Shown here piece by piece: positions 1-64,000 of a DNA stretch of 64,000 nucleotides. Position numbers and translations under genes: made by a program. This DNA comes from Thiobacillus denitrificans DSM 12475 (GTDB taxonomy: Bacteria; Pseudomonadota; Gammaproteobacteria; Burkholderiales; Thiobacillaceae). How positions within the stretch are numbered: the first letter of the stretch is position 1; each line of letters opens with the position of its first letter. The DNA is taken from the NCBI RefSeq assembly GCF_000376425.1, contig NZ_AQWL01000007.1, positions 62,001 through 126,000 of the forward strand. Direction: 5' to 3'. Below the pieces are notes generated by a model that was not told the DNA's origin, did not search any database, and was given only the letters and a program-made list of their open reading frames with translations.

Positions 1-62
1 TGCCGTGTCGTATAGCCGTAAAAGCTTGAGGCCGCCAAGCTTGTAAATTTGTGCTGGCTTTT

Positions 63-1109
63 TCATCGCGCCTCCAGGATATGCAGCACTTCACTCGCCC
101 AGCGGATAGCGGCCTCCTGGCGCTCGGCTTCGTAGGCGTGTCGGTTGTATATCGCCAGCACTCCACCGAGCGAATGATTCAGGCACTTCTCGATAACGTG
201 GGTAGCGATGCCCAGGCCGGCCAGACGGGTGGCAAAGGTGCGGCGTAGGTCGTGCGGTGTCCACGTCAATTTTGCGGTGTGCTTCAGCCTGTGTTGTACG
301 GATGTGTTGCTGCGCTGTGCGAACAGGTAGCCGTCGTGGTCGCCAGTGAGTGCACGCGCCAGGGGTGGCAGGTAAACCCAATGTGGCCGGCTGCTTTTGT
401 TCTCAGGAATATGCAGAATGTCGCCGTTAATGTTTTCGTGAGTTGCAGACTGCGCTTCGGATATTCTCAGGCCGGTCAGTAGCAGGAATTTCAGCAGGGG
501 CGCATGGCCGTGCGGGTCATTCCAAAGCGCCTTGATTTCGTCGTCGGTCAGTACGCGGTCGCGTGTTTTTTCATCGCCACCAGCAACGGCGGACGTTGAG
601 TTTTCCAGTGGGCTGCGCTCGATGTAACCGCGCTCGACTGCATACCTTAGTGCCAGCTTCCAGTTGGACAGGCAGCGATTCGCAGCAACGGGCGCGGCGG
701 CGGCATACTCGACCAGAATGTCGGTCAGTCGTTTGGTGGTGAGTTGGGAGAGCGGGGTGCTGCCAGCCTCGGCCTTTCCCCTGGTGACGTAGACTTCGAT
801 GTTTTTTGTCACCTTGTAACGCGGCTCGATTCGGCGCTGGAACCATTCGTCCAGCAGCGCGCCAAAGGTGACGGATTCAGGCAGGACGGTTTTTGACAGT
901 GCAGCGGACTTGTTGCGTGCCTCGGCAAGGCTGACGGCAGGCCATTCCCCCAGGTTGCGGGTTTTCCATGATCCACCCTTGCGGCTTCGGTATAGCCAGC
1001 TTCGGCGCCCGCTGGGGTAGCATCGCAGGTACAAGCCGCGTTCGTCGCCAATGAGTTTTTCCTTGGCCGGATCTTTGAGTTTGCGGATGGTGGTTTCAGT
1101 GAGTGCCAT
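63..1109 (-). CDS. int: P4-type tyrosine recombinase (integrase)
   Basis: Site-specific tyrosine recombinase of about 348 residues. The N-terminus is the arm-binding region typical of P4-like integrases (IRKLKDP, then a GLYLRCYPSG stretch). The catalytic domain shows the first Arg in TGLRISEA, the HDLRRTF box with His and the second Arg, a CLNH in place of the usual LGH, and the nucleophile Tyr in IYNRHAY near the end. ATG at 1109 is preferred; a GTG six codons upstream is possible but has no Shine-Dalgarno sequence. The family integrates phages and genomic islands, often at tRNA genes, but no attachment site or cargo is visible. Any element would lie left of the window. Confidence 0.9.
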   Translation of the reverse strand: MALTETTIRKLKDPAKEKLIGDERGLYLRCYPSGRRSWLYRSRKGGSWKTRNLGEWPAVSLAEARNKSAALSKTVLPESVTFGALLDEWFQRRIEPRYKVTKNIEVYVTRGKAEAGSTPLSQLTTKRLTDILVEYAAAAPVAANRCLSNWKLALRYAVERGYIERSPLENSTSAVAGGDEKTRDRVLTDDEIKALWNDPHGHAPLLKFLLLTGLRISEAQSATHENINGDILHIPENKSSRPHWVYLPPLARALTGDHDGYLFAQRSNTSVQHRLKHTAKLTWTPHDLRRTFATRLAGLGIATHVIEKCLNHSLGGVLAIYNRHAYEAERQEAAIRWASEVLHILEAR

Positions 1110-1110
1110 G

Positions 1111-1143
1111 GCGTTATCCGTTATCACTCCGTTATCGATAACG
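1111..1143. promoter_or_regulatory. GTTATC repeat cluster with perfect palindrome before int
   Basis: Directly upstream of the integrase start lie three direct copies of GTTATC, the last forming the perfect 14-bp palindrome CGTTATCGATAACG at 1130-1143. Position and symmetry suggest an operator or a recombinase/excisionase binding site controlling int. This is inference from layout only. Confidence 0.45.
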
Positions 1144-1206
1144 ACAGTTTAACTGATATTTGCCTAAACTCAACTGGTGTTAATTCAATGAATAATAAGG
1201 GTTTGT

Positions 1207-1704
1207 ATGGCTACCAAGGTTTTATTTGTCTGCATGGGTAATATCTGCCGGTCACCGATGGCGGAAGGCATGTTCCGCAAGGCCATCCAGGACGCCGGAC
1301 TGAACCGGGATGTAGAGGCGGATTCCGCCGGCACCCACGCCTACCATATCGGTTCGGCGCCCGATCCGCGCGCGCGGCAGGCGGTGCGGCAACGCGGGGT
1401 GGACATCAGTGGACTGCGTGGGCGCAAGGTGGCGGACGATGATTTCGAACGCTTCGACTACATCCTGGTCATGGACGGCGACAATTACAGCAGGATGATC
1501 CAGCGTGCACCGGCGCAATATCACGGCAAGATCCGGTTGCTGCTGTCGTTCAGCCGCAAGTATCCCAATCTCGACGTGGTCGATCCGTATTACGGCGGCG
1601 TACAGGGCTTTGAGGAAAACCTCGACATGATCGAAGACGCGGTACAAGGTCTGATCCGGGAAATCACCGGCGACAGCCAGGTTAAGATGCGTTCAGGCCG
1701 CTGA
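1207..1704 (+). CDS. low-molecular-weight protein-tyrosine phosphatase
   Basis: 165-residue cytosolic phosphatase. The N-terminal P-loop CMGNICRS (C-x5-R-S, residues about 9-16) carries the nucleophilic Cys and phosphate-binding Arg, and DPYYGG near residue 125 supplies the general-acid Asp. Length and motifs match the LMW-PTP/arsenate-reductase fold, which dephosphorylates phosphotyrosine proteins such as tyrosine kinases of exopolysaccharide export. No kinase or polysaccharide genes are nearby, so the substrate is unknown. AAGGG precedes the ATG. The gene is convergent with rne and shares a terminator with it. Confidence 0.9.
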   Translation: MATKVLFVCMGNICRSPMAEGMFRKAIQDAGLNRDVEADSAGTHAYHIGSAPDPRARQAVRQRGVDISGLRGRKVADDDFERFDYILVMDGDNYSRMIQRAPAQYHGKIRLLLSFSRKYPNLDVVDPYYGGVQGFEENLDMIEDAVQGLIREITGDSQVKMRSGR

Positions 1705-1726
1705 TCGCTTCCTGCCGTCTGCAGCC

Positions 1727-1761
1727 AAAAACAGGGGCCGCTTGAAGCGGCCCCTGTTTTT
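1727..1761. terminator. bidirectional rho-independent terminator
   Basis: A near-perfect inverted repeat (CAGGGGCCGCTT against AAGCGGCCCCTG) is flanked by an A tract on the left and a T tract on the right. It can end transcription of both the phosphatase gene and the convergent rne gene. Confidence 0.9.
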
Positions 1762-1776
1762 GTGGTGCAGATTATT

Positions 1777-4341
1777 TTATTCCGCCTGGGTTTCCACCTG
1801 AACCAGCGGCTCCTGTGCTGCGCTCGCCTGCGGGCGTGCGCGCCGGCGCGTGGGGTGGGGGACCGCGACCGGCGTGGGTGCCTCGGCAACGTCGACGGCA
1901 GACGTGCTGGTCTCGACCTGCATCAGGCTGACGGCGCCGCCATCCGCCGGTTGGGCGGCGGGACGGCGGCGGCGACGCGGACGTCCCGGCTCGCCGGCTT
2001 CACTCGTGCTGGCCGCTGCGGCCTGGGTTTCCACCTGCTGCAGACTGGCGGTGCTGGCCGCAAGATCCACCACAATGGCGCGGGGAGATGCAGTGGCGCT
2101 GCTGTCGGGTAGCGAGACATTGGGCGGGGCTGCTGTTTCCAGTTGCAAGGCCTGTTGCGCGGGTGCGGCCGGGGCAGGGGCCGCCACCCTGGGCTTGCTT
2201 GCGATTTCGATGATTGCCCGGAAACCGGCAATTTCGATGATGGCCTGCGGCGTGCTTGTGCCATTGCCTGCCGCGCTTTCCGGATGGGTTTCACGCGGAC
2301 GGCGATTGCCGCGGCCGCGACGGCTGCGCGGCTCGCGTTTTTCCTCGTTTGCGGCCTCGCGCGGGGTTTCAGCGGGTTCTGCCACGCGCGGTGCGGTTTC
2401 CGCCTCGGGACGCGGTTTGGGTTGGCGCGGCGGGCGGGCGGGTTTTGCCGATTCGCCGTTGCGCGGCTCGGCCCGGCCCTCGCTCTGGCGCGGCTCCGAC
2501 GGGCGTGCTTCGCCGTTGCGGGTCTCGCTCCGCCCTTCGCCGCGGCTGCGACGCTGGCCGGGCTTGCGCTCACGGCGCTCGCTCGGGCGTTCGTTGCGTG
2601 CGATGGCGGCAACCGGTTCGGCAACCGCCGGAGCGGCTTCGGCGACGGGCGTTTCTTCGCCGAGTTTCTTGAACCAGCCGAAGATGCGCTCGAACAAACC
2701 GCCCTGGCCTTGCGCGGCGTCCGGCACTGCCGGACGCGCGGCCGGTACCGGCTGCGGCGGCGCAATCGATTTGACCGCGGCTTCCTGGCGCGCCGGCGTG
2801 GCGTCCTGGGAGGATTGGTAGACGGCTTCGGATTCTGGCATGGTTGCCATCTTGTAGCTTGGCTCACTGGCGTCGCGCTGGTTCAGTTCGTCGTGGCGTA
2901 GCCGGGTGATGGTGTAGTGCGGGGTTTCCATGTGGATGTTGGGAATCAGCACCACATTGACCTTGAGTCGCGATTCGATGGTGTGGATGTCGACGCGTTT
3001 CTCGTTCAGCAGGAAGGTGGCGACGTCGACCGGCAGCTGGATATGCACCGCGCCGGTGTTTTCCTTCATCGCATCTTCCTGCAGGATGCGCAGGATGTGC
3101 AACGCCGACGATTCGGTGCCGCGGATGTGGCCGGTGCCGTGGCAGCGCGGGCAGGGGTTGTAGCTGGTCTCGCCGAGCGAAGGCTGCAGCCGCTGGCGCG
3201 ACATTTCGAGGAGGCCGAAGCGCGAGATCTTGCCGGTCTGCACGCGGGCGCGGTCGTGGTGCAGGGCATCGCGCAGGCGGTTTTCGACCTCGCGCTGATG
3301 CTTGGGGTTTTCCATGTCGATGAAATCGATCACGATCAGCCCGCCGAGGTCGCGCAGCCGCATCTGGCGGGCGACTTCGTCGGCCGCTTCGAGGTTGGTG
3401 TTGTAGGCGGTCTGCTCGACGTCGCTGCCCTTGGTGGCGCGTGCCGAGTTGACGTCGACCGACACCAGCGCTTCGGTATGGTCGATCACGATGGCGCCGC
3501 CCGACGGCAGGTTGACCTGACGCGAGAACGCCGATTCGATCTGGTGCTCGATCTGGAAGCGCGAGAACAGCGGTACGTCGTCGCGGTAGAGCTTCACCTT
3601 GTTGACGTTGGCCGGCATCACGTGCGCCATGAACTGTTGCGCCTGTTCGAAGATGTCTTCGGTGTCGATCAGGATTTCGCCGATGTCCGCCGAGAAATAA
3701 TCGCGGATGGCGCGGATCACCAGGCTACCTTCCTGATAGATCAGGAAAGCGCCGGATTGCGGCTGCGCGGCGCCGTCGATGGCTTTCCACAGGCTCAGCA
3801 GATAGTTGAGGTCCCACTGGAATTCCTCGGCGCTGCGGCCGATGCCGGCGGTGCGGGCGATCAGGCTCATGCCTTCGGGAATGTCGAGCTGGGCCAGGGT
3901 GTCGCGCAACTCGTTGCGTTCCTCGCCTTCGATGCGGCGCGACACGCCGCCGCCACGCGGGTTGGTCGGCATCAGCACGACATAGCGCCCGGCCAGCGAG
4001 ACGTAGGTGGTCAGCGCGGCGCCCTTGTTGCCGCGTTCGTCCTTTTCCACCTGGACCAGCAGTTCCTGGCCTTCTTTCAGGTTTTCCGGAACCTTGCCGC
4101 CGCCGGGCAGGCAGGAACGGGCGATTTCCTTGAACGGCAGGAAACCGTGGCGTTCGCAGCCATAATCGACGAATGCGGCTTCCAGACTGGGCTCGACGCG
4201 GGTGACGACACCCTTGTAGATGTTGCCTTTGCGCTGTTCCTTGCTGGCGGACTCGATGTCAAGGTCGACGAGCTTCTGTCCGTCGACGATGGCAACCCGG
4301 AGTTCTTCCGCCTGGGTTGCGTTGAATAGCATGCGCTTCAT
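1777..4341 (-). CDS. rne: ribonuclease E
   Basis: Essential endoribonuclease of 854 residues for mRNA decay and rRNA/tRNA processing, at the inner membrane in a degradosome. An N-terminal S1 domain (residues about 35-120) is followed by the RNase-H/DNase-I-like catalytic part. The Mg-binding Asp residues lie in VSVDVNSA and IDFIDM. The Zn-link CPRCHGTGH near residue 400 joins dimers into a tetramer. From about residue 520 the protein becomes a low-complexity Pro/Ala/Arg-rich scaffold ending in repeated QVET motifs. GGGAG five bases before ATG fixes the start. The gene diverges from rluC across a 420-bp spacer, the classical rne arrangement. Confidence 0.96.
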
Positions 4342-4761
4342 ATTTACTCCCGCGCGCGTGCATACGGGACAGGCCAGACTGCCGCTTACAGTGGGCGGCT
4401 CATGCGATCACGTTGTTAATGAGGTGAAAAGGCATGGAATAAAAGGTGTCCTGTTCCTGGAGGGTGTCGCCGGCCAGGCCGGCGATCGCCTTCCCGATTC
4501 CCGCTGGCTTGGGCCGAGCGTGAATACTGATTTCGTATGCTTGTCGTCGCGTCATTGATAACATCGCTGCTTTGCCGATTGCGCGGGGTGGGTGGTTCGA
4601 CTGACCGCGCCTGACTTGAGTTAGCTGGGCGGCAGGAATCCAGACGGGCCGGGCTGGCGGCGGCCGGTGAGCGTGGTAACCGGCGTGATCTCTATAATGC
4701 CCGGCACTCATGCCGGGCAACAAGGTCAGGCAAAATCCTGCCTTAACCGACAATAGTGTAT
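4342..4761. other. rne-rluC divergent leader region with hairpins
   Basis: This 420-bp non-coding spacer holds a strong hairpin at 4468-4484 (CGCCGGCC-A-GGCCGGCG), which would lie in the rne 5' untranslated region, and another at 4698-4719 (TGCCCGGC, 6-base loop, GCCGGGCA) in the rluC leader. In enterobacteria the rne leader mediates autoregulation by RNase E, so a similar role is plausible here. No coding sequence is supported in it. Confidence 0.5.
4693..4698 (+). promoter_or_regulatory. -10 box of the rluC promoter
   Basis: A perfect TATAAT lies 63 bases before the rluC ATG. No good TTGACA is found 17 bases upstream. Transcription would start about 4705, inside the hairpin at 4698-4719. 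Confidence 0.5.
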
Positions 4762-5727
4762 ATGAAAAAGAATGACTTAGAGAAAGATTCGGTCCGGCGG
4801 CTGAAGATCGACGACAGTGCCGACGGCCAGCGTCTGGACAATTTCCTGATGGCGCGGCTGAAAGGCGTGCCGAAAAGCCGCATCTACAAGCTGGTGCGCG
4901 GCGGCGAGGTACGTATCAACGGCGGCCGGGCCGAGGTCAGCTATCGGTTGCGACTGGACGACGAGGTCCGCATCCCGCCGGTGCGTCTGGCCGTACCGGT
5001 GATCACCCCCGTCACCCATTTGCCGCAGGGCGGCATCCGCCTGCTGCCGCATATCCTGTACCGCGACGACGCCCTGATTGCGCTGAACAAGCCGGCCGGC
5101 ATGGCGGTGCACGGCGGCAGCGGCATTTCGCGCGGAGTGATCGAGCAGATGCGGCTGGAACTGCCGGAATGCCGCACCATGGAACTGGTGCACCGGCTCG
5201 ACCGCGAAACCTCGGGGGTGCTGCTGATTGCGTTGAAGCGGCGTGCCCTGGTCGGGCTGCACGCGGCGATGCGCGACGGCAAGATCGAGAAGCGCTACCT
5301 GACGCTGGTGGCGGGGCGCTGGCCGAACCCGCTGCAGCATGTGAAACTGCCGCTGCACAAGCGCGTCACCGAGGAAGGTGAAAAACGCGTCACGGTGCGC
5401 GACGAAGGACAGTCTGCGCACACCGTCTTCCGCCGTCTGCAGGTATTCCAGGATTTCACCCTACTGGAAGCGGAACTGAAGACCGGGCGCACCCATCAGA
5501 TACGCGTGCACACTTCGCATCTGGGCTTCCCGATCGCGGGGGACGACAAGTACGGCGACTTCGAACTCAACCGGCGGCTGGCCAGGCAGGGATTGAAGCG
5601 CATGTTCCTGCATGCCGCCAAACTGGTGTTCGCGCATCCCGTTTCTGGTGAGCGCATGTTGATCGAAGCGCCGCTGCCCGATGATTTGGCCAGATTTCTG
5701 GAAAGCCTGAATGCCCAAACAATTTGA
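4762..5727 (+). CDS. rluC: 23S rRNA pseudouridine synthase RluC
   Basis: Pseudouridylates 23S rRNA (positions 955/2504/2580 in E. coli). The 321-residue protein has an N-terminal S4 RNA-binding domain (DNFLMARLKGVPKSRIYKLV) and the RluA-type catalytic core with HRLDRETSG, whose Asp is the nucleophile, and RTHQIRVH towards the C-terminus. Start is ATG 4762; GTG 4756 is in frame two codons upstream, and neither has a clear Shine-Dalgarno sequence. The gene overlaps the HAD gene by 17 bases, so the two are translationally coupled. Confidence 0.94.
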   Translation: MKKNDLEKDSVRRLKIDDSADGQRLDNFLMARLKGVPKSRIYKLVRGGEVRINGGRAEVSYRLRLDDEVRIPPVRLAVPVITPVTHLPQGGIRLLPHILYRDDALIALNKPAGMAVHGGSGISRGVIEQMRLELPECRTMELVHRLDRETSGVLLIALKRRALVGLHAAMRDGKIEKRYLTLVAGRWPNPLQHVKLPLHKRVTEEGEKRVTVRDEGQSAHTVFRRLQVFQDFTLLEAELKTGRTHQIRVHTSHLGFPIAGDDKYGDFELNRRLARQGLKRMFLHAAKLVFAHPVSGERMLIEAPLPDDLARFLESLNAQTI

Positions 5728-6367
5728 TCTGCTGATTTTCGACTGGGACGGCACCCTGATGGATTCCGCCGGGGTGATCGTCGATTCGATCCAGCGTGCC
5801 TGCAAGGATATCGGCCTGCCGACGCCGGGTGAGCGCGCGTCGCGCCAGATCATCGGCCTCGGCCTGATTCAGGCACTGCAAACCCTGCTGCCGGACTTGC
5901 CAGCCGACGACTACCCGCGGCTGGTCGAGCGCTACCGCCACCATTACCTCGGACGCGACGCCCAGATTCCGCTATTTGCCGGTGTGCCCCAAGGCATTCG
6001 CGATCTGCACGAGAGCGGGTTTCAGTTGGCGGTAGCCACCGGAAAAAGCCGCGTCGGCCTGTCCCGTGCGCTCGAAGCCAGCGGGCTGGGGGCTCGCTTC
6101 ATTGCCACCCGCTGCGCCGACCAGACGCATTCCAAGCCGCATCCGGCGATGGTGCTGGAACTGATGGCCGAACTGGATGCCGACCCCGCGCGCACCCTGG
6201 TGATCGGCGATACCAGCCACGACCTCCTGATGGCGGCAAATGCCGGCGTCGCCAGCCTGGGGGTGACCTACGGCGCACACGAAGTGGGCGATCTGCGGCC
6301 GCATGCACCGCTGGCGCTGATCGACAGTTTTACCGGAGTGCACGCATGGCTTGCCGCGAACGCCTGA
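5711..6367 (+). CDS. HAD-family hydrolase, phosphoglycolate-phosphatase-like
   Basis: 218-residue haloacid-dehalogenase phosphatase of subfamily IA. Motif I is FDWDGTLMDS near the N-terminus (catalytic Asp pair), motif II is the Thr of VATGKS near residue 103, and motif IV is VIGDTSHD near residue 163. Close relatives are Gph-like phosphoglycolate phosphatases and PPi/nucleotide phosphatases; the exact substrate cannot be read from sequence. It overlaps rluC by 17 bases and the Rieske gene by 22, so it belongs to the rluC-sppA operon. Confidence 0.88.
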   Translation: MPKQFDLLIFDWDGTLMDSAGVIVDSIQRACKDIGLPTPGERASRQIIGLGLIQALQTLLPDLPADDYPRLVERYRHHYLGRDAQIPLFAGVPQGIRDLHESGFQLAVATGKSRVGLSRALEASGLGARFIATRCADQTHSKPHPAMVLELMAELDADPARTLVIGDTSHDLLMAANAGVASLGVTYGAHEVGDLRPHAPLALIDSFTGVHAWLAANA

Positions 6368-6699
6368 TCTGCGCCGCCGCCGATCTGGCCGAACCGGGAA
6401 AAGGGGTGCGCTTCGAGGTGACGCGTGCCGGCAGGCCCCAGCCTGCCTTCGTGGTGCGTTTCGCCGGCCAGCCGCGCGCCTTCCTCAACCAGTGCGGCCA
6501 CGTGCCGGTGGAACTCGACTGGCAGGAAGGTGAGTTCTTCGACCACTCGCGGCTATACTTGATCTGTTCCACCCACGGCGCGCTCTACCACCCCGCAGAC
6601 GGACGCTGCGTGGGCGGGCGCTGCGCCGGACGCGGCCTGATTCCCGTGCCGGTCGTCGAACGCGACGGCCATGTTTATCTGATGGAAGAACAACAATGA
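6346..6699 (+). CDS. Rieske [2Fe-2S] domain protein
   Basis: Small 117-residue soluble protein consisting of one Rieske domain. Cluster ligands are in CGHVPVEL (Cys-x-His) and CSTHGALY (Cys-x2-His). There is no membrane segment or catalytic partner domain, so it is probably a ferredoxin-like electron carrier. It is commonly found between a HAD phosphatase and sppA in betaproteobacteria, with no assigned role. It overlaps sppA by four bases (ATGA). Confidence 0.88.
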   Translation: MACRERLICAAADLAEPGKGVRFEVTRAGRPQPAFVVRFAGQPRAFLNQCGHVPVELDWQEGEFFDHSRLYLICSTHGALYHPADGRCVGGRCAGRGLIPVPVVERDGHVYLMEEQQ

Positions 6700-7634
6700 G
6701 TGAACCGACCCCCAATTGGGAACGCGAAGTCCTGCAAAAGCTGGCGCTGTCGGCAATTCAGGAACAGCGCCGCAGCCGCCACTGGAGCATTCTGTTCAAG
6801 ACGCTCGGCTTCCTGTATCTCTTCATCGTATTGTTCCTGGCGGCCGGGTGGTTCGGTTCGGACCGGGTGTCGATCACGGAGCACACCGCGCTGGTCGATC
6901 TGCAGGGTGTGATCGCCTCCGATCAGGCCAGCGCCGATTCGGTGATCAGCAGCCTGCAGGGCGCATTCGAGGACAAGAAAACCAAGGGCGTGATCCTGCG
7001 CATCAACAGCCCCGGCGGCAGCCCGGTGCAGGCAGGGCAGATCTATGACGAGATCAGGCGCCTGCGCGCACTGTATCCGAAAACCCCGCTGTACGCCGTG
7101 GTCGACGACATCTGCGCCTCGGGGGGCTATTACGTCGCCGCCGGCGCCGACAAGATCTTCGTCGACAAGGCCAGCATCGTCGGCTCCATCGGCGTCTTGA
7201 TGGACGGTTTCGGCTTCACCCAGACCATGCAAAAGCTCGGTGTCGAACGCCGTCTGCTCACCGCGGGCGAAAACAAGGGTTTTCTCGATCCGTTCTCGCC
7301 GGTAGACCCCAGGCAAGCGGCGTTCGCCAAGCAGATGCTCGAGGAAATCCACGCCCAGTTCATCGGCGTGGTGCGGGAAGGCCGCGGCAAACGCCTGCAG
7401 GAAACCCCCGAGATGTTCAGCGGCCTGGTGTGGAGCGGCGAAAAAAGCATCCAGCTCGGCCTTGCCGACGCGCTGGGCAATGTCGAGTCGGTCGCGCGCG
7501 ACGTGATCAAGGCGGAAGACATCGTCGACTACACCCAGCGCGAAGGCCTGGCGGAACGCCTCGCCGGCCGCCTGGGCGCATCGATGGCCAAGGCGCTGAC
7601 GCCGTTCGAAAAAGCAGGCGTTACCCTGCGTTGA
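6696..7634 (+). CDS. sppA: signal peptide peptidase SppA, short (S49) type
   Basis: 312-residue inner-membrane serine protease that degrades cleaved signal peptides. A single N-terminal transmembrane helix (about residues 33-54) precedes the ClpP-like peptidase domain. The nucleophilic Ser is in CASGGYY and the catalytic Lys in FVDKASIVGS, the Ser-Lys dyad of the half-length 36K type. It sits in an overlapping operon with the Rieske gene and rof. Confidence 0.92.
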   Translation: MSEPTPNWEREVLQKLALSAIQEQRRSRHWSILFKTLGFLYLFIVLFLAAGWFGSDRVSITEHTALVDLQGVIASDQASADSVISSLQGAFEDKKTKGVILRINSPGGSPVQAGQIYDEIRRLRALYPKTPLYAVVDDICASGGYYVAAGADKIFVDKASIVGSIGVLMDGFGFTQTMQKLGVERRLLTAGENKGFLDPFSPVDPRQAAFAKQMLEEIHAQFIGVVREGRGKRLQETPEMFSGLVWSGEKSIQLGLADALGNVESVARDVIKAEDIVDYTQREGLAERLAGRLGASMAKALTPFEKAGVTLR

Positions 7635-7843
7635 ACGACTACCGTCCGATCGCCTGTGCCGATCACGAGCGGCTGGAGTTCGCCGCGCTCACGCAGCAGT
7701 GGCTGGAGTTGACGCTGGAGGGCGGCATGGCGCAGCGCCTGCTGCCGCTCGATGTGTATACCCGCGACGGCGCCGAATGGCTGCAGGCGCAAACCGCAGC
7801 GGGCGACGTTGTCACGCTCAGGCTCGATACGCTGAAATTCTGA
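7631..7843 (+). CDS. rof: Rho-binding antiterminator, Rof (YaeO) family
   Basis: 70-residue protein starting at a TTG that overlaps the sppA stop (TTGA). The N-terminus NDYRPIACADHERLEFA matches the family signature (YxPIxCxDxxxLExA), and the end, EWLQAQ...TLRLDTLKF, fits its Sm-like barrel. In E. coli the protein binds Rho and blocks its RNA-binding site, reducing termination. Start choice rests on stop-start coupling and on the conserved N-terminus. Confidence 0.82.
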   Translation: MNDYRPIACADHERLEFAALTQQWLELTLEGGMAQRLLPLDVYTRDGAEWLQAQTAAGDVVTLRLDTLKF

Positions 7844-7853
7844 TTCCCGCGTT

Positions 7854-8561
7854 CTACGCGGCGATGCCGAATACCACCAGACGATCCTTGACCGCATCGG
7901 TCTGGCCGCGCCAGTTCCTGGCGCTGCGGGTCTGGATCAACTGGCTGGGCAGGCTGAGATCCGCGCCGACGCTGATAAGCGTATTGGACGCGAGGGTCGT
8001 GGCCAGCGCATCCAGCAGCGCGGCACTGCGGTAGGGCGTCTCGATGAAGAGCTGGGTGGCGTGATCGCGACGCGCGGTTTTTTCCAGTTCGCGGATGGCC
8101 TGGCACCGCTCGGCTTCCTTGGCGGGCAGGTAGCCGTGGAAGGCGAAGCGCTGCCCGCCCAGGCCCGAGGCCATCAGCGCCAGCAGAATCGACGATGGGC
8201 CGATCAGCGGAACCACCCGGATATTCGCGCAATGCGCGGCCATGACCAGCGCGGCGCCAGGGTCGGCGACGGCCGGACAGCCCGCTTCCGACAGCAGGCC
8301 GACGTCGTGGCCGGCCTTGAGCGGCGCCAGCAGCGGCGGGATGGCGGCGGCCGGGGTGTGTTCGTTGAGTTCTTCGAGATGCAGCGACTGCAGCGGCTGT
8401 GGGTGTCCCATCGCCTTCAGATGCGCGCGCGCCGTCTTGGCGCGCTCGACGATGAAGTGATCGAGGCGGCGCGCGGCGGCGAGGGTCTCAGGGGGCAGAC
8501 AGGCGTCCGGGCTGACCGGCCCCAGCGGCACCGGGATGAGGTAGAGGGTGCCGGCGCTCAT
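7854..8561 (-). CDS. RsmI-like SAM-dependent methyltransferase
   Basis: 235-residue tetrapyrrole-methylase-fold protein of the RsmI group, which methylates the 2'-O of C1402 in 16S rRNA. It keeps the N-terminal LYLIPVPLG, the SEAGCPAVADPG loop and the GPSSILLAL segment. Compared with RsmI it has a modified N-terminus (PVPLG rather than PTPIGN) and lacks the C-terminal helical domain. It is likely the paralogue found beside maf in many betaproteobacteria. Its methylation target is unknown. It overlaps the upstream maf gene by four bases. Confidence 0.8.
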   Translation of the reverse strand: MSAGTLYLIPVPLGPVSPDACLPPETLAAARRLDHFIVERAKTARAHLKAMGHPQPLQSLHLEELNEHTPAAAIPPLLAPLKAGHDVGLLSEAGCPAVADPGAALVMAAHCANIRVVPLIGPSSILLALMASGLGGQRFAFHGYLPAKEAERCQAIRELEKTARRDHATQLFIETPYRSAALLDALATTLASNTLISVGADLSLPSQLIQTRSARNWRGQTDAVKDRLVVFGIAA

Positions 8562-9136
8562 GCAAGAACGTCCATCCCCTCGTTGGCGAGCATTCCGGTC
8601 AGAGTCATCAGCGGCAGGCCGATCAGGGCGGTGGGGTCGGGACTGTCCATGCGCTGCATCAGCGCGATGCCGAGCGATTCGCTCTTCGCCGAGCCGGCGC
8701 AGTCGTAGGGCTGCTCCTTCTTCAGATAGCTGGCGATCTGCGCGTCGGTGAGCGGCCGGATGTGCACCACGGTCGGCACGTCGCGCGTCTGCGCGTGGCC
8801 GGTGCGGCTGTTGAGCAAGGTCAGCGCGGTGTGGAACACCATTGCCTTGCCCTGCATTTTCTGCAGTTGGGCGAAGGCGTTGTCAAAGTTGCCGGGCTTG
8901 CCGAGTTGTTCGCCGTCCAGCATCAGCACCTGGTCGGAGCCGATGATCAGCGCGTCGGGGTAGCTTGCTGCCGCGGCCTGCGCCTTCCACACCGACAGCC
9001 GTAGCGCGGTAGCCGAGGGCGTCTCGCCGGGCAGCGGCGTTTCGTCGATGTCGGGCGACAGTATTTCGAACGGGACCCCCAGGCGCGACAGCAGTTCGCG
9101 CCGGTAGCGCGAGGTGGAAGCGAGGACCAGCGTCAT
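8558..9136 (-). CDS. yceF: Maf-like nucleotide pyrophosphatase (YceF type)
   Basis: 192-residue Maf/Ham1-fold enzyme that hydrolyses non-canonical nucleotides; YceF types prefer 7-methyl-GTP. Visible are LASTSRYRRELLSRLG at the N-terminus, SPDIDETP, the IGSDQVL motif with the catalytic Asp, and KSESLGIALMQRM near the C-terminus. It overlaps pycB at one end and the RsmI-like gene at the other by four bases each, making one minus-strand operon. Confidence 0.88.
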   Translation of the reverse strand: MTLVLASTSRYRRELLSRLGVPFEILSPDIDETPLPGETPSATALRLSVWKAQAAAASYPDALIIGSDQVLMLDGEQLGKPGNFDNAFAQLQKMQGKAMVFHTALTLLNSRTGHAQTRDVPTVVHIRPLTDAQIASYLKKEQPYDCAGSAKSESLGIALMQRMDSPDPTALIGLPLMTLTGMLANEGMDVLA

Positions 9137-10977
9137 TCCGGCTGGATCTCGACCAGCGCCATGTCGGGCGTCACCGCATCGCCTTTTTTTGCGAAAACGC
9201 TGAGGACGATGCCGGTGATCGGTGCCTGCACTTCGTTTTCCATCTTCATCGCCTCGATCACCAGTACGCCGTCACCGGCCTTGACCAGCTGGCCGATGCT
9301 CACCAGCACGTCGACGATGGTGCCGGGCATGGCTGCGGTGACGTGGCCGGGGTGGCTGGGGCGCGGTTTCTGCCCGGATGCGCCGGGCGCGGCCGCGGTT
9401 TTTCGCTGGGCGCTGTCGTTGCCGGTCACGGCGACTTCGTTCAGCGGCTCGACCAGCACTTCTTCCGAGATGCCGTCCACCGACACGAAGTAGGGCCGTT
9501 GCGAGGCGTCGCTGCGGCCGCTGCCCGACAACTTGATGTGGTAGGTCTCGCCATGCAGCGTAATCTTGAATTCGTCGGCTGCATAACGCGGCGCGCTGTC
9601 CTGTTGCGCGGCGCCCGGCGGCGGCAGCGCTTCGGGCCTGAGGGTGCCCGCCGCGCGTTCCTGCAACCAGGTCTTGCCGATTTCGGGGAACATGGCGTAG
9701 GTCAGCACGTCCTCGTCCGACTTGGCCAGTCCCTCGATTTCGCCGCGCAGCTTGTCGAGCTCGTCGGCCATCAGGTCGGCGGGCCGGCAGGTGGTGACGT
9801 CGAGATTGCCAATGGCGATTTTGCGCACTTCTTCGTTGATATGCCCGGGTGCCTTGCCATAGCGGCCCTGCAGGTAGAGCTTCACTTCGTTGGTGACCGA
9901 TTTGTAGCGTGCGCCGGTGAGCACGTTCAACGCTGCCTGGGTGCCGACGATCTGCGAGGTGGGCGTGACCAGCGGCGGGTAGCCGAGATCTTCGCGCACG
10001 TGTGGGATTTCTTCGAGCACGGCGTCCATCCTGTCGATCGCGCCCTGCTCCTTCAGTTGGTTGGCGAGATTGGAGATCATCCCGCCCGGCACCTGGTTGA
10101 TCAGCACGCGGGTGTCGGTGCCGGTGAAGGCCGACTCGAACTGCCAGTATTTCTTGCGCACGTCCTTGAAGTAGGCCGAGATTTCCTCGATCAGCGGCAG
10201 CGACAGGCCAGTGTCGTATTCGGTGCCCGCCAATGCGGCGACCAGGCTTTGCGTGGTGGGATGGCTGGCACCCTCGGCAAATGCGCCGACGCAGGTGTCG
10301 ATGATGCTGGCGCCGGCTTCCACCGCCTTCAGGTGCGTCATGTGCGCCAGGCCCGAGGTCGCGTGGCTGTGCGTGTGGATGGGCAGCTGGGTTGCGGCGC
10401 GGATTGCCTGCACCAGCTCGAACGCGGAATAGGGCGTGAGCAGGCCCGCCATGTCCTTGATCGCGATGGTGTCGCAGCCCATCTCCGCCAGGCCCTTGGC
10501 CAGTTCGACGAAGTGCGGGATGTTGTGTACCGGGCTGGTGGTGTAGCAGATCGCGCCTTCGGCGTGCTTGCCGGCCGCCTTGACCGTTTCGATCGACACG
10601 CGCAGGTTGCGCAGGTCGTTCATCGCGTCGAACACGCGGAACACGTCGACGCCGTTGTCGGCGGATTTCTGCACGAAGGCGCGCACCACGTCGTCGGAGT
10701 AATTGCGGTAGCCCAGCAGGTTCTGCCCGCGCAGCAGCATCTGGATGCGGGTGTTGGGCAGTGCCTTCCTGAGCTTGCGCAGGCGCTCCCACGGGTCTTC
10801 ACGCAGAAAGCGCACGCAGGCGTCGAAGGTGGCGCCGCCCCAGGCTTCCAGCGACCAGAAGCCCACTTGATCCAGCTTGCTGCAGATCGGCAGCATGTCG
10901 GCGGTCTGCATGCGGGTGGCGATGAGCGACTGGTGGCCGTCGCGCAGGACGAGATCGGTAACGAATACTTTGGTCAT
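9133..10977 (-). CDS. pycB: pyruvate carboxylase subunit B (carboxyltransferase plus biotin carrier)
   Basis: 614-residue protein with an N-terminal TIM-barrel carboxyltransferase domain (DLVLRDGHQSLIATRM), a conserved middle domain and a C-terminal biotinyl domain with the biotinylation motif EAMKMEN. The architecture is shared with the oxaloacetate decarboxylase alpha subunit. No beta or gamma membrane subunits are present, and a biotin carboxylase gene lies immediately upstream, so two-subunit pyruvate carboxylase (pyruvate to oxaloacetate, anaplerotic) is the better call. Only two bases separate it from pycA. Confidence 0.87.
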   Translation of the reverse strand: MTKVFVTDLVLRDGHQSLIATRMQTADMLPICSKLDQVGFWSLEAWGGATFDACVRFLREDPWERLRKLRKALPNTRIQMLLRGQNLLGYRNYSDDVVRAFVQKSADNGVDVFRVFDAMNDLRNLRVSIETVKAAGKHAEGAICYTTSPVHNIPHFVELAKGLAEMGCDTIAIKDMAGLLTPYSAFELVQAIRAATQLPIHTHSHATSGLAHMTHLKAVEAGASIIDTCVGAFAEGASHPTTQSLVAALAGTEYDTGLSLPLIEEISAYFKDVRKKYWQFESAFTGTDTRVLINQVPGGMISNLANQLKEQGAIDRMDAVLEEIPHVREDLGYPPLVTPTSQIVGTQAALNVLTGARYKSVTNEVKLYLQGRYGKAPGHINEEVRKIAIGNLDVTTCRPADLMADELDKLRGEIEGLAKSDEDVLTYAMFPEIGKTWLQERAAGTLRPEALPPPGAAQQDSAPRYAADEFKITLHGETYHIKLSGSGRSDASQRPYFVSVDGISEEVLVEPLNEVAVTGNDSAQRKTAAAPGASGQKPRPSHPGHVTAAMPGTIVDVLVSIGQLVKAGDGVLVIEAMKMENEVQAPITGIVLSVFAKKGDAVTPDMALVEIQPE

Positions 10978-10979
10978 TT

Positions 10980-12398
10980 TTACAACCCTTGATGAGCGGC
11001 GATGGCGGCGGCGATGGCGGCGGCGATCACTTCCGGCGGTTTCTTTTCAGTGTACTGGGTGAGTTCCGGATGTTCATCCACAAAGCCGGTATTGAAGCGC
11101 CCGCTGCGGAACTCGGGGTTTTTCAAAATTTCCTGGTAGTAGGGAATCGTCGTCTTCACGCCGTACACCAGCATATCGGCGAGCGCCCGGCGGCCGCGTT
11201 CGACGGTCGCTTCCCAGTTCAGGTTCCACACCGTGAGCTTGGCGCACATGGAATCGAAGTAGGGCGGAATCACGTAGTCGGTGTAAATCGCCGCGTCGAC
11301 GCGCACGCCGGGGCCGCCCGGCGAATAGTAGCGCGTGATGCGGCCGAGGCTGGGCAGGAATTCGTTTTTCGGATCTTCGGCGTTGATGCGGAATTCGATC
11401 GCGTAGCCGCGATGCGCGATGTCTTCCTGCCTGTATTGCAGCGGCTTGCCGTCGGCGATGCGGATCTGCTCCTGCACGATGTCGACGCCGGTAATGGTTT
11501 CGGTGATCGGGTGTTCGACCTGCAGCCGGGTGTTCATTTCCATAAAATAGAACTGGTTGTCCTGGTCGAGCAGGAATTCCACCGTGCCGGCATTCACGTA
11601 GCCGACCGATTTGGCGGCGCGCACCGCCAGCTTGCCGATGTATTGCCGCTGTGCCTCGGTGAGCTGCGGGCTCGGCGCGATCTCGATCAGCTTCTGGTTG
11701 CGCCGCTGGATCGAGCAGTCGCGCTCGAACAGGTGAATCACGTTGCCCTGGGTGTCGCCGAGAATCTGCACCTCGATGTGCTTGGGCCGCACCACGCATT
11801 TTTCGACGAAGACTTCGGGCTTGCCGAAGGCCTTGCTGGCTTCCGACACCACGCGGTCGTAATTTTTCAGCAGTTCCTCTTCGCTGTCGCAGCGGCGGAT
11901 GCCTCGCCCGCCGCCGCCGTTGGTGGCCTTGAGCATCACCGGATAGCCGATTCTGCCGGCCAGTGCGCGCGCCTCCTCGACGTTCTCCAGGTTGTGATCC
12001 GATCCCGGCACCACCGGAATGCCGGCGGCGATCATCGCATTGCGCGCCTGGATCTTGTCGCCCATGCGGCGGATCACGTCGGGCGAGGGGCCGATGAAGC
12101 GGATGCCGCGACGTGCGCAGATGGTGGCCAGATCGGGGTTTTCGGAGAGGAAGCCATAGCCGGGATGCAATGCATCGCAGCCCGATGCGGCCGCCAGATT
12201 GACCAGCGTGTGCGCGTTCAGATAGCCGAGAATGGGATCCTTGCCGATGTGGTAGGCCTCGTCGGCTTTCTTGACGTGCAGTGCGTGGCGGTCGGCATCG
12301 GTATAGATGGCGACCGACTTGATGCCCAGTTCGGCGCAGGCGCGCACGATGCGGACGGCAATCTCGCCGCGGTTGGCGACCAGTATTTTCTTAATCAT
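10980..12398 (-). CDS. pycA: pyruvate carboxylase subunit A (biotin carboxylase)
   Basis: 472-residue ATP-grasp biotin carboxylase. It shows KKILVANRGEIAVRIVRA at the N-terminus, the Gly-rich ATP loop KATNGGGGRGI, and EMNTRLQVEHPITE with the catalytic Glu/Asn/Arg set. It carboxylates the biotin of the downstream PycB subunit. It resembles AccC, but accB is absent and it pairs with pycB. Start ATG 12398 is preferred; GTG 12404 is in frame. Confidence 0.88.
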   Translation of the reverse strand: MIKKILVANRGEIAVRIVRACAELGIKSVAIYTDADRHALHVKKADEAYHIGKDPILGYLNAHTLVNLAAASGCDALHPGYGFLSENPDLATICARRGIRFIGPSPDVIRRMGDKIQARNAMIAAGIPVVPGSDHNLENVEEARALAGRIGYPVMLKATNGGGGRGIRRCDSEEELLKNYDRVVSEASKAFGKPEVFVEKCVVRPKHIEVQILGDTQGNVIHLFERDCSIQRRNQKLIEIAPSPQLTEAQRQYIGKLAVRAAKSVGYVNAGTVEFLLDQDNQFYFMEMNTRLQVEHPITETITGVDIVQEQIRIADGKPLQYRQEDIAHRGYAIEFRINAEDPKNEFLPSLGRITRYYSPGGPGVRVDAAIYTDYVIPPYFDSMCAKLTVWNLNWEATVERGRRALADMLVYGVKTTIPYYQEILKNPEFRSGRFNTGFVDEHPELTQYTEKKPPEVIAAAIAAAIAAHQGL

Positions 12399-12517
12399 GG
12401 CCACCGTTTCTTTGACAAAAATAACGCGAAATCATATCATTGCGGGCTAATGTTTAACCGGGTGCGTCATGTCGAGCCTGTGCGCGTTAACCCAGTACGC
12501 TGTTGATCGGGTGTGCC

Positions 12518-12937
12518 GTGCATCAGCCTGTTGAGGTCGATCCACGGCGTTTTTGCAGGGATTCACAGTCGTGGGAAACGCAGTCGGAGGTGTCTGCGTT
12601 TCCGCGTCTAGCCCGCGAATTTACGCAAGGCGCGCTGTTCTGTCGAGTCGCCGGGCAGACGGATCAGCGCGGTGGCTTGTCCCTGTTGCTGGCGATTCAC
12701 GGCGAGGTCGAGCTGACCTGTCAGCGTTGCCTGGGCGGCATGCGGCATACGGTGCAGATCGAGCGCACGCTGCATCTGGCGCGCAACGAAACCGAGCTGG
12801 AGCGGCTGGATGCGCTGCCCGACGGCGATGCGATCCTGGCCGGCGAGAAGCTCAATCTCGTCGATCTGGTTGAGGATGAAGTGTTGTTGAGCCTGCCGCT
12901 GGCGGCCATGCACGCAGAAGGTGAATGCCCCGCCTGA
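12518..12937 (+). CDS. yceD: YceD/DUF177 large-ribosomal-RNA accumulation protein
   Basis: About 139 residues. It has the DUF177 hallmark CQRCL (residues about 70-74) followed by an acidic C-terminal region with LNLVDLVEDEVLLSLPL. YceD relatives are needed for 23S rRNA accumulation in plants and E. coli and are nearly always encoded just before rpmF, as here. The start is uncertain: GTG 12518 or TTG 12503, neither with a strong ribosome site. Confidence 0.85.
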   Translation: MHQPVEVDPRRFCRDSQSWETQSEVSAFPRLAREFTQGALFCRVAGQTDQRGGLSLLLAIHGEVELTCQRCLGGMRHTVQIERTLHLARNETELERLDALPDGDAILAGEKLNLVDLVEDEVLLSLPLAAMHAEGECPA

Positions 12938-12967
12938 GGGGTGAAATGAATTTTCAAGGAGTAAGAA

Positions 12968-13147
12968 ATGGCTGTCCAGCAGAACAAGAAATCCCCGTCC
13001 AAGCGCGGCATGCACCGTGCGCACGATTTTCTGACCAATCCGCCGCTGGCCGTCGAGCCGACCACGGGCGAAGCGCATCTGCGCCACCATATCAGCCCCA
13101 ACGGCTTTTATCGTGGCCGCAAAGTCGTCAAGGCCAAAGGCGAATAA
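12968..13147 (+). CDS. rpmF: 50S ribosomal protein L32
   Basis: 59-residue basic ribosomal protein. It begins [20 protein letters not shown], the universal L32 N-terminus, and ends with a lysine-rich tail. AAGGAG lies seven bases before ATG. Proteobacterial L32 is typically co-transcribed with yceD and plsX, exactly the neighbours here. Confidence 0.95.
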
Positions 13148-13220
13148 TTCCGCCCTCGCGCGCCCCCGGCCATGATTGCCGTGGCCGGGGGCGTCCCGAT
13201 CAGCCCACGCTTTCGGCTGC

Positions 13221-14240
13221 ATGAGAAATATCACAGTCGCCATTGATGTCATGGGGGGCGATCACGGTCCCCATGTCACCGTCCCGGCGGCGATCCGCTG
13301 TCTTGCGCGTCATCCTGACCTGAACGTGATTCTAGTCGGGCCGCAGGATATCGTCGCCGCTGAACTCAAGGCACGCCGTGTCAAGACCGGACCGCGCCTC
13401 ATCGTGCGCCACGCCAGCCAGGTGGTGGCGATGGACGAGGCCCCCGCGCTGGCGCTGCGCGGGAAAAAAGACTCCTCGATGCGGGTGGCCATCGATCTCG
13501 TCAAATCCGGCGAGGCCGACGCCTGCGTGTCGGCGGGCAACACCGGTGCGCTGATGGCGACCGCGCGCTTCGTCCTGAAAACCCTGCCCGGCATCGACCG
13601 TCCCGCGATCGCCGCCGTGATGCCGACGATCAGCGGCCACGCGCTGGTACTGGATATGGGAGCCAATGTCGACTGCAGCGCCGAGCATCTGCTGCAGTTC
13701 GGCATCATGGGCGCGATGCTGGTGTCGGCGGTGGAGCATAAGCCGAATCCGAGCGTGGGCCTGCTCAACATCGGCGAGGAAGACATCAAGGGCAACGAAA
13801 TGGTGAAACGCGCCGCCGAACTGCTGCGCGACAGCCACCTGAATTTCTACGGCAATGTCGAAGGCAACGACATCTTCAAGGGCACCACCGACGTGGTGGT
13901 GTGCGACGGCTTCGTCGGCAACGTGACTCTGAAAGCCTCCGAAGGACTCGCCAAGATGATAGCCACCACGCTGCGCGCCGAGTTCAAGCGCAACTGGCTG
14001 ACCCGCATCACCGGTCTGCTCGCCATGCCGGTGCTGAATGCCTTCAAGCGCCGTCTCGATCCGCGTCGCTACAACGGCGCCACGCTGCTGGGGCTCAAGG
14101 GCGTGGTGGTGAAAAGCCATGGTTCGGCCGACCGCCTTGCGTTCGAGCATGCGATCGAGACTGCCAGCGAAGAAGTCCGCAACAATGTACTGAAACGCAT
14201 CACAGACCAGATTCAACTTCTGCAACGGGTGGCTGCTTGA
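13221..14240 (+). CDS. plsX: phosphate acyltransferase PlsX
   Basis: 339-residue enzyme converting acyl-ACP and phosphate to acyl-phosphate, which PlsY uses for phosphatidic acid synthesis. The N-terminal [12 protein letters not shown] and the internal GNTGALMA are conserved. Start ATG 13221 gives the usual [10 protein letters not shown]-terminus; an upstream extension is not conserved. The stop overlaps the TTG start of fabH. Confidence 0.95.
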
Positions 14241-15196
14241 CCTATTCCCGCATTCTCGGCACTGGCAGTTATCTGCCTGCGCGCATCCTCACCAACGCCG
14301 ATCTCGAAAAACTGGTCGAGACCAACGACCAGTGGATCGTCGACCGCACCGGCATCCGCGAGCGCCATATCGCCGCCGAGGGCGAATTCACCAGCGATCT
14401 GGCGGCCCAGGCCGCGCGGGCGGCGCTCGATGCGGCCGGGTTGGCGCCCGACGACATCGACCTGCTGCTGGTCGCTACCACCACGCCCGACCTGGTTTTC
14501 CCCAGCACCGCCTGCATCGTGCAGTCCAAGCTGGGGATGACCAACGGCAAGCCGGCGTTCGATCTGCAGGCGGTGTGCAGCGGTTTCGTCTATGCCTTGA
14601 GCGTGGCCGACCAGTTCATCAAGACCGGCGCGGCCAGGCATGTGCTGGTGGTCGGCGCCGAAACGCTGTCGCGCATCACCGACTGGAACGACCGCGGCAA
14701 CTGCATCCTGTGGGGTGACGGCGCCGGCGCGGTGGTGCTGGGCGCGTCCGCCGAACCCGGCATCGTCGCCACCCACATCCATGCCGATGGCCGCCACAAG
14801 GAACTGCTGCGCACCACCAACGGCCCGTCGACCGGCCTGCACGAGCCGGCGCTGATGCGGATGGAAGGCAATGCCGTGTTCAAGATGGCGGTCAATACGC
14901 TGGACCGCATCGTCGACGAAACGCTGGAAGCCAATGGCCTTTCGAAATCCGACATCGACTGGTTGGTGCCGCACCAGGCCAATATCCGCATCATCTCCGC
15001 CACCGCGAAAAAGCTTGGCATGAGTATGGACAACGTCGTCACCACCGTCGCCGGACACGGCAACACCTCGGCCGCTTCGGTGCCGCTGGCGTTCGACGTG
15101 GCGGTGCGCGACGGCCGCATCCGGCGCGGTCAGACGGTTCTCATGGAAGCCTTCGGCGGCGGCTTCACCTGGGGCTCGGCGCTCCTCAAGTATTAA
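14237..15196 (+). CDS. fabH: beta-ketoacyl-ACP synthase III
   Basis: 319-residue condensing enzyme that starts fatty-acid synthesis from acetyl-CoA and malonyl-ACP. The catalytic triad is visible: Cys in QAVCSGF, His in VPHQANIRI and Asn in [10 protein letters not shown]. The start is a TTG overlapping the plsX stop (TTGA), which leaves the conserved [13 protein letters not shown]-terminus. Confidence 0.95.
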
Positions 15197-15210
15197 AAGA
15201 AAAGACCCCT

Positions 15211-16134
15211 ATGAAATTGGCTTTTGTTTTCCCCGGGCAGGGCTCGCAGTCGGTCGGCATGATGCAGGGCTGGGGCGATCGCGCCGAAGTGCGCGCCACC
15301 TTTGACGAGGCGTCCGACGCACTCGGCCAGGATCTGTGGGCGCTGGTCGCCGACGGCCCGGCCGACCTGCTCAACCAGACCGTCAATACCCAGCCGGCGA
15401 TGCTGGCGGCGGATGTCGCTGCCTGGCGCGCGTGGCAGACAGCGGGCGGCGCAAGCCCGGCCTTGCTGGCAGGACACAGCCTGGGCGAATACGCGGCGCT
15501 GGTGGCGGCAGGCGCGCTGGGCTTAGCCGATGCGATCAGGCTGGTGCGCTTCCGCGCTGAAGCGATGCAGGCGGCAGTACCCGAAGGCGTCGGTGCGATG
15601 GCGGCGATTCTGGGACTGGACGACGATGTCGTGCGCGCGGTCTGCAATGAGGCGGCTGCGGGCGAGGTGGCCGAGGCGGTGAATCTCAATTCCCCCGGAC
15701 AGGTGGTCATCGCGGGCAACAAGGCCGCGGTCGAGCGCGCCATGGCGCTGGCGAAAGAGAAGGGCGCCAAGCGAGCCCTGCCGCTGCCGGTCAGCGTGCC
15801 GTCGCATTCCTCACTGATGCTGCCGGCGGCCGAGACGCTGCGGCTGCATCTGCAGGGCGTGGCGATCGCGGCGCCAACCATCCCCGTGCTGCATAACACC
15901 GACGTGCAAAGCCACACCGCACCCGACGCGATCCGCGCCGCACTGGCGAAGCAGCTGCACACCCCGGTGCGCTGGGTCGAAACTGTGCGGGCACTGAAAG
16001 CCGCCGGCATCGAGCGCGTGATCGAATGCGGCCCTGGCAAGGTGCTGGCGGGCCTCAACAAGCGCATCGACGACAGCCTGCCGGCCGTGGCGCTGGTGGA
16101 TGAAGCCAGCCTCGCGGCTGCGCTCAATCAATAA
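15211..16134 (+). CDS. fabD: malonyl-CoA:ACP transacylase
   Basis: 307-residue transacylase loading malonate onto ACP. FVFPGQGSQSVGM at the N-terminus and the active-site GHSLGEY (Ser nucleophile near residue 92) are typical, with the general-base His in PVSVPSHSS. It is part of the plsX-fabHDG-acpP-fabF cluster. Confidence 0.95.
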   Translation: MKLAFVFPGQGSQSVGMMQGWGDRAEVRATFDEASDALGQDLWALVADGPADLLNQTVNTQPAMLAADVAAWRAWQTAGGASPALLAGHSLGEYAALVAAGALGLADAIRLVRFRAEAMQAAVPEGVGAMAAILGLDDDVVRAVCNEAAAGEVAEAVNLNSPGQVVIAGNKAAVERAMALAKEKGAKRALPLPVSVPSHSSLMLPAAETLRLHLQGVAIAAPTIPVLHNTDVQSHTAPDAIRAALAKQLHTPVRWVETVRALKAAGIERVIECGPGKVLAGLNKRIDDSLPAVALVDEASLAAALNQ

Positions 16135-16143
16135 GGAGACACC

Positions 16144-16884
16144 ATGCTGCAAGGACAAATCGCCCTCGTTACGGGCGCCAGCCGCGGAATCGGCCAGGCG
16201 ATCGCGCTGGCGCTCGGTCAGGCAGAGGCTGTCGTGATCGGCACCGCAACCAGCGACACGGGTGCGCAGGTGATCAGCGATTACCTCGCCGCCGCCGGCA
16301 TTAAGGGCGGCGGCATGAAGCTCGACGTCACCGATGCTGCCGAAGTCGATGCCGTGATCGCGGCGATCGAAAAGGATTTCGGCGCCATCGGCATCTTGGT
16401 CAACAACGCCGGCATCACTCGCGACAACCTGTTGATGCGGATGAAGGACGAAGAATGGGACGCCATCCTGGCAACCAACCTCACTTCCGTGTTCCGTCTG
16501 TCGCGCGCGGTGCTGCGCGCGATGATGAAGACGCGCAGCGGCCGCATTATCTCCATCGCCTCGGTGGTGGGCGCGATGGGTAATGCCGGGCAGACCAATT
16601 ACAGCGCGGCCAAGGCCGGCATCATGGGCTTCACCAAGTCGCTGGCCCGCGAAGTCGGCAGCCGCAATATCACCGTCAACTGCGTGGCGCCGGGCTTCAT
16701 CGACACCGACATGACGCGTGCGCTGCCGGATGCTCAGAGGCAGGCGTTGCTCGGGCACATCCCGCTGGGGCGGCTAGGTACAGCGGAAGACATTGCGCAG
16801 GCCGTCGCTTTCCTGGCCTCGCCTGCCGCCGGCTATATCTCGGGCACCACCCTGCATGTCAACGGCGGCATGTACATGGCGTAA
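16144..16884 (+). CDS. fabG: 3-oxoacyl-ACP reductase
   Basis: 246-residue short-chain dehydrogenase using NADPH. It has the TGASRGIG cofactor loop, NNAG near residue 90, and the catalytic Ser/Tyr/Lys in SVVGAMGN and YSAAKAG. GGAG precedes the ATG. It lies between fabD and acpP as in most proteobacteria. Confidence 0.95.
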   Translation: MLQGQIALVTGASRGIGQAIALALGQAEAVVIGTATSDTGAQVISDYLAAAGIKGGGMKLDVTDAAEVDAVIAAIEKDFGAIGILVNNAGITRDNLLMRMKDEEWDAILATNLTSVFRLSRAVLRAMMKTRSGRIISIASVVGAMGNAGQTNYSAAKAGIMGFTKSLAREVGSRNITVNCVAPGFIDTDMTRALPDAQRQALLGHIPLGRLGTAEDIAQAVAFLASPAAGYISGTTLHVNGGMYMA

Positions 16885-16971
16885 CCGTCACGGAAAGTTT
16901 GGTAAAATCGCCGGGTTTCATTTTTCCGGGCTTCAATTTCATTGGGGCCCTATTTCAAGAGAGGATCAGTA

Positions 16972-17205
16972 ATGGATAACGTACAGCGTGTAATTAAAGT
17001 CGTCGCCGAGCAACTGGGCGTCAACGAGGCGGACATCAAGAACGAGTCTTCCTTCGTCGGCGACCTTGGCGCCGACTCGCTCGATACGGTCGAGCTGGTG
17101 ATGGCGCTGGAAGAAGAGTTCGGCTGCGAAATTCCCGACGAAGACGCGGAAAAGATCACCACCGTCCAGCAGGCGATCGATTACGTCAACAGCCACTCCA
17201 GCTGA
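16972..17205 (+). CDS. acpP: acyl carrier protein
   Basis: 77-residue acidic carrier. The phosphopantetheine Ser lies in [20 protein letters not shown] precedes the ATG at 16972; the 10-codon upstream extension is not conserved. The 166-base gap to fabF shows no gene. Confidence 0.96.
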
Positions 17206-17371
17206 TCGTTCACCCGGCTATTGAGTTGGCCCGGCAATGTGCGAAGCTGCGTGCGCGCGTTCAATTCCCGCTTGCCAGGCTGGGTTCGCTGGCCGTCCAA
17301 ATAGTGCGCTTTCAATGTTCAATGATTCGGCGTACACCGTGTCGTGCCGGATCGATAAAAAGGACTGACTT

Positions 17372-18604
17372 TTGTCCAAACGTCGCGTCGTCGTAACCGG
17401 CCTGGGGATCGTATCCCCGGTCGGCAACACCATACCGGAAGCCTGGGATAACCTGGTTGCCGGCCGTACCGGAATCGCCCGGATCACCCGTTTCGATCCT
17501 TCGCCCTTCGCCTCCCAGATGGCAGGCGAGGTCAAGAATTTCGAGGTTGAGCAATACCTCAACCCGAAAGAGGCGCGCCGCATGGATGTCTTCATCCAGT
17601 TCGGCATGGCCGCCGGGATCCAGGCGATCCGTGATTCGGGCATCGAGGTCACCGAAGCCAATGCCGAGCGTATCGGCATCAATATCGGCTCCGGCATCGG
17701 TGGTCTGCCGCTGATCGAGGAGACCCATAGCCTGCTGATGGAATCGGGGCCACGGAAGATCTCCCCCTTCTTCATTCCGGGCTCCATCATCAACATGATT
17801 TCCGGCAACCTTTCGATCCTGTATGGAGTGAAGGGCCCCAACCTGGCGGTCGTCACCGCCTGCACCACCGGCCTGCACGCGATTGGCCTGTCCGCCCGCA
17901 TGATCGAGCATGGCGATGCGGACGTGATGATCGCCGGTGGCGCCGAGTGCGCGACTTCGCCGCTGGGCGTGGGTGGTTTCGCGTCGGCACGCGCGCTGTC
18001 CACCCGCAACGACGATCCGGCCACCGCCAGCCGTCCGTGGGACAAGGATCGCGACGGCTTCGTCTTGGGCGAGGGTGCCGGCGTGCTGGTGCTCGAGGAA
18101 TACGAACACGCCAGGGCACGCGGCGCCAGAATCTACGCCGAAGTGGTGGGCTTCGGCATGAGCGGCGACGCCTATCACATGACGGCACCGAGCACCGACG
18201 GCCCCAGGCGTGCGATGCTGAACGCGATGCGCGACGCCGGAGTGAATCCCGGCCAGTTGAATTACATCAACGCGCACGGTACCTCGACGCCGCTGGGCGA
18301 CAAGAACGAGACCGATGCGATCAAGCTTGCGCTGGGCGATGCCGCCTACAAGCTGGTGGTCAACTCGACCAAGTCGATGACCGGCCACCTGCTGGGCGGC
18401 GCCGGCGGTGTCGAGTCGGTGTTCAGCGTGCTGGCGGTGCACCATCAGGTGTCGCCTCCCACCATCAACATCTTTTCGCAAGACCCGGAATGCGACCTCG
18501 ATTACTGCGCCAACACCGCGCGTGATATGAAGATCGACTTCGCGCTCAAGAACAACTTCGGGTTCGGCGGTACCAACGGCTCGCTGGTTTTCAAGCGCGT
18601 TTGA
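17372..18604 (+). CDS. fabF: beta-ketoacyl-ACP synthase II
   Basis: 410-residue condensing enzyme for chain elongation. The active-site Cys is in [11 protein letters not shown] (near residue 163), and the two His are in [11 protein letters not shown] and [14 protein letters not shown]. It starts with TTG, preceded by AAAAGGA. The stop overlaps the TTG start of pabB. Confidence 0.94.
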
Positions 18605-19938
18605 CTGTCACTGCGGATCGCCCGAGCACGCCCGAAACCCGGGAATGGCCGCAATGGCCTGATCTGGCCGGGCTTCAGGCGTCCGATCCTCGGCGTTACC
18701 CCGGCCTGTTCCTGAGCAGCGGCGGCACTGGCTGGGACGTGCTGTTTGCGTTCCCGCAGGAAGTCGTGCGGATTGCCTCAGCCGACGGGTTGCGCGAGCT
18801 GCAGGCGCATCCGGCGATGCAGTTGCAGCCCGGCCCCCGGCAGGCAGACCACAGCCTGCCTTTCAGCGGCGGCTGGCTGTGCGCGTTTGCGTATGAACTG
18901 GGCGGCCTGTTCGAACCCAGCGTCGGGCAGGCCGAGGATGATGCCGATTTCCCCCTTGCCTGGCTGGTGCGCATTCCCGCGGCGATCCTGTTCGACCGCG
19001 CGAACCGGCGTTGCGTCCTGATGGCCGAGGCCGGGCAGACTGAACTGCTCGACGGCATGCAGCGCGATCTGGCAGCGCTGCCGCCGCCCATCGCGGCATT
19101 GCCCGAATTGCACGCCCTGCATGAGAGTGCGCCCGATGCGTTTGTTGCCGGCGTTGCGCGCATCCAGGATTACATTCGCGCGGGCGACGTGTTCCAGGTC
19201 AATCTGTCGCGCGGCTGGCAGGCCGAATTCGCCGCGCCGGTTTCCGCGGCTTCGCTGTTCGCCCGGCTGATGCGGCGTAATCCGGCGCCGTTTTCGGCGC
19301 TGCTGCAGATGGATGAATGGGCGATCGTGAGCTCGTCGCCCGAACGGCTGGTTCGCCTTGGCCGCGACGGGATGCTGCAAACCCGGCCGATTGCCGGCAC
19401 GCATCCGAGAAGCGAGGATGCGGCGGAGGATGCGGCGCTGCGCGCACGCCTGCAGGCACATCCCAAGGAGCGCGCCGAACACGTCATGCTGGTCGATCTG
19501 GAACGCAACGACCTCGGACGGGTGTGCGATGCGGGCAGCGTGAAGGTGCCGGCCCTGATGGACATCGCCAGCTACCGCCACGTGCATCACATCGAATCGA
19601 CCGTCTGCGGCCGGCTGCGCAGCAGCGCGCGCGTGATCGACGCCTTGCGCGCGATGTTTCCCGGCGGCACCATTACCGGCTGTCCCAAGGTACGCACCAT
19701 GCAGATCATCCGTGAACTCGAACAGACGCCGCGACGCAGCTACACCGGCAGCCTCGGCTACATCAACCGCGACGGCAGCTTCGATTTCAATATCCTGATC
19801 CGCAGCTTCCTGCTGCGCGGACGCGAACTGAGTTTCCGCGCCGGCGCCGGCATCGTGGCCGATTCGATGGCCGCGCGCGAGCTCGATGAAACGCGCGCCA
19901 AGGCATGCGGTCTGTTGCACGCGCTGGGGGTCGCATGA
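18601..19938 (+). CDS. pabB: aminodeoxychorismate synthase component I
   Basis: 445-residue chorismate-using enzyme making 4-amino-4-deoxychorismate for p-aminobenzoate. The C-terminal chorismate-binding domain contains the segments [21 protein letters not shown] and [14 protein letters not shown]. Its overlap with pabC (ATGA) indicates a pabB-pabC unit making pABA for folate. This is one of two pabB-type genes in the window; the other (40180-41604) is inside the methanopterin cluster. Start is TTG overlapping the fabF stop. Confidence 0.92.
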
Positions 19939-20744
19939 TACTCGTCAACGGCCATCCGGATGACGCTGTGGACGCGCGGGACCGCGGCCTGGCCTACGGC
20001 GACGGCGTATTCCGTACCCTGCGCACGTACGCCGCTCAACCGCTATGGTGGCGCGATCATTACGCCAAGCTGGCGGCCGATTGTGCGGCGTTGAGGCTGG
20101 ATTGCCCTGACGAGGCCGGCCTGCGCGCCGAGGTTTGCCGGGCGGCCGCGACCGGGGAGGGCGTGGTCAAGATCATTCTCACCCGCGGCGCCGGTGCGCG
20201 CGGTTATGCGCCGCCGCAGGGGCAGGCCGTCACCCGCATCGTGCTGTCTGCGCCCCTGCCTGCCCATGCGCAGGCCGATGCGCCGGACGACATCGTTGCG
20301 CGCTGGTGCATGCTGCGTCTGGCGCGCCAGCCGCGGCTGGCCGGAATCAAGCATCTGAACCGGCTGGAGAACGTGCTGGCGCGGGCCGAGTGGGATGACC
20401 CGGCGATTGCGGAGGGACTGCTGTGCGACGACACCGGCGTGGTGATCGGTGGCGTAATGAGCAATCTGCTGGCGGTGAAGGACGGCGAGCTGTATACCCC
20501 GGATGTGAGCGAATGCGGGGTGGCCGGCGTCGCCAGGACGCGCCTGCTGCGCGTCCTGGCACGCCGCGGCATTCCTGTCCATGTCGGCCGTTTGATGCCA
20601 GCCGCTATACTCGCTGCCGATGAAGTGATGATCTGCAACAGCGTCATCGGTGTGCGCCGCGTGGCCCGGCTGGAAGATTCGGTCTGGCCGCCTGCGGGCT
20701 GGACCGGTATTTTGAAAACTGCCTTGTATGAAGACGTGGATTAA
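19935..20744 (+). CDS. pabC: aminodeoxychorismate lyase
   Basis: 269-residue PLP enzyme of the branched-chain-aminotransferase fold that releases pyruvate and p-aminobenzoate. Visible are DRGLAYGDGVFRTL at the N-terminus and the PLP-binding Lys in GIKHLNRLENVLA. Start ATG 19935 overlaps the pabB stop; a longer in-frame extension is not conserved. It overlaps mltG by 17 bases. Confidence 0.93.
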   Translation: MILVNGHPDDAVDARDRGLAYGDGVFRTLRTYAAQPLWWRDHYAKLAADCAALRLDCPDEAGLRAEVCRAAATGEGVVKIILTRGAGARGYAPPQGQAVTRIVLSAPLPAHAQADAPDDIVARWCMLRLARQPRLAGIKHLNRLENVLARAEWDDPAIAEGLLCDDTGVVIGGVMSNLLAVKDGELYTPDVSECGVAGVARTRLLRVLARRGIPVHVGRLMPAAILAADEVMICNSVIGVRRVARLEDSVWPPAGWTGILKTALYEDVD

Positions 20745-21717
20745 GCGGTTGGCCCTGCTTGCCGGCCTGACTGCACTGGCGGGGGCAGGCGGGCTGGCAT
20801 GGTATGCCAACCAGCCTTTGCCTATCGAGCCGTTGCCGAAAACCATCAACGTGGCACCCGGCACCCATTTGCGGAGTCTGAGCACGATGCTCGAACGCGA
20901 AGGCGTGATCGGCAATGCGCAGGTGTTCTGGCTGCTCGGGCGCGTGCTGGACAAGGCCGGAACGCTCAAGGTGGGGGTATATAGGCTCGACCGGCCGCTC
21001 ACGCCACTGGAGCTGTATGCCAAGATCCAGCGCGGCGAAGTATCGCAAGCGATCGTGCAGTTCATCGAAGGCTGGAATTGGCGCGAGGTGCGCGCCGCGC
21101 TTGCCGCGCAACCGCTACTGAAGAACGACAGCGCAGGCATGAGCGATGCCGAGATTCTGCAGGCAATCGGCGCGGAAGAACGCTACCCGGAAGGCCTGCT
21201 GTTTCCCGATACCTATTTCTACGCACCGCATACCTCCGACCTCGGTGTGCTGCGCCGCGCCTACCGCTTGCAACACGAAAGACTCCTGACCGCCTGGGAA
21301 ACCCGCGCTCCCGGTCTGCCTTACCGCACGCCATATGAAGCGCTCATCATGGCGTCGATCGTGGAAAAGGAAACCGGTGCGGCGTACGAGCGCCCGCAGA
21401 TTGCCGGCGTGTTCCTCAACCGGCTCAGGCTGGGAATGCGCCTGCAGACCGATCCTGCCGTGATCTATGGGCTGGGCGAGCGTTTTGACGGTAACCTGCG
21501 CAAGGTCGATCTGCAGCGTGACACGCCGTACAACACCTATACGCGTGCCGGGCTGCCGCCGACGCCGATTGCGATGCCAAGTGCGGCGGCGATCCAGGCC
21601 GCGCTCAATCCCGCGAAGACCGATGCGCTGTATTTTGTGGCGCGCGGCGATGGCACCCATGTTTTTTCCAGCAATCTCGATGCGCACAACCGCGCGGTGA
21701 ACCGCTACCAGCGATGA
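20728..21717 (+). CDS. mltG: endolytic transglycosylase MltG
   Basis: 329-residue inner-membrane lytic transglycosylase that terminates nascent peptidoglycan chains. One N-terminal membrane helix (residues about 7-28) is followed by a LysM-like region and the YceG domain with ASIVEKETG, whose Glu is catalytic, and [16 protein letters not shown]. It overlaps both pabC and tmk. Confidence 0.93.
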
Positions 21718-22328
21718 CGATCTCCGGCAAATTCATCACTCTCGAAGGCGTCGACGGCGCCGGCAAAAGCACCCACCTGGGATTTGTCGCCGACTGGTTG
21801 CGCCAGCAGGGCAGGGAAGTGGTGGTCACCCGCGAGCCAGGCGGCACGCCGCTGGGCGAAACACTGCGCGAACTGCTGCTGCATCGCGAGATGGACGCCG
21901 ACACCGAGCTGCTGCTGATGTTCGCCGCGCGCCAGGAACACCTGGCCGGATTGATCCGGCCGGCACTGGCGCGCGGCGCGTGGGTGGTGTCCGACCGCTT
22001 CACCGACGCCAGCTACGCCTATCAGTGCGGCGGGCGCGGCATCGCGGCCGAGCGCATCGCCGCGCTGGAAGCCTGGGTGCAGCGCGGTTTTGCGCCCGAT
22101 CTCACGCTGCTGTTCGATGTCCCGCCGGAGGTGGCGGAAGCGCGCCGCTCGGCCGCGCGCAGCGCCGACCGTTTCGAGCGCGAGGCCGACCGCTTCTTCA
22201 GCCGCGTGCGCAATGCCTATCTCGACCGCGCGCATGCCGAGCCGGCACGCATCCGCGTGCTCGATGCGCGCCACGGTATCGCCGAATTGCAGGTCGAAAT
22301 CGGCCAGTTGCTGCAGGACGTGCTGTGA
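21714..22328 (+). CDS. tmk: thymidylate kinase
   Basis: 204-residue kinase forming dTDP from dTMP. It has the P-loop [10 protein letters not shown], the DR-x motif [11 protein letters not shown] and [12 protein letters not shown]. It overlaps mltG by four bases and shares a GTGA overlap with holB. Confidence 0.95.
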
Positions 22329-23308
22329 GCGCACCGTATCCCTGGCTGGCGGCGGCGTGGCAGCGCCTGCTGGCGACCCGCGGGCGCCCGGCACAGGCCT
22401 TGTTGCTGGCCGGCCCGCGCGGAGTGGGCAAGGGCGCGCTGGCGCAGGCGTGGGCACGGGCCTTGCTGTGCGAAGCGCCGCTGCCGGATGGCGCGGCATG
22501 CGGCGGCTGTCCGGCCTGCCATTGGTTCGACAGCGGTACGCATCCGGATTTTCGCCTGCTCACCCTGCAGGAAAAAACCGGCAAGGATGGCGAAACCAGA
22601 ATGGCCGTCGCCATCGAGGTCGAACAGGCGCGCGAAGCGGTCGATTTCGTCCAGCTTTCCACCTACCGCGCGGGCTTTCGCGTGGTGCTGGTCAGCCCGG
22701 CGGACAGCCTCAACCTGGCGGCGGCCAACGCGCTGTTAAAGGTGCTCGAGGAGCCGCCGTTAAATACGGTATTCGTGCTGGTGTCGGATCAGCCCCGGCG
22801 CCTGTTGCCGACCATCCGCAGCCGCTGCACCCGACTGGACCTCGGCCTGCCGGCGACTGAAATCGCGATGCAGTGGCTGGCCGGCCAGCAACTGGAGGAT
22901 GCGGCGACCTTGCTAGCCTTGTCCGGCGGGGCGCCGCTGGATGCCTTGAACTGGGCCGGGGGAGCCGAGCTGGATGAGCGGCGCAGCGTGCTGGAAGGCC
23001 TGGCACGCCCCGGACAACTCGATCCGGTGACACTGGGCGAACGCTGGAAGGCGGTCAAGCCGCAGACCTGGCATGCCGTGGTGTATAAATGGCTGGGCGA
23101 TTTGCTGGCGGTCAAGCTGCAGGGCAGCGTGCAGTTCAACCGCGATTTTTCTGATGTATTGACGCGCCTGGGGGCGCAGGCCGATCTGGGTAAACTGCTG
23201 GCGCTTGCCAGAATGCAGGCGAACGAAGGCAGGGTACTCGCCCATCCGCTGAATCGGGCGGTGCAGCTGCAAGCCTGGCTGATTCGGTACCGGCACCTAT
23301 TTGATTGA
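22325..23308 (+). CDS. holB: DNA polymerase III delta' subunit
   Basis: 327-residue clamp-loader subunit. It has a degenerate P-loop [11 protein letters not shown] and the four-Cys zinc module CGGCPACHW near residue 60. [16 protein letters not shown] corresponds to the sensor region of the AAA+ fold. The GTG start overlaps the tmk stop. Confidence 0.92.
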
Positions 23309-23320
23309 AGAGAGTCGACC

Positions 23321-23692
23321 ATGAAAGCAGTAGCCAATGACCTGGCAGGACAAGTACGCCCCGGCGTGCTTTCGCTGTCGATCAAGGAAAAATCCGCGTT
23401 GTTTGCGGCATACATGCCCTTTATCAAGGGCGGCGGGCTGTTCATCCCCACCAACAAAAGCTACAGGATGGGCGAGGAAGTGTTCATGCTGCTGACCCTG
23501 ATGGAGGATCCCGCCAAGCTGCCGGTATCGGGCAAGGTGGTATGGGTGACGCCCGCCGGCGCCCATGGCAGCCGCACCCAGGGGGTCGGGGTGCAGTTTG
23601 CGCCCAACGAAAGCGGCAAGGCGGCGCAAAACAAGATTGAAGGTTTGCTCGGCGGTTCGTTAAAATCGGCGCGTCCCACGCATACCATGTAG
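23321..23692 (+). CDS. pilZ: PilZ-domain type IV pilus assembly protein
   Basis: 123-residue protein of the PilZ family. It resembles the founding PilZ of Pseudomonas, involved in type IV pilus assembly, and shows GLFIPTNKSYRMGEEVFMLLTL and a beta-barrel end. The RxxxR c-di-GMP motif seen in other PilZ domains is not obvious at the N-terminus, as is usual for this subgroup. The gene order holB-pilZ-tatD is conserved in beta/gammaproteobacteria. Confidence 0.87.
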   Translation: MKAVANDLAGQVRPGVLSLSIKEKSALFAAYMPFIKGGGLFIPTNKSYRMGEEVFMLLTLMEDPAKLPVSGKVVWVTPAGAHGSRTQGVGVQFAPNESGKAAQNKIEGLLGGSLKSARPTHTM

Positions 23693-23743
23693 GGCAGGTG
23701 CAAGATCCAAGTGGCAAGAGCGGCGCTCACGCGCCTTCGAGAA

Positions 23744-23800
23744 CTTGTACCTTGTACCTTTGCCTTGTGCCTTGTGCCTTGTGCCTTGAATCCTGTACCT
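23744..23800. repeat. degenerate heptanucleotide repeat array before tatD
   Basis: Between pilZ and tatD lie tandem copies of a 7-base unit: TTGTACC twice, then TTTGCC, then TTGTGCC three times, then TTGAATCC and TGTACC. The array ends four bases before the tatD start. Function unknown. Confidence 0.75.
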
Positions 23801-23803
23801 GAA

Positions 23804-24577
23804 ATGTTCGTCGATTCCCACTGCCACATCAATTTCCCCGATCTCGCCTGCAAGCTGCCAGAGGTGTTCGACCTGATGGCGGCCAACCGGGTGAGCCATG
23901 CGCTGTGCATCGGCGTGGAACTGGAAAAATTCCCGGAAATCCGCGCGCTCGCCGAGGCGCATCCGAATGTGTATGCCTCGGTCGGCGTGCACCCCGACCA
24001 CGAGGACTGCGCCGAGCCGACGGTGGAGGAACTGGTTGCGCTGGCCGATCACCCCAGGGTGGTGGCGATCGGCGAGACCGGACTGGATTATTTCAGGTTG
24101 AGCGGCGACCTCGAATGGCAGCGCGAGCGCTTCCGCACCCATATCCGCGCGGCGCGGGCCTGCCGTAAGCCGCTGGTGATCCACACCCGTGCCGCGGCCG
24201 ACGACACCCTGCGCATCATGCGCGAGGAACAGGCGGGCGAGGCGGGCGGGGTGATGCACTGCTTCACCGAAAGCCTGGCGGTGGCGGAAGCCGCCATCGA
24301 ACTGGGGTTTTACATTTCGTTTTCCGGCATCGTCACCTTCAAGAACGCCGCCGCGCTACGCGAGGTGGCGGCGGCCATCCCGCTGGAACGCATGCTGATC
24401 GAGACCGACGCGCCGTACCTGGCGCCGGTGCCGCATCGCGGGCAGACCAATCAGCCGGGCTTCGTTAGGCACGTGGCGGAGGAAATCGGGCGAGTGCGCG
24501 GCATCAGTGCCGAAGCGGTGGGCGGCGCCACCACGCAGAATTTCTTCCGGCTGTTTGCCGCTGCGCGCCCGGACTGA
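23804..24577 (+). CDS. tatD: TatD-family metal-dependent DNase
   Basis: 257-residue TIM-barrel hydrolase. The N-terminal metal ligands are in FVDSHCHINF (HxH), with further ligands in GETGLDYF, LVIHTRAAADD and ETDAPYLAP. Family members act as 3'-5' DNases or in RNA/DNA quality control. Start ATG 23804 is chosen because the conserved sequence begins there; upstream frame residues are encoded by the repeat array. The gene is convergent with dnaJ across 17 bases without a clear terminator. Confidence 0.9.
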   Translation: MFVDSHCHINFPDLACKLPEVFDLMAANRVSHALCIGVELEKFPEIRALAEAHPNVYASVGVHPDHEDCAEPTVEELVALADHPRVVAIGETGLDYFRLSGDLEWQRERFRTHIRAARACRKPLVIHTRAAADDTLRIMREEQAGEAGGVMHCFTESLAVAEAAIELGFYISFSGIVTFKNAAALREVAAAIPLERMLIETDAPYLAPVPHRGQTNQPGFVRHVAEEIGRVRGISAEAVGGATTQNFFRLFAAARPD

Positions 24578-24594
24578 AACCGCACGACCGCCTC

Positions 24595-25719
24595 CTACTG
24601 ACTGAAGAAGGACTTCACCTTGTCCATGAACGACTGCGCGCGCGGATTGTTGTTGCGTCCGGGGCTTAGCGCCTCGAATTCGCTCAGCAGTTCGCGCTGA
24701 CGCTCGGACAGATTCACTGGCGTCTCCACCAGCATGTGGCACAGGAGATCGCCCGGCGCGTGGCTGCGCACCCCCTTGATACCCTTGCCGCGCAGGCGGA
24801 ACACCTTGCCCGACTGCGTTTCGGCCGGAATCTTGATCTTGGCGTGGCCGTCCAGGGTGGGGATTTCGAGCTCACCGCCGAGCGCGGCGGTGGCAAAGCT
24901 GATCGGCATCTCGCAATGGAGATCGTCGCCGTCGCGCTTGAATACGGGGTGATCCTTGAGGTGGATCACCACATAGAGGTCGCCCGGCGGACCGCCGTTG
25001 ACGCCTGCTTCGCCTTCTCCGGCCAGTCGGATGCGGTCGCCGCTATCGACCCCGGCGGGAATCTTGACCGACAGCGTCTTGTGTTTCTTGACGCGGCCTT
25101 CGCCATGACAGGCGGTACAGGGATCGGCCACCATCTTGCCGGTGCCGCCGCAGCGTGGACAGGTCTGCTGCACCGAGAAAAAGCCTTGCTGGATGCGTAC
25201 CTGACCGTGGCCGCCGCAGGTGGTGCAGGTGGTCGGCTGGGTGCCGGGTTTGGCGCCGCTGCCGTGACACACGCCGCATTCTTCCAGGGTCGGAATGCGT
25301 ATCTTGGTTTCAGTGCCGTGCGCGGCATCTTCCAGACCGATTTCCAGGTTGTAGCGCAGGTCGGCGCCGCGATACACGCGGTCGCGGCGGCTGCCGCCAC
25401 CACCGCCACCACCACCAAAAATATCGCCGAAGATGTCCGAGAAGGCATCGGAAAAACCGCCGCCGCCGAAGCCGCCGCCCATGCCGCCCTGCTGGTCGAT
25501 TCCGGCGTGGCCGAACTGGTCGTACGCGGCGCGCTTGTCCGAGTCGGACAGGATTTCGTAGGCCTGCTTGGCTTCCTTGAATTTCTCCTCCGCTCCCTTG
25601 TCGTCCGGGTTGCGGTCGGGATGGTGCTTCATGGCCAGCTTACGGTAGGCCTTCTTGATATCTTCGTCCGAGGCGTTCTTGGTGACGCCGAGGACTTCGT
25701 AGTAGTCGCGTTTGCTCAT
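24595..25719 (-). CDS. dnaJ: chaperone protein DnaJ
   Basis: 374-residue Hsp40. It has the J domain with the HPD tripeptide (KHHPDRNPD), a Gly/Phe-rich linker, and four CxxCxGxG-type zinc repeats ([32 protein letters not shown]), followed by the substrate-binding beta domains. It stimulates the DnaK ATPase. It lies 124 bases downstream of dnaK, separated by a terminator-like hairpin and a repeat. Confidence 0.96.
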
Positions 25720-25727
25720 GGCAGGGG

Positions 25728-25755
25728 TCAGGATTCAGGGATCAGGATTCAGGGA
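25728..25755. repeat. 14-bp tandem duplication upstream of dnaJ
   Basis: Two perfect tandem copies of TCAGGATTCAGGGA. Each is itself two related heptamers (TCAGGAT and TCAGGGA). Related heptad-like sequence also appears near 25812-25840 (CTGACCA, CTGAATC, CCGACTC). Confidence 0.8.
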
Positions 25756-25781
25756 GTGAGGCGGGATACGGAATTCAGCGG

Positions 25782-25811
25782 AAAAAGGAAAAGCCGCGCA
25801 TGGCACGGCTC
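25782..25811 (-). terminator. rho-independent terminator after dnaK
   Basis: On the minus strand a stem (AGCCGTG with CGCGGCT, one G-U pair, short loop) is followed by TTTTCCTTTTT. It lies between dnaK and dnaJ and may lower dnaJ transcription relative to dnaK. Confidence 0.65.
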
Positions 25812-25843
25812 TCCCTGACCACTGAATCCCGACTCCCGGCCCC

Positions 25844-27760
<1,917 letters not shown>

Positions 27761-27796
27761 GATGCGTTCCTTCTAAAAGAGTTTTAATTGGTTTGA

Positions 27797-27824
27797 ATGT
27801 GGGGGAGGGGGCGCCCATTTCAAG
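27797..27824 (-). promoter_or_regulatory. sigma-32 heat-shock promoter of dnaK
   Basis: On the minus strand CTTGAA is followed after 14 bases by CCCCACAT, close to the RpoH consensus CTTGAA-N13/14-CCCCATNT. The predicted start of transcription is about 30 bases before the dnaK ATG. Confidence 0.85.
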
Positions 27825-27845
27825 GCTGATGCCGGGCGGGCGGCC

Positions 27846-28367
27846 TCAATCCTGGCCTTTGGCCACCATCACCAGTGCCGGCCGCAGCGTGCGCTCGTGC
27901 AGGCGGTAACCTTTCTGCAACACGGTAACGACTGTGTTGGCGGGCTGCTCGGACTCGACCACCTGGATCGCTTGATGCAGATGAGGGTCGAACTTCTCGC
28001 CCATCGGATCGATGTCGTGCAAATTGAACTTTCCAAATACCGCAACCAACTGCTTCAGGGTCAGCTCGACGCCGTCCTTCATGTTCTCCATGCTGGGCGA
28101 CTCGGCGGCCAGCGCAGCTTCCAGGCTGTCCTTCACCGCCAGCAGTTCGCCGGCGAAGTTTTCCACCGCGAACTTGCGTGCCTTGTCGACGTCTTCCGCC
28201 GCGCGGCGGCGCATGTTTTCGGTCTCTGCCTTGGCGCGCAGCCAGGCGTCATGATGTTCGGCTGCCTGCAGTTCGGCCGCCTTCAACAGCTCTTCCAGGC
28301 TAGGCATGATTTCCTTGGCGGGATGGCTTTCGGCCGCTTCCGTGTTGATTTTGATGTCGTCCTGCAT
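27846..28367 (-). CDS. grpE: nucleotide exchange factor GrpE
   Basis: 173-residue DnaK cofactor that ejects ADP. A long N-terminal coiled coil (residues about 30-95) precedes the beta-wing domain with [20 protein letters not shown]. The ATG at 28367 has GGGAG five bases upstream, so the 22-codon upstream in-frame extension is rejected; that extension also contains the sigma-32 promoter. Confidence 0.93.
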
Positions 28368-28393
28368 ATCGGCTCCCAATTGTCCTCCCGGGT

Positions 28394-28421
28394 AAGTGGG
28401 GCCAAGCAATGCGGATTCAAT
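28394..28421 (-). promoter_or_regulatory. sigma-32 heat-shock promoter of grpE
   Basis: On the minus strand ATTGAA is followed after 14 bases by CCCCACTT, a good RpoH-type match. Transcription would start about 20 bases upstream of the grpE ATG. Confidence 0.78.
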
Positions 28422-28516
28422 AGGGGGTAGCATTTTTTCATCGCTGCTGCCCGCGTGAAGTGCGGCGCATGCCGATTTGCTGCGCGTGGGGGCTTCCGGT
28501 ATGATGCGCGGCTCCC

Positions 28517-28610
<94 letters not shown>

Positions 28611-28797
28611 GCCAGATGCCAGCGTATTTCTGTTTTCAAAATACGGATGCCGACATCGAATGGCAGGCCAGGCGCCGTGCTGGCGGCCTTGTTTGTCTCT
28701 GCTCCCGCACGTTTCTCCAGACTTCCCGCCCGGCCTGGACCGGGCGCCCAGCTTCCAAATCGGGACGTATGCCTGTCCGCTCGGGTCGCCGCGGGGT

Positions 28798-29652
28798 TCA
28801 GGCTACAGCCTTGTTGCGTTCGATCAAGGCATAAGCCGAGTGGTTGTGGATGGACTCGAAGTTCTCCGATTCGACTACGTACGAATCGATGCGCCTATCC
28901 GCATCCAGTGCCGCCGCCACATCGCGCACCATGTCTTCGACGAATTTGGGATTGTCGTAGGCACGCTCGGTGACGTACTTCTCGTCCGGCCGCTTGAGCA
29001 GGCCGTAGAGCTGGCTCGACGCGTTGTCTTCGGCGACGCGGACGATATCCTCGATCCAGATGAAACTGTTGGCGCGCACCGTCAGGGTCACGTGCGAGCG
29101 CTGGTTGTGCGCGCCGTAGCGCGAGATCTGCTTGGAGCATGGACACAGGCTGGTGACCGGAACGACGACCTTCATGGTCTGAAGGTAGCGCCCGTCGCGG
29201 ATTTCGCCAATGAAGGTCACATCGTAATCGAGCAGGCTCTCGACGCCTGATACCGGCGCTTTCTTGTTGATGAAATAGGGAAAATTCATTTCGACATGGC
29301 CGGAACGGGCTTCCAGCCGTTCCACCATCTGGCGCAGCATATGCTCGAAGGACTCCACCGATATTTCCCGCTCGTAGCCATTGAGGATCTCGAGGAAGCG
29401 GGACATGTGGGTGCCCTTGAAGTGATGCGGCAGATGCACGTACATGTTGAACAGGGCAATGGTGTGCTGCACGCCGCCACTCTTGTCCAGGACTTTGACG
29501 GGATGGCGGACCGCCTTGATGCCGACCTTGTCGATGGCGATCCGGCGCGCGTCGGGGGTGTTCTGGACATCGGGCATGGAAGCGGCCGTGCCGCCCGGGC
29601 GTGTGGCGGGGCAGGGCAGCTCGGTTTCGCAGACGGTATCGCAAGTGGTCAT
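28798..29652 (-). CDS. folE2: GTP cyclohydrolase FolE2 (type IB)
   Basis: 284-residue enzyme converting GTP to dihydroneopterin triphosphate, first step of both folate and methanopterin synthesis. The active-site Cys is in [12 protein letters not shown]. The family is related to archaeal MptA. The conserved N-terminus is [19 protein letters not shown]; the ORF extends 25 residues upstream with three extra Cys, and AGAAAG supports the ATG at 29652, while ATG 29577 would give the usual length. It lies 25 bases downstream of a Sco gene and next to the C1 activator, so a role in H4MPT supply is likely. Confidence 0.92.
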
Positions 29653-29677
29653 GGGTGGCTTTCTGTAAACGGGGTCA

Positions 29678-30226
29678 TCACGGCAGGAATCTGGAAACCA
29701 GTTTCAGCACTTCCGTTCCGGGCGTGCCGTAGGGAATGATTTTCACCAGCTTGCCGCCGGTGTCGATCAGGTAGGTGTTGACCGTATGATCGACGGTATA
29801 ACTCGATCCGGTCGGTACGTAGCGGAACTGGACGCCGTACTGATCGGCTACCTTGCGCAGTTCCTGTTCACTGCCGGTCAGGGCCAGGATTTCCCCGCCG
29901 AAGTGCTTGATGTAGGGATCGAGCACATCCGGGGTGTCGCGCTGCGGATCGACGCTGATGAAAATGGGCTGCACCCGGTGACGTTTCTCGGGCGGCAACC
30001 GGGCGAGCAGTTGCTGGAACTGGAGCAATTCGGCGGGACACATTTCCGGACAGTAGGTAAAGCCGAAATACAGCAGCACGACTTTGCCCTGCAGGGATGC
30101 CAGCGAAACCGGCTCTCCCTTGGTCGTGTGCAGCGTGAAATCGCCCCCCAGTGTCGTTGTTGCCCATGACGGACCAGCCAGGCACAAGGTAAACCAGAGC
30201 AGTGAAATGCGCAGAGCCACCAACAT
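29678..30226 (-). CDS. Sco1/SenC-type copper-binding thioredoxin-like protein
   Basis: 182 residues with an N-terminal signal or anchor (residues about 1-22, ending SWA). The thioredoxin-like domain holds the copper site: CPEMC near residue 58 and the distal His in VDHTVNTY. Sco proteins deliver copper to the CuA site of cytochrome oxidase or act as periplasmic thiol reductants. AAGGA precedes the ATG. It is the first gene of a two-gene unit with folE2, behind a strong sigma-54 promoter match. Confidence 0.9.
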
Positions 30227-30262
30227 GTCGTTCCTTGTGCGGAATGAAGATGGGGGGTATCA

Positions 30263-30278
30263 AGCAGAAGACATGCCA
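30263..30278 (-). promoter_or_regulatory. sigma-54 promoter candidate for sco-folE2
   Basis: Minus-strand TGGCATGTCTTCTGCT against consensus TGGCAYRNNNNTTGCW: one mismatch, with GG and GC separated by exactly 10 bases. Transcription would start near 30252, 26 bases before the sco ATG. Confidence 0.75.
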
Positions 30279-30382
30279 TGATGATATCGGGGTGCCGGTG
30301 CCGCAGCCGGGGTTGTCGCCGGGGTATGCCGTACCCGAAAGCAAGCAATCCCCGGCGTTGCCATGCAGGATGTACCGATTCC

Positions 30383-30397
30383 GTGACAGTTTGTCTC
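30383..30397. promoter_or_regulatory. UAS-like dyad in the sco/activator spacer
   Basis: GTGACA-GTT-TGTCTC, a near-palindrome matching the perfect dyad GTGACA-CTC-TGTCAC found before fhcB. It lies about 125 bases from the -12 elements of both divergent sigma-54 candidates. Probable activator-binding site (inference). Confidence 0.55.
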
Positions 30398-30499
30398 GCA
30401 TCTTTCGCCGGCTCGAGTATGATTGAACATATCCAGGTGGGAAGCCTTGACCTGCGGCGTCTTAAAAAACAATAAACATTCAGAGCCGTTTTGATGGCT

Positions 30500-30515
30500 G
30501 GGCGTGGATATTGCT
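30500..30515 (+). promoter_or_regulatory. weak sigma-54 promoter candidate for the activator gene
   Basis: GGGCGTGGATATTGCT has GG and GC at the right 10-base spacing and a perfect TTGCT, but mismatches at the first T and the A of the -24 box. Predicted start near 30526 would leave little room for the GAGGA ribosome site, which argues against it. Confidence 0.3.
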
Positions 30516-30534
30516 TTATATGAGGACCGAAGCG

Positions 30535-32496
30535 ATGGAGAGGCAAGAAATCTTGGAACATGCCCGTCAGGTGAACGCGGTGGTGGGATTGGGTGGCGCG
30601 ATAGAACCGGTGGAAGTGGGACCGGCGATTGCGCGCTCATGGAACCGATGCGCCCACGATTTCGGCCTCGATCCGGTAAAGGATGAGCCAATCGTGATTC
30701 TCGATAATCACGAACTGAAGGAACGCCAGGGCCCGCTGGAGCCCTTGCGTGCCATTGCCAAGGGAGAAATGGCGACGCTTTACCAGCAGTTGGCAGGCTC
30801 CGGTTTCTCGGTTCTGCTGACTGACCGTGAAGGCGTGGTGCTGGACTTTCTGGGCGACCCGACATTCAGCAAGACCGCCGCCGAGTGCGGCATGGTGGAA
30901 GGCGCGCTGTGGGGCGAGCGCCACCAGGGAACCAATGGCATGGGCACCTGCGCCATCGAGCAGCGCCCGATCCTGGTCCACCACAATGAACATTTTCTGA
31001 CGCGCAATATCGGCCTGACCTGTTCGGCTGCGCCCATTTTCGATTCCGAGGGCGGCCTGCTCGCAGTGCTGGATGCCTCCAGTTTCTCCCACATGGCGCA
31101 GCAGCACACACTGGTGCTGGTCAACATGTCGGCGCAGATCATCGAGAACCGCGCATTCCTGTGTCGTTTCCGCAACCAGTATGCGCTCCGTTTCCATAGC
31201 CGCCCGGAGCTCATCGGTACGTTGTGGGAGGGCGTCCTGGCGCTGGACGAGGAGGGCAACATCCTCGCCGCCAACCGCAGCGCGCTGTTCCAGTTCGGCT
31301 ACAAAAAGCCGGCCGACATGATCGGTCTGCAGTTGCGCGACCTGTTCAATACCGGCATGTCCGCGTTGATCGGTCACAAGAACCTGAGCTGGCTCAATCC
31401 GGTTCCGCTCTACGAAGCCCGCCAGGGCAATCGTTTCTTCGGCCTGATGCGCCCGCCGGAACACCAGGGCCCGTCCGCGGTTTCGCCCGCGCGCCGTGCC
31501 GCGCCTGCGATCACGGTTCCGGGCAACCCCAAGATCATGCGTCTGGAGGAGTTGCAGTTCGGCGATCCGACCATGGAATACAACGTGCGTTGTGCCAAAC
31601 GCGTGCAGGACCACGACATCCCCATCCTGCTGTACGGCGAAACCGGTACCGGCAAGGAGATCTTTGCCCAGGCGATCCATTACGAGCACGCGGGCGCAAA
31701 CCGGCCCTTCGTCGCCGTGAACTGCGCGTCGATTCCGGAAACCCTGATCGAAAGCGAATTGTTCGGTTACAAGTCGGGCGCTTTCACCGGGGCCAACCGG
31801 GAAGGACGGCGCGGCAAGATACTCCAGGCCAATGGCGGCACGCTGTTCCTGGACGAGATCGGCGATATGCCGATCATGTTGCAGGCCCGCCTGCTGCGCG
31901 TACTGGAAGAGCGTGAGGTCATCCCGCTGGGCGGGGAAGTCCCGATCAAGGTGGATATCAAGCTGATCAGCGCCACCCACCGCAACCTCAAGGAACTGGT
32001 TGCCGAGGGACGTTTCCGCGAAGACTTGTATTACCGCCTGCAAGGCATCGCCCTGACCCTGCCGCCACTGCGTGAGCGCCAGGACAAACGCGATCTGATC
32101 CGCCACGTTCTTGCCATGGAATGCGGCACCCGGGAAGAGGCGGTTCTCAGCGAGGGGGCGCTGCGCCAGCTGGAGGCCTATTCCTGGCCGGGCAATATCC
32201 GGCAGTTGCGCAACGTCTTGCGCACTGCGCTGGCGATGCGCGAGGGCAGGGAAATCACGACTTACGACCTGCTCGATGAAATCAGCCGGCTGACGCCAGG
32301 CGCGCAGCCCGCGGAATGCGCCACGGAGGCAGCGCCGCTGTCGTCCCTGGAAACGGCGGAACGCGATGCCATCCTGCACAACCTGGAGAAGTTCCGCTGG
32401 AACGTCACCCTGGCTGCCCGCCATCTCGGCATCAGCCGAAACACCCTGTACCGCAAGATGAAAAATCTCAATATCCGCATCAACAAGGAAGAATGA
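30535..32496 (+). CDS. sigma-54-dependent activator, AcoR-like (GAF-PAS-AAA-Fis)
   Basis: 653-residue enhancer-binding protein. An N-terminal GAF-type sensor region (about 70-185) is followed by a PAS-like segment (about 200-260), the AAA+ domain with Walker A GETGTGKE, the sigma-54-contacting GAFTGA loop, Walker B GGTLFLDEIGD, and a C-terminal Fis-type helix-turn-helix (LAARHLGISRNTLYRKMKN). No receiver domain is present, so it is probably ligand-controlled. ATG 30535 has GAGGA eight bases upstream; TTG 30511 and ATG 30520 are possible. It begins the operon of pterin and furan synthesis genes and diverges from sco-folE2. It is the obvious candidate regulator of the sigma-54 promoters in this window. 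Confidence 0.9.
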   Translation: MERQEILEHARQVNAVVGLGGAIEPVEVGPAIARSWNRCAHDFGLDPVKDEPIVILDNHELKERQGPLEPLRAIAKGEMATLYQQLAGSGFSVLLTDREGVVLDFLGDPTFSKTAAECGMVEGALWGERHQGTNGMGTCAIEQRPILVHHNEHFLTRNIGLTCSAAPIFDSEGGLLAVLDASSFSHMAQQHTLVLVNMSAQIIENRAFLCRFRNQYALRFHSRPELIGTLWEGVLALDEEGNILAANRSALFQFGYKKPADMIGLQLRDLFNTGMSALIGHKNLSWLNPVPLYEARQGNRFFGLMRPPEHQGPSAVSPARRAAPAITVPGNPKIMRLEELQFGDPTMEYNVRCAKRVQDHDIPILLYGETGTGKEIFAQAIHYEHAGANRPFVAVNCASIPETLIESELFGYKSGAFTGANREGRRGKILQANGGTLFLDEIGDMPIMLQARLLRVLEEREVIPLGGEVPIKVDIKLISATHRNLKELVAEGRFREDLYYRLQGIALTLPPLRERQDKRDLIRHVLAMECGTREEAVLSEGALRQLEAYSWPGNIRQLRNVLRTALAMREGREITTYDLLDEISRLTPGAQPAECATEAAPLSSLETAERDAILHNLEKFRWNVTLAARHLGISRNTLYRKMKNLNIRINKEE

Positions 32497-32497
32497 A

Positions 32498-32998
32498 TTG
32501 CCGTCCTCGCCTTTCGTTACCTGGGTCGAGCCTGCCGACCTGGGTTTCAACTCAGCTCACTTCATCACCTATGGCAACGTGTGCGAGAACCTGCACGGCC
32601 ATAACTTCCATGCCCGGGTGTCCGCCCACGGCAGTGACGGCGGCGAAGGCTATGTGCTGGATTTCGTCGCCCTGACGCGTCTGGCCCGCGACATCTGCCA
32701 GGAACTCTCCGACCGCGTCATCCTGCCCGGTACCAGCCCGGTGGTGAAGCTGGCCGAGGAGGACGGCCTGATCAAGGCGGAAAGCTTCGGCAAGCGCTTC
32801 TGGGTGGAAAAGGAAGGCTGCATCGTGCTGCCCATCGCCAACGTCACGGCGGAACTGCTCGCTTTCCACATTGGCGAGCGGCTGGTGGACGCCCTGCACC
32901 GCGAGAATCTGACGACCGGCGTACAACTGCTGGAAATCGGTGTCGAGGAAGCCGATCGCCAGTGGGGGATATCACGCCACCGCCCGCGTCATGACTGA
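32498..32998 (+). CDS. 6-pyruvoyl-tetrahydropterin synthase (QueD) family protein
   Basis: 166-residue T-fold enzyme. The zinc ligands are His in FNSAHF and both His of CENLHGHNF; the Cys of that motif is the usual catalytic residue. Family members convert dihydroneopterin triphosphate to pyruvoyl- or carboxy-pterins, or cleave its side chain. In this cluster, downstream of FolE2 supply, it most likely processes the pterin for H4MPT. TTG start, with AAGGAAG about seven bases before it. It overlaps the next gene by eight bases. Confidence 0.8.
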   Translation: MPSSPFVTWVEPADLGFNSAHFITYGNVCENLHGHNFHARVSAHGSDGGEGYVLDFVALTRLARDICQELSDRVILPGTSPVVKLAEEDGLIKAESFGKRFWVEKEGCIVLPIANVTAELLAFHIGERLVDALHRENLTTGVQLLEIGVEEADRQWGISRHRPRHD

Positions 32999-33548
32999 AC
33001 CGAAAACACCCCGTATCGCGTGGGGGCTGACCGGCTCCGGCCATTATCTGCGCGAATGCCTGGAGCTGATCGACCGCCTGCCGGACGTGGATATCTTCGT
33101 GACCCGCGCCGCCGTCGAGGTGTTGAGCATGTACGGCATCCCGCTCAAATCGCTGCGCGGGAAGCACCGCGTCTACCAGGATCACACCGCCAGCAGCGTG
33201 CCAGTGGGCTTTCTCTACAGTGGCCACTACCATACGCTGATCATCGGCCCGGCCACCTCAAACACCGTGGCCAAGTGTGTTGCCGGTATTTCCGACACGC
33301 TGGTCACCAACCTCTACGCGCAGGCCGGCAAGTGCCGCATCCCCAGCATCGTGTTCGCCTGCGACACCGAGCCGACCGTGATCACCGAGGCCCCCGACCG
33401 TACCGTGATGGTCTACCCGCGCCCCATTGATCTGGAGAGCACGCGGAACCTGAAGCGTTTTCCCGACACCATCGTGGCGGAGGACGTCGCCGCACTCAAG
33501 GCGGCCATCGAGAAGCGCCTGGCATGCCTGAACATATCCTTTTCCTGA
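32991..33548 (+). CDS. DmrB-like flavoprotein (dihydromethanopterin reductase candidate)
   Basis: 185-residue flavoprotein of the UbiX/PPC-decarboxylase fold. The N-terminus RIAWGLTGSGHYLRECLE gives the FMN phosphate loop; further conserved segments are IGPATSNTVAKC and VFACDTEP. Archaeal DmrB and its homologues in bacterial H4MPT clusters reduce dihydromethanopterin to H4MPT, and that role fits the neighbours. A role as another FMN enzyme cannot be excluded. Start ATG 32991; it overlaps neighbours on both sides. Confidence 0.75.
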   Translation: MTEPKTPRIAWGLTGSGHYLRECLELIDRLPDVDIFVTRAAVEVLSMYGIPLKSLRGKHRVYQDHTASSVPVGFLYSGHYHTLIIGPATSNTVAKCVAGISDTLVTNLYAQAGKCRIPSIVFACDTEPTVITEAPDRTVMVYPRPIDLESTRNLKRFPDTIVAEDVAALKAAIEKRLACLNISFS

Positions 33549-34924
33549 CCGGCCGCCTGGCCGAGTCGCAGCTCAAGCGCGTGCTCGGCGACCTGGGCGA
33601 TGCCGGCTTCACCTGGGAGGTGCAGGTGCTGGGCGTGCAGGTGGCGGCGCTGATGACCACCGACATGATCCATCGCCGCCTCACCGATACCGGCCGGGCC
33701 GACCGCATCATGCTGCCCGGCCGCTGCCGCGGCGACCTGGCCGCACTGTCCGCACATTTTGGCATCCCCGTCGAACGCGGGCCCGACGAACTCATGGACC
33801 TGCCCGAATTTTTTGGCCGTAAACGCCGTGCACCAGACCTCTCGCGTCACGACGTCGTCCTGTTCGCCGAGCTGGTGGACGCGCCGCGCATGGGCATCGA
33901 GGCTATTCTGGCCCAGGCTGCCGCCTACGTCGCCGACGGCGCCGACGTGATCGACATCGGCTGCCTGCCGCAGACGCCGTTCCCGCATCTGGAAGAGACC
34001 GTGCGCGCGCTCAAGGCCGCCGGCCACCGGGTCAGTGTGGATTCGCTGGATACCGACGAACTGCTGCGCGGCGGCCGCGCCGGCGCCGATTACCTGTTGT
34101 CGCTCAGCTCCGGGACCTTGCACCTGGCCGACGAGGTTGCCTCCATCCCGGTGTTGATCCCTGCCCGTCATGGCGATCTCGACGACCTGGTCGGCGCCAT
34201 GCAGCAACTGGAAGCGCGCGGCAAGCCCTATCTTGCCGACCCCATTCTCGACCCGTTGCCGTTCGGTTTCGCGTCGTCGCTGGCGCGCTACCACGAACTA
34301 CGCCGGCGCATGCCCCAGGCGGAGATTCTCATGGGCACAGGCAACGTCTCCGAGCTTACCGACGCCGACACTGCCGGCATCCATGCCCTGCTGCTGGGGA
34401 TCATGGCCGAGCTCGACATCCGGGCCCTGCTCACCACCCAGGTCAGTCCCCATTGCAAGAGCGCGGTGCGGGAGATCGATGCTGCCCGGCGCATCATGTT
34501 CGCCGCCCGGGAGGCGCAAAGCCTGCCACGCGACTTTTCCGACGACCTCCTGGGGCTGCGCCACCGCAAGCCGTTTCCCTATGGTCCGGACGAGATCGCC
34601 GCCATGGCCGGGGCGGTGAAGGATCCCAGCTTCCGCATCCAGATCAGCCAGGCGGGCATGCACATATACAACCGCGACGGCCTGCATACCGCCACCGATC
34701 CCTTCCAGCTCTGGCCGCATCTCAAGCTTGAACACGACGGCGGCCACGCCTTCTATCTGGGCGTCGAGCTCGCCCGTGCCCAGATCGCCTGGCAACTCGG
34801 CAAGCGCTACAGCCAGGACGAGCAGCTGGCCTGGGGCTGCATGCAGCCACGCCCGGCCGAAGACATGAGCCAGCAGTGCGCCCCTGGCCCGACCCGCGCC
34901 GATACAACGAGAGAATTATCGTGA
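33524..34924 (+). CDS. dihydropteroate-synthase-like protein of H4MPT synthesis
   Basis: 466 residues. An N-terminal domain of about 125 residues (DUF6513-like, ILFLTGRLAESQLKRVL) is followed by a TIM barrel resembling dihydropteroate synthase (GADVIDIGCLP, VSVDSLDTDELL, ILMGTGNVSELTDADT). It is related to the methanogen protein thought to join the pterin and the pABA-riboside parts. It differs from the folate folP also present at 57497. It overlaps both neighbours by a few bases. Confidence 0.78.
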   Translation: MPEHILFLTGRLAESQLKRVLGDLGDAGFTWEVQVLGVQVAALMTTDMIHRRLTDTGRADRIMLPGRCRGDLAALSAHFGIPVERGPDELMDLPEFFGRKRRAPDLSRHDVVLFAELVDAPRMGIEAILAQAAAYVADGADVIDIGCLPQTPFPHLEETVRALKAAGHRVSVDSLDTDELLRGGRAGADYLLSLSSGTLHLADEVASIPVLIPARHGDLDDLVGAMQQLEARGKPYLADPILDPLPFGFASSLARYHELRRRMPQAEILMGTGNVSELTDADTAGIHALLLGIMAELDIRALLTTQVSPHCKSAVREIDAARRIMFAAREAQSLPRDFSDDLLGLRHRKPFPYGPDEIAAMAGAVKDPSFRIQISQAGMHIYNRDGLHTATDPFQLWPHLKLEHDGGHAFYLGVELARAQIAWQLGKRYSQDEQLAWGCMQPRPAEDMSQQCAPGPTRADTTRELS

Positions 34925-35484
34925 GCCTGATCTTCGAAGCCATCCTCACCAGCGCCACGTCCGACGGCACCACCCACATCGCCCCGCTGGGTTTTCGGCG
35001 CGAAGGCGAGTTCGTCGTCCTGGCGCCGTTTCATCCCTCGCGCACCCTGGACAACCTGCGCGCCACCGGCCTGGCCGCTCTGAGCCACACCGACGACACG
35101 CGTGTGTTTGCCGGCTGCCTCACCGGGCGGCGCGACTGGCCGCTCATGCCATGCGAACGCATCGCCTGTGGCCGCTTGGAAAGCGCTCTCAGCCACATCG
35201 AGCTGGAAGTGGCGCGCATAGAGGAAGACCCGCTGCGGCCGCGCTTTCTGTGCCGTGAACTGCTCACCCGCAACCACGCGCCGTTTCCCGGCCACAATCG
35301 CGCCCAGGCCGCCGTCATCGAAGCGTGCATCCTGGTCAGCCGCCTGGGCATGCTGCCTGCCGACAAGGTGCAACGGGAAATGGACTACCTCGCCATCGCC
35401 ATCGACAAGACCGCCGGGCCGCGCGAGCTGGAAGCGTGGGGCTGGCTCAGGGAGAAGATCGCGGCGCACCGGGAAGCGGCGTGA
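34921..35484 (+). CDS. DUF447 family protein (H4MPT cluster)
   Basis: 187-residue protein of the DUF447 family, which has a flavin-reductase-like split barrel, found in methanogens and in bacterial H4MPT clusters. It begins IFEAILTSATSDGTTHIAPLG. The biochemical function is unknown. The GTG start overlaps the preceding stop, as does the next gene, so the five genes 32498-36176 are tightly coupled. Confidence 0.78.
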   Translation: MSLIFEAILTSATSDGTTHIAPLGFRREGEFVVLAPFHPSRTLDNLRATGLAALSHTDDTRVFAGCLTGRRDWPLMPCERIACGRLESALSHIELEVARIEEDPLRPRFLCRELLTRNHAPFPGHNRAQAAVIEACILVSRLGMLPADKVQREMDYLAIAIDKTAGPRELEAWGWLREKIAAHREAA

Positions 35485-36176
35485 CCGCCTGGCTCGCCAG
35501 CATTACCGATGTCGCCGAGGCGCGCCAGGTGCTGACCGCCGGCGCCGCCATTGTCGATGCCAAGAACCCGCATGCCGGCGCGCTCGGTGCGCTGCCGCAC
35601 GACACCGTGCGCGCCATCGTCGCGGTGGTGGGCGGGCGCGTCCCGGTCAGCGCCACCATCGGCGATTTCCCGGACATGAACCCCGCAGCGGTGGCGGCCG
35701 CCGTGGCCGCCATGGCCGCCACCGGCGTCGATTTCGTCAAGATCGGCCTGTTGCCGTCGCCGACTCTGGCCGATTGCCTGGATGCGCTGGTGCCGCTCGC
35801 CCGTCGCCACCGCCTGGTGGCCGTGCTGTTCGCCGACCGCGAGCCGGATTTCAAGCTGATCGAGCGGCTCGCCGAACGGGATTTCACGGGCGTCATGCTC
35901 GACACGGCGGACAAGGCCGGCGGCGGCCTGCTGGCCTATCAGCCGGTGGCGCGCCTGGCGCAGTTCGTGGCGCAGGCGAAAGGAGCTGGACTGCTCAGCG
36001 GCCTGGCCGGCTCGCTCAAGCTGGCCGACATTTCCGTCCTCGCGCCGATCGGCGCGGACTACCTGGGTTTTCGCGGCGCCCTCTGCCGCAATCACGCCCG
36101 CACCTGGGCGCTGGACCCAGGTGCCCTGGCGGCGCTCAGTGAGGCAATGGGGCGGGCCGCGGTGCAGGGAGCCTGA
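35481..36176 (+). CDS. mfnB: (5-formylfuran-3-yl)methyl phosphate synthase
   Basis: 231-residue TIM-barrel enzyme making the furan ring of methanofuran from two glyceraldehyde-3-phosphate molecules. The catalytic lysines of the family are seen in VDAKNPHAGALG (near residue 27) and in LDTADKAGGGL (near 155), with the conserved Asp four residues before the latter. The GTG start overlaps the DUF447 stop. It is the last gene of the activator operon, convergent with hflX across 72 bases that hold nothing recognisable. Confidence 0.88.
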   Translation: MTAWLASITDVAEARQVLTAGAAIVDAKNPHAGALGALPHDTVRAIVAVVGGRVPVSATIGDFPDMNPAAVAAAVAAMAATGVDFVKIGLLPSPTLADCLDALVPLARRHRLVAVLFADREPDFKLIERLAERDFTGVMLDTADKAGGGLLAYQPVARLAQFVAQAKGAGLLSGLAGSLKLADISVLAPIGADYLGFRGALCRNHARTWALDPGALAALSEAMGRAAVQGA

Positions 36177-36248
36177 CCGCCCGCAGCGAGCGGCGGCGGC
36201 TTATGGACGTGGCGTTCGGCTGGCGTCCGGCCGCGGTTATGGAGCGGC

Positions 36249-37640
36249 TCATCGCCCCTGGTCGAACTGCTCGCGCAGGCTATCCAGGGTTGCCTGCTCG
36301 CCGCGGACGCGGAAGAACGCGCCTGCATCGTCGGCGCGCTCCTCCAGCACCGCACAGCGCGCGAATATCTCTCCGCGCAGCTGCTGCGCCGACCAGGGAA
36401 GAAAAAGCTCGGCCTCGACCAGATCCCGCTGAAAAAACGCAACGATCGCCTGGTGCAGTTGCGCGACATCGCTGGGGCGGCGCGCGCTCATCACGATGCA
36501 ACCGGGGTAGGCGGCGCGTAGCGCGGCTTCGCGTTCGGCCTGCGCCGCGGCGTCGCCGACGTGGTCGATCTTGTTGAAAATGCGCAGGCGCGGCACGTCC
36601 TGCGCGTCGATCTCGTCCAGCACGTGTTCGGTGGTTTCGATCTGCCGCTCGAAGCCGGGATCGCTGGCGTCGACGACATGCAGCAACAGCGACGCATCCA
36701 ACGCCTCTTCGAGCGTCGACTTGAACGACGCGACCAGCCCGTGCGGCAGGTTCTTGATGAAGCCGACCGTGTCGCTGACCAGCACGTGAGGGACGCTCTC
36801 GGGGTAAAGGCTGCGCACGGTGGTGTCGAGCGTGGCGAAGAGCTTGTTGGCGACCAGCACCTCGCTGCCGGTGAGGGCGCGCATCAGGGTGGATTTTCCC
36901 GCGTTGGTGTAGCCCACCAGCGCCACGCTGGCGAGCCCCTGGTGCGCCTGCCGCCGCGCGCGCTGCGTCTTGCGTTCGACATCCATCGCGGCGATCTCCT
37001 TCTGCAGTTCGGCGATGCGGTCGCGGATCTTGCGCTTGTCCAGTTCGGTGTGCGACTCGCCGGCACCGCGCCCGCCGACGCCGCTGCGCTGCCGCCCCTG
37101 CGGCCCGGCGAGCTTCGCCGCCTCGCGCAGGCGCGGCGCCAGGTAGCCCAGGCGTGCGATCTCCACCTGCGCGCGCGCGGCGGGTGAGCGCGCGTTGCGG
37201 TGGAAGATTTCGAGTATGACCATGGTGCGATCCATCACCTGGCAGCCGACCTCGTTTTCGAGGTTGCGCGCCTGCGACGGAGAGATTTCGTGGTCGACGA
37301 AGATGACGTCGATCGGCTCGGTCGAGACCGCGTCGTCCAGGCCCTCGACGAACGTGGAAAGGCGATGCAGGGGGTTCGGCGCGCGGTCGGGTTTGCTTGC
37401 GCCGCCCGGTTCGACGTTCACGAAGCAGCGAATCTCCTGTCGCTTGCCGACGCCCAGATACGCCGTCGAGTCGAAGCCGGAGCGTTTTTGCGTGAACGTG
37501 CGGGTGACCGTGAACCCCAGTGTCTTTGCCAGCTCGCGCAGCTCGGTCAGCGATGCCTCGAATTCAACGTCGCTTACTCCCGGCAGCTGCACCGACGCCA
37601 CGACCGCGTATTGGGGGGTTTCCTTGACTTCTTTTTGCAT
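36249..37640 (-). CDS. hflX: GTPase HflX
   Basis: 463-residue ribosome-associated GTPase. The HflX-specific N-terminal domain ends in the Gly-rich GRQRSGVGGRGAGESHTELD, followed by a coiled coil and the G domain: G1 GYTNAGKST, G3 DTVGFI, G4 NKID. HflX rescues and splits stalled 70S ribosomes, especially under stress. It is not in its usual place after hfq but inside the C1 cluster, 36 bases downstream of the decarboxylase gene. It could be a second copy or a relocated one. Confidence 0.92.
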   Translation of the reverse strand: MQKEVKETPQYAVVASVQLPGVSDVEFEASLTELRELAKTLGFTVTRTFTQKRSGFDSTAYLGVGKRQEIRCFVNVEPGGASKPDRAPNPLHRLSTFVEGLDDAVSTEPIDVIFVDHEISPSQARNLENEVGCQVMDRTMVILEIFHRNARSPAARAQVEIARLGYLAPRLREAAKLAGPQGRQRSGVGGRGAGESHTELDKRKIRDRIAELQKEIAAMDVERKTQRARRQAHQGLASVALVGYTNAGKSTLMRALTGSEVLVANKLFATLDTTVRSLYPESVPHVLVSDTVGFIKNLPHGLVASFKSTLEEALDASLLLHVVDASDPGFERQIETTEHVLDEIDAQDVPRLRIFNKIDHVGDAAAQAEREAALRAAYPGCIVMSARRPSDVAQLHQAIVAFFQRDLVEAELFLPWSAQQLRGEIFARCAVLEERADDAGAFFRVRGEQATLDSLREQFDQGR

Positions 37641-37676
37641 GCGGCGTGTGCTTCTGTCGGATGGGGAAGCCGGGCA

Positions 37677-39080
37677 TTATCCGCCAATGCCATCATCCTT
37701 ACACGCCAGACATTGCCCGGCTGCCCCATCCAGTCGTTCGAGGATTTCATTCAACCACGCCCCGTGTTCCGGTTTCATCACGCAGGCGCGCAGGCAGGTG
37801 ATCGCGTCCGCATCCCAGACACGCACCGGCTTGAACGGCTCCAGCATGGCCCTGGGCATGGTGACCAGGGCCAGATGCAGGTCGCGTTCCCGGGCGGCCT
37901 GAAAAACCTGGCGCGTCCTGGCCGAGGCCAGACTGGCGCTGTCGGCGCGTACGGCCCAGACGACAACATCGAGCTGTGGTGGGGACAACGGGACGAAGCG
38001 TTCATCCTGCGCCAGCGCCTGGTGTAGCGCCACGGCGGCGTCGCGGCCGGCTTCCAGCCCGTGGGCGAATTCGCCGCCGCGAACCAGGGGCAGCAGCCGC
38101 AGAGTGGTCCACAAGGCCACGGCTGCGGCGCCGGGGCGCGAGCATTCCAGGGAGATTTCCCCCAGGTGGGGGTCGGTGCTGCCCAGATAGGTATACGGCG
38201 AGTCATGCCGGTAGACCTGCCGGACGTGCGTGTCGCGGAACAGGATGCAGCCGCAGCCGTAGGGCTGCAGGCCGTGCTTGTGAGGGTCCACGGCGATGGA
38301 GTCGGCTTGGGGCAGGGCGTCGAAGGCGCGTTGGGCATCGTCGCCGAGGTTGGCAGCGAGGGTGAAATAACCCCCGTAGGCGGCGTCTACATGCAGGCGG
38401 AAGGCGTAGCGCCGGCGCAGGGCCAGGATAGCGTGAAGCGGATCCACGGCGCCGGTGGCCGTGGTGCCCAGGGTGGCCACCACGGTTCCCACCGTACCCT
38501 TGGCCAGCTCGCGCTCCAGGGCTGCGATGTCCATGCGCCCCAGGTGATCCGCCGGAATCGGGTGGAATGGCACCCCCAGCACGCCTGCCAGCCGCTCGTG
38601 GCTGTAATGGGCCTGGACCGAGGCGGCGATGCCCCGGCCGTGGCCGAGTTCCCGTGCCACCCAGAGTGCCTCGAAGTTGGCCAGCGTGCCGCCGCCGCAC
38701 AGATGCCCGAGGTGGGTGTCCCAACCGAACATGGCTGCGATCCGGGCCACCGCTTCCTGTTCCATGCGCGAGCTGGCGCGGCCGCCGTCGTAGGCGTGAT
38801 TGTTGGGGTTGAGGCCGAGGCTCAGGGAGTAGGCCAGCCGGGCGGCAGGATGGGGCGGCTTCTGCATGTGCCCCAGGTAGAGCGGGTGGTGGTAGGGGTC
38901 GGTATCGCGCAGGCGTTCTGCCGCTGCGAGCAGGGCTTCGCGCAGGCCGGCAGGGAGGGCGCCGGGATGGGCGTCCGGCAGGCCGGCGAAGCCGGCGTCG
39001 AGGATGGCCAGGGCCTCGCCGAGCAGTTCGAGCTCAGCTTTTCGTCCGGAAGTCACGATTGAAGCCGTGCCTGCGGGCAT
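37677..39080 (-). CDS. mfnA: PLP-dependent amino-acid decarboxylase (MfnA-like)
   Basis: 467-residue group II decarboxylase. The PLP Lys is in VDPHKHGLQPYGCG (near residue 285), the preceding HVDAAYGGYF carries the Asp that pairs with the PLP nitrogen, and GGTLANFEALW is conserved. In methanogens MfnA makes tyramine from tyrosine for methanofuran, and homologues can decarboxylate aspartate to beta-alanine. With mfnB, D, E and F nearby, tyramine supply is the likely role. There is no good ribosome site at ATG 39080, and a stop codon lies seven codons upstream in frame. Confidence 0.78.
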   Translation of the reverse strand: MPAGTASIVTSGRKAELELLGEALAILDAGFAGLPDAHPGALPAGLREALLAAAERLRDTDPYHHPLYLGHMQKPPHPAARLAYSLSLGLNPNNHAYDGGRASSRMEQEAVARIAAMFGWDTHLGHLCGGGTLANFEALWVARELGHGRGIAASVQAHYSHERLAGVLGVPFHPIPADHLGRMDIAALERELAKGTVGTVVATLGTTATGAVDPLHAILALRRRYAFRLHVDAAYGGYFTLAANLGDDAQRAFDALPQADSIAVDPHKHGLQPYGCGCILFRDTHVRQVYRHDSPYTYLGSTDPHLGEISLECSRPGAAAVALWTTLRLLPLVRGGEFAHGLEAGRDAAVALHQALAQDERFVPLSPPQLDVVVWAVRADSASLASARTRQVFQAARERDLHLALVTMPRAMLEPFKPVRVWDADAITCLRACVMKPEHGAWLNEILERLDGAAGQCLACKDDGIGG

Positions 39081-39493
39081 GACGTGGCCGACGCCGGGTC
39101 AGTCGTGCTTGAGCAGGCCGCACACCGCCGGCCTGATTTCCGCAAGGTCGAATTCGCACCCACCGATTGCGCCGGCAACGACGTGCGGCCCCGCCGGCCG
39201 ATCAGACGGGCGGCCGGCAAGCCGGTCACTCCGCGCATGCTCCTGCTGTGGGGGGCAGGCAGAATCGGGCAGGAGGGGGCCGTTTCCATCCGGCGGTAGA
39301 AGGCATGGATGGTGTCGCCGCCCTTGCCCATGTCCGGCATGGCGCAGCTACCCCTGCGCAGCTCTTGCACCCGGTGTTTCATCGACGGCATTGCGCAGCG
39401 GCAGGGCCGCTTTCATGAGGGCAGGCTGGGTTGGTTCATTCATGTGGCTCATCGGATCGTCCCTCGTTTTCCGCATTCCGGCGCCGCGCCGTG
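39081..39493. other. 413-bp spacer between mfnE and mfnA
   Basis: No gene is well supported here. On the minus strand one frame is open from ATG 39452 to TAG 39348 (34 codons, with GAGGG close upstream) and reopens to a TGA at 39099, in the same frame as mfnA. The second part ends CEFDLAEIRPAVCGLLKHD and looks protein-like. It may be a small peptide gene plus a decayed or uncharacterised ORF. Confidence 0.4.
39348..39452 (-). CDS. possible 34-residue peptide upstream of mfnA
   Basis: Reads MSHMNEPTQPALMKAALPLR and ends ARAAQG. GAGGG lies three bases before the ATG. No family is recognised. It could be a leader peptide or chance. Confidence 0.25.
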   Translation of the reverse strand: MSHMNEPTQPALMKAALPLRNAVDETPGARAAQG

Positions 39494-40195
39494 CTATCCG
39501 CTTTCTGCCGGGACATCGGGCGACGATAGGGCTGCCGCCGGCGGTAATTTCCGGATGTATTTTAACTGCCCATGCCCGCAGGCGTGGTGCGCCTGTCCTG
39601 GCGAAACGGGGGCAGTCATCGGCCAGGCCAGCCAGTCGTACAGGGTGGCGGGGGCGCAGTGGCTGAGAATGTGGATCGGTTTGGCGTAGCGGGCCGCGAA
39701 ACCGGGAAAGGCGCTGTCGACCAGGCCGGCATCGGCCAGCGCCCGAATATCGCCCACGTCGCCCTCGCCGTGCTTGACCAGCGCCAGGGCTTCTGCGCCG
39801 AGATGGTGCGCGAGCCAGACCGCCAGGCTGTCGGAAGTCACCGACCAGCATTCCGGGATGTCGGACGCGCCCAGGCACATGCTCGATGGCAGCCACACCG
39901 GCGTGCGGCCGTGCGCGATGGCATCGGTGATCATCTGGGGCGTGGCGGCGGGGAACAGGTCCGGCTCCAGATCGCACAGCATCAGACCGTATTGCTCCAT
40001 CGCGAGCAGGCTCAAGCGATGCGCCGCGGCATCGCTGAAATGGCAGCGCCGCTGCGCCTCACGCACCGCGTCGGCGAACGGTCCGCCGCCGGGCACCAGC
40101 ACGACGCGGCCGCCGGCCTGCGCCAGCGCGTCGAGCCAGCTGGTGAGCCACGGCGAATCGTGCAGACTGCCGCCCAGTTTCACGACTCGGAGCAT
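39494..40195 (-). CDS. mfnE: amino-acid-kinase-fold phosphate kinase MfnE-like
   Basis: 233-residue kinase of the amino-acid-kinase fold. The N-terminal VKLGGSL and VLVPGGGPFADAVRE form the nucleotide site, with SVTSDSLAVWLAHHLGAEAL downstream. In methanogens MfnE phosphorylates aminomethylfuran-methyl phosphate to the diphosphate before coupling to tyramine. GGAGG just before the ATG fixes the start, which overlaps the pabB-like gene by 16 bases. The last 20 or so residues look non-conserved. Confidence 0.83.
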   Translation of the reverse strand: MLRVVKLGGSLHDSPWLTSWLDALAQAGGRVVLVPGGGPFADAVREAQRRCHFSDAAAHRLSLLAMEQYGLMLCDLEPDLFPAATPQMITDAIAHGRTPVWLPSSMCLGASDIPECWSVTSDSLAVWLAHHLGAEALALVKHGEGDVGDIRALADAGLVDSAFPGFAARYAKPIHILSHCAPATLYDWLAWPMTAPVSPGQAHHACGHGQLKYIRKLPPAAALSSPDVPAESG

Positions 40196-41604
40196 TGTTC
40201 CTCCGCTTGCGTGGCGGCCATTCCACCTCCTGATTCGCACACTAGCCGGAGCATGGCCGCCGCCTTGTCGAGGCATTCCTGATACTCCTCGTCGGCCTTC
40301 GAGTCGGCGACGATGCCGCCGCCGGCCCAGAAGCGCAGCGTGTCGCGCGCCAGGACCAGGGTGCGGATCGCGATGTTGCTGTCCATGTTGCCGTTGAACC
40401 CCAGCCAGCCCACTGCTCCGCAATACACGCCGCGCCGGTTCGGCTCCAGTTCCTCGATGATCTGCATGGCGCGCAGCTTCGGCGCCCCGGTGATCGAACC
40501 GCCCGGGAACGACGCACGCAACAGCGCCGCCGCATCCACGTCGCCGGCAAGACGCCCGGTCACCGTGCTCACCAGATGGTGCACCGTCGCGAAGCTCTCG
40601 ATCTCGAACAGGCGCGGCACCGCCACCGAGCCCGGCGCGCATACCTTGCCGAGGTCGTTGCGCAGGAGGTCCACGATCATCAGGTTCTCGGCGCGGTCCT
40701 TCAGGCTGTCGCGCAATTCCCGCGCCAGCACCGAATCCGCCTCGGGCGCAGCGGCGCGCGGGCGCGTGCCCTTGATCGGTTTGGTCTCGACGTGTCCCTG
40801 TCTCACTTCCAGGAAGCGTTCCGGCGACGATGACAGGATGCGGACGTCGGGCAGGTTGAGGTAGGCCGAATACGGTGCCGGGTTGAGCCGGCGCAGGGCC
40901 TGGTAGCCGAGCCATGGATCGCCGGTGGCGGGCGCGGCGAAGCGTTGCGCGAGGTTGACCTGGTAGCAGTCGCCGGCGGCGATGTAGCGCTGGATCTGGC
41001 TGAAGGCCCGGCGGTAGGCGTCGCGGGTGAAATTGCAACTCACCGTGCCCACCCGGAACGGGCGCCGCTGCGCCGCTGCGGCAGCGCCGGGGGCGTTGCC
41101 GAACAGGGCGGCCAGCCGATCCCAGGTGGCGGCGGTGCGGGGGTCGCGTCCGGCGCCGACCAGCCAGCTTGCGCGCTGCTCGTGATCGACCACGACGGCC
41201 CAGTCGTAGATGCCGACTGCCATGTCGGGTATGGCTTCGACGTCGTGCGCGAGACGCGGCAGGCGTTCGATGCGGCGTGCGAGGTCATAGCCGAAGTAGC
41301 CGATGGCGCCGCCAGTGAACGGCAGCGGGCCTGGCTGGCCGTCGGCAGCGAGGGCCTGGCGCAGCAGGTCGAACGGGTCGTCGGGGGAGAGGCTGACGGC
41401 CGGGCCGGTGCCGTCGTGACGGCGTATCTCGCTCATGCCGCCACGGGTGACCAGCGTGGCGCTCGGACGGGCGGCGAGGATGTCGATGCGTCCGGCGGTG
41501 CTGCGCGGCCGGCCGCTGTCGAGAAACACCGCCCACGGTTCGTCGGCGATGGCTTCGAACAGCTCGGCGCTGTCCGCGCGGTAGGGAAGGGCAGTCAGCA
41601 GCAT
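40180..41604 (-). CDS. pabB: second aminodeoxychorismate synthase component I
   Basis: 474-residue chorismate-binding enzyme with AGDCYQVNLAQRF, SSSPERFLEV, the catalytic segment PIKGTRPR, and PGGSITGAPKLRAM. PIKGT marks anthranilate/ADC synthases, and the neighbours favour p-aminobenzoate. pABA is the arylamine moved onto PRPP by beta-RFAP synthase in H4MPT assembly, so a dedicated copy here makes sense. The N-terminal start at ATG 41604 overlaps mfnF by 10 bases; the much longer open frame upstream is antisense-like filler. No amidotransferase or pabC partner lies adjacent. Confidence 0.86.
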   Translation of the reverse strand: MLLTALPYRADSAELFEAIADEPWAVFLDSGRPRSTAGRIDILAARPSATLVTRGGMSEIRRHDGTGPAVSLSPDDPFDLLRQALAADGQPGPLPFTGGAIGYFGYDLARRIERLPRLAHDVEAIPDMAVGIYDWAVVVDHEQRASWLVGAGRDPRTAATWDRLAALFGNAPGAAAAAQRRPFRVGTVSCNFTRDAYRRAFSQIQRYIAAGDCYQVNLAQRFAAPATGDPWLGYQALRRLNPAPYSAYLNLPDVRILSSSPERFLEVRQGHVETKPIKGTRPRAAAPEADSVLARELRDSLKDRAENLMIVDLLRNDLGKVCAPGSVAVPRLFEIESFATVHHLVSTVTGRLAGDVDAAALLRASFPGGSITGAPKLRAMQIIEELEPNRRGVYCGAVGWLGFNGNMDSNIAIRTLVLARDTLRFWAGGGIVADSKADEEYQECLDKAAAMLRLVCESGGGMAATQAEEQCSES

Positions 41605-42659
41605 GATTTTTCTCCAGCCAGCAGTAGGCCCGCAGCCACGGCCGGCGCGCACCAGTCGATGTGCTCGACCAGCGAGCCGGCTATCGGCAGCTGCGAGAAG
41701 TTCAGCACCGGGCGTCCGCTCCTTGCCGCCAGGCGCGGGCCGAGGAAAGCGCCGGCGCCCGCCATCACCAGGGGTGCATGCGGGTCGATCGGTACGCGTG
41801 ACAGCACTTGCCGGATGGCGCGGCCGATGCGTTCCAGTTGTGCGTCGGCGAACCAGGCGGCCAGTTCCGTCCAGGCCGCATCGGACAGGTCGCCGGCATC
41901 GCGTCCGACCATGCGCGCCAGCCGGGCACGGCTGGCCTCGACGGTCTTGGGTCCGCCATCGGCGCTGTCGTGCAGATCGGCGCCGTCGGGCAGTCCGCCG
42001 AGTATCCGATGGACATCCGCGCTGGTGGCGAAATGTTCTGCCATGAGCGGTACCCAGCGTCCCGCCACCGGCGCTTCTGCGCTCATGGCCATGAGCGGGG
42101 TGCGCGCGATGCCGGTGTAGACCAGTTCGCCGGCCGCCAGGCGGTCGCTGTCGCTGGCACTGGCAGTGGCCACCCCGTGGCCGCGCAGCGGGACGATGTC
42201 GGTGGTGGTGCTGCCGATATCCACCAGCAGTGCCTCGCCCAGGTGCGCTGCCACCAGGTCGGCGGTGGCGCGCCAGTTGGCCGAGGCGACCTGGTAGGGG
42301 TGCAGGCGCGCGGAAGCGCCATCGAGCCAGCCCTCGGCGCCGGCATAGAAGCGGACGTCGCCGCTGCCGAGACGCCGGCACAGCAGTTCGACCAGGGCAT
42401 GCACGCCATCCTTGCGGGTGGCGAACAGATCGGTCATCTCGCCGCTCATGGTGACGGCGTGATAGCGCGGAGAACCTGGCCACACGGTATTTCCGGCCAG
42501 GATCCGGTCGAGGGCCGCGTGCAGATGCTCCGGGCCGCGCCAGAGCGGACAAGACTCCTGCCAGACCATCGCGACGCGGCCGTCGGCCTCGATGCGCGCG
42601 GCCTTCAGGTGCGCGCCGCCGACGTCCCAGCCGATCGTGATGTCCATCGGTTCAGACAT
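41595..42659 (-). CDS. mfnF: H4MPT-linked C1 transfer pathway protein, MfnF-like
   Basis: 354-residue protein of the hydantoinase/oxoprolinase-like ASKHA fold. The phosphate loops are ITIGWDVGGAHLKAARIE at the N-terminus and LLVDIGSTTTDIVPL near residue 135. In methanogens the homologue MfnF condenses the furan diphosphate with gamma-glutamyl-tyramine, forming the ether bond of methanofuran. ATG 42659 has GGAG seven bases upstream. It overlaps mfnD by eight bases. Confidence 0.8.
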   Translation of the reverse strand: MSEPMDITIGWDVGGAHLKAARIEADGRVAMVWQESCPLWRGPEHLHAALDRILAGNTVWPGSPRYHAVTMSGEMTDLFATRKDGVHALVELLCRRLGSGDVRFYAGAEGWLDGASARLHPYQVASANWRATADLVAAHLGEALLVDIGSTTTDIVPLRGHGVATASASDSDRLAAGELVYTGIARTPLMAMSAEAPVAGRWVPLMAEHFATSADVHRILGGLPDGADLHDSADGGPKTVEASRARLARMVGRDAGDLSDAAWTELAAWFADAQLERIGRAIRQVLSRVPIDPHAPLVMAGAGAFLGPRLAARSGRPVLNFSQLPIAGSLVEHIDWCAPAVAAGLLLAGEKSCC

Positions 42660-43617
42660 GGGTTGTCTCCAGAGTGATGGGGCGCAGTCCGCGGCAGGCA
42701 TGCATCTCCGGCAGTTCGAGCACGTGTTGTGCCGGGTTGCAGTCGAGCGCCGCGCGCAGGCCGGCGTAGGAAACGGTGGCGCGCGGATTCACCTCCAGCA
42801 CCATCGGGCCGAAAGCGCCGGCGATCAGGTCGACGCCGACATAGCCCCACAGACCGGGGATCGCGGCCGCCACCCGCGCGGCCAGTGCGGCGTAACGCCC
42901 GTCGCCGTCGCCCAGCGCATTGACGGTCACGCCGTGGAATTCGAAGTGGTCGCCAGTCAGTCCGACATGCTGGCGGTTCACGCTCAGCAGTTGCGTCCGG
43001 CCGTCGCAGCACAGCAGGGACAGCGACAGGCTCTCGCCTGCGACATAAGGCTGGAACACGTGCATGGCGTGGGGATGGGTGTCGTGCCAGGCCTGGGCGG
43101 CGGCGGCATCGGCAAACAGCAGGGTATCCTCGCAGCCGACACCGTCGTCGGGCTTGGCCACTACGGCGCCCGTCAGCAGGTCCGGAGTGGCGAAGGTGGG
43201 CACCGTCGTCACCCCGGCTCCGGCCAGGCGGGCGGTGGTGGCGTACTTGCTGGCGGCGATGTGCACCGCGTCTGGCCGGCAGCCCAACAGCCATTTGCCG
43301 GCGGCCTCGACCTGCCGATTCAGGGACTCCAGCAGGCCGCCGCTTTCCGGCGCCACCATCCAGGCCGCATCGGCGGCGTCAAGGCAACGCATGAAATCGG
43401 AGCGGCAGCGCGTCGCGTCGGTGGCGACGACCGTCAGGCCGGGCTGTTCCGGTATGGCGAGGCGCGCATCGCGCAGGGTCAGGACTTCCATTCCCGGTAG
43501 CGCGATGAGATCATCGACCAGCGCCCGCCACATCAGCTCACCGTCGCCCAGGAAGCCGGGCAGCGCCTGGCCGGCATAGCCGCCGCCGGTGACGAATTCA
43601 AAGACGAAAACTTTCAT
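42652..43617 (-). CDS. mfnD: ATP-grasp tyramine-glutamate ligase, MfnD-like
   Basis: 321-residue ATP-grasp ligase. It begins KVFVFEFVTGGGYAG and contains VVAKPDDGVGCEDTL (ATP loop) and VLEVNPRATVSYAGL with metal-binding Glu and Asn. In methanogens MfnD makes gamma-glutamyl-tyramine. Together with mfnA and mfnF it supports a tyramine-type furan cofactor. Its start codon overlaps, head to head, the ATG of the next plus-strand gene. Confidence 0.82.
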   Translation of the reverse strand: MKVFVFEFVTGGGYAGQALPGFLGDGELMWRALVDDLIALPGMEVLTLRDARLAIPEQPGLTVVATDATRCRSDFMRCLDAADAAWMVAPESGGLLESLNRQVEAAGKWLLGCRPDAVHIAASKYATTARLAGAGVTTVPTFATPDLLTGAVVAKPDDGVGCEDTLLFADAAAAQAWHDTHPHAMHVFQPYVAGESLSLSLLCCDGRTQLLSVNRQHVGLTGDHFEFHGVTVNALGDGDGRYAALAARVAAAIPGLWGYVGVDLIAGAFGPMVLEVNPRATVSYAGLRAALDCNPAQHVLELPEMHACRGLRPITLETTHV

Positions 43618-44377
43618 GACCGCCTTCTTCAGCCTGATTCCCGTACTCGACCTAATGGGCGGGCAGGTGGTACGCGCGCGGGCCGGCCGGCGTGACGAAT
43701 ACCGGGCGCTGCGTTCCGTGTTGTGCGGCTCCAGCCGGCCCGAGGCCGTGGTGGAGGGATTGCTCGCGCTGTACCCGTTCCGCCGGTTTTACATTGCCGA
43801 CCTGGATGCGATTCTCGGCCGGGGCGATCACCGGGCCACGCTGGAACACCTGCAGCGCGCCCATCCGGCCCTGGAGTGGTGGGTCGATGCCGGTTTTGCC
43901 GATGTCGCTGCCGCCGCAAGCTGGCGCCGCGACGGCTTGGGCCGGCCAGTGCTGGGCAGCGAGAGTCTGGCTGGAGCGCCCGCACGCGGCGATTATCCCG
44001 GCGGCAGCGTGCTGTCGCTGGATTACCGTGGCGAGGATTTTCTCGGGCCGGCCGATCTGCTGTGCGATGCAGCGCGCTGGCCGGACGACGTGGTCGCCAT
44101 GACGCTGGCGCGGGTCGGGGTCGGCGCCGGCCCCGACCTGGCGCGCCTGGCGCAATTGCGGCGCCTGAATCCGGCCTGCCGCCTGTATGCGGCAGGCGGC
44201 GTGCGCCACGCGGCGGATCTCGCCGCGCTGGCCGGAGCCGGGCTGGCCGGTGTGCTGCTGGCCTCGGCCTTGCACGATGGGGCACTCAGTCGTGCTGAGC
44301 TTGCCGCTTTTCATGATGATCGTCCCAGGAACGCAACCACTGGCGCCAGGGCGAGTGCCCCAGAGCCGGATCGGTGA
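43616..44377 (+). CDS. HisA/HisF-like TIM-barrel protein of the H4MPT cluster
   Basis: About 253 residues resembling HisA: SLIPVLDLMGGQVVRA at the N-terminus, FYIADLDAILGRG, and LYAAGGVRHAADLAALAGAGLAGVLLASAL at the phosphate-binding end. Such proteins occur in methanogen and methylotroph H4MPT clusters without a proven reaction. They are probably an aldose/ketose-type isomerase or synthase in coenzyme assembly. Start ATG 43616 (or GTG 43589). It is the only plus-strand gene in this stretch and overlaps mfnD head to head and the next gene tail to tail by 92 bases. Confidence 0.72.
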   Translation: MTAFFSLIPVLDLMGGQVVRARAGRRDEYRALRSVLCGSSRPEAVVEGLLALYPFRRFYIADLDAILGRGDHRATLEHLQRAHPALEWWVDAGFADVAAAASWRRDGLGRPVLGSESLAGAPARGDYPGGSVLSLDYRGEDFLGPADLLCDAARWPDDVVAMTLARVGVGAGPDLARLAQLRRLNPACRLYAAGGVRHAADLAALAGAGLAGVLLASALHDGALSRAELAAFHDDRPRNATTGARASAPEPDR

Positions 44378-45518
44378 AGCGGCCGAGCAGGGGCTGGCTG
44401 CCCTGGCTTTGCCAGGTCTCCAGGTCAGGGCCGACGTATTGGCACCATGACTGTGGCGTTTCGTAGAGGGTAAGCTCGCACAGCTCGGGCAGGAAATCGA
44501 TCAGCTGCTCCCAGATGTAGATGCTGAGAAGTTCGGTGGTGGAGCGCCAGGCCAGCTCCGGACCTGCGTAGTTCAGGGTGTGGTGGTCGAAGCGCTCGAC
44601 CACGCGGGCGTTCACCACCCGCTTGAGGTAGCCGTAATCGAGCACGCAGCCGCTGATCGGATCGATCCGGCCACGCACCTTCACATGTAGTACATAGCGG
44701 CCGCCGTGCAGGTTGCTGCACTTGGCTGGATGGTCGGTGAGGAAGTGGGCGGAATCAAACACCACTTCCTTGCTTACCGTCACTTCCGGGGTGTCCGGGT
44801 GGAGGCGCGCCCAGACGCCGGGCATTGCCTCCAGCTCGACCTGCAGGCTGTCGAGCAGGCGCGTGGTATCGGCGCGCGTCAGCGTGCGCAGCAGGGGCGC
44901 GCCGGCGCCGAGATCGTGGGTCAGGGCATGGGTGGCCACACTCAGCTCGCGTGCCAGATACTCGGCTGCATCCTCCGCATCGTCAGGCGAAGCGAAGGGG
45001 AGAAATAGGTAGCCGGCATGCAATTCGCCGGCATGGGCCAGATAGGTTGCGTATTTCATACGCCGTTCCGGTGGGGGCACCCTGGCGGGTAGCCAGGGGC
45101 CGACCAGATTGCGTTTTTGCGTTACCAGACGGTTCTTCGCCACGACCCGGTGGGTACCCGGAGCGTAGTGATATTCCTGACGGAAGCGAAAACCGTAAGG
45201 CGCGAGCTGTGCCAGATCGCAGAACAGCAGATCCAGCCAGGCGATCTCGCCTTCGATCCGGCACAGCGTGCCGTTGTCGTCGACCTTGCCGGCCAGGCGC
45301 AGGCCGGCGAGAACCGCGCGTGCGGTTTCGTCCGGCACAGCGACGGGCATGGGCGGAAGGGGGGCGGCATCCGCCGTCCCGATCCTGTCCGGCGTCACCA
45401 ACAGGTCGAGCGGCAGCGCGTGGCGCAGGGCATACTCCTGCAAGGTGAGACCGCTGCAGGCGAACAGATGCTCGTGGTCGAGCTCCATTACCGTGGTTCC
45501 GCACTCCAGGCAACGCAC
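44286..45518 (-). CDS. fusion: MucR-like zinc finger, unknown middle, 6-pyruvoyl-tetrahydropterin-synthase-like domain
   Basis: 410 residues. Residues 1-40 (CLECG, EHLFACSGLTLQEYALRHALPLDLL) resemble the Ros/MucR zinc-finger module. Residues about 60-235 show no recognised family. Residues about 245-400 form a QueD/PTPS-like T-fold: FDSAHFL, CSNLHGGRY, FDHHTLN. The second His of the HGH zinc motif is Gly here, so metal binding may be altered. GTG start with GGGAG six bases upstream; it lies 13 bases after fae. Likely a pterin-modifying or pterin-sensing protein of the H4MPT pathway; function unproven. Confidence 0.68.
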   Translation of the reverse strand: MRCLECGTTVMELDHEHLFACSGLTLQEYALRHALPLDLLVTPDRIGTADAAPLPPMPVAVPDETARAVLAGLRLAGKVDDNGTLCRIEGEIAWLDLLFCDLAQLAPYGFRFRQEYHYAPGTHRVVAKNRLVTQKRNLVGPWLPARVPPPERRMKYATYLAHAGELHAGYLFLPFASPDDAEDAAEYLARELSVATHALTHDLGAGAPLLRTLTRADTTRLLDSLQVELEAMPGVWARLHPDTPEVTVSKEVVFDSAHFLTDHPAKCSNLHGGRYVLHVKVRGRIDPISGCVLDYGYLKRVVNARVVERFDHHTLNYAGPELAWRSTTELLSIYIWEQLIDFLPELCELTLYETPQSWCQYVGPDLETWQSQGSQPLLGRFTDPALGHSPWRQWLRSWDDHHEKRQAQHD

Positions 45519-45531
45519 TACGCTCTCCCGA

Positions 45532-46044
45532 TCAGTTGTGGGCGGCGAACGGGTGACCCGCTTTGCCTTTTTTGGCTACGACATCCGCTGCCGTGGGCGT
45601 ACCGGAAACGGCATTCTTGATGGACTGCTTGGTGGCTTCGTAGTTGTAGTCCTGGATCTTGGTGTCGTCAGCGGCTTCCCAGTGAATGAACACGCCCACG
45701 CAGATAAAGAGGTCGTCGGCCTCGTTGGCGGGGATGGTGCCGTCTTCGACGCAGTCGGCCACTGCCATGGCGACGCCGCGCTGGGCCGGGCCGAACATCT
45801 GCACTGCCTGCTTGGCGCCCTTGATGGTCACCTTGTTGAACATCATGGTGTTGGGTTTTGTAGGCAGGTTGGGAGCCACCACCGCCAGCAGCGAGGTGAA
45901 GCCGTCTTTGTTGTTGACCAGGCCGTTGCAGAATGCCGTTTCGACGGCGCTGCCGCGGGGGCCCATGATCAAGTCGATATGCGCCACTTCGTTGCCGTCG
46001 CCAACCAAGGCCTCGCCTACCATTACGCGATCGATTTTAGCCAT
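45532..46044 (-). CDS. fae: formaldehyde-activating enzyme
   Basis: 170-residue enzyme condensing formaldehyde with H4MPT to methylene-H4MPT. The catalytic His is in [12 protein letters not shown] (residue about 22), and [22 protein letters not shown] and [13 protein letters not shown] are conserved. ATG 46044 has AAGGAG nine bases upstream, so the eight-codon upstream extension is rejected. It is usually one of the most abundant proteins in methylotrophs. The 111-base spacer before it holds overlapping palindromes. Confidence 0.96.
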
Positions 46045-46130
46045 CTTTAATTTCTCCTTGAATTGCACTGACTCGGTTGAATTGGGACGGTCCGCCAGCG
46101 CCGAGTTATCCGCTGACGGGCCGCTGCTAC

Positions 46131-46154
46131 AACGTCTAGAAGACGTTTCGAAAC
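46131..46154. promoter_or_regulatory. overlapping palindromes upstream of fae
   Basis: AACGTCT-AGA-AGACGTT (46131-46147) overlaps the perfect 10-bp palindrome GTTTCGAAAC (46145-46154), at the very end of the preceding gene. With no T tract it is a poor terminator. It may be an operator or an mRNA-stabilising hairpin for fae. Confidence 0.5.
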
Positions 46155-46155
46155 A

Positions 46156-47070
46156 TCAAATATCGGTTTGCCCTCCTGCCGGCCGGTCCGCCTCATGGGC
46201 GTCGGTTGGCGTCGCCGACAGGCGATCCACGAGCCAGGTGGCGACGGCCAGATCGGCGCTGGTACCGGGGTTGACGCCGGCCGATTTCAAGATCTGATCG
46301 AGGCTCGCGAGATGCCGCCGGGCACACTCCCAGCCGAGACATGGCGCCATGTCGGCGATACAGCCACGAGCCATGCGCTGCACCTGTGCTGCGGTAGGCG
46401 CACCGAATTTACGCAGCACGTGGCTGTCGGGAAAATGGCTCAGATAGGTCAGGTAGACATCGGTCAGCGCCCGTGTTTCCTCGCCCCAGCGGGTGCGGCC
46501 CTGCTTCAGTGCGTCCATGCCGAGACTAAAGATGTCGGCATAACCGCTGGCGTACTGGCTGGCGATGTGGTCGCGTTGCGCGGCTTCGCGCATGGCCGCG
46601 AGCAGGCTCACGGTGGGGGCGGCGTGGACATCGTGGCGCGGGCTGCTGCCGAGTCCACCCGGCGCGGCCAGGCGGATGGCGCGATAGACCCATTCCGCGT
46701 CCTCGCACGTCGTCTCGTCGAGATCGCGGCGCAGGCGCTGCGACAGGGGCTCGTGCGGCAGGCGATGCTGTGCGGCATGGAGCAGTGGCACCGTCAGCAA
46801 CACGATGCCGAGGTTGGTGTTGCAGCCGACCGCCTGGCGCGTCGCTTCGATTGCGCGATAGATCCGTTCGCCGAGCGGCAGTGTGCGATCGGCCACGTGC
46901 GGGGCGGCGGCTTCGGCACTGAGCTGGAAATCGCGCGCGTGCATGCCGTGCCCGGGTGATTCGACGCTGACGTTGCCAGGCTTGAAGGCGAGCACGTCGA
47001 GTTCGCAGGCAGTGCGGAAGGCTTCCGCAAGCTCGGTGGTGCCGGGCAGAGGGGACAGGCGCGCGTTCAT
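46156..47070 (-). CDS. CitG/MdcB-like triphosphoribosyl-dephospho-CoA synthase family protein
   Basis: 304 residues of the CitG family (ELDVLAFKPGNVSVESPGHG, TNLGIVLLTVPLLHAA, VNPGTSADLAVATWLVD). CitG makes the prosthetic-group precursor of citrate lyase from dephospho-CoA and ATP, but no lyase genes are present. The homologue in H4MPT clusters is thought to act in coenzyme assembly, perhaps on the ribosyl phosphate tail. It shares a four-base overlap with the RimK-like gene. Confidence 0.8.
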   Translation of the reverse strand: MNARLSPLPGTTELAEAFRTACELDVLAFKPGNVSVESPGHGMHARDFQLSAEAAAPHVADRTLPLGERIYRAIEATRQAVGCNTNLGIVLLTVPLLHAAQHRLPHEPLSQRLRRDLDETTCEDAEWVYRAIRLAAPGGLGSSPRHDVHAAPTVSLLAAMREAAQRDHIASQYASGYADIFSLGMDALKQGRTRWGEETRALTDVYLTYLSHFPDSHVLRKFGAPTAAQVQRMARGCIADMAPCLGWECARRHLASLDQILKSAGVNPGTSADLAVATWLVDRLSATPTDAHEADRPAGGQTDI

Positions 47071-47981
47071 GCGTAACGCTCCCGCAAAGCGGTTTCCACG
47101 TGCTGGTCGAGAAAATCGTTCACCAGCAGGGTGGCCACGTCGTCTTTCACGACTGTTTGCAGACCGCGCCAGGCCGGGATGCTGTTGACCTCGATCACCG
47201 TGAGCTGGCCGTCGCGATCACGCATCAGGTCCACACCGGTGTACGCCATGCCAAGGGCCTGGCTGGCCGCCTCCGCCATCTGGAACAGTGCCGGATCCGC
47301 CGGCGCCGGCAGGCAGCAGGCACCCTGCGCCACGTTGTTGATCCAGCTGGCACCGCGGCGGATCATGGCGGCGCGGCTGCGGCCGCCGACGACCAGGACC
47401 CGGTAGTCCTCCCAGTTGCCGGTGGCCGAGCCGACGAAGCGCTGCAGGTAGTAGACGTCCCGATATTCGGCTGCCGGCGGCAGGTCGGCGGGCGTGGTCA
47501 GGCGGCGCAGGCCGGTGCCCTGGGAGCCGAACAGGGGCTTCAGCACCAGCTCGTGGCCGCTGGCGGCTTCTCGTATCAGCAGGGCGCGGGCCTGCGCTTC
47601 GGACTCCATCACCCAGGTGGGCGGGGTAGGCACGCCGGCCCGGTGCAGCAGCAGGCTGGTCATGGCCTTGTCCACGCTGGTTTCGATGGCGCGTACCGGG
47701 TTGTATACGGGCACGCCTGCGGCGGGCAGGGCGTGCAGGAAATCCAGGCGCAGGATCACCTGCTCCAGGGTGCCGCCGGACACGCCGCGCACGAAAGCGC
47801 CGTCCGGCAGGCGATCCTCGAAACCCGGCAGTACCAGGCCGGCGATGCCGCGCTCCAGATCCACGCGGCATTCGCTCAGCGACAGGTTCACCGCCTGGTA
47901 GCCGCGGGCGGCGAAGGCGCGGCTGAGCTTCTTGCCGTGCCAGCCCGGGTCATCAGTGAAGATAGCGATGCGGCCGATCAT
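47067..47981 (-). CDS. RimK-family ATP-grasp ligase (H4MPT glutamate ligase candidate)
   Basis: 304-residue ATP-grasp enzyme. It has [16 protein letters not shown] (ATP loop) and [26 protein letters not shown] at the metal site. RimK-type ligases add glutamate to amino-acid or coenzyme tails; archaeal MptN and CofF are relatives, so glutamylation of H4MPT or methanofuran is the likely job. ATG 47981 overlaps the mch stop (ATGA). Confidence 0.82.
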
Positions 47982-48958
47982 GAAAACGAACGCTCCAGCA
48001 GTTCCCCGTTCAGATGTCCGGCCCGGAAAGTGCGACCTGTGGTCAGGCAAGTGACACTCACGCTGGCGGGGGCGAACAACAGGGGGTCGATCTTGTAGAA
48101 ATCATGGCCGGCCGCCTTGAAGACCTGGGCGAAGGGCTGGCCATAGTCACTGGATGCCTCGCTGGGCATGCGCTGGGCCAGGTCTTCCGCTGCCCCCTCC
48201 TCGCCGGAGACGAACAGGTGTACACGGCCGCCGAACAGGATGGCGTCGTTGGTGCGGCCCATGGCGACGAGGAAATCCGGAGATGGCGGGCAGACCGGTG
48301 CCGTACCCATGCCGTCGACGATATGCTCCACCGGAAAACCCAGGAAATGCGCCTTGTGCAGGGCCACTTCCAGCACCCGCGCCACCACCTGAACCGAACC
48401 GGCCAGGCTGGTGGTCGGGGTAAGGATCAGGGTCAGCTGCTGCGGCGCCACGCCGCATTGATCGGCGATCTTGTCGAGCAGCGGGATGGGGGGAACCTTG
48501 CCGGTTTCCAGCACCAGGCAAGCGGATTCGGCCTGATCCCGGTAGCCCAGTTCCTGGAACAGCGTTTCCTTGCCGGCCAGGGCGCGGCCAGGGCCGGAGC
48601 CCAGGGCGAAAAATCCTTCCTTGCCTTCGCCATGCGACAGGCTCCAGCCGGCGTACTGGCTGCCCAGGCAGGCCAGCACCGGTTGCGCGGTCGATACGGC
48701 GAGCTCCCAGGGCCATCCGGCAAAGCCGCCTGATGGACCGAGAGTGACCTGGCCCAGGCCGCCCAGGCAGATCTCGGCGATGCGCCGGCCTGCCTCGATC
48801 CCGCCCGGCACCTGGATTCCTGCGTCGACGATGCGGGTGCCGTTGGCCTGGTGCGAAATGGACAGACGCAGTGCTTGCGCCTCACGCACCAGTTGCTCCA
48901 CCAGGGGAGCGGCGAGTTGGTTGAGGCTGGGCAAGGCAGGGGTGGCGTTAAGGGTCAT
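47978..48958 (-). CDS. mch: methenyl-H4MPT cyclohydrolase
   Basis: 326-residue enzyme hydrolysing N5,N10-methenyl-H4MPT to N5-formyl-H4MPT. The conserved [26 protein letters not shown] and the C-terminal [12 protein letters not shown] are clear. The length matches the family. Start ATG 48958; the much longer open frame upstream overlaps the next gene out of frame. Confidence 0.94.
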
Positions 48959-48963
48959 GTGCT

Positions 48964-50166
48964 TCAGTTCCGCCCGGTGGTGGAAAGGAGAGGTGAAACG
49001 CGTTGGGTGGGGGGGCGTGCGCGGCCGGTTTCGACCTCGCCATGCCGTGACAGACGTTCGAGAATACGCTGGCGGAAACTCAAGGCCTGTTGTTCCGCCG
49101 CGTTGGCATCGGCAGCCGTCGCATGCACCGTGCAGACCGGGTCGCCCGGTTCCAGCAGGGTGTCCATGCGAGGCAGGTCGGCACTCCAGTCCGGCCAGGG
49201 AAAACCGGCGGGCACGCGCAGGGTTTCGCCGGCGTAGGCCACGGCGACGGCGCGGCTCGCCTCCGGTTTGGGCAGCGCGACCGGCAGGTGTCCGAGACAG
49301 GACTGGACATGCAGGTCGAACAGGGCCGGCATCGGATTCACATCCCAGAGTTCCAGGGTGGCGGTGGGGCGGGGGTTGAGTTCCAGCAGGCTCCAGTCGC
49401 TGCCGTTCACCACGAAATCGATGCCATTCAAACCCCTGAGGCCGAGGGCACCGGTGAGCGCGCGGGCCGCTGCCTGCACGGCCGGGCCGACACCGCCAGG
49501 CGCATTGTCCAGCGCCACGGCGCCAGCATAGGTCCAGCGTCCGGGCGCTTCGGCCGGCGCCGGCAGGAGACGGTTGAAACCGATCGCCCGGATTTCCCGG
49601 CCATCGGCGAGAAACAGCAGGGAGCAGGGCGTGCCGTCCACGCGGCGCTGGAAATAGATGCCGGGACGAGCCGCCATACCCGCCGCTTCGCGCACGTGGC
49701 GTCCGCCACATCCGCCGGCGCGTTTGGCCAGCCAGCCGGCAGGGTCCGCGGGCGGGGCGGACTGCACCTCGGGGAAGGGCAGTTCGAGGCGGCGCGCCAG
49801 GCTGGCGAAACGTATGGGATTAGCGCTCTCGGCCAGGACTTCCGCGGGATTGCCCAGGAGCTGGCGACCGCAGGCCAGCCGCTTCAGCAACTCTGGCTGA
49901 GCCTCGAAGCCGGAGCCGTACACCAGGCCGAGGCAATGCTCCACCGGGCTGAGGCGCGCGGCGGCTTCGACCAGGCCCAGGGGCGCCAGATCCCCGTTTT
50001 CGTCCAGCGGCAGCCGCTGCCAGAGCGGAGCCAGGTCGCAGGTATCGCGGTCGGCGAAGCCGTCCATGCCTACCGCGATCCGGCCGGCGCGTGCCGCTGC
50101 CTGCGCCAGGCCGCGGCCGCTCAGGGAAACCAGGAGAAAAGCCTCTGGGCGGGCTTCAGGCTGCAT
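48964..50166 (-). CDS. ATP-grasp domain protein of the H4MPT cluster
   Basis: 400-residue ATP-grasp-like protein. It contains [34 protein letters not shown], and [28 protein letters not shown] near residue 260, with the metal-binding Glu and Asn. It is found next to mch and mtdB in many proteobacterial H4MPT clusters. The substrate is unknown, probably an amino-acid ligation in cofactor synthesis. It overlaps mtdB by 11 bases. Confidence 0.78.
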
Positions 50167-51067
50167 GCAGGCGGGCCTCGTCCAGACACTCTGGGAAACC
50201 CAGATAAAGGGGCTTTTCGGCAGCCAGCATCTTCTGCAGCAAGCCTTGCTGAACCTTGTATTTGATGTTGCCGATGGCCAGGGGGCCGATACCTACAGCC
50301 TTGCCAGCGGCCGTGGACAGGGGAACGGCGTTGTCCATGACGCCGATGCCTTCCACGCCCGCCGGCGGCACGGCGTTGATGTCCGCCGCCACCAGGAGTG
50401 CCGTGGCACGGCCGAGATGCGCGGCCCCGAGCACCTGCACCCCGGCCTTGGCGGTAGCCAGTACGACCTCGGCCTGCGCCAGGAGGGCGTGCTTGGCCAC
50501 GTCAGAACTGGCGTCGGCGGCCTGGATGCCGACGCCGAAGCGGCCATTGAGGAGGCTCACTGCTTCGCTTGCGCGAGCCAGGCCATCATGACCGGGGATC
50601 GTGACCCGGGCGCCCGCCTGCGCGGCCAGCACCGCTGCTGTCATGCCCACTGGGCCGGTGCCGCCGAATACCACGACCTGGCGGCCGTCCAGGGTCGTGC
50701 CGTGGACCTGCGCCAGGGCCTGCTCCACCTTGGCAATCATGGCGGCGGCCGTGGTGTAGGCCCCGCTGGGATCCGCGAACACGGAAACCTCAAACGGCGG
50801 CACCATGGCCCGGCGAGCGGCGTCCAGCATATCGGTGGCGAGGATCGCGTCGCGGCCGCCGATGAAAATGCCGGTTCGTTTCACGCCCTTGGGGCCACGC
50901 GAGAAAATGGCGTCCTGGGTGAAGCCGGCGATGTCGGCGAGGCCGACCCCGCCATAGGGAATCACCGCGTTCCAGCCGGCGTCGTAAGCCATGTTCACGT
51001 CGAACGGGCTGACCCTGGCGTCCGGCGTGGCGAAATGCAGCAAATAGGGTTTTTCCATGAGTTTCAT
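50156..51067 (-). CDS. mtdB: NAD(P)-dependent methylene-H4MPT dehydrogenase
   Basis: 303-residue dehydrogenase oxidising methylene-H4MPT to methenyl-H4MPT. It has SPFDVNMAYDAGW and ENxAVP-like VMDNAVPLS, and the Rossmann GGTGPVGMTAAVLAAQAGA for NAD(P). MtdB and MtdC are hard to tell apart from sequence; MtdB is favoured by its neighbour mch. ATG 51067 or 51058; no strong ribosome site for either. Confidence 0.9.
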   Translation of the reverse strand: MKLMEKPYLLHFATPDARVSPFDVNMAYDAGWNAVIPYGGVGLADIAGFTQDAIFSRGPKGVKRTGIFIGGRDAILATDMLDAARRAMVPPFEVSVFADPSGAYTTAAAMIAKVEQALAQVHGTTLDGRQVVVFGGTGPVGMTAAVLAAQAGARVTIPGHDGLARASEAVSLLNGRFGVGIQAADASSDVAKHALLAQAEVVLATAKAGVQVLGAAHLGRATALLVAADINAVPPAGVEGIGVMDNAVPLSTAAGKAVGIGPLAIGNIKYKVQQGLLQKMLAAEKPLYLGFPECLDEARLHAA

Positions 51068-51098
51068 CGTTATTTTGTTTGGGATTCCCGTACCGGGT

Positions 51099-52091
51099 TT
51101 AGTGGTGTGCCGGGGCCAGCGCCGTGTTCGCCGCGATGCGCATATCCGCACCGCGATTGCGGCCGGCGCAAACCATGAATTCGAGGCCGTCGGCGGCGAA
51201 CTCGATACGCGCAAACTGAGCCAGGGCGCGCGCCCGCGTTTCCGAATCCGCCAGCGCGAATCCGGTTGGCCCCCACGAGCTCTGCCCCACCCCGGCGGCG
51301 CCATTTCCGGCCAACCAGTCGAGGGCGCGTGCCACGCGTGGACTGGCGAAGCGACCACCCTGGGCTGGCGCGAAATGGTCGCCTACCACCTCCTGGATCT
51401 CGCTGATGGCGGCACCGAAGTCCGCGATATCGCCCTCCGCCAGGGACGGCATCACCTGCATCAGTGCCAGGCGGCACAGATGGCCGGCGCTGGCTTCCGG
51501 AAATGTCGGCAGGCTGGCGAAAGCCTGCTTTTCCGCTTCGCCGTGCAGTCCCCGGTAGGCAGGATCGAATACCAGCACCAGCCGCCAGTGGGCGGGGAAT
51601 TTCAGGTGCGAGATCAGCGTGGGCGGCAGGTCCTGTTCTCCGCGGCCGCCGTCGACAACGAAGCCGCCATGTTCGAACAGGCCGATGCCGATGCCGGAGC
51701 GCCCGCCGCGGCCGAGTGCGGTGGCCACCTCACGTGGCGACCATGTCATACCGTAAAGGCGTGCCAGCGCGGTGCCGACCGCGAGGGCGAGCTGGGTGCC
51801 GGAACCGAGCCCGGCATGCTCGGGAATGGCCTGCTGGATGAACAGGCGCACGCCGCCCTTGATGCCGAGCGCGTGCAGGGCCGAACGCGCGTAGGTTTCG
51901 GCCCGGTCGGCCTGGGGGCCTTCGGCCGAGATGTGGTCATCGACATACGCGGTGACGGTGGTGGCGAGTTCCTCCACGGCCAGCCCCAGGCTGCCGAAAT
52001 TCCGCCCGAGGCTGCCGTTGAGGTCGAGAAACCCCATGTGCAGCCTTGCGGGGGCTCTTACGGTTGCGCTGCGATTGGCGGTGAGATTCAT
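51099..52091 (-). CDS. mptG: beta-ribofuranosylaminobenzene 5'-phosphate synthase (GHMP fold)
   Basis: 330-residue GHMP-kinase-fold enzyme joining p-aminobenzoate to PRPP with CO2 release, the committed step of H4MPT synthesis. The N-terminus ARLHMGFLDLNGSLGRNFGS and the glycine loop PEHAGLGSGTQLALAVG are conserved. First gene of the minus-strand operon mptG-mtdB-ATPgrasp-mch-rimK-citG-fae, 26 bases downstream of the predicted start of the sigma-54 promoter at 52128. Confidence 0.92.
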   Translation of the reverse strand: MNLTANRSATVRAPARLHMGFLDLNGSLGRNFGSLGLAVEELATTVTAYVDDHISAEGPQADRAETYARSALHALGIKGGVRLFIQQAIPEHAGLGSGTQLALAVGTALARLYGMTWSPREVATALGRGGRSGIGIGLFEHGGFVVDGGRGEQDLPPTLISHLKFPAHWRLVLVFDPAYRGLHGEAEKQAFASLPTFPEASAGHLCRLALMQVMPSLAEGDIADFGAAISEIQEVVGDHFAPAQGGRFASPRVARALDWLAGNGAAGVGQSSWGPTGFALADSETRARALAQFARIEFAADGLEFMVCAGRNRGADMRIAANTALAPAHH

Positions 52092-52127
52092 GGGTCAATG
52101 TAATAAGGATGCTTGGGCCTGACTGGA

Positions 52128-52143
52128 AGCAAGCCCCATGCCA
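52128..52143 (-). promoter_or_regulatory. sigma-54 promoter of the mptG-mtdB-mch-fae operon
   Basis: Minus-strand TGGCATGGGGCTTGCT is a perfect match to TGGCAYRNNNNTTGCW, with 10 bases between GG and GC. Predicted transcription start about 52117; mptG ATG at 52091. Confidence 0.85.
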
Positions 52144-52180
52144 TGAAAAAAGACCATACCAATCAGTGTGCTATCGTTTC

Positions 52181-52232
52181 GACAGGCTTGTCACTGTGTG
52201 ACACTCTGTCACGCGGAACAGGCGGCGTGACA
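52181..52232. promoter_or_regulatory. shared upstream activating sequence, four TGTCAC/GTGACA half-sites
   Basis: Half-sites TGTCAC (52189), GTGACA (52198), TGTCAC (52207) and GTGACA (52227); the first three are spaced nine bases apart and form two overlapping perfect dyads. GACA at 52181 pairs with TGTC at 52189. It lies 75 and 122 bases from the -12 elements of the divergent sigma-54 promoters. An IHF-like AAACCATTTGATT lies at 52271-52283. Confidence 0.75.
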
Positions 52233-52313
52233 TCTGGCCGGTACGGCGAGCGTATTGGTGTCAGCAAGACAAACCATTTGATTCGCCAGACAAATGCCGT
52301 CGCGCTTTGCATG

Positions 52314-52329
52314 TGGCACGGAATCTGCA
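52314..52329 (+). promoter_or_regulatory. sigma-54 promoter of fhcBADC
   Basis: TGGCACGGAATCTGCA matches the consensus except one base in the -12 box (C for T); GG-N10-GC spacing is exact. Predicted start about 52340, 25 bases before the fhcB ATG. Confidence 0.82.
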
Positions 52330-52364
52330 TGGTCAGGTCGCTTCCACACACATCGACCTCCTCT

Positions 52365-53606
52365 ATGCCCGATTCCTGCTGCCCCTTTTGTGGCCTCGTT
52401 TGCGACGACATCCGCGTCGCGACCGACGCTACCGGTGCCCGCGCCGAGAGCCCGGCCTGCGCGCGCGCTGTCAGACTGTTCCCCGTGCCTGCGCGCGGAA
52501 CGGCCCGGATCGCCGGCCAGGCTGCCGAGCCTGCCGCCGCCTACCGGGCCGCCGCCGCCCTGCTGAAGCGCGCGCAGCGTCCCCTGATCGGCGGACTGGC
52601 CTGTGACGTCACCGGCCACCGTGCCGCCCTGGCGCTGGCCGAGCGAACCGGTGGCGTGGTCGATCACATGAACGGCGCCGCCCAGTTCCGCAACTGGCTG
52701 GCATACCAGGATGGCGGCTGGATGACCACGACGCTGTCGGAAGTGCGCAACCGCGCCGACCTGATCGTGCTCGCCGGCACCGACACCTGCCGTTTTCCGC
52801 GTTTCTTCGAGCGCTGTCTGGCGCAGGAGTCCCAGTTCGGCGAGCTGCGCCGGCGCCTCGTTGTCCTGGGAAGCGGGCTTTCCCCGGAGGCGGCGCACTC
52901 CGTCTCACCGGATCTTGCCATCCCGCTCCAGAACGCGCGTCTGGGTGAATTGTGCGGCGCCCTGCGCGCGCGCCTGGCCGGCCGGCGCCTCGCTGCCGAC
53001 AGCGTAGCCGGGGTGCCGATGGATCAGGTCGACGCCTTGCTGGAGATGCTGCGCGCAGCACGCTACGGCGTGCTGGTATGGAACGCGGCGGAGCTGACGT
53101 TCCCGCACGCCGACCTGGCGATTCAGGCCATGGTCGATCTGGTCAAGGACCTCAACCAGACCACGCGCTGGTCGGGCCTGCCACTCGGCGGCAACGACGG
53201 CGACACTTCCGCTGCCCAGGTCTGCACCTGGCAGGCAGGCTATCCGTTGCGTACCGCCTTCGAGGCTTCTGGCCCGCACTATCAGCCGCTCCTGTTCGAC
53301 ACCGCGCGTCTGCTGGAAACGCGCGAGGTGGATGCGCTGCTATGGATCGCGGCGCTCGATCCGGAACGCGTGCCGCCAGCTGTCGCCTGCCCGCGCATCG
53401 TCCTGGGCCGGCCGGACATGGTCTTTGCCGACCCGCCGGACGTATTCATTCCCGTGGCCGTGCCCGGTGTGCACCACGCCGGCTTCATGCACCGCATGGA
53501 CGGGGTGGTGGCCCTGCCACTGCAAGGCCATACCCCCACCGAACTGCCCAGTGTGGCCCAGGCCCTGGCCGCGATCCAGCAGGAGATGAATCATGTTGCG
53601 ACTTAA
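52365..53606 (+). CDS. fhcB: formyltransferase/hydrolase complex subunit B
   Basis: 413-residue homologue of formylmethanofuran dehydrogenase subunit B. It begins PDSCCPFCGLVCDDIRV. In bacteria this subunit lacks molybdopterin chemistry and is structural within Fhc. Start ATG 52365 is chosen because the family N-terminus begins there and the predicted sigma-54 transcript starts at 52340; the open frame extends upstream through the promoter. No Shine-Dalgarno sequence is visible. It overlaps fhcA by 14 bases. Confidence 0.92.
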   Translation: MPDSCCPFCGLVCDDIRVATDATGARAESPACARAVRLFPVPARGTARIAGQAAEPAAAYRAAAALLKRAQRPLIGGLACDVTGHRAALALAERTGGVVDHMNGAAQFRNWLAYQDGGWMTTTLSEVRNRADLIVLAGTDTCRFPRFFERCLAQESQFGELRRRLVVLGSGLSPEAAHSVSPDLAIPLQNARLGELCGALRARLAGRRLAADSVAGVPMDQVDALLEMLRAARYGVLVWNAAELTFPHADLAIQAMVDLVKDLNQTTRWSGLPLGGNDGDTSAAQVCTWQAGYPLRTAFEASGPHYQPLLFDTARLLETREVDALLWIAALDPERVPPAVACPRIVLGRPDMVFADPPDVFIPVAVPGVHHAGFMHRMDGVVALPLQGHTPTELPSVAQALAAIQQEMNHVAT

Positions 53607-55257
53607 AGGTGGCCGCCTCTACGACCCTGAGCATGGCGTCGACGGCCAGGTGCGCGACCTCTATGTGGAGAATGGCCGCATCGTTGCCGCGCCCGGCCCG
53701 GAAACCCGGATAGACAGCGAGATCGACCTCGCCGGCCGGGTCGTGATGGCCGGTGCCATCGACCTGCACACCCATATCGGCGGCGGCAAGCTGAACATCG
53801 CCCGCGCCCTGCTGCCGGAGGATCACCGCGCCGATACGGTACCGGCCATGGGTGACATGCACGCCGGCTGCGGCCACGCCGCGCCGTCCACCTGGACCAC
53901 CGGCTACCGCTACGCCGAGATGGGCTATACCGCCTGTTTCGAGCCGGCCATGCTGCCCTCCAACGCACGCCATGCCCATCTGGAGATGGGCGATATCCCG
54001 ATGGTGGACAAGGGCGCCTACGCCATGCTCGGCAGCGACGATTTCTTTCTGCGTCTGCTGGCTTCCGGCAGCGACCAGCGCTTGATCAACGACTACGTCG
54101 GCTGGACGCTGGATGCCACCCAGGCCATGGCGATCAAGGTGGTGAACCCGGGTGCCATCTCCGCTTTCAAGTTCAACGCCCGCAACCTGGACCTGGACGA
54201 GGCGCACCCGCATTACGGCGTCAGTCCGCGCCAGGTGATCCAAGCCCTGGCCCGTGCCGTGCACGAACTGGGCGTGGCGCATCCGCTGCACGTGCACGCC
54301 AGCAACCTGGGCATTCCCGGCAACGCCGACAGCACGCTCGCCACCATGGCGGCGGCGGAAGGCCTGCCCATTCATCTGACCCACATCCAGTTCCACAGCT
54401 ACGGCACCGAAGGGGAGCGCAAGTTCTCCTCGGAGGCGGAACGTATCGCCGATGCCATCAACCGCATGAGCAACGTGTCGGCCGACGTCGGCCAGGTCTT
54501 GTTCGGCCAGACCGTCACCGCCTCCGGTGACAATATGAGCCAGCACCGCAATCACCGTCATGCCAGCCCGGACAAATGGGTGACCATGGACATTGAGTGC
54601 GATGCCGGCTGCGGCGTGGTGCCGTTCAAGTACAAGGACAAGAACTTCGTCAATGCACTGCAATGGGCCATCGGCCTGGAACTGTTCCTGCGGGTCAGCG
54701 ACCCCTGGCGCATTTTCCTGACCACCGACCATCCCAACGGCGCGCCCTTCACCAGCTATCCCCACCTGATCAGGCTGCTGATGGACCGGGGATTCCGCAA
54801 CGCGAAACTGGACGAGATCAATGCCGAGGCGGCGGCCCACAGCCAGCTGCGCAGCCTGGAGCGGGAATACAGCCTGTACGAGATCGCCATCATGACCCGC
54901 GCCGCGCCGGCCCGTTCCCTCGGCCTTTCCGACCATGGCCATCTGGGCGTAGGTGCGGCAGCGAACATCGTGGTGTACCACGACGATGCCAACCGCGAAG
55001 CGATGTTCGAAAAACCCGAGTACGTGTTCAAGGACGGCCAGATCATCGTGCGCGACGGCCGGGTGGTGAAGGTGGTCAACGGCGCCCAGCACGCGGTGAA
55101 ACCGGAATACGACAAGGCGATCGAGAAACCGCTCAAGGAATATTACGACCGTTACATGACCGTGAAGATGGAACACATCCGGGTAAGCGATGACGAGATC
55201 TGCGCCTGCGGCGCCAGCAAGCTGATCCCCCACCAATGCACGGGGAGGCGCGCATGA
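53593..55257 (+). CDS. fhcA: formyltransferase/hydrolase complex subunit A
   Basis: 554-residue amidohydrolase-type subunit that hydrolyses formyl-methanofuran to formate. It has the metal-site HTHIGGGK in the N-terminal third, the family block GHAAPSTWTTGYRYAEMGYT, HVHASNLGIPGN, HLTHIQFHSYG, and TTDHPNGAPFTSYP with the catalytic Asp. A Cys-containing tail (CACGASKL) ends the protein. Confidence 0.94.
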   Translation: MLRLKGGRLYDPEHGVDGQVRDLYVENGRIVAAPGPETRIDSEIDLAGRVVMAGAIDLHTHIGGGKLNIARALLPEDHRADTVPAMGDMHAGCGHAAPSTWTTGYRYAEMGYTACFEPAMLPSNARHAHLEMGDIPMVDKGAYAMLGSDDFFLRLLASGSDQRLINDYVGWTLDATQAMAIKVVNPGAISAFKFNARNLDLDEAHPHYGVSPRQVIQALARAVHELGVAHPLHVHASNLGIPGNADSTLATMAAAEGLPIHLTHIQFHSYGTEGERKFSSEAERIADAINRMSNVSADVGQVLFGQTVTASGDNMSQHRNHRHASPDKWVTMDIECDAGCGVVPFKYKDKNFVNALQWAIGLELFLRVSDPWRIFLTTDHPNGAPFTSYPHLIRLLMDRGFRNAKLDEINAEAAAHSQLRSLEREYSLYEIAIMTRAAPARSLGLSDHGHLGVGAAANIVVYHDDANREAMFEKPEYVFKDGQIIVRDGRVVKVVNGAQHAVKPEYDKAIEKPLKEYYDRYMTVKMEHIRVSDDEICACGASKLIPHQCTGRRA

Positions 55258-56150
55258 TCCGCAACGGCGTGAGCATCGACGACACCTATGCCGAAGCCTT
55301 CGGCATGAGGGCCACCCGTATCATCATCACCGCGGACAGCCTGGCCTGGGCGAAGCATTCCGCCAACGCGGCTTTTGGCTTCGCCACCTCGGTGATCGCC
55401 TGCGGCTGCGAGGCGGGCATCGAGCGCGAACTTGCCCCCGAAGAAACCCCGGACGGCCGTCCCGGTGTGGCCGGCCTGCTGTTTGCGGTCTCCAGCAAGG
55501 AGCTGGCCAAACAACTGGAACGCCGTGTCGGCCAGTGCGTGCTGACCTGTCCCACCACCGCCGTGTTCGCCGGTTGCGAAGGCGAGGAGCAATTGCCGCT
55601 GGGCAAGAACCTGCGCTATTTCGGCGATGGCTGGCAGATGTCCAAACTGATCGGCGGCCGGCGTTACTGGCGCATCCCGGTGATGGATGGCGAATTCCTG
55701 GCCGAGGAATCCACCGGACTGCTGCGTTCCGTCGGCGGCGGCAATTTCCTGGTTCTTGCCCGTTCCCGCGCCCAGGCACTCGCCGCCTGCGAGGCGGCGG
55801 CGGCGGCCATCGCCGGGGTGCCCGGCGCGATCGCGCCGTTCCCCGGCGGCGTGGTGCGTTCCGGTTCCAAGATCGGCTCCAAGTACAAGGCGTTGCCGGC
55901 GTCCACCAACGATGCCTTCTGTCCGACCTTGCGCGGCGTGGCCCGATCGGAACTGGGCGCCGACGTGGAAGCGGTGCTGGAGATCGTCATCGACGCGGTC
56001 AGCGACGCCGACATGCGCGTGGCCATGAAAGCCGGCCTCGACGCGGTGTGCGCGATCGGCGCGGCGGGCGGTATCGTGCGCTTGTCGGCCGGCAACTACG
56101 GCGGCAAATTGGGACAGTTCCACTATCGTCTGCGGGAGATTCTGGCATGA
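55254..56150 (+). CDS. fhcD: formylmethanofuran:H4MPT formyltransferase (Fhc subunit D)
   Basis: 298-residue Ftr homologue moving the formyl group between H4MPT and methanofuran. It starts IRNGVSIDDTYAEAFGM and contains CPTTAVFAG and GNFLVLARSRAQALAACEAA. GGGGAGG five bases before ATG 55254, which overlaps the fhcA stop (ATGA). Confidence 0.94.
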   Translation: MIRNGVSIDDTYAEAFGMRATRIIITADSLAWAKHSANAAFGFATSVIACGCEAGIERELAPEETPDGRPGVAGLLFAVSSKELAKQLERRVGQCVLTCPTTAVFAGCEGEEQLPLGKNLRYFGDGWQMSKLIGGRRYWRIPVMDGEFLAEESTGLLRSVGGGNFLVLARSRAQALAACEAAAAAIAGVPGAIAPFPGGVVRSGSKIGSKYKALPASTNDAFCPTLRGVARSELGADVEAVLEIVIDAVSDADMRVAMKAGLDAVCAIGAAGGIVRLSAGNYGGKLGQFHYRLREILA

Positions 56151-56956
56151 GCGCCATGACACTGACCTTGCGCGCCACCCCGAGCGGCCGCATCGACATG
56201 AGCGGCGTGCTGCCCGAAACCCTGGGTGGGCGCACTGCCGGCGATATCGCTGCACAAATCGTGCGGGTGGACGGCAACCCCGTGGCGCTGGGCGATCTGT
56301 TCGCGGTGACGCCGGGCGAGGCGGGCGCCGCGCTGCGGATTGATGCCGGCAGCAGCCGTCTCGATTGCCTCGGCAAGGGCATGACATCCGGCACGCTGCA
56401 TGTCGAAGGGTCGGCCGGGCATTATGCCGGCCAGAACCTGCGGGGCGGCGAGCTGATCATCGCGGGCGACGCCGGCGATTGCGCCGCCAACGGCATGCGC
56501 GGTGGCCTGCTGCGCATCGCCGGCAATGCCGGCAACTGGCTCGGCGCTGCCTTGATCGGCGACCGCGCCGGCATGGGCGGCGGCGTCGTCGCGGTGGCGG
56601 GCGATGCCGGTGATCGCCTCGGCGACCGCATGCGGCGCGGCCTGATCCTGGTGCGCGGCAAGGCCGGCGCAGCCTGCGGTGCGCGCTTGCTGGCCGGCAC
56701 TCTGGTAGTCGCCGGTGGATGCGCCGGCGCGCCCGGCCCCGGCCTGCGGCGGGGCAGCCTGATTCTCGGTCGTGCGCCGGACATCATGCCGGCTACCTAC
56801 AATGATGCCGGCGTGGCGGATCTGTCCTGGCTCGGCCTGCTGCGCCGCCACGCCGACGCCATCCTGCCCGGCGTGGTGTCGGACTCGTCGCGCGTGCACC
56901 GCCACATGGGCGACCTTGCCTTCGGCGGCAAAGGGGAAATCCTGGCGCCGGCATGA
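56147..56956 (+). CDS. fhcC: formyltransferase/hydrolase complex subunit C
   Basis: 269-residue right-handed beta-helix subunit like FwdC and the glutamate synthase C-domain. Glycine-rich repeats run through residues 80-200 (GGELIIAGDAGD, GGLLRIAGNAG, GGGVVAVAGDAGD). ATG 56147 with GGGAG upstream; overlaps fhcD by four bases. The order fhcBADC is the usual operon. Confidence 0.93.
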   Translation: MSAMTLTLRATPSGRIDMSGVLPETLGGRTAGDIAAQIVRVDGNPVALGDLFAVTPGEAGAALRIDAGSSRLDCLGKGMTSGTLHVEGSAGHYAGQNLRGGELIIAGDAGDCAANGMRGGLLRIAGNAGNWLGAALIGDRAGMGGGVVAVAGDAGDRLGDRMRRGLILVRGKAGAACGARLLAGTLVVAGGCAGAPGPGLRRGSLILGRAPDIMPATYNDAGVADLSWLGLLRRHADAILPGVVSDSSRVHRHMGDLAFGGKGEILAPA

Positions 56957-57525
56957 AACTGGTGTTCCTGCGCCACGGCGAATCCGAGTACAACCTGAGC
57001 GGTCTGTGCAACGCCGATCCCGGCGTGCCGGTGGCGCTGACCCCGGCCGGGCGGCGGCAGGCGCAAGCCGCTGCCGAGCGTCTGCGCGGCCTGCCGATCC
57101 GTCGGGTCTACGTCTCGCGCCTGCGCCGCGCGCAGGAAACCGCGGCCATCGTCAATGCATGCCATTGCGCCGAGATCCATGTCGATGCCCGGCTCGACGA
57201 CCGCAATACCGGCTTCGAGGGACTGCCGGTGACACAGTATCTCAATGCCATGCATGGCGCGCCCGATCCTTTTGCGTGGAAGGCACCGGGCGGCGAGTCC
57301 TATCGCGAAATGGTGACGCGCGTGCACGGCTTCCTGGCCGACCTGAGCGAAGTCGACGAAGCTGCCGTGCTGGTGGTGACGCATCACGAAGTGCTGCAGG
57401 CCGTGGCTGGGTATTTTCAGAACCTGGATCCGGCGCGTATGTGGCTGGTCTGGGTCGACAATTGCGAAACCCTCGAATTCGCAGGAGGCATGAACCATGC
57501 TGCAATGCGGCCGCTATCGTTTTGA
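56953..57525 (+). CDS. histidine-phosphatase (phosphoglycerate-mutase-like) protein
   Basis: 190-residue phosphatase with the RHG motif FLRHGESEYN at residues 6-10 and the second His in VVTHHEVLQAV. Overlap with fhcC (ATGA) and folP (29 bases) puts it in the fhc operon. It might dephosphorylate a pterin or sugar-phosphate intermediate; the substrate is unknown. Confidence 0.83.
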   Translation: MKLVFLRHGESEYNLSGLCNADPGVPVALTPAGRRQAQAAAERLRGLPIRRVYVSRLRRAQETAAIVNACHCAEIHVDARLDDRNTGFEGLPVTQYLNAMHGAPDPFAWKAPGGESYREMVTRVHGFLADLSEVDEAAVLVVTHHEVLQAVAGYFQNLDPARMWLVWVDNCETLEFAGGMNHAAMRPLSF

Positions 57526-58318
57526 CCTGGCGCGCCCACTGGTCATGGGCATCGTCAACGCGACGCCGGATTCGTTTTCCGACGGCGGCCGCTACGCCGA
57601 TGCCGGGCGCGCCATCGAGCACGGCCTGAGGCTGCGCGAGGAGGGCGCCGACATCCTCGACATAGGCGGCGAGTCGACACGACCCGGTGCCACGCCGGTC
57701 GATGCGGGGACGGAATTGCAGCGCGTGCTGCCGGTCATCGCCGGCCTCGCGGCGTGCGGTGCGGCCCTGTCGGTGGACACCATGAAGACCGAGGTGATGG
57801 CCGCCGCGCTGGCCGCCGGCGCGGACATGATCAACGACGTCAACGCCCTGCGCGCGCCGGGCGCGCTGCAAGCGGTGGCGGATTCCGATTGCGGCGTCTG
57901 CCTGATGCACATGCAGGGCACGCCGCAAACCATGCAATTGGCGCCGGCGTACGGCGAGGTGACGCAGGAAGTGGTGGATTATCTGCGCGTCCGTTTCGAG
58001 GCAGCGCGCCATGCCGGCATCGCGCGCGAGCGCCTGGTGCTGGATCCGGGGTTCGGCTTTGGCAAGACGCCGGCACACAACATCGCGCTGTTTCGCGAAC
58101 TGCGCCGCTTCACGCGCGAGGCGCCGACGCTGGTCGGGGTGTCGCGCAAATCGCTGTTCGGTGAGATCGCCGGCCGGACACTGGAGCAACGGACGATCGC
58201 CAGCGTCACGGCGGCGGTGCTCGCCGCGATGCGTGGCGCTGCGATCGTGCGCGTGCACGATGTTGCGTCCACGGTGGATGCGCTGAAGGTCTGGCAGGTG
58301 CTGGGCAGCGAGAACTGA
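57497..58318 (+). CDS. folP: dihydropteroate synthase
   Basis: 273-residue TIM-barrel enzyme joining pABA to the hydroxymethyl-dihydropterin diphosphate for folate. It has the signature LVMGIVNATPDSFSDGG, DIGGESTRPGA and LDPGFGFGKTPAHN. Start ATG 57497 overlaps the phosphatase gene. It is separate from the H4MPT-type homologue at 33524 and lies far from the folate-type pabBC. Confidence 0.93.
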   Translation: MLQCGRYRFDLARPLVMGIVNATPDSFSDGGRYADAGRAIEHGLRLREEGADILDIGGESTRPGATPVDAGTELQRVLPVIAGLAACGAALSVDTMKTEVMAAALAAGADMINDVNALRAPGALQAVADSDCGVCLMHMQGTPQTMQLAPAYGEVTQEVVDYLRVRFEAARHAGIARERLVLDPGFGFGKTPAHNIALFRELRRFTREAPTLVGVSRKSLFGEIAGRTLEQRTIASVTAAVLAAMRGAAIVRVHDVASTVDALKVWQVLGSEN

Positions 58319-58345
58319 GACCTCGATCCGACCAGGAGTCCTGCC

Positions 58346-58780
58346 ATGCGTGTTTATGTGTTTTCGCTGCTCACCACCCTGATGTTCGCCACCCCGGTGC
58401 TGGCTGTCGACGCCAGAATCGAGAACGCCTGGGTGCGCCCCACGGTGCCGGGCCAGAAGGTGGCCGGCGCATTCATGGACATCAGCGCCGAACGCGACCT
58501 GGAACTGGTGACAGTCGCCACGCCGGTGGCGGCAGCGGTCGAGCTGCATTTTATGCGCATGGACGGCGAGCGCATGGAAATGCGTGAACTGGAATCGATC
58601 AGGCTGCCCGCGGGCAAGACCGTCAGGCTGGAACCCGGCGGTCTGCATGCCATGCTGATCGGTCTGAAAGCGCCACTCGGCGGCGGCGACAGCGTGCCGA
58701 TGACGCTGACCGTGCGCGATGGCGCCGGCAAGCAGAGCACGATCGAGATCACGCTAACTGTGGCGGCGCCGCGCGGCTGA
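58346..58780 (+). CDS. periplasmic copper chaperone PCuAC
   Basis: 144 residues with an N-terminal signal peptide (about 1-20, ends VLA). The cupredoxin-like domain carries the copper motif H-x-M...H-x-M (ELHFM, then GLHAM). PCuAC proteins deliver copper to the CuA site of cytochrome oxidase, often with Sco, which is also encoded in this window. GGAG precedes the ATG. Confidence 0.88.
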   Translation: MRVYVFSLLTTLMFATPVLAVDARIENAWVRPTVPGQKVAGAFMDISAERDLELVTVATPVAAAVELHFMRMDGERMEMRELESIRLPAGKTVRLEPGGLHAMLIGLKAPLGGGDSVPMTLTVRDGAGKQSTIEITLTVAAPRG

Positions 58781-59094
58781 GACCGTGTGGAGCGAGTTGC
58801 GCCTGCGCCGCCCATCGGTGCTTCCCCGAGCCAGGCAATGCCCCCAACGCAGCGAATTCCCCACAGGCGAGCCGTGGGATTTTTCTTTCCGGCTGCGCGG
58901 CGCACATCTCTTTCCTCAACTGATCCGGCTGCTGCTTCCGGTTCGGCCGATCTCCCGGAGAATGCCTGCGCCGACTAAGTAATAGTACCGTATTGACACG
59001 GTATTGATACCAATTTACGCCGCTCCAGCGTGCCTCTGTAATGGATGCCTGGCCCTCGCGCGACGCGCGGGGCCATAAACCATAAGGAGACGCA
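58781..59094. other. 314-bp spacer between PCuAC and ompW
   Basis: The first 200 bases show no supported gene. The right part holds nested inverted repeats (see 58986-59011) and an ATAAGGAG ribosome site before ompW. Confidence 0.5.
58986..59011. promoter_or_regulatory. nested inverted repeats upstream of ompW
   Basis: TACCGT-N6-ACGGTA (58986-59003) overlaps GGTAT-TG-ATACC (59000-59011). A TTGACA sits inside the first at 58993, so the repeats could be an operator over a -35 box; no good -10 box is seen. Confidence 0.5.
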
Positions 59095-59694
59095 ATGAAC
59101 AAATCTTTTCCCCGCACTACGCTGACGGGTGTGCTGTTGTCGGCGTTCGCCACGTTGACGCATGCCGACAACCGGCTCGATGTGAGCCTTGGACTGGTCA
59201 ACATCCGTCCCGACATCGAATCGCCTGTGGTCGGGGCGGATGCCACCAACGAGACCAAGCCGATCCTGCGTCTGACTTATTACCTGAACGAAAACTTGGC
59301 GCTGAACACGTCCGCCGGGATCACGCGCCATACATTCAGCGCCGGCGGCGCGACGCTGGGCAAGGCAAGCATGGCGCCATTCCACCTGATGCTGCAATAC
59401 CATTTCATGCCGAAGTCGGATTTCAGCCCCTATGTCGGCGCCGGCATCCACTACACCGTGTTCTTCAACAAGAGCGGACCGGTGTTCGACGGCTTGCGCA
59501 GGTTTCCGGCGGATACCGGAGCGGTGTTGCAGGCCGGCTTCGATTACAACGTGAACAAGGACTATTTCATCAATTTCGATGTGCAGAAATTTTACCTGGA
59601 AACCGACGTGCGGCCGGGCGGCGGCGGCGCCAAGATCGAGACCATCAAGCTCGATCCGCTGATGATCGGCCTGGCGGTAGGACGGCATTTCTGA
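59095..59694 (+). CDS. ompW: OmpW-family outer-membrane protein
   Basis: 199-residue eight-stranded beta-barrel. A signal peptide (about 1-23, ends LTHA) is followed by LDVSLGLVNIRPD, a central LMLQYHFMPKSDFSPYVGAGIHYTVFF and a C-terminal aromatic residue (GRHF). OmpW channels pass small hydrophobic molecules and respond to stress. TAAGGAG precedes the ATG. Confidence 0.9.
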   Translation: MNKSFPRTTLTGVLLSAFATLTHADNRLDVSLGLVNIRPDIESPVVGADATNETKPILRLTYYLNENLALNTSAGITRHTFSAGGATLGKASMAPFHLMLQYHFMPKSDFSPYVGAGIHYTVFFNKSGPVFDGLRRFPADTGAVLQAGFDYNVNKDYFINFDVQKFYLETDVRPGGGGAKIETIKLDPLMIGLAVGRHF

Positions 59695-59861
59695 GATGTT
59701 CGCGCCCGGGCCGGAGCGGACGGCGGGTTCGCGCACAACCAATCCCCGAAAAGGCATACGGGAAACAGCCCGCTCAAGCCCGGGCCGTCCATTCCGACGG
59801 ATGCATGCGCTCAGCCGACGATCCACTCACTATGGGATTGACGGCAGGGAGCCGTGCCCGC

Positions 59862-59876
59862 ATGACAGAGTGTCAT
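59862..59876. promoter_or_regulatory. UAS-like dyad ATGACA-GAG-TGTCAT
   Basis: Perfect palindrome with the same TGACA-N3-TGTC core as the sites before fhcB and before the activator gene. About 110 bases upstream of the -12 element at 59978. Confidence 0.6.
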
Positions 59877-59964
59877 CCGCTTGCCCTGGGCGCAGGACAG
59901 GTCGCGCCTGTCCAAGCGGACCGCAATCCAATGCCGGCCCGTCTTTGCGGCATGCCATGCCAAT

Positions 59965-59980
59965 TGGTTCGATTATTGCA
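59965..59980 (+). promoter_or_regulatory. sigma-54 promoter candidate for the histidine kinase operon
   Basis: TGGTTCGATTATTGCA: GG-N10-GC spacing is exact, the -12 TTGCA is perfect, and the only mismatches are two Ts in the -24 box. Predicted start about 59991, leaving a 74-base leader before the kinase gene. Confidence 0.65.
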
Positions 59981-60064
59981 TGTGTATATTATTCATCCGG
60001 ACGGAGGCTGGCAGTTTCAGGCCAGACAGCGCAGGAATGACCCGATCCGACGGGAGCGATTCAT

Positions 60065-61342
60065 TTGGATTACCCCGCTAATCCGTTTGCCTGGGTACTG
60101 CTATCGGCCGTTCTCATCCTGATGGCGGGCCTGGTGCTGCACGTTACCCGCCTCAATCTGCGGTTGCGCCATTCCAAGCAGGTGCTGGAAAACGAAATCA
60201 ACGAACGTCGCCGCGCCGAAGAGAAACTGGCGGAAAACGAAAATCGGCTGCGCCAGATCATCGCTTCGGAGCCGGAGTGCGTGAAGCTGCAAACCCTCGA
60301 CGGCATCCTGCTGGAAATGAATCCGGCCGGGCTGGCGCTGCTCGAAGCCAGCCAGCCGGGCGACATTATCGGCACCTCAGTCTACGACATGGTCGCACCG
60401 GAGTTCTGCGACGAATACCGCACCCTCACCGAACGGGTGTTTGCCGGGGAATCCGGTGTCATGGAGTTCCAGATCGTCAGCCTGAAAGGCCGCCGGTGCT
60501 GGATGGAGACTCACGCCGTGCCGCTGCGTGACGGGCGCGACAACGTGATCGCACTGCTTGGTATCACGCGCGACATCACGGCGCGCAAGCACGCCGAGGA
60601 CGAGGTGCGCCTGCATTACCGTGAGCTAGCCCATGCTGCGCGTGTCAACACCATGGGCGAGATGGCTTCCGGTCTGGCGCATGAGCTGAACCAGCCGCTT
60701 GCCGCCATTGCCAACTACTCGCGTGGCTGCCTGCGGCGCATCCGTTCCGGCGCCGGCGCGGCGGAAGACATGACCCAGGCCATCGAGCAGGTCTGCCTGC
60801 AGGCCGAGCGTGCCGGCGGCATTATCAGCAGCCTGCGCCGTTTCGTGAACAAGGAGGACAGCCCTCACCGGGTACAGGATCTGCATGCCATCGTGCGCGA
60901 AGCCATGCTGATTGCCGGGCCGGAAGTGAAGCTGCATCAGGTCAACGTCAGGCTGAATCTGGCACCCGGCATGCCGCACGTGCTGGGCCACGCCATCCAG
61001 ATCGAGCAGGTCGTGATCAATCTGGTGCGCAACGCGATCGAGGCGATGGGCGACGTGCCGCCCGAACGACGCTATCTCACGCTGCGCACCTATGTGGCGG
61101 AGGAGAAGGCGGTGGTGGAGGTGCGCGATACCGGCTCCGGGCTGGCGCGTGAAATGCAGAGCCGGATTTTCGAGCCGTTCTTCACCACCAAGTCGGTCGG
61201 CATGGGCATGGGGCTGCCGATCTGCCGCTCTATCGTCGAGGCCCATGGTGGCGCCCTGATTTCCCTGTCCAACCCGAACGGCGATGGACTCACGTTCCGC
61301 TTCACCTTATGCCGGGCTACCGCGGAGGAAATAGATGGCTGA
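60065..61342 (+). CDS. PAS-domain sensor histidine kinase (FixL/DctB-like)
   Basis: 425-residue membrane-anchored kinase. One N-terminal membrane helix (about residues 7-29) leads to a short coiled coil and a PAS domain (about 55-175). The phospho-acceptor His is in GLAHELNQPLAAI, and the ATP-binding domain has LVRNAIEAM, DTGSGL and TTKSVGMGMGLPI. It starts with TTG nine bases after GGGAG; no ATG is near. It overlaps the response regulator by eight bases, forming a pair. The signal sensed is unknown. Confidence 0.88.
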   Translation: MDYPANPFAWVLLSAVLILMAGLVLHVTRLNLRLRHSKQVLENEINERRRAEEKLAENENRLRQIIASEPECVKLQTLDGILLEMNPAGLALLEASQPGDIIGTSVYDMVAPEFCDEYRTLTERVFAGESGVMEFQIVSLKGRRCWMETHAVPLRDGRDNVIALLGITRDITARKHAEDEVRLHYRELAHAARVNTMGEMASGLAHELNQPLAAIANYSRGCLRRIRSGAGAAEDMTQAIEQVCLQAERAGGIISSLRRFVNKEDSPHRVQDLHAIVREAMLIAGPEVKLHQVNVRLNLAPGMPHVLGHAIQIEQVVINLVRNAIEAMGDVPPERRYLTLRTYVAEEKAVVEVRDTGSGLAREMQSRIFEPFFTTKSVGMGMGLPICRSIVEAHGGALISLSNPNGDGLTFRFTLCRATAEEIDG

Positions 61343-61973
61343 ACAACAAACTGTTTTCGTGGTCGACGACGATCAGGCCGTGCGCGAATCGCTGCACTGG
61401 CTGCTGGAGTCGGTCGGCCATCGGGTGTGCAGCTATGCCTCGGCGCACGAATTCCTCAATGCCTACGACGGCACCAGCCCGGGCTGCCTGGTGCTGGATG
61501 TGCGCATACCCGGCATGAGCGGCCTGGAGTTGCAGAATCACCTGCTGGAGCGCGACTGGTGCCTGCCGGTCATCATCGTCACCGGCCACGGCGATGTGCC
61601 GATGGCGGTGCGTGCGATGAAAGCCGGCGCGATCGATTTCCTGCAGAAGCCCTACAACGACCAGACCTTGCTCGATCGCATCCAGCTGGCCCTGGAACTG
61701 TGCCGGCAACGCCGCCACAGCCACCAGGAACTGACCCGGATCCAAGCCAACTACCGGCAATTGACACCGCGCGAACGGGAAGTCGCCGCGCACGTGGTGG
61801 CCGGCAAGGCCAACAAGGTGATTGCCATCAAACTGGGCCTGAGCCCGAAAACCATCGAGGTGCACCGCGCCAACGTCATGTTCAAGATGCATGTGAATTC
61901 CCTGCCCGAACTGGTGCAGCTATGGATGCGCATGGAAACGCCGGCGGCGAACGAGGTCAGCCCGGCTTCCTGA
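61335..61973 (+). CDS. FixJ-family response regulator
   Basis: 212-residue regulator. The receiver domain has the acidic pair VVDDD, phospho-acceptor Asp in LVLDVRIPG, Thr in IVTGHGD and Lys in LQKPYND. The LuxR-type helix-turn-helix is LTPREREVAAHVVAG and LGLSPKTIEVHRANVM. It partners the kinase encoded just upstream. Targets unknown; ompW or the OsmC gene are candidates by position only. Confidence 0.92.
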   Translation: MAEQQTVFVVDDDQAVRESLHWLLESVGHRVCSYASAHEFLNAYDGTSPGCLVLDVRIPGMSGLELQNHLLERDWCLPVIIVTGHGDVPMAVRAMKAGAIDFLQKPYNDQTLLDRIQLALELCRQRRHSHQELTRIQANYRQLTPREREVAAHVVAGKANKVIAIKLGLSPKTIEVHRANVMFKMHVNSLPELVQLWMRMETPAANEVSPAS

Positions 61974-62224
61974 GACCGCGCCTGTCACAGCAGCCCCGGC
62001 TATTCTGGCCGGGCAAGGCTGGCTGTGCCGGCAGGCATAGGCATTATTCCAGCGCGTGCCGGGTGGTTCCTCCTTCTTCCGGGTTTACCCGGTCCGATTA
62101 GGGAATCTACTTATCCGGATGCGCGCTCGTCCGACTTATTTCCATCGCTGCAATGCCATTTAATGCAATCAACGGCATGCACGGTTGCGCGCCGTCGATC
62201 CCCACACACGAGAGGAAACTGACC
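61974..62224. other. 251-bp spacer before the OsmC-like gene
   Basis: A GC hairpin (CCCGGC, 7-base loop, GCCGGG) at 61995-62013 has no T tract and is at best a weak terminator. The palindrome CCGGGTTTACCCGG lies at 62079-62092 and could be an operator. Confidence 0.4.
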
Positions 62225-62767
62225 ATGTCGCAAGAAACCGTCAAAGCCGCCCTGATGCAGGCCATCACCGGCATCCAGAGCAATCCCGGCGCCGCCAAGG
62301 TGGTATTTCGTGCCGATACCCAGCTGGAAGAGGACGTACGCTGCAGCGCCAAGGTGCGCGACTTCCCTGTCATCATCGTCGACGAGCCGCCCGAGCTGGG
62401 AGGGGCCGACGCCGCACCCAATCCGGTGGAACTACTGCTGGTCGCACTGGGCGCATGCCAGGAAATCATGTATAGCGCCTACGCGTCGGTCATGGGCATT
62501 AAGCTCAATGGAGTCAAGGTCAATCTGCGCGGCTATCTCGACCTGCGCGGCCTGTTCGGTATGGATGGAGCGATTCCACCGGGCTATCAGAAAATTATTT
62601 TCGAGACCGAGGTGAATAGCCCCGCCGACACCGAATCGCTCATGAAACTGGTGCAGACCGTGGAAAGCCACTGTCCGGTGATGGATACCCTGATGCGCGC
62701 CATCGAGGTCAGCGGTCAGGTCACCCTCAACGGCAAGCTGATGGAGGCCGAGGCGCTTTCGGCCTGA
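62225..62767 (+). CDS. OsmC-family protein
   Basis: 180-residue OsmC-like protein. The two redox Cys are in LGACQEIM and ESHCPVMD, spaced as in the peroxide-reducing family. ATG 62225 follows GAGAGGAAAC; an in-frame extension 24 codons upstream is not conserved. It sits 60 bases before a lipoamide-dehydrogenase-like gene, which could reduce it, as proposed for some OsmC/lipoyl systems (inference). Confidence 0.86.
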   Translation: MSQETVKAALMQAITGIQSNPGAAKVVFRADTQLEEDVRCSAKVRDFPVIIVDEPPELGGADAAPNPVELLLVALGACQEIMYSAYASVMGIKLNGVKVNLRGYLDLRGLFGMDGAIPPGYQKIIFETEVNSPADTESLMKLVQTVESHCPVMDTLMRAIEVSGQVTLNGKLMEAEALSA

Positions 62768-62827
62768 GCTGAAAGCAGGGGCTCGTTCGGCGCCTCCGGG
62801 CAGCCGGACGGGCACAGGAGACCCATC

Positions 62828-64000
62828 ATGTCCAAACATATTGCCATTATCGGCGGTGGCCCTGCGGGCTATGTCGCCGCTTCTCACGCCGCGGCGGAAG
62901 GTGCGAACGTCACCTTGATCGACCCGCATCCGCTGGGCGGCACCTGCCTGCATCGCGGCTGCATTCCCACTAAGACCTTGGTGGAGGTCTGCAATCTCCT
63001 TGCAAAGATGCGTCGCGCGGAAACCTACGGCCTGCACCTCAACGGCAGCATCGAGGCCGACTGGCCGGCGATGCGCGCCAAGGCCGGGCAGGTTATCGGC
63101 CTGCTCAATCGCGGTATCGATGGCCTCATGGCGGATCGCAAAGTGGTGCATATCCAGGGACGCGGCCGCATCGTTGACGGCCGGCGCGTCGAAGTGCGAG
63201 GGCACGGTATGGTCGAAGCCGACGCCGTGCTGATCTGCACCGGCTCCAGCCCCATCCAGCCGGCAAGTTTCCAGATCGACGGCAAACGCATCGCCACCAG
63301 CGACGACCTGCTGAAATGGGACACCCTCCCGAGTTCCCTGCTCATCGCCGGCGATGGGGTGGTGGCCTGCGAATTCGCCTTCATCATGCACACCCTGGGC
63401 GTGCAGGTGACCCTCGCCGCCATGGGTGAGCACCCGCTGTCTTTCCTGGATCAGGATATCGCCAGCGTCGTGCAGCGGGAAATGCGCAAGCTCGGCATCG
63501 AATTCATCGGCCGCTGCCTGGTGGAACGGCTTGAGGTCACGCCGAGCGGCGTCGCCGCCTATGCCGACGGCCAGCTGGTGGCCACCGCCGAACGCGCTCT
63601 GGTGGCTGTCGGGCGCCGCCCCCAAAGCGCGGGACTTGGCCTGGAAGAGGCCGGTGTGGCCGTGGGCCAGCACGGCGAGATCATGACCGACAGCCTGATG
63701 CGCACCAACCTGGCGGGGCTTTATGCGGTGGGCGACGTCAACGGCCGCCTCGCACTGGCCCATGCCGCCTCGGCGCAGGCACGTCTGGCGGTGGATCACG
63801 CCCTGGGACTGGACCCCGCGCCGCTCAACGAAGCAGCCATCCCGTGGGCCGTGTTCACCATGCCAGAGATCGGATGCGTCGGCCTCACCGAACGGGATGC
63901 CATCGCAAAAGGCCATATCGTCAGTTGCGGCCGCTTCGACCTGCGCTGCCTCGGCAAGGCCCAGGCCATGGGCGAATTGACCGGCCTGGCCAAGGTGGTG
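62828..64000 (+). CDS. dihydrolipoamide dehydrogenase-like flavoprotein (partial)
   Basis: At least 391 residues of a class I disulfide oxidoreductase, cut off by the window end. It has the FAD motif IGGGPAGYVAA, redox-active Cys pair GGTCLHRGCIPTK, and second FAD motif LYAVGDVNG. The NAD-binding loop reads AGDGVVACEFAF instead of the usual GGGxxGxE form, so cofactor preference may differ. GGAG lies before ATG 62828. The substrate is presumably a lipoyl or other disulfide partner, perhaps the OsmC-like neighbour. Confidence 0.87.
   Translation, partial: MSKHIAIIGGGPAGYVAASHAAAEGANVTLIDPHPLGGTCLHRGCIPTKTLVEVCNLLAKMRRAETYGLHLNGSIEADWPAMRAKAGQVIGLLNRGIDGLMADRKVVHIQGRGRIVDGRRVEVRGHGMVEADAVLICTGSSPIQPASFQIDGKRIATSDDLLKWDTLPSSLLIAGDGVVACEFAFIMHTLGVQVTLAAMGEHPLSFLDQDIASVVQREMRKLGIEFIGRCLVERLEVTPSGVAAYADGQLVATAERALVAVGRRPQSAGLGLEEAGVAVGQHGEIMTDSLMRTNLAGLYAVGDVNGRLALAHAASAQARLAVDHALGLDPAPLNEAAIPWAVFTMPEIGCVGLTERDAIAKGHIVSCGRFDLRCLGKAQAMGELTGLAKVV

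Follow-up and report, generated by a model that had tools for sequence, protein, structure and literature searches.

The 273-base gap between mptG and fhcB (positions 52092-52364 of the window, by which we mean the whole stretch of 64,000 nucleotides of Thiobacillus denitrificans DSM 12475 that was analysed) is very probably a bidirectional sigma-54 control region, served by the enhancer-binding protein encoded at 30535-32496. A sequence-only reading of the window had proposed divergent sigma-54 promoters around a shared enhancer at this place, and comparison with related genomes supports that layout. The regulon is predicted to be wider than the mpt and fhc operons, taking in sco1-folE2, formate dehydrogenase and mtoX as well. 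The proposal thus holds and even reaches somewhat further than the sequence-only reading had assumed: the regulon is new, and the kind of control is a well-known one.

The two genes diverge from the gap, with the mptG start at 52091 on the minus strand and the fhcB start at 52365 on the plus strand. The predicted -24/-12 promoter of the mptG operon, TGGCATGGGGCTTGCT, lies at 52128-52143 on the minus strand, matches the consensus perfectly and would start transcription near 52117. On the plus strand, the predicted promoter of fhcBADC, TGGCACGGAATCTGCA at 52314-52329, has one mismatch, and its start is expected near 52340. Ten bases separate the GG of the -24 part from the GC of the -12 part on both sides of the gap; the fhcB promoter departs more from the consensus, with CTGC in its -12 part. 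Transcription by sigma-54 polymerase starts about 12 bases past the -12 GC and requires RpoN. An rpoN gene is clearly present in the genome (PF04552, 221.7 bits, on contig C4), and we infer that both promoters depend on its product.

In a scan of the 3.61-Mb genome, the mptG site was one of three perfect matches to TGGCAYGN4TTGCW; with at most one mismatch there were 90 matches, compared to 33 for the reversed pattern. Chance occurrence within the gap was assessed with 5000 dinucleotide shuffles of its 273 bp. A perfect site on the mptG strand appeared in 2 of the 5000 shuffles, an fhcB-strand site with no more than one mismatch in 33, and a perfect GTGACA-N3-TGTCAC dyad in a single one, while both promoters together were found in none. 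Scans that tolerate two mismatches were at chance level, both for promoters in the window (12 found, 16.4 expected) and for the dyad in the genome (48 places, 49 for the reversed control). Two-mismatch scans for the -24/-12 element or the dyad alone were thus discarded as a guide, and the weight of the argument lies on the quality, position, orientation and conservation of the sites. The two other perfect sigma-54 sites of the genome (C5:159917 and C4:295261) were set aside, as no dyad with up to two mismatches was found in their 3-kb loci.

Conservation was assessed in a family sample of 118 genomes, in which 13 mptG-fhcB gaps were readable (G018 holds only a fragment of mptG and was left out). 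Both promoters claimed by the sequence-only reading held up here: the mptG site is kept with at most two mismatches in all 13 gaps, and the fhcB site shows a single mismatch in 12 gaps and three in that of G062. The reading had also listed four TGTCAC/GTGACA half-sites. All four are present, starting at 52189, 52198, 52207 and 52227, but they differ in rank. The core is the 15-bp dyad GTGACA-CTC-TGTCAC at 52198-52212 (UAS1), which is the predicted enhancer common to both promoters and the only perfect GTGACA-N3-TGTCAC match in the genome; its 12 specified bases are invariant in 13/13 gaps. The second half-site, GTGACA at 52227-52232 (UAS2), reads GTGACA in ten gaps, GGTACA in two (G039, G034) and GTTACA in one (G103). 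The extra half-site TGTCAC at 52189-52194 is conserved in the closest relatives only (TGTCGC in G060 and G061). Together with the half-site at 52198 it forms the palindrome TGTCAC-TGT-GTGACA (52189-52203). This palindrome occurs nowhere else in the genome and for that reason looked like the enhancer; since the relatives do not keep its outer half, the GTGACA-N3-TGTCAC dyad was preferred.

Two strings resembling IHF sites flank the half-sites. The one named by the sequence-only reading, AAACCATTTGATT at 52271-52283 between UAS2 and the fhcB promoter, does exist, but it is only partly conserved (one invariant column of 13). Better conserved is a string which that reading had not listed, AATCA-N5-CTA at 52161-52173 between UAS1 and the mptG promoter: its AATCA and CTA columns are invariant in 13/13 gaps, and it shows two departures from the IHF consensus WATCAANNNNTTR. 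Measured from start to start, the dyad and the mptG site are 67-70 bp apart in the 13 family genomes. The alignment columns of UAS1 and of both promoters have a mean identity of 0.87-0.92, compared to 0.60 in the 193 other intergenic columns.

The operons on either side encode the two halves of the C1 pathway. The left one, on the minus strand, runs in the order mptG, mtdB, an ATP-grasp gene, mch, a second ATP-grasp gene (MptN-like), a CitG-like gene, fae and cofactor genes. Its first gene, mptG (51099-52091), belongs to the beta-RFAP synthase family and scores over the cut-off of the TIGR00144 subfamily, but below that of the narrower model NF040726. It is followed by mtdB for methylene-H4MPT dehydrogenase (50156-51073, PF09176 Mpt_N), the ATP-grasp protein gene of the C1 cluster (48964-50166) and, by profile matches, mch for methenyl-H4MPT cyclohydrolase (47978-48928) and fae for the formaldehyde-activating enzyme (45532-46068). 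On the plus strand, fhcA (53593-55257, TIGR03121), fhcD (55236-56150, TIGR03119) and fhcC (56159-56956, TIGR03122, inside a longer open reading frame at 55535-56956) all score over their cut-offs. The product of fhcB (52365-53606) reaches 292 bits with TIGR03129, under the cut-off of 328, and has no Pfam match; despite this score the assignment was kept because position and neighbours agree with it.

The activator gene lies at 30535-32496 on the plus strand and is flanked by sco1-folE2 and by pterin/flavoprotein genes. Its product has the domains of an enhancer-binding protein: GAF, PAS (just below its Pfam cut-off), a sigma-54 AAA+ domain (PF00158, 222 bits) with GAFTGA at residue 415, and a Fis-type HTH_8. 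It carries one of the ten strong sigma-54 activator domains of the genome. Eleven loci with a match to its sensor part include that of Thiobacillus thioparus DSM 505, and the loci of Thiobacillus sp. 65-1059 and 65-1402 are 93% identical to it in this part. Among PDB sequences, DhaR (4lrx, E 4e-4) matches the sensor part best. A sigma-54-like string, GGGCGTGGATATTGCT, is found at 30500-30515, 19 bases ahead of the activator ATG; of the 12 genomes aligned, 11 retain the GATATTGCT part of this string. It was rejected as an autoregulatory promoter since the start would fall beyond the likely ribosome site.

That this protein is the regulator, as the sequence-only reading had suggested, is supported by its co-occurrence with mptG and with the promoter-dyad module. 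In the family sample, mptG is present in 14 of 118 genomes. Close orthologs of the activator (at least 74% identity in the sensor part) are found in 12 genomes, all of them among these 14, and in none of the 104 without mptG; in nine of the twelve, activator and mptG share a contig. Fisher's test gives 1e-14, which is no true probability as the genomes are related. The two mptG genomes whose assemblies hold no close activator, G103 (87% complete) and G034 (88% complete), do have the module. The contig of G034 stops short of the site where its sister G039 carries the activator gene. G103, however, counts against the link, since the expected place of the activator should fall inside its 43-kb contig.

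The dyad also pointed to further targets. With at most one mismatch it occurs at six places in the genome, a count not above a rough chance figure, so that only the locations are telling: five of the six lie in four C1 or sulfur promoters, namely mpt/fhc, fds (twice, before fdsG-fdsB), sco1 and mtoX. The sixth, C1:334539, was set aside because it lies inside a predicted reading frame. As fds and mtoX were picked as targets through the dyad in the own genome, the relatives serve as the check. For sco1-folE2, predicted regulon members on the minus strand at 28798-30226 (sco1 29678-30226, folE2 28798-29652), the dyad scan gave GTGACAGTTTGTCTC with one mismatch at 30383-30397, between these genes and the activator gene, and the promoter scan together with the relatives gave the sigma-54 site TGGCATGTCTTCTGCT at 30263-30278 on the minus strand. 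In the 12 activator-bearing genomes this -24/-12 site is kept with at most two mismatches throughout and with at most one in nine. The dyad has one mismatch in four of them, two in two (G018, G019) and three in one (G062), and is replaced by GGTACA-N3-TGTACC in the other five.

Before the fds genes for NAD formate dehydrogenase, a -24/-12 site with at most one mismatch was found in all 12 genomes with a readable upstream region, and a dyad of the form GKKACA-N3-TGTMMC, again with at most one mismatch, in ten, with two mismatches in G107 and G082; G103 gave no FdsB match. Thirteen of the 118 family genomes give a strong SBP56/mtoX match, and another four give a weak, partial one; of the 13 with a strong match, 12 have mptG and 11 have the close activator. 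In all 12 genomes with both mptG and mtoX, a dyad and a -24/-12 site precede mtoX, the site having two mismatches in the own genome and at most one in the other 11. No dyad and no such site was found near mtoX in G055, which has neither mptG nor the activator; its only two-mismatch string lies about 1.2 kb upstream. In six genomes (G060, G061, G062, G039, G019, G034) fds and mtoX are divergent neighbours with common dyads, and this pair of sites is also present upstream of mtoX in G018. In G034, whose assembly contains no close activator, both mptG and mtoX retain the module. The operon of G061 (L178) reads mtoX-SCO1-mauG-fae (PF05694, PF02630, PF03150, then Fae), so that formaldehyde from methanethiol would meet Fae made from the same operon. 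Of such an operon, only mtoX, a SCO1-like and a Fae-like match were seen in the own genome.

One weak candidate for a further module lies in the window at 59862-59980 on the plus strand, before the histidine kinase gene at 60065. It consists of the UAS ATGACAGAGTGTCAT (59862-59876) and the sigma-54 site TGGTTCGATTATTGCA (59965-59980), each with two mismatches and 103 bp apart. The layout is the same in G060, and no such pair was seen before the kinase genes of G062. The kinase is FixL-like and is paired with a LuxR-type regulator about 3 kb past fhcC. Elsewhere in the genome (L002, G000:C10:62786-63238), a second, divergent match to a sigma-54 DNA-binding domain (36 bits, in a 418-aa frame) adjoins a frame that by eye reads as SRAP-type.

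Outside the family, the sample comprised 399 genomes of the order, 38 of them with mptG; 36 of these lie outside the family, and the region upstream of mptG was scanned in all 36. A -24/-12 site with at most two mismatches and, 68-90 bp upstream of it, a relative of the dyad (GTGACA-N3-TG[CT]TCC and the like) were found in nine, which belong to four families (G164, G207, G283, G197, G238, G153, G147, G143, G189). Eight of the nine encode an activator whose sensor part has 47-54% identity, and in six of the eight its gene shares a contig with mptG; among the remaining 27 outside genomes with mptG there is none of this identity. The exception, G189 (87% complete), has the module, and the close activator is absent from its assembly. 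Fisher's test of activator against module gives 3e-7, which the relatedness of the genomes again keeps from being a true probability. The dyad-to-site distance in the nine genomes is 68, 78-79 or 90 bp. Taken with the family values, the spacings on the mptG side (67-70, 78-79 and 90 bp) thus differ in steps of about one helical turn, which would keep the activator on the side of the DNA that faces the polymerase.

More distant relatives of the activator adjoin C1 genes in G234, G374 and G174 (sensor identity 42%, 40% and 36%, the range of some unlinked copies elsewhere). At mptG, G374 has a weak module whose two parts carry two mismatches each and are separated by 67 bp; G234 has a two-mismatch site with no dyad, and a one-mismatch site about 590 bp upstream; in G174 no module was found upstream of mptG. 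Two-mismatch -24/-12 strings without a dyad also occur in G231 and, on the other strand, in G304. No such module precedes the eight outside activator genes themselves. A tree was built from 53 activators, excluding L092 and matches without a locus; in it, the C1-linked proteins group together with support 86/96, below the tool's star, and the long-branch warning covers G283, G147 and G174, among others. A single extra Thiobacillus copy falls inside this group, within which the eight outside activators do not make up a clade of their own.

Thiobacillus sp. 63-78 has a second C1-linked activator copy (L189, G064:C24:18000-32000; 55% in the sensor part). AIR-synthase-type and DsbD genes lie near it, and the module is absent from this 14-kb locus. 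In three larger genomes from three families (L218, L219, L225), a relative of the activator lies between fae and a flavoprotein gene in the C1 cluster, and no clear sigma-54 module was seen at mptG. In G153 (L227, 11618-13035), the activator has a SoxY-SoxZ fusion gene and one for a DUF3280 protein in its vicinity, and DUF3280 is near it in G143, too (L236).

Chance resemblance of look-alike motifs in a GC-rich intergenic gap can be practically dismissed. It draws on the fact that the two-mismatch scans for either motif do not rise above background, but is already contradicted by the shuffles, none of which contained both promoters, and by conservation in 13 family genomes and nine outside. 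It is improbable, though less so, that the sigma-54 promoters are real and that another activator of the genome works at the dyad, the protein from the C1 cluster controlling something else. The genome offers ten strong candidates, and three module genomes (G103, G034, G189) have no close ortholog of this one in their assemblies. Against this, the activator tracks the module in 12 of 14 family genomes with mptG and, outside the family, in eight of the nine that have the module, its gene mostly sharing a contig with mptG, in a comparison that traced one of the ten activators. Very unlikely, in our view, is that an unrelated regulator (a repressor or a sigma-70 activator) uses the dyad as its operator, with the -24/-12 elements kept for other reasons or only one of them in use. 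The CTGC of the fhcB promoter, its three mismatches in G062 and the persistence of the module at mptG and mtoX in G034 would fit such an operator, but not the recurrence of the dyad with -24/-12 sites at five transcription units, the spacing shifts by helical turns or the absence of the module from G055, the sole strong-mtoX genome that lacks both activator and mptG. A bidirectional sigma-54 control region served by the activator at 30535-32496 is thus the explanation that we prefer. Activator and dyad are strongly linked; as a correlation among related genomes, whose counts are not independent, this link suggests that the one acts at the other.

As to the signal, a C1 metabolite such as formaldehyde is more likely than methanethiol itself, because no SBP56 match was found in five of the eight outside genomes that have both the activator and the module (G164, G238, G153, G147 and G143, of which G238 is only 85% complete). 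That methanethiol or dimethylsulfide is the inducer, with the C1 pathway controlled as a consequence, is possible but rather doubtful. It would agree with the close activator in 11 of 13 strong-mtoX family genomes and with the response of Ruegeria pomeroyi mtoX to methanethiol (PMC5739008). By a narrow measure, we favour the broader view that a single family of activators, found in five or more families of the order, acts as a dedicated C1 sigma-54 switch, probably responsive to formaldehyde, which drives both H4MPT halves from one bidirectional enhancer and in Thiobacillus took over mtoX and formate dehydrogenase.

Under the preferred explanation, the activator would bind the dyad at 52198-52212, aided by the half-site at 52227, and IHF-type bending would let it reach the sigma-54 polymerase at both the mptG and the fhcB promoter. 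ATP-driven opening would then switch on both halves of tetrahydromethanopterin/methanofuran formaldehyde oxidation together. The same activator and dyad may serve sco1-folE2, fds and mtoX-SCO1-mauG-fae elsewhere in the genome, and the resulting regulon would cover the route from methanethiol through formaldehyde and formate to CO2. Methanethiol oxidation is a step of dimethylsulfide breakdown; if the proposal is true, organic-sulfur degradation and C1 oxidation are joined in one Thiobacillus regulon. The activator gene, its predicted DNA site and the five predicted target units are conserved in the type strain T. thioparus DSM 505 (G107).

Among known activators, those of the AcoR type have the domain order GAF-PAS-AAA+-HTH_8. 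The protein encoded at 30535 resembles the AcoR/DhaR type in this order; however, its sensor sequence is far from DhaR, and AcoR and DhaR act on acetoin or dihydroxyacetone genes, while a C1 pathway is the predicted target here. SfnR of Pseudomonas controls the sfnFG operon, and we know of no link of SfnR to the C1 pathway or mtoX. By description, SfnR and, if our prediction is right, the activator at 30535 are alike as sigma-54 activators tied to methylated-sulfur metabolism. SfnR is cited as a sigma-54 activator for dimethyl sulfone use in PMC13352529. According to PMC5739008, the mtoX-SCO1-mauG operon of R. pomeroyi is induced by methanethiol and has an IclR-type gene upstream, in contrast to the predicted sigma-54 promoter and dyad described here and, in G061, to an operon that includes fae. 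For Methylosinus sporium 5, a C1-oxidising bacterium with mapped transcription starts, PMC12403871 places a sigma-54 motif before nitrogen genes and names the RpoD motif as the predominant one ahead of methane and central carbon genes, whereas we predict sigma-54 sites at C1 genes. For Methyloversatilis universalis, the portion of PMC5023235 that was covered names no regulator of the H4MPT genes.

Among the matches listed in open-access full-text searches, with subscription literature mostly outside their scope, there was no sigma-54 control of the H4MPT pathway or mtoX; nor did the matches listed include a described regulator of the H4MPT formaldehyde pathway or of methanethiol oxidation in Thiobacillus. 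In textbook divergent regions, one enhancer lies between two -24/-12 promoters, with IHF-like sites. The mptG-fhcB gap has the same layout as these shared-enhancer regions, and what is new is the target, the H4MPT/methanofuran pathway.
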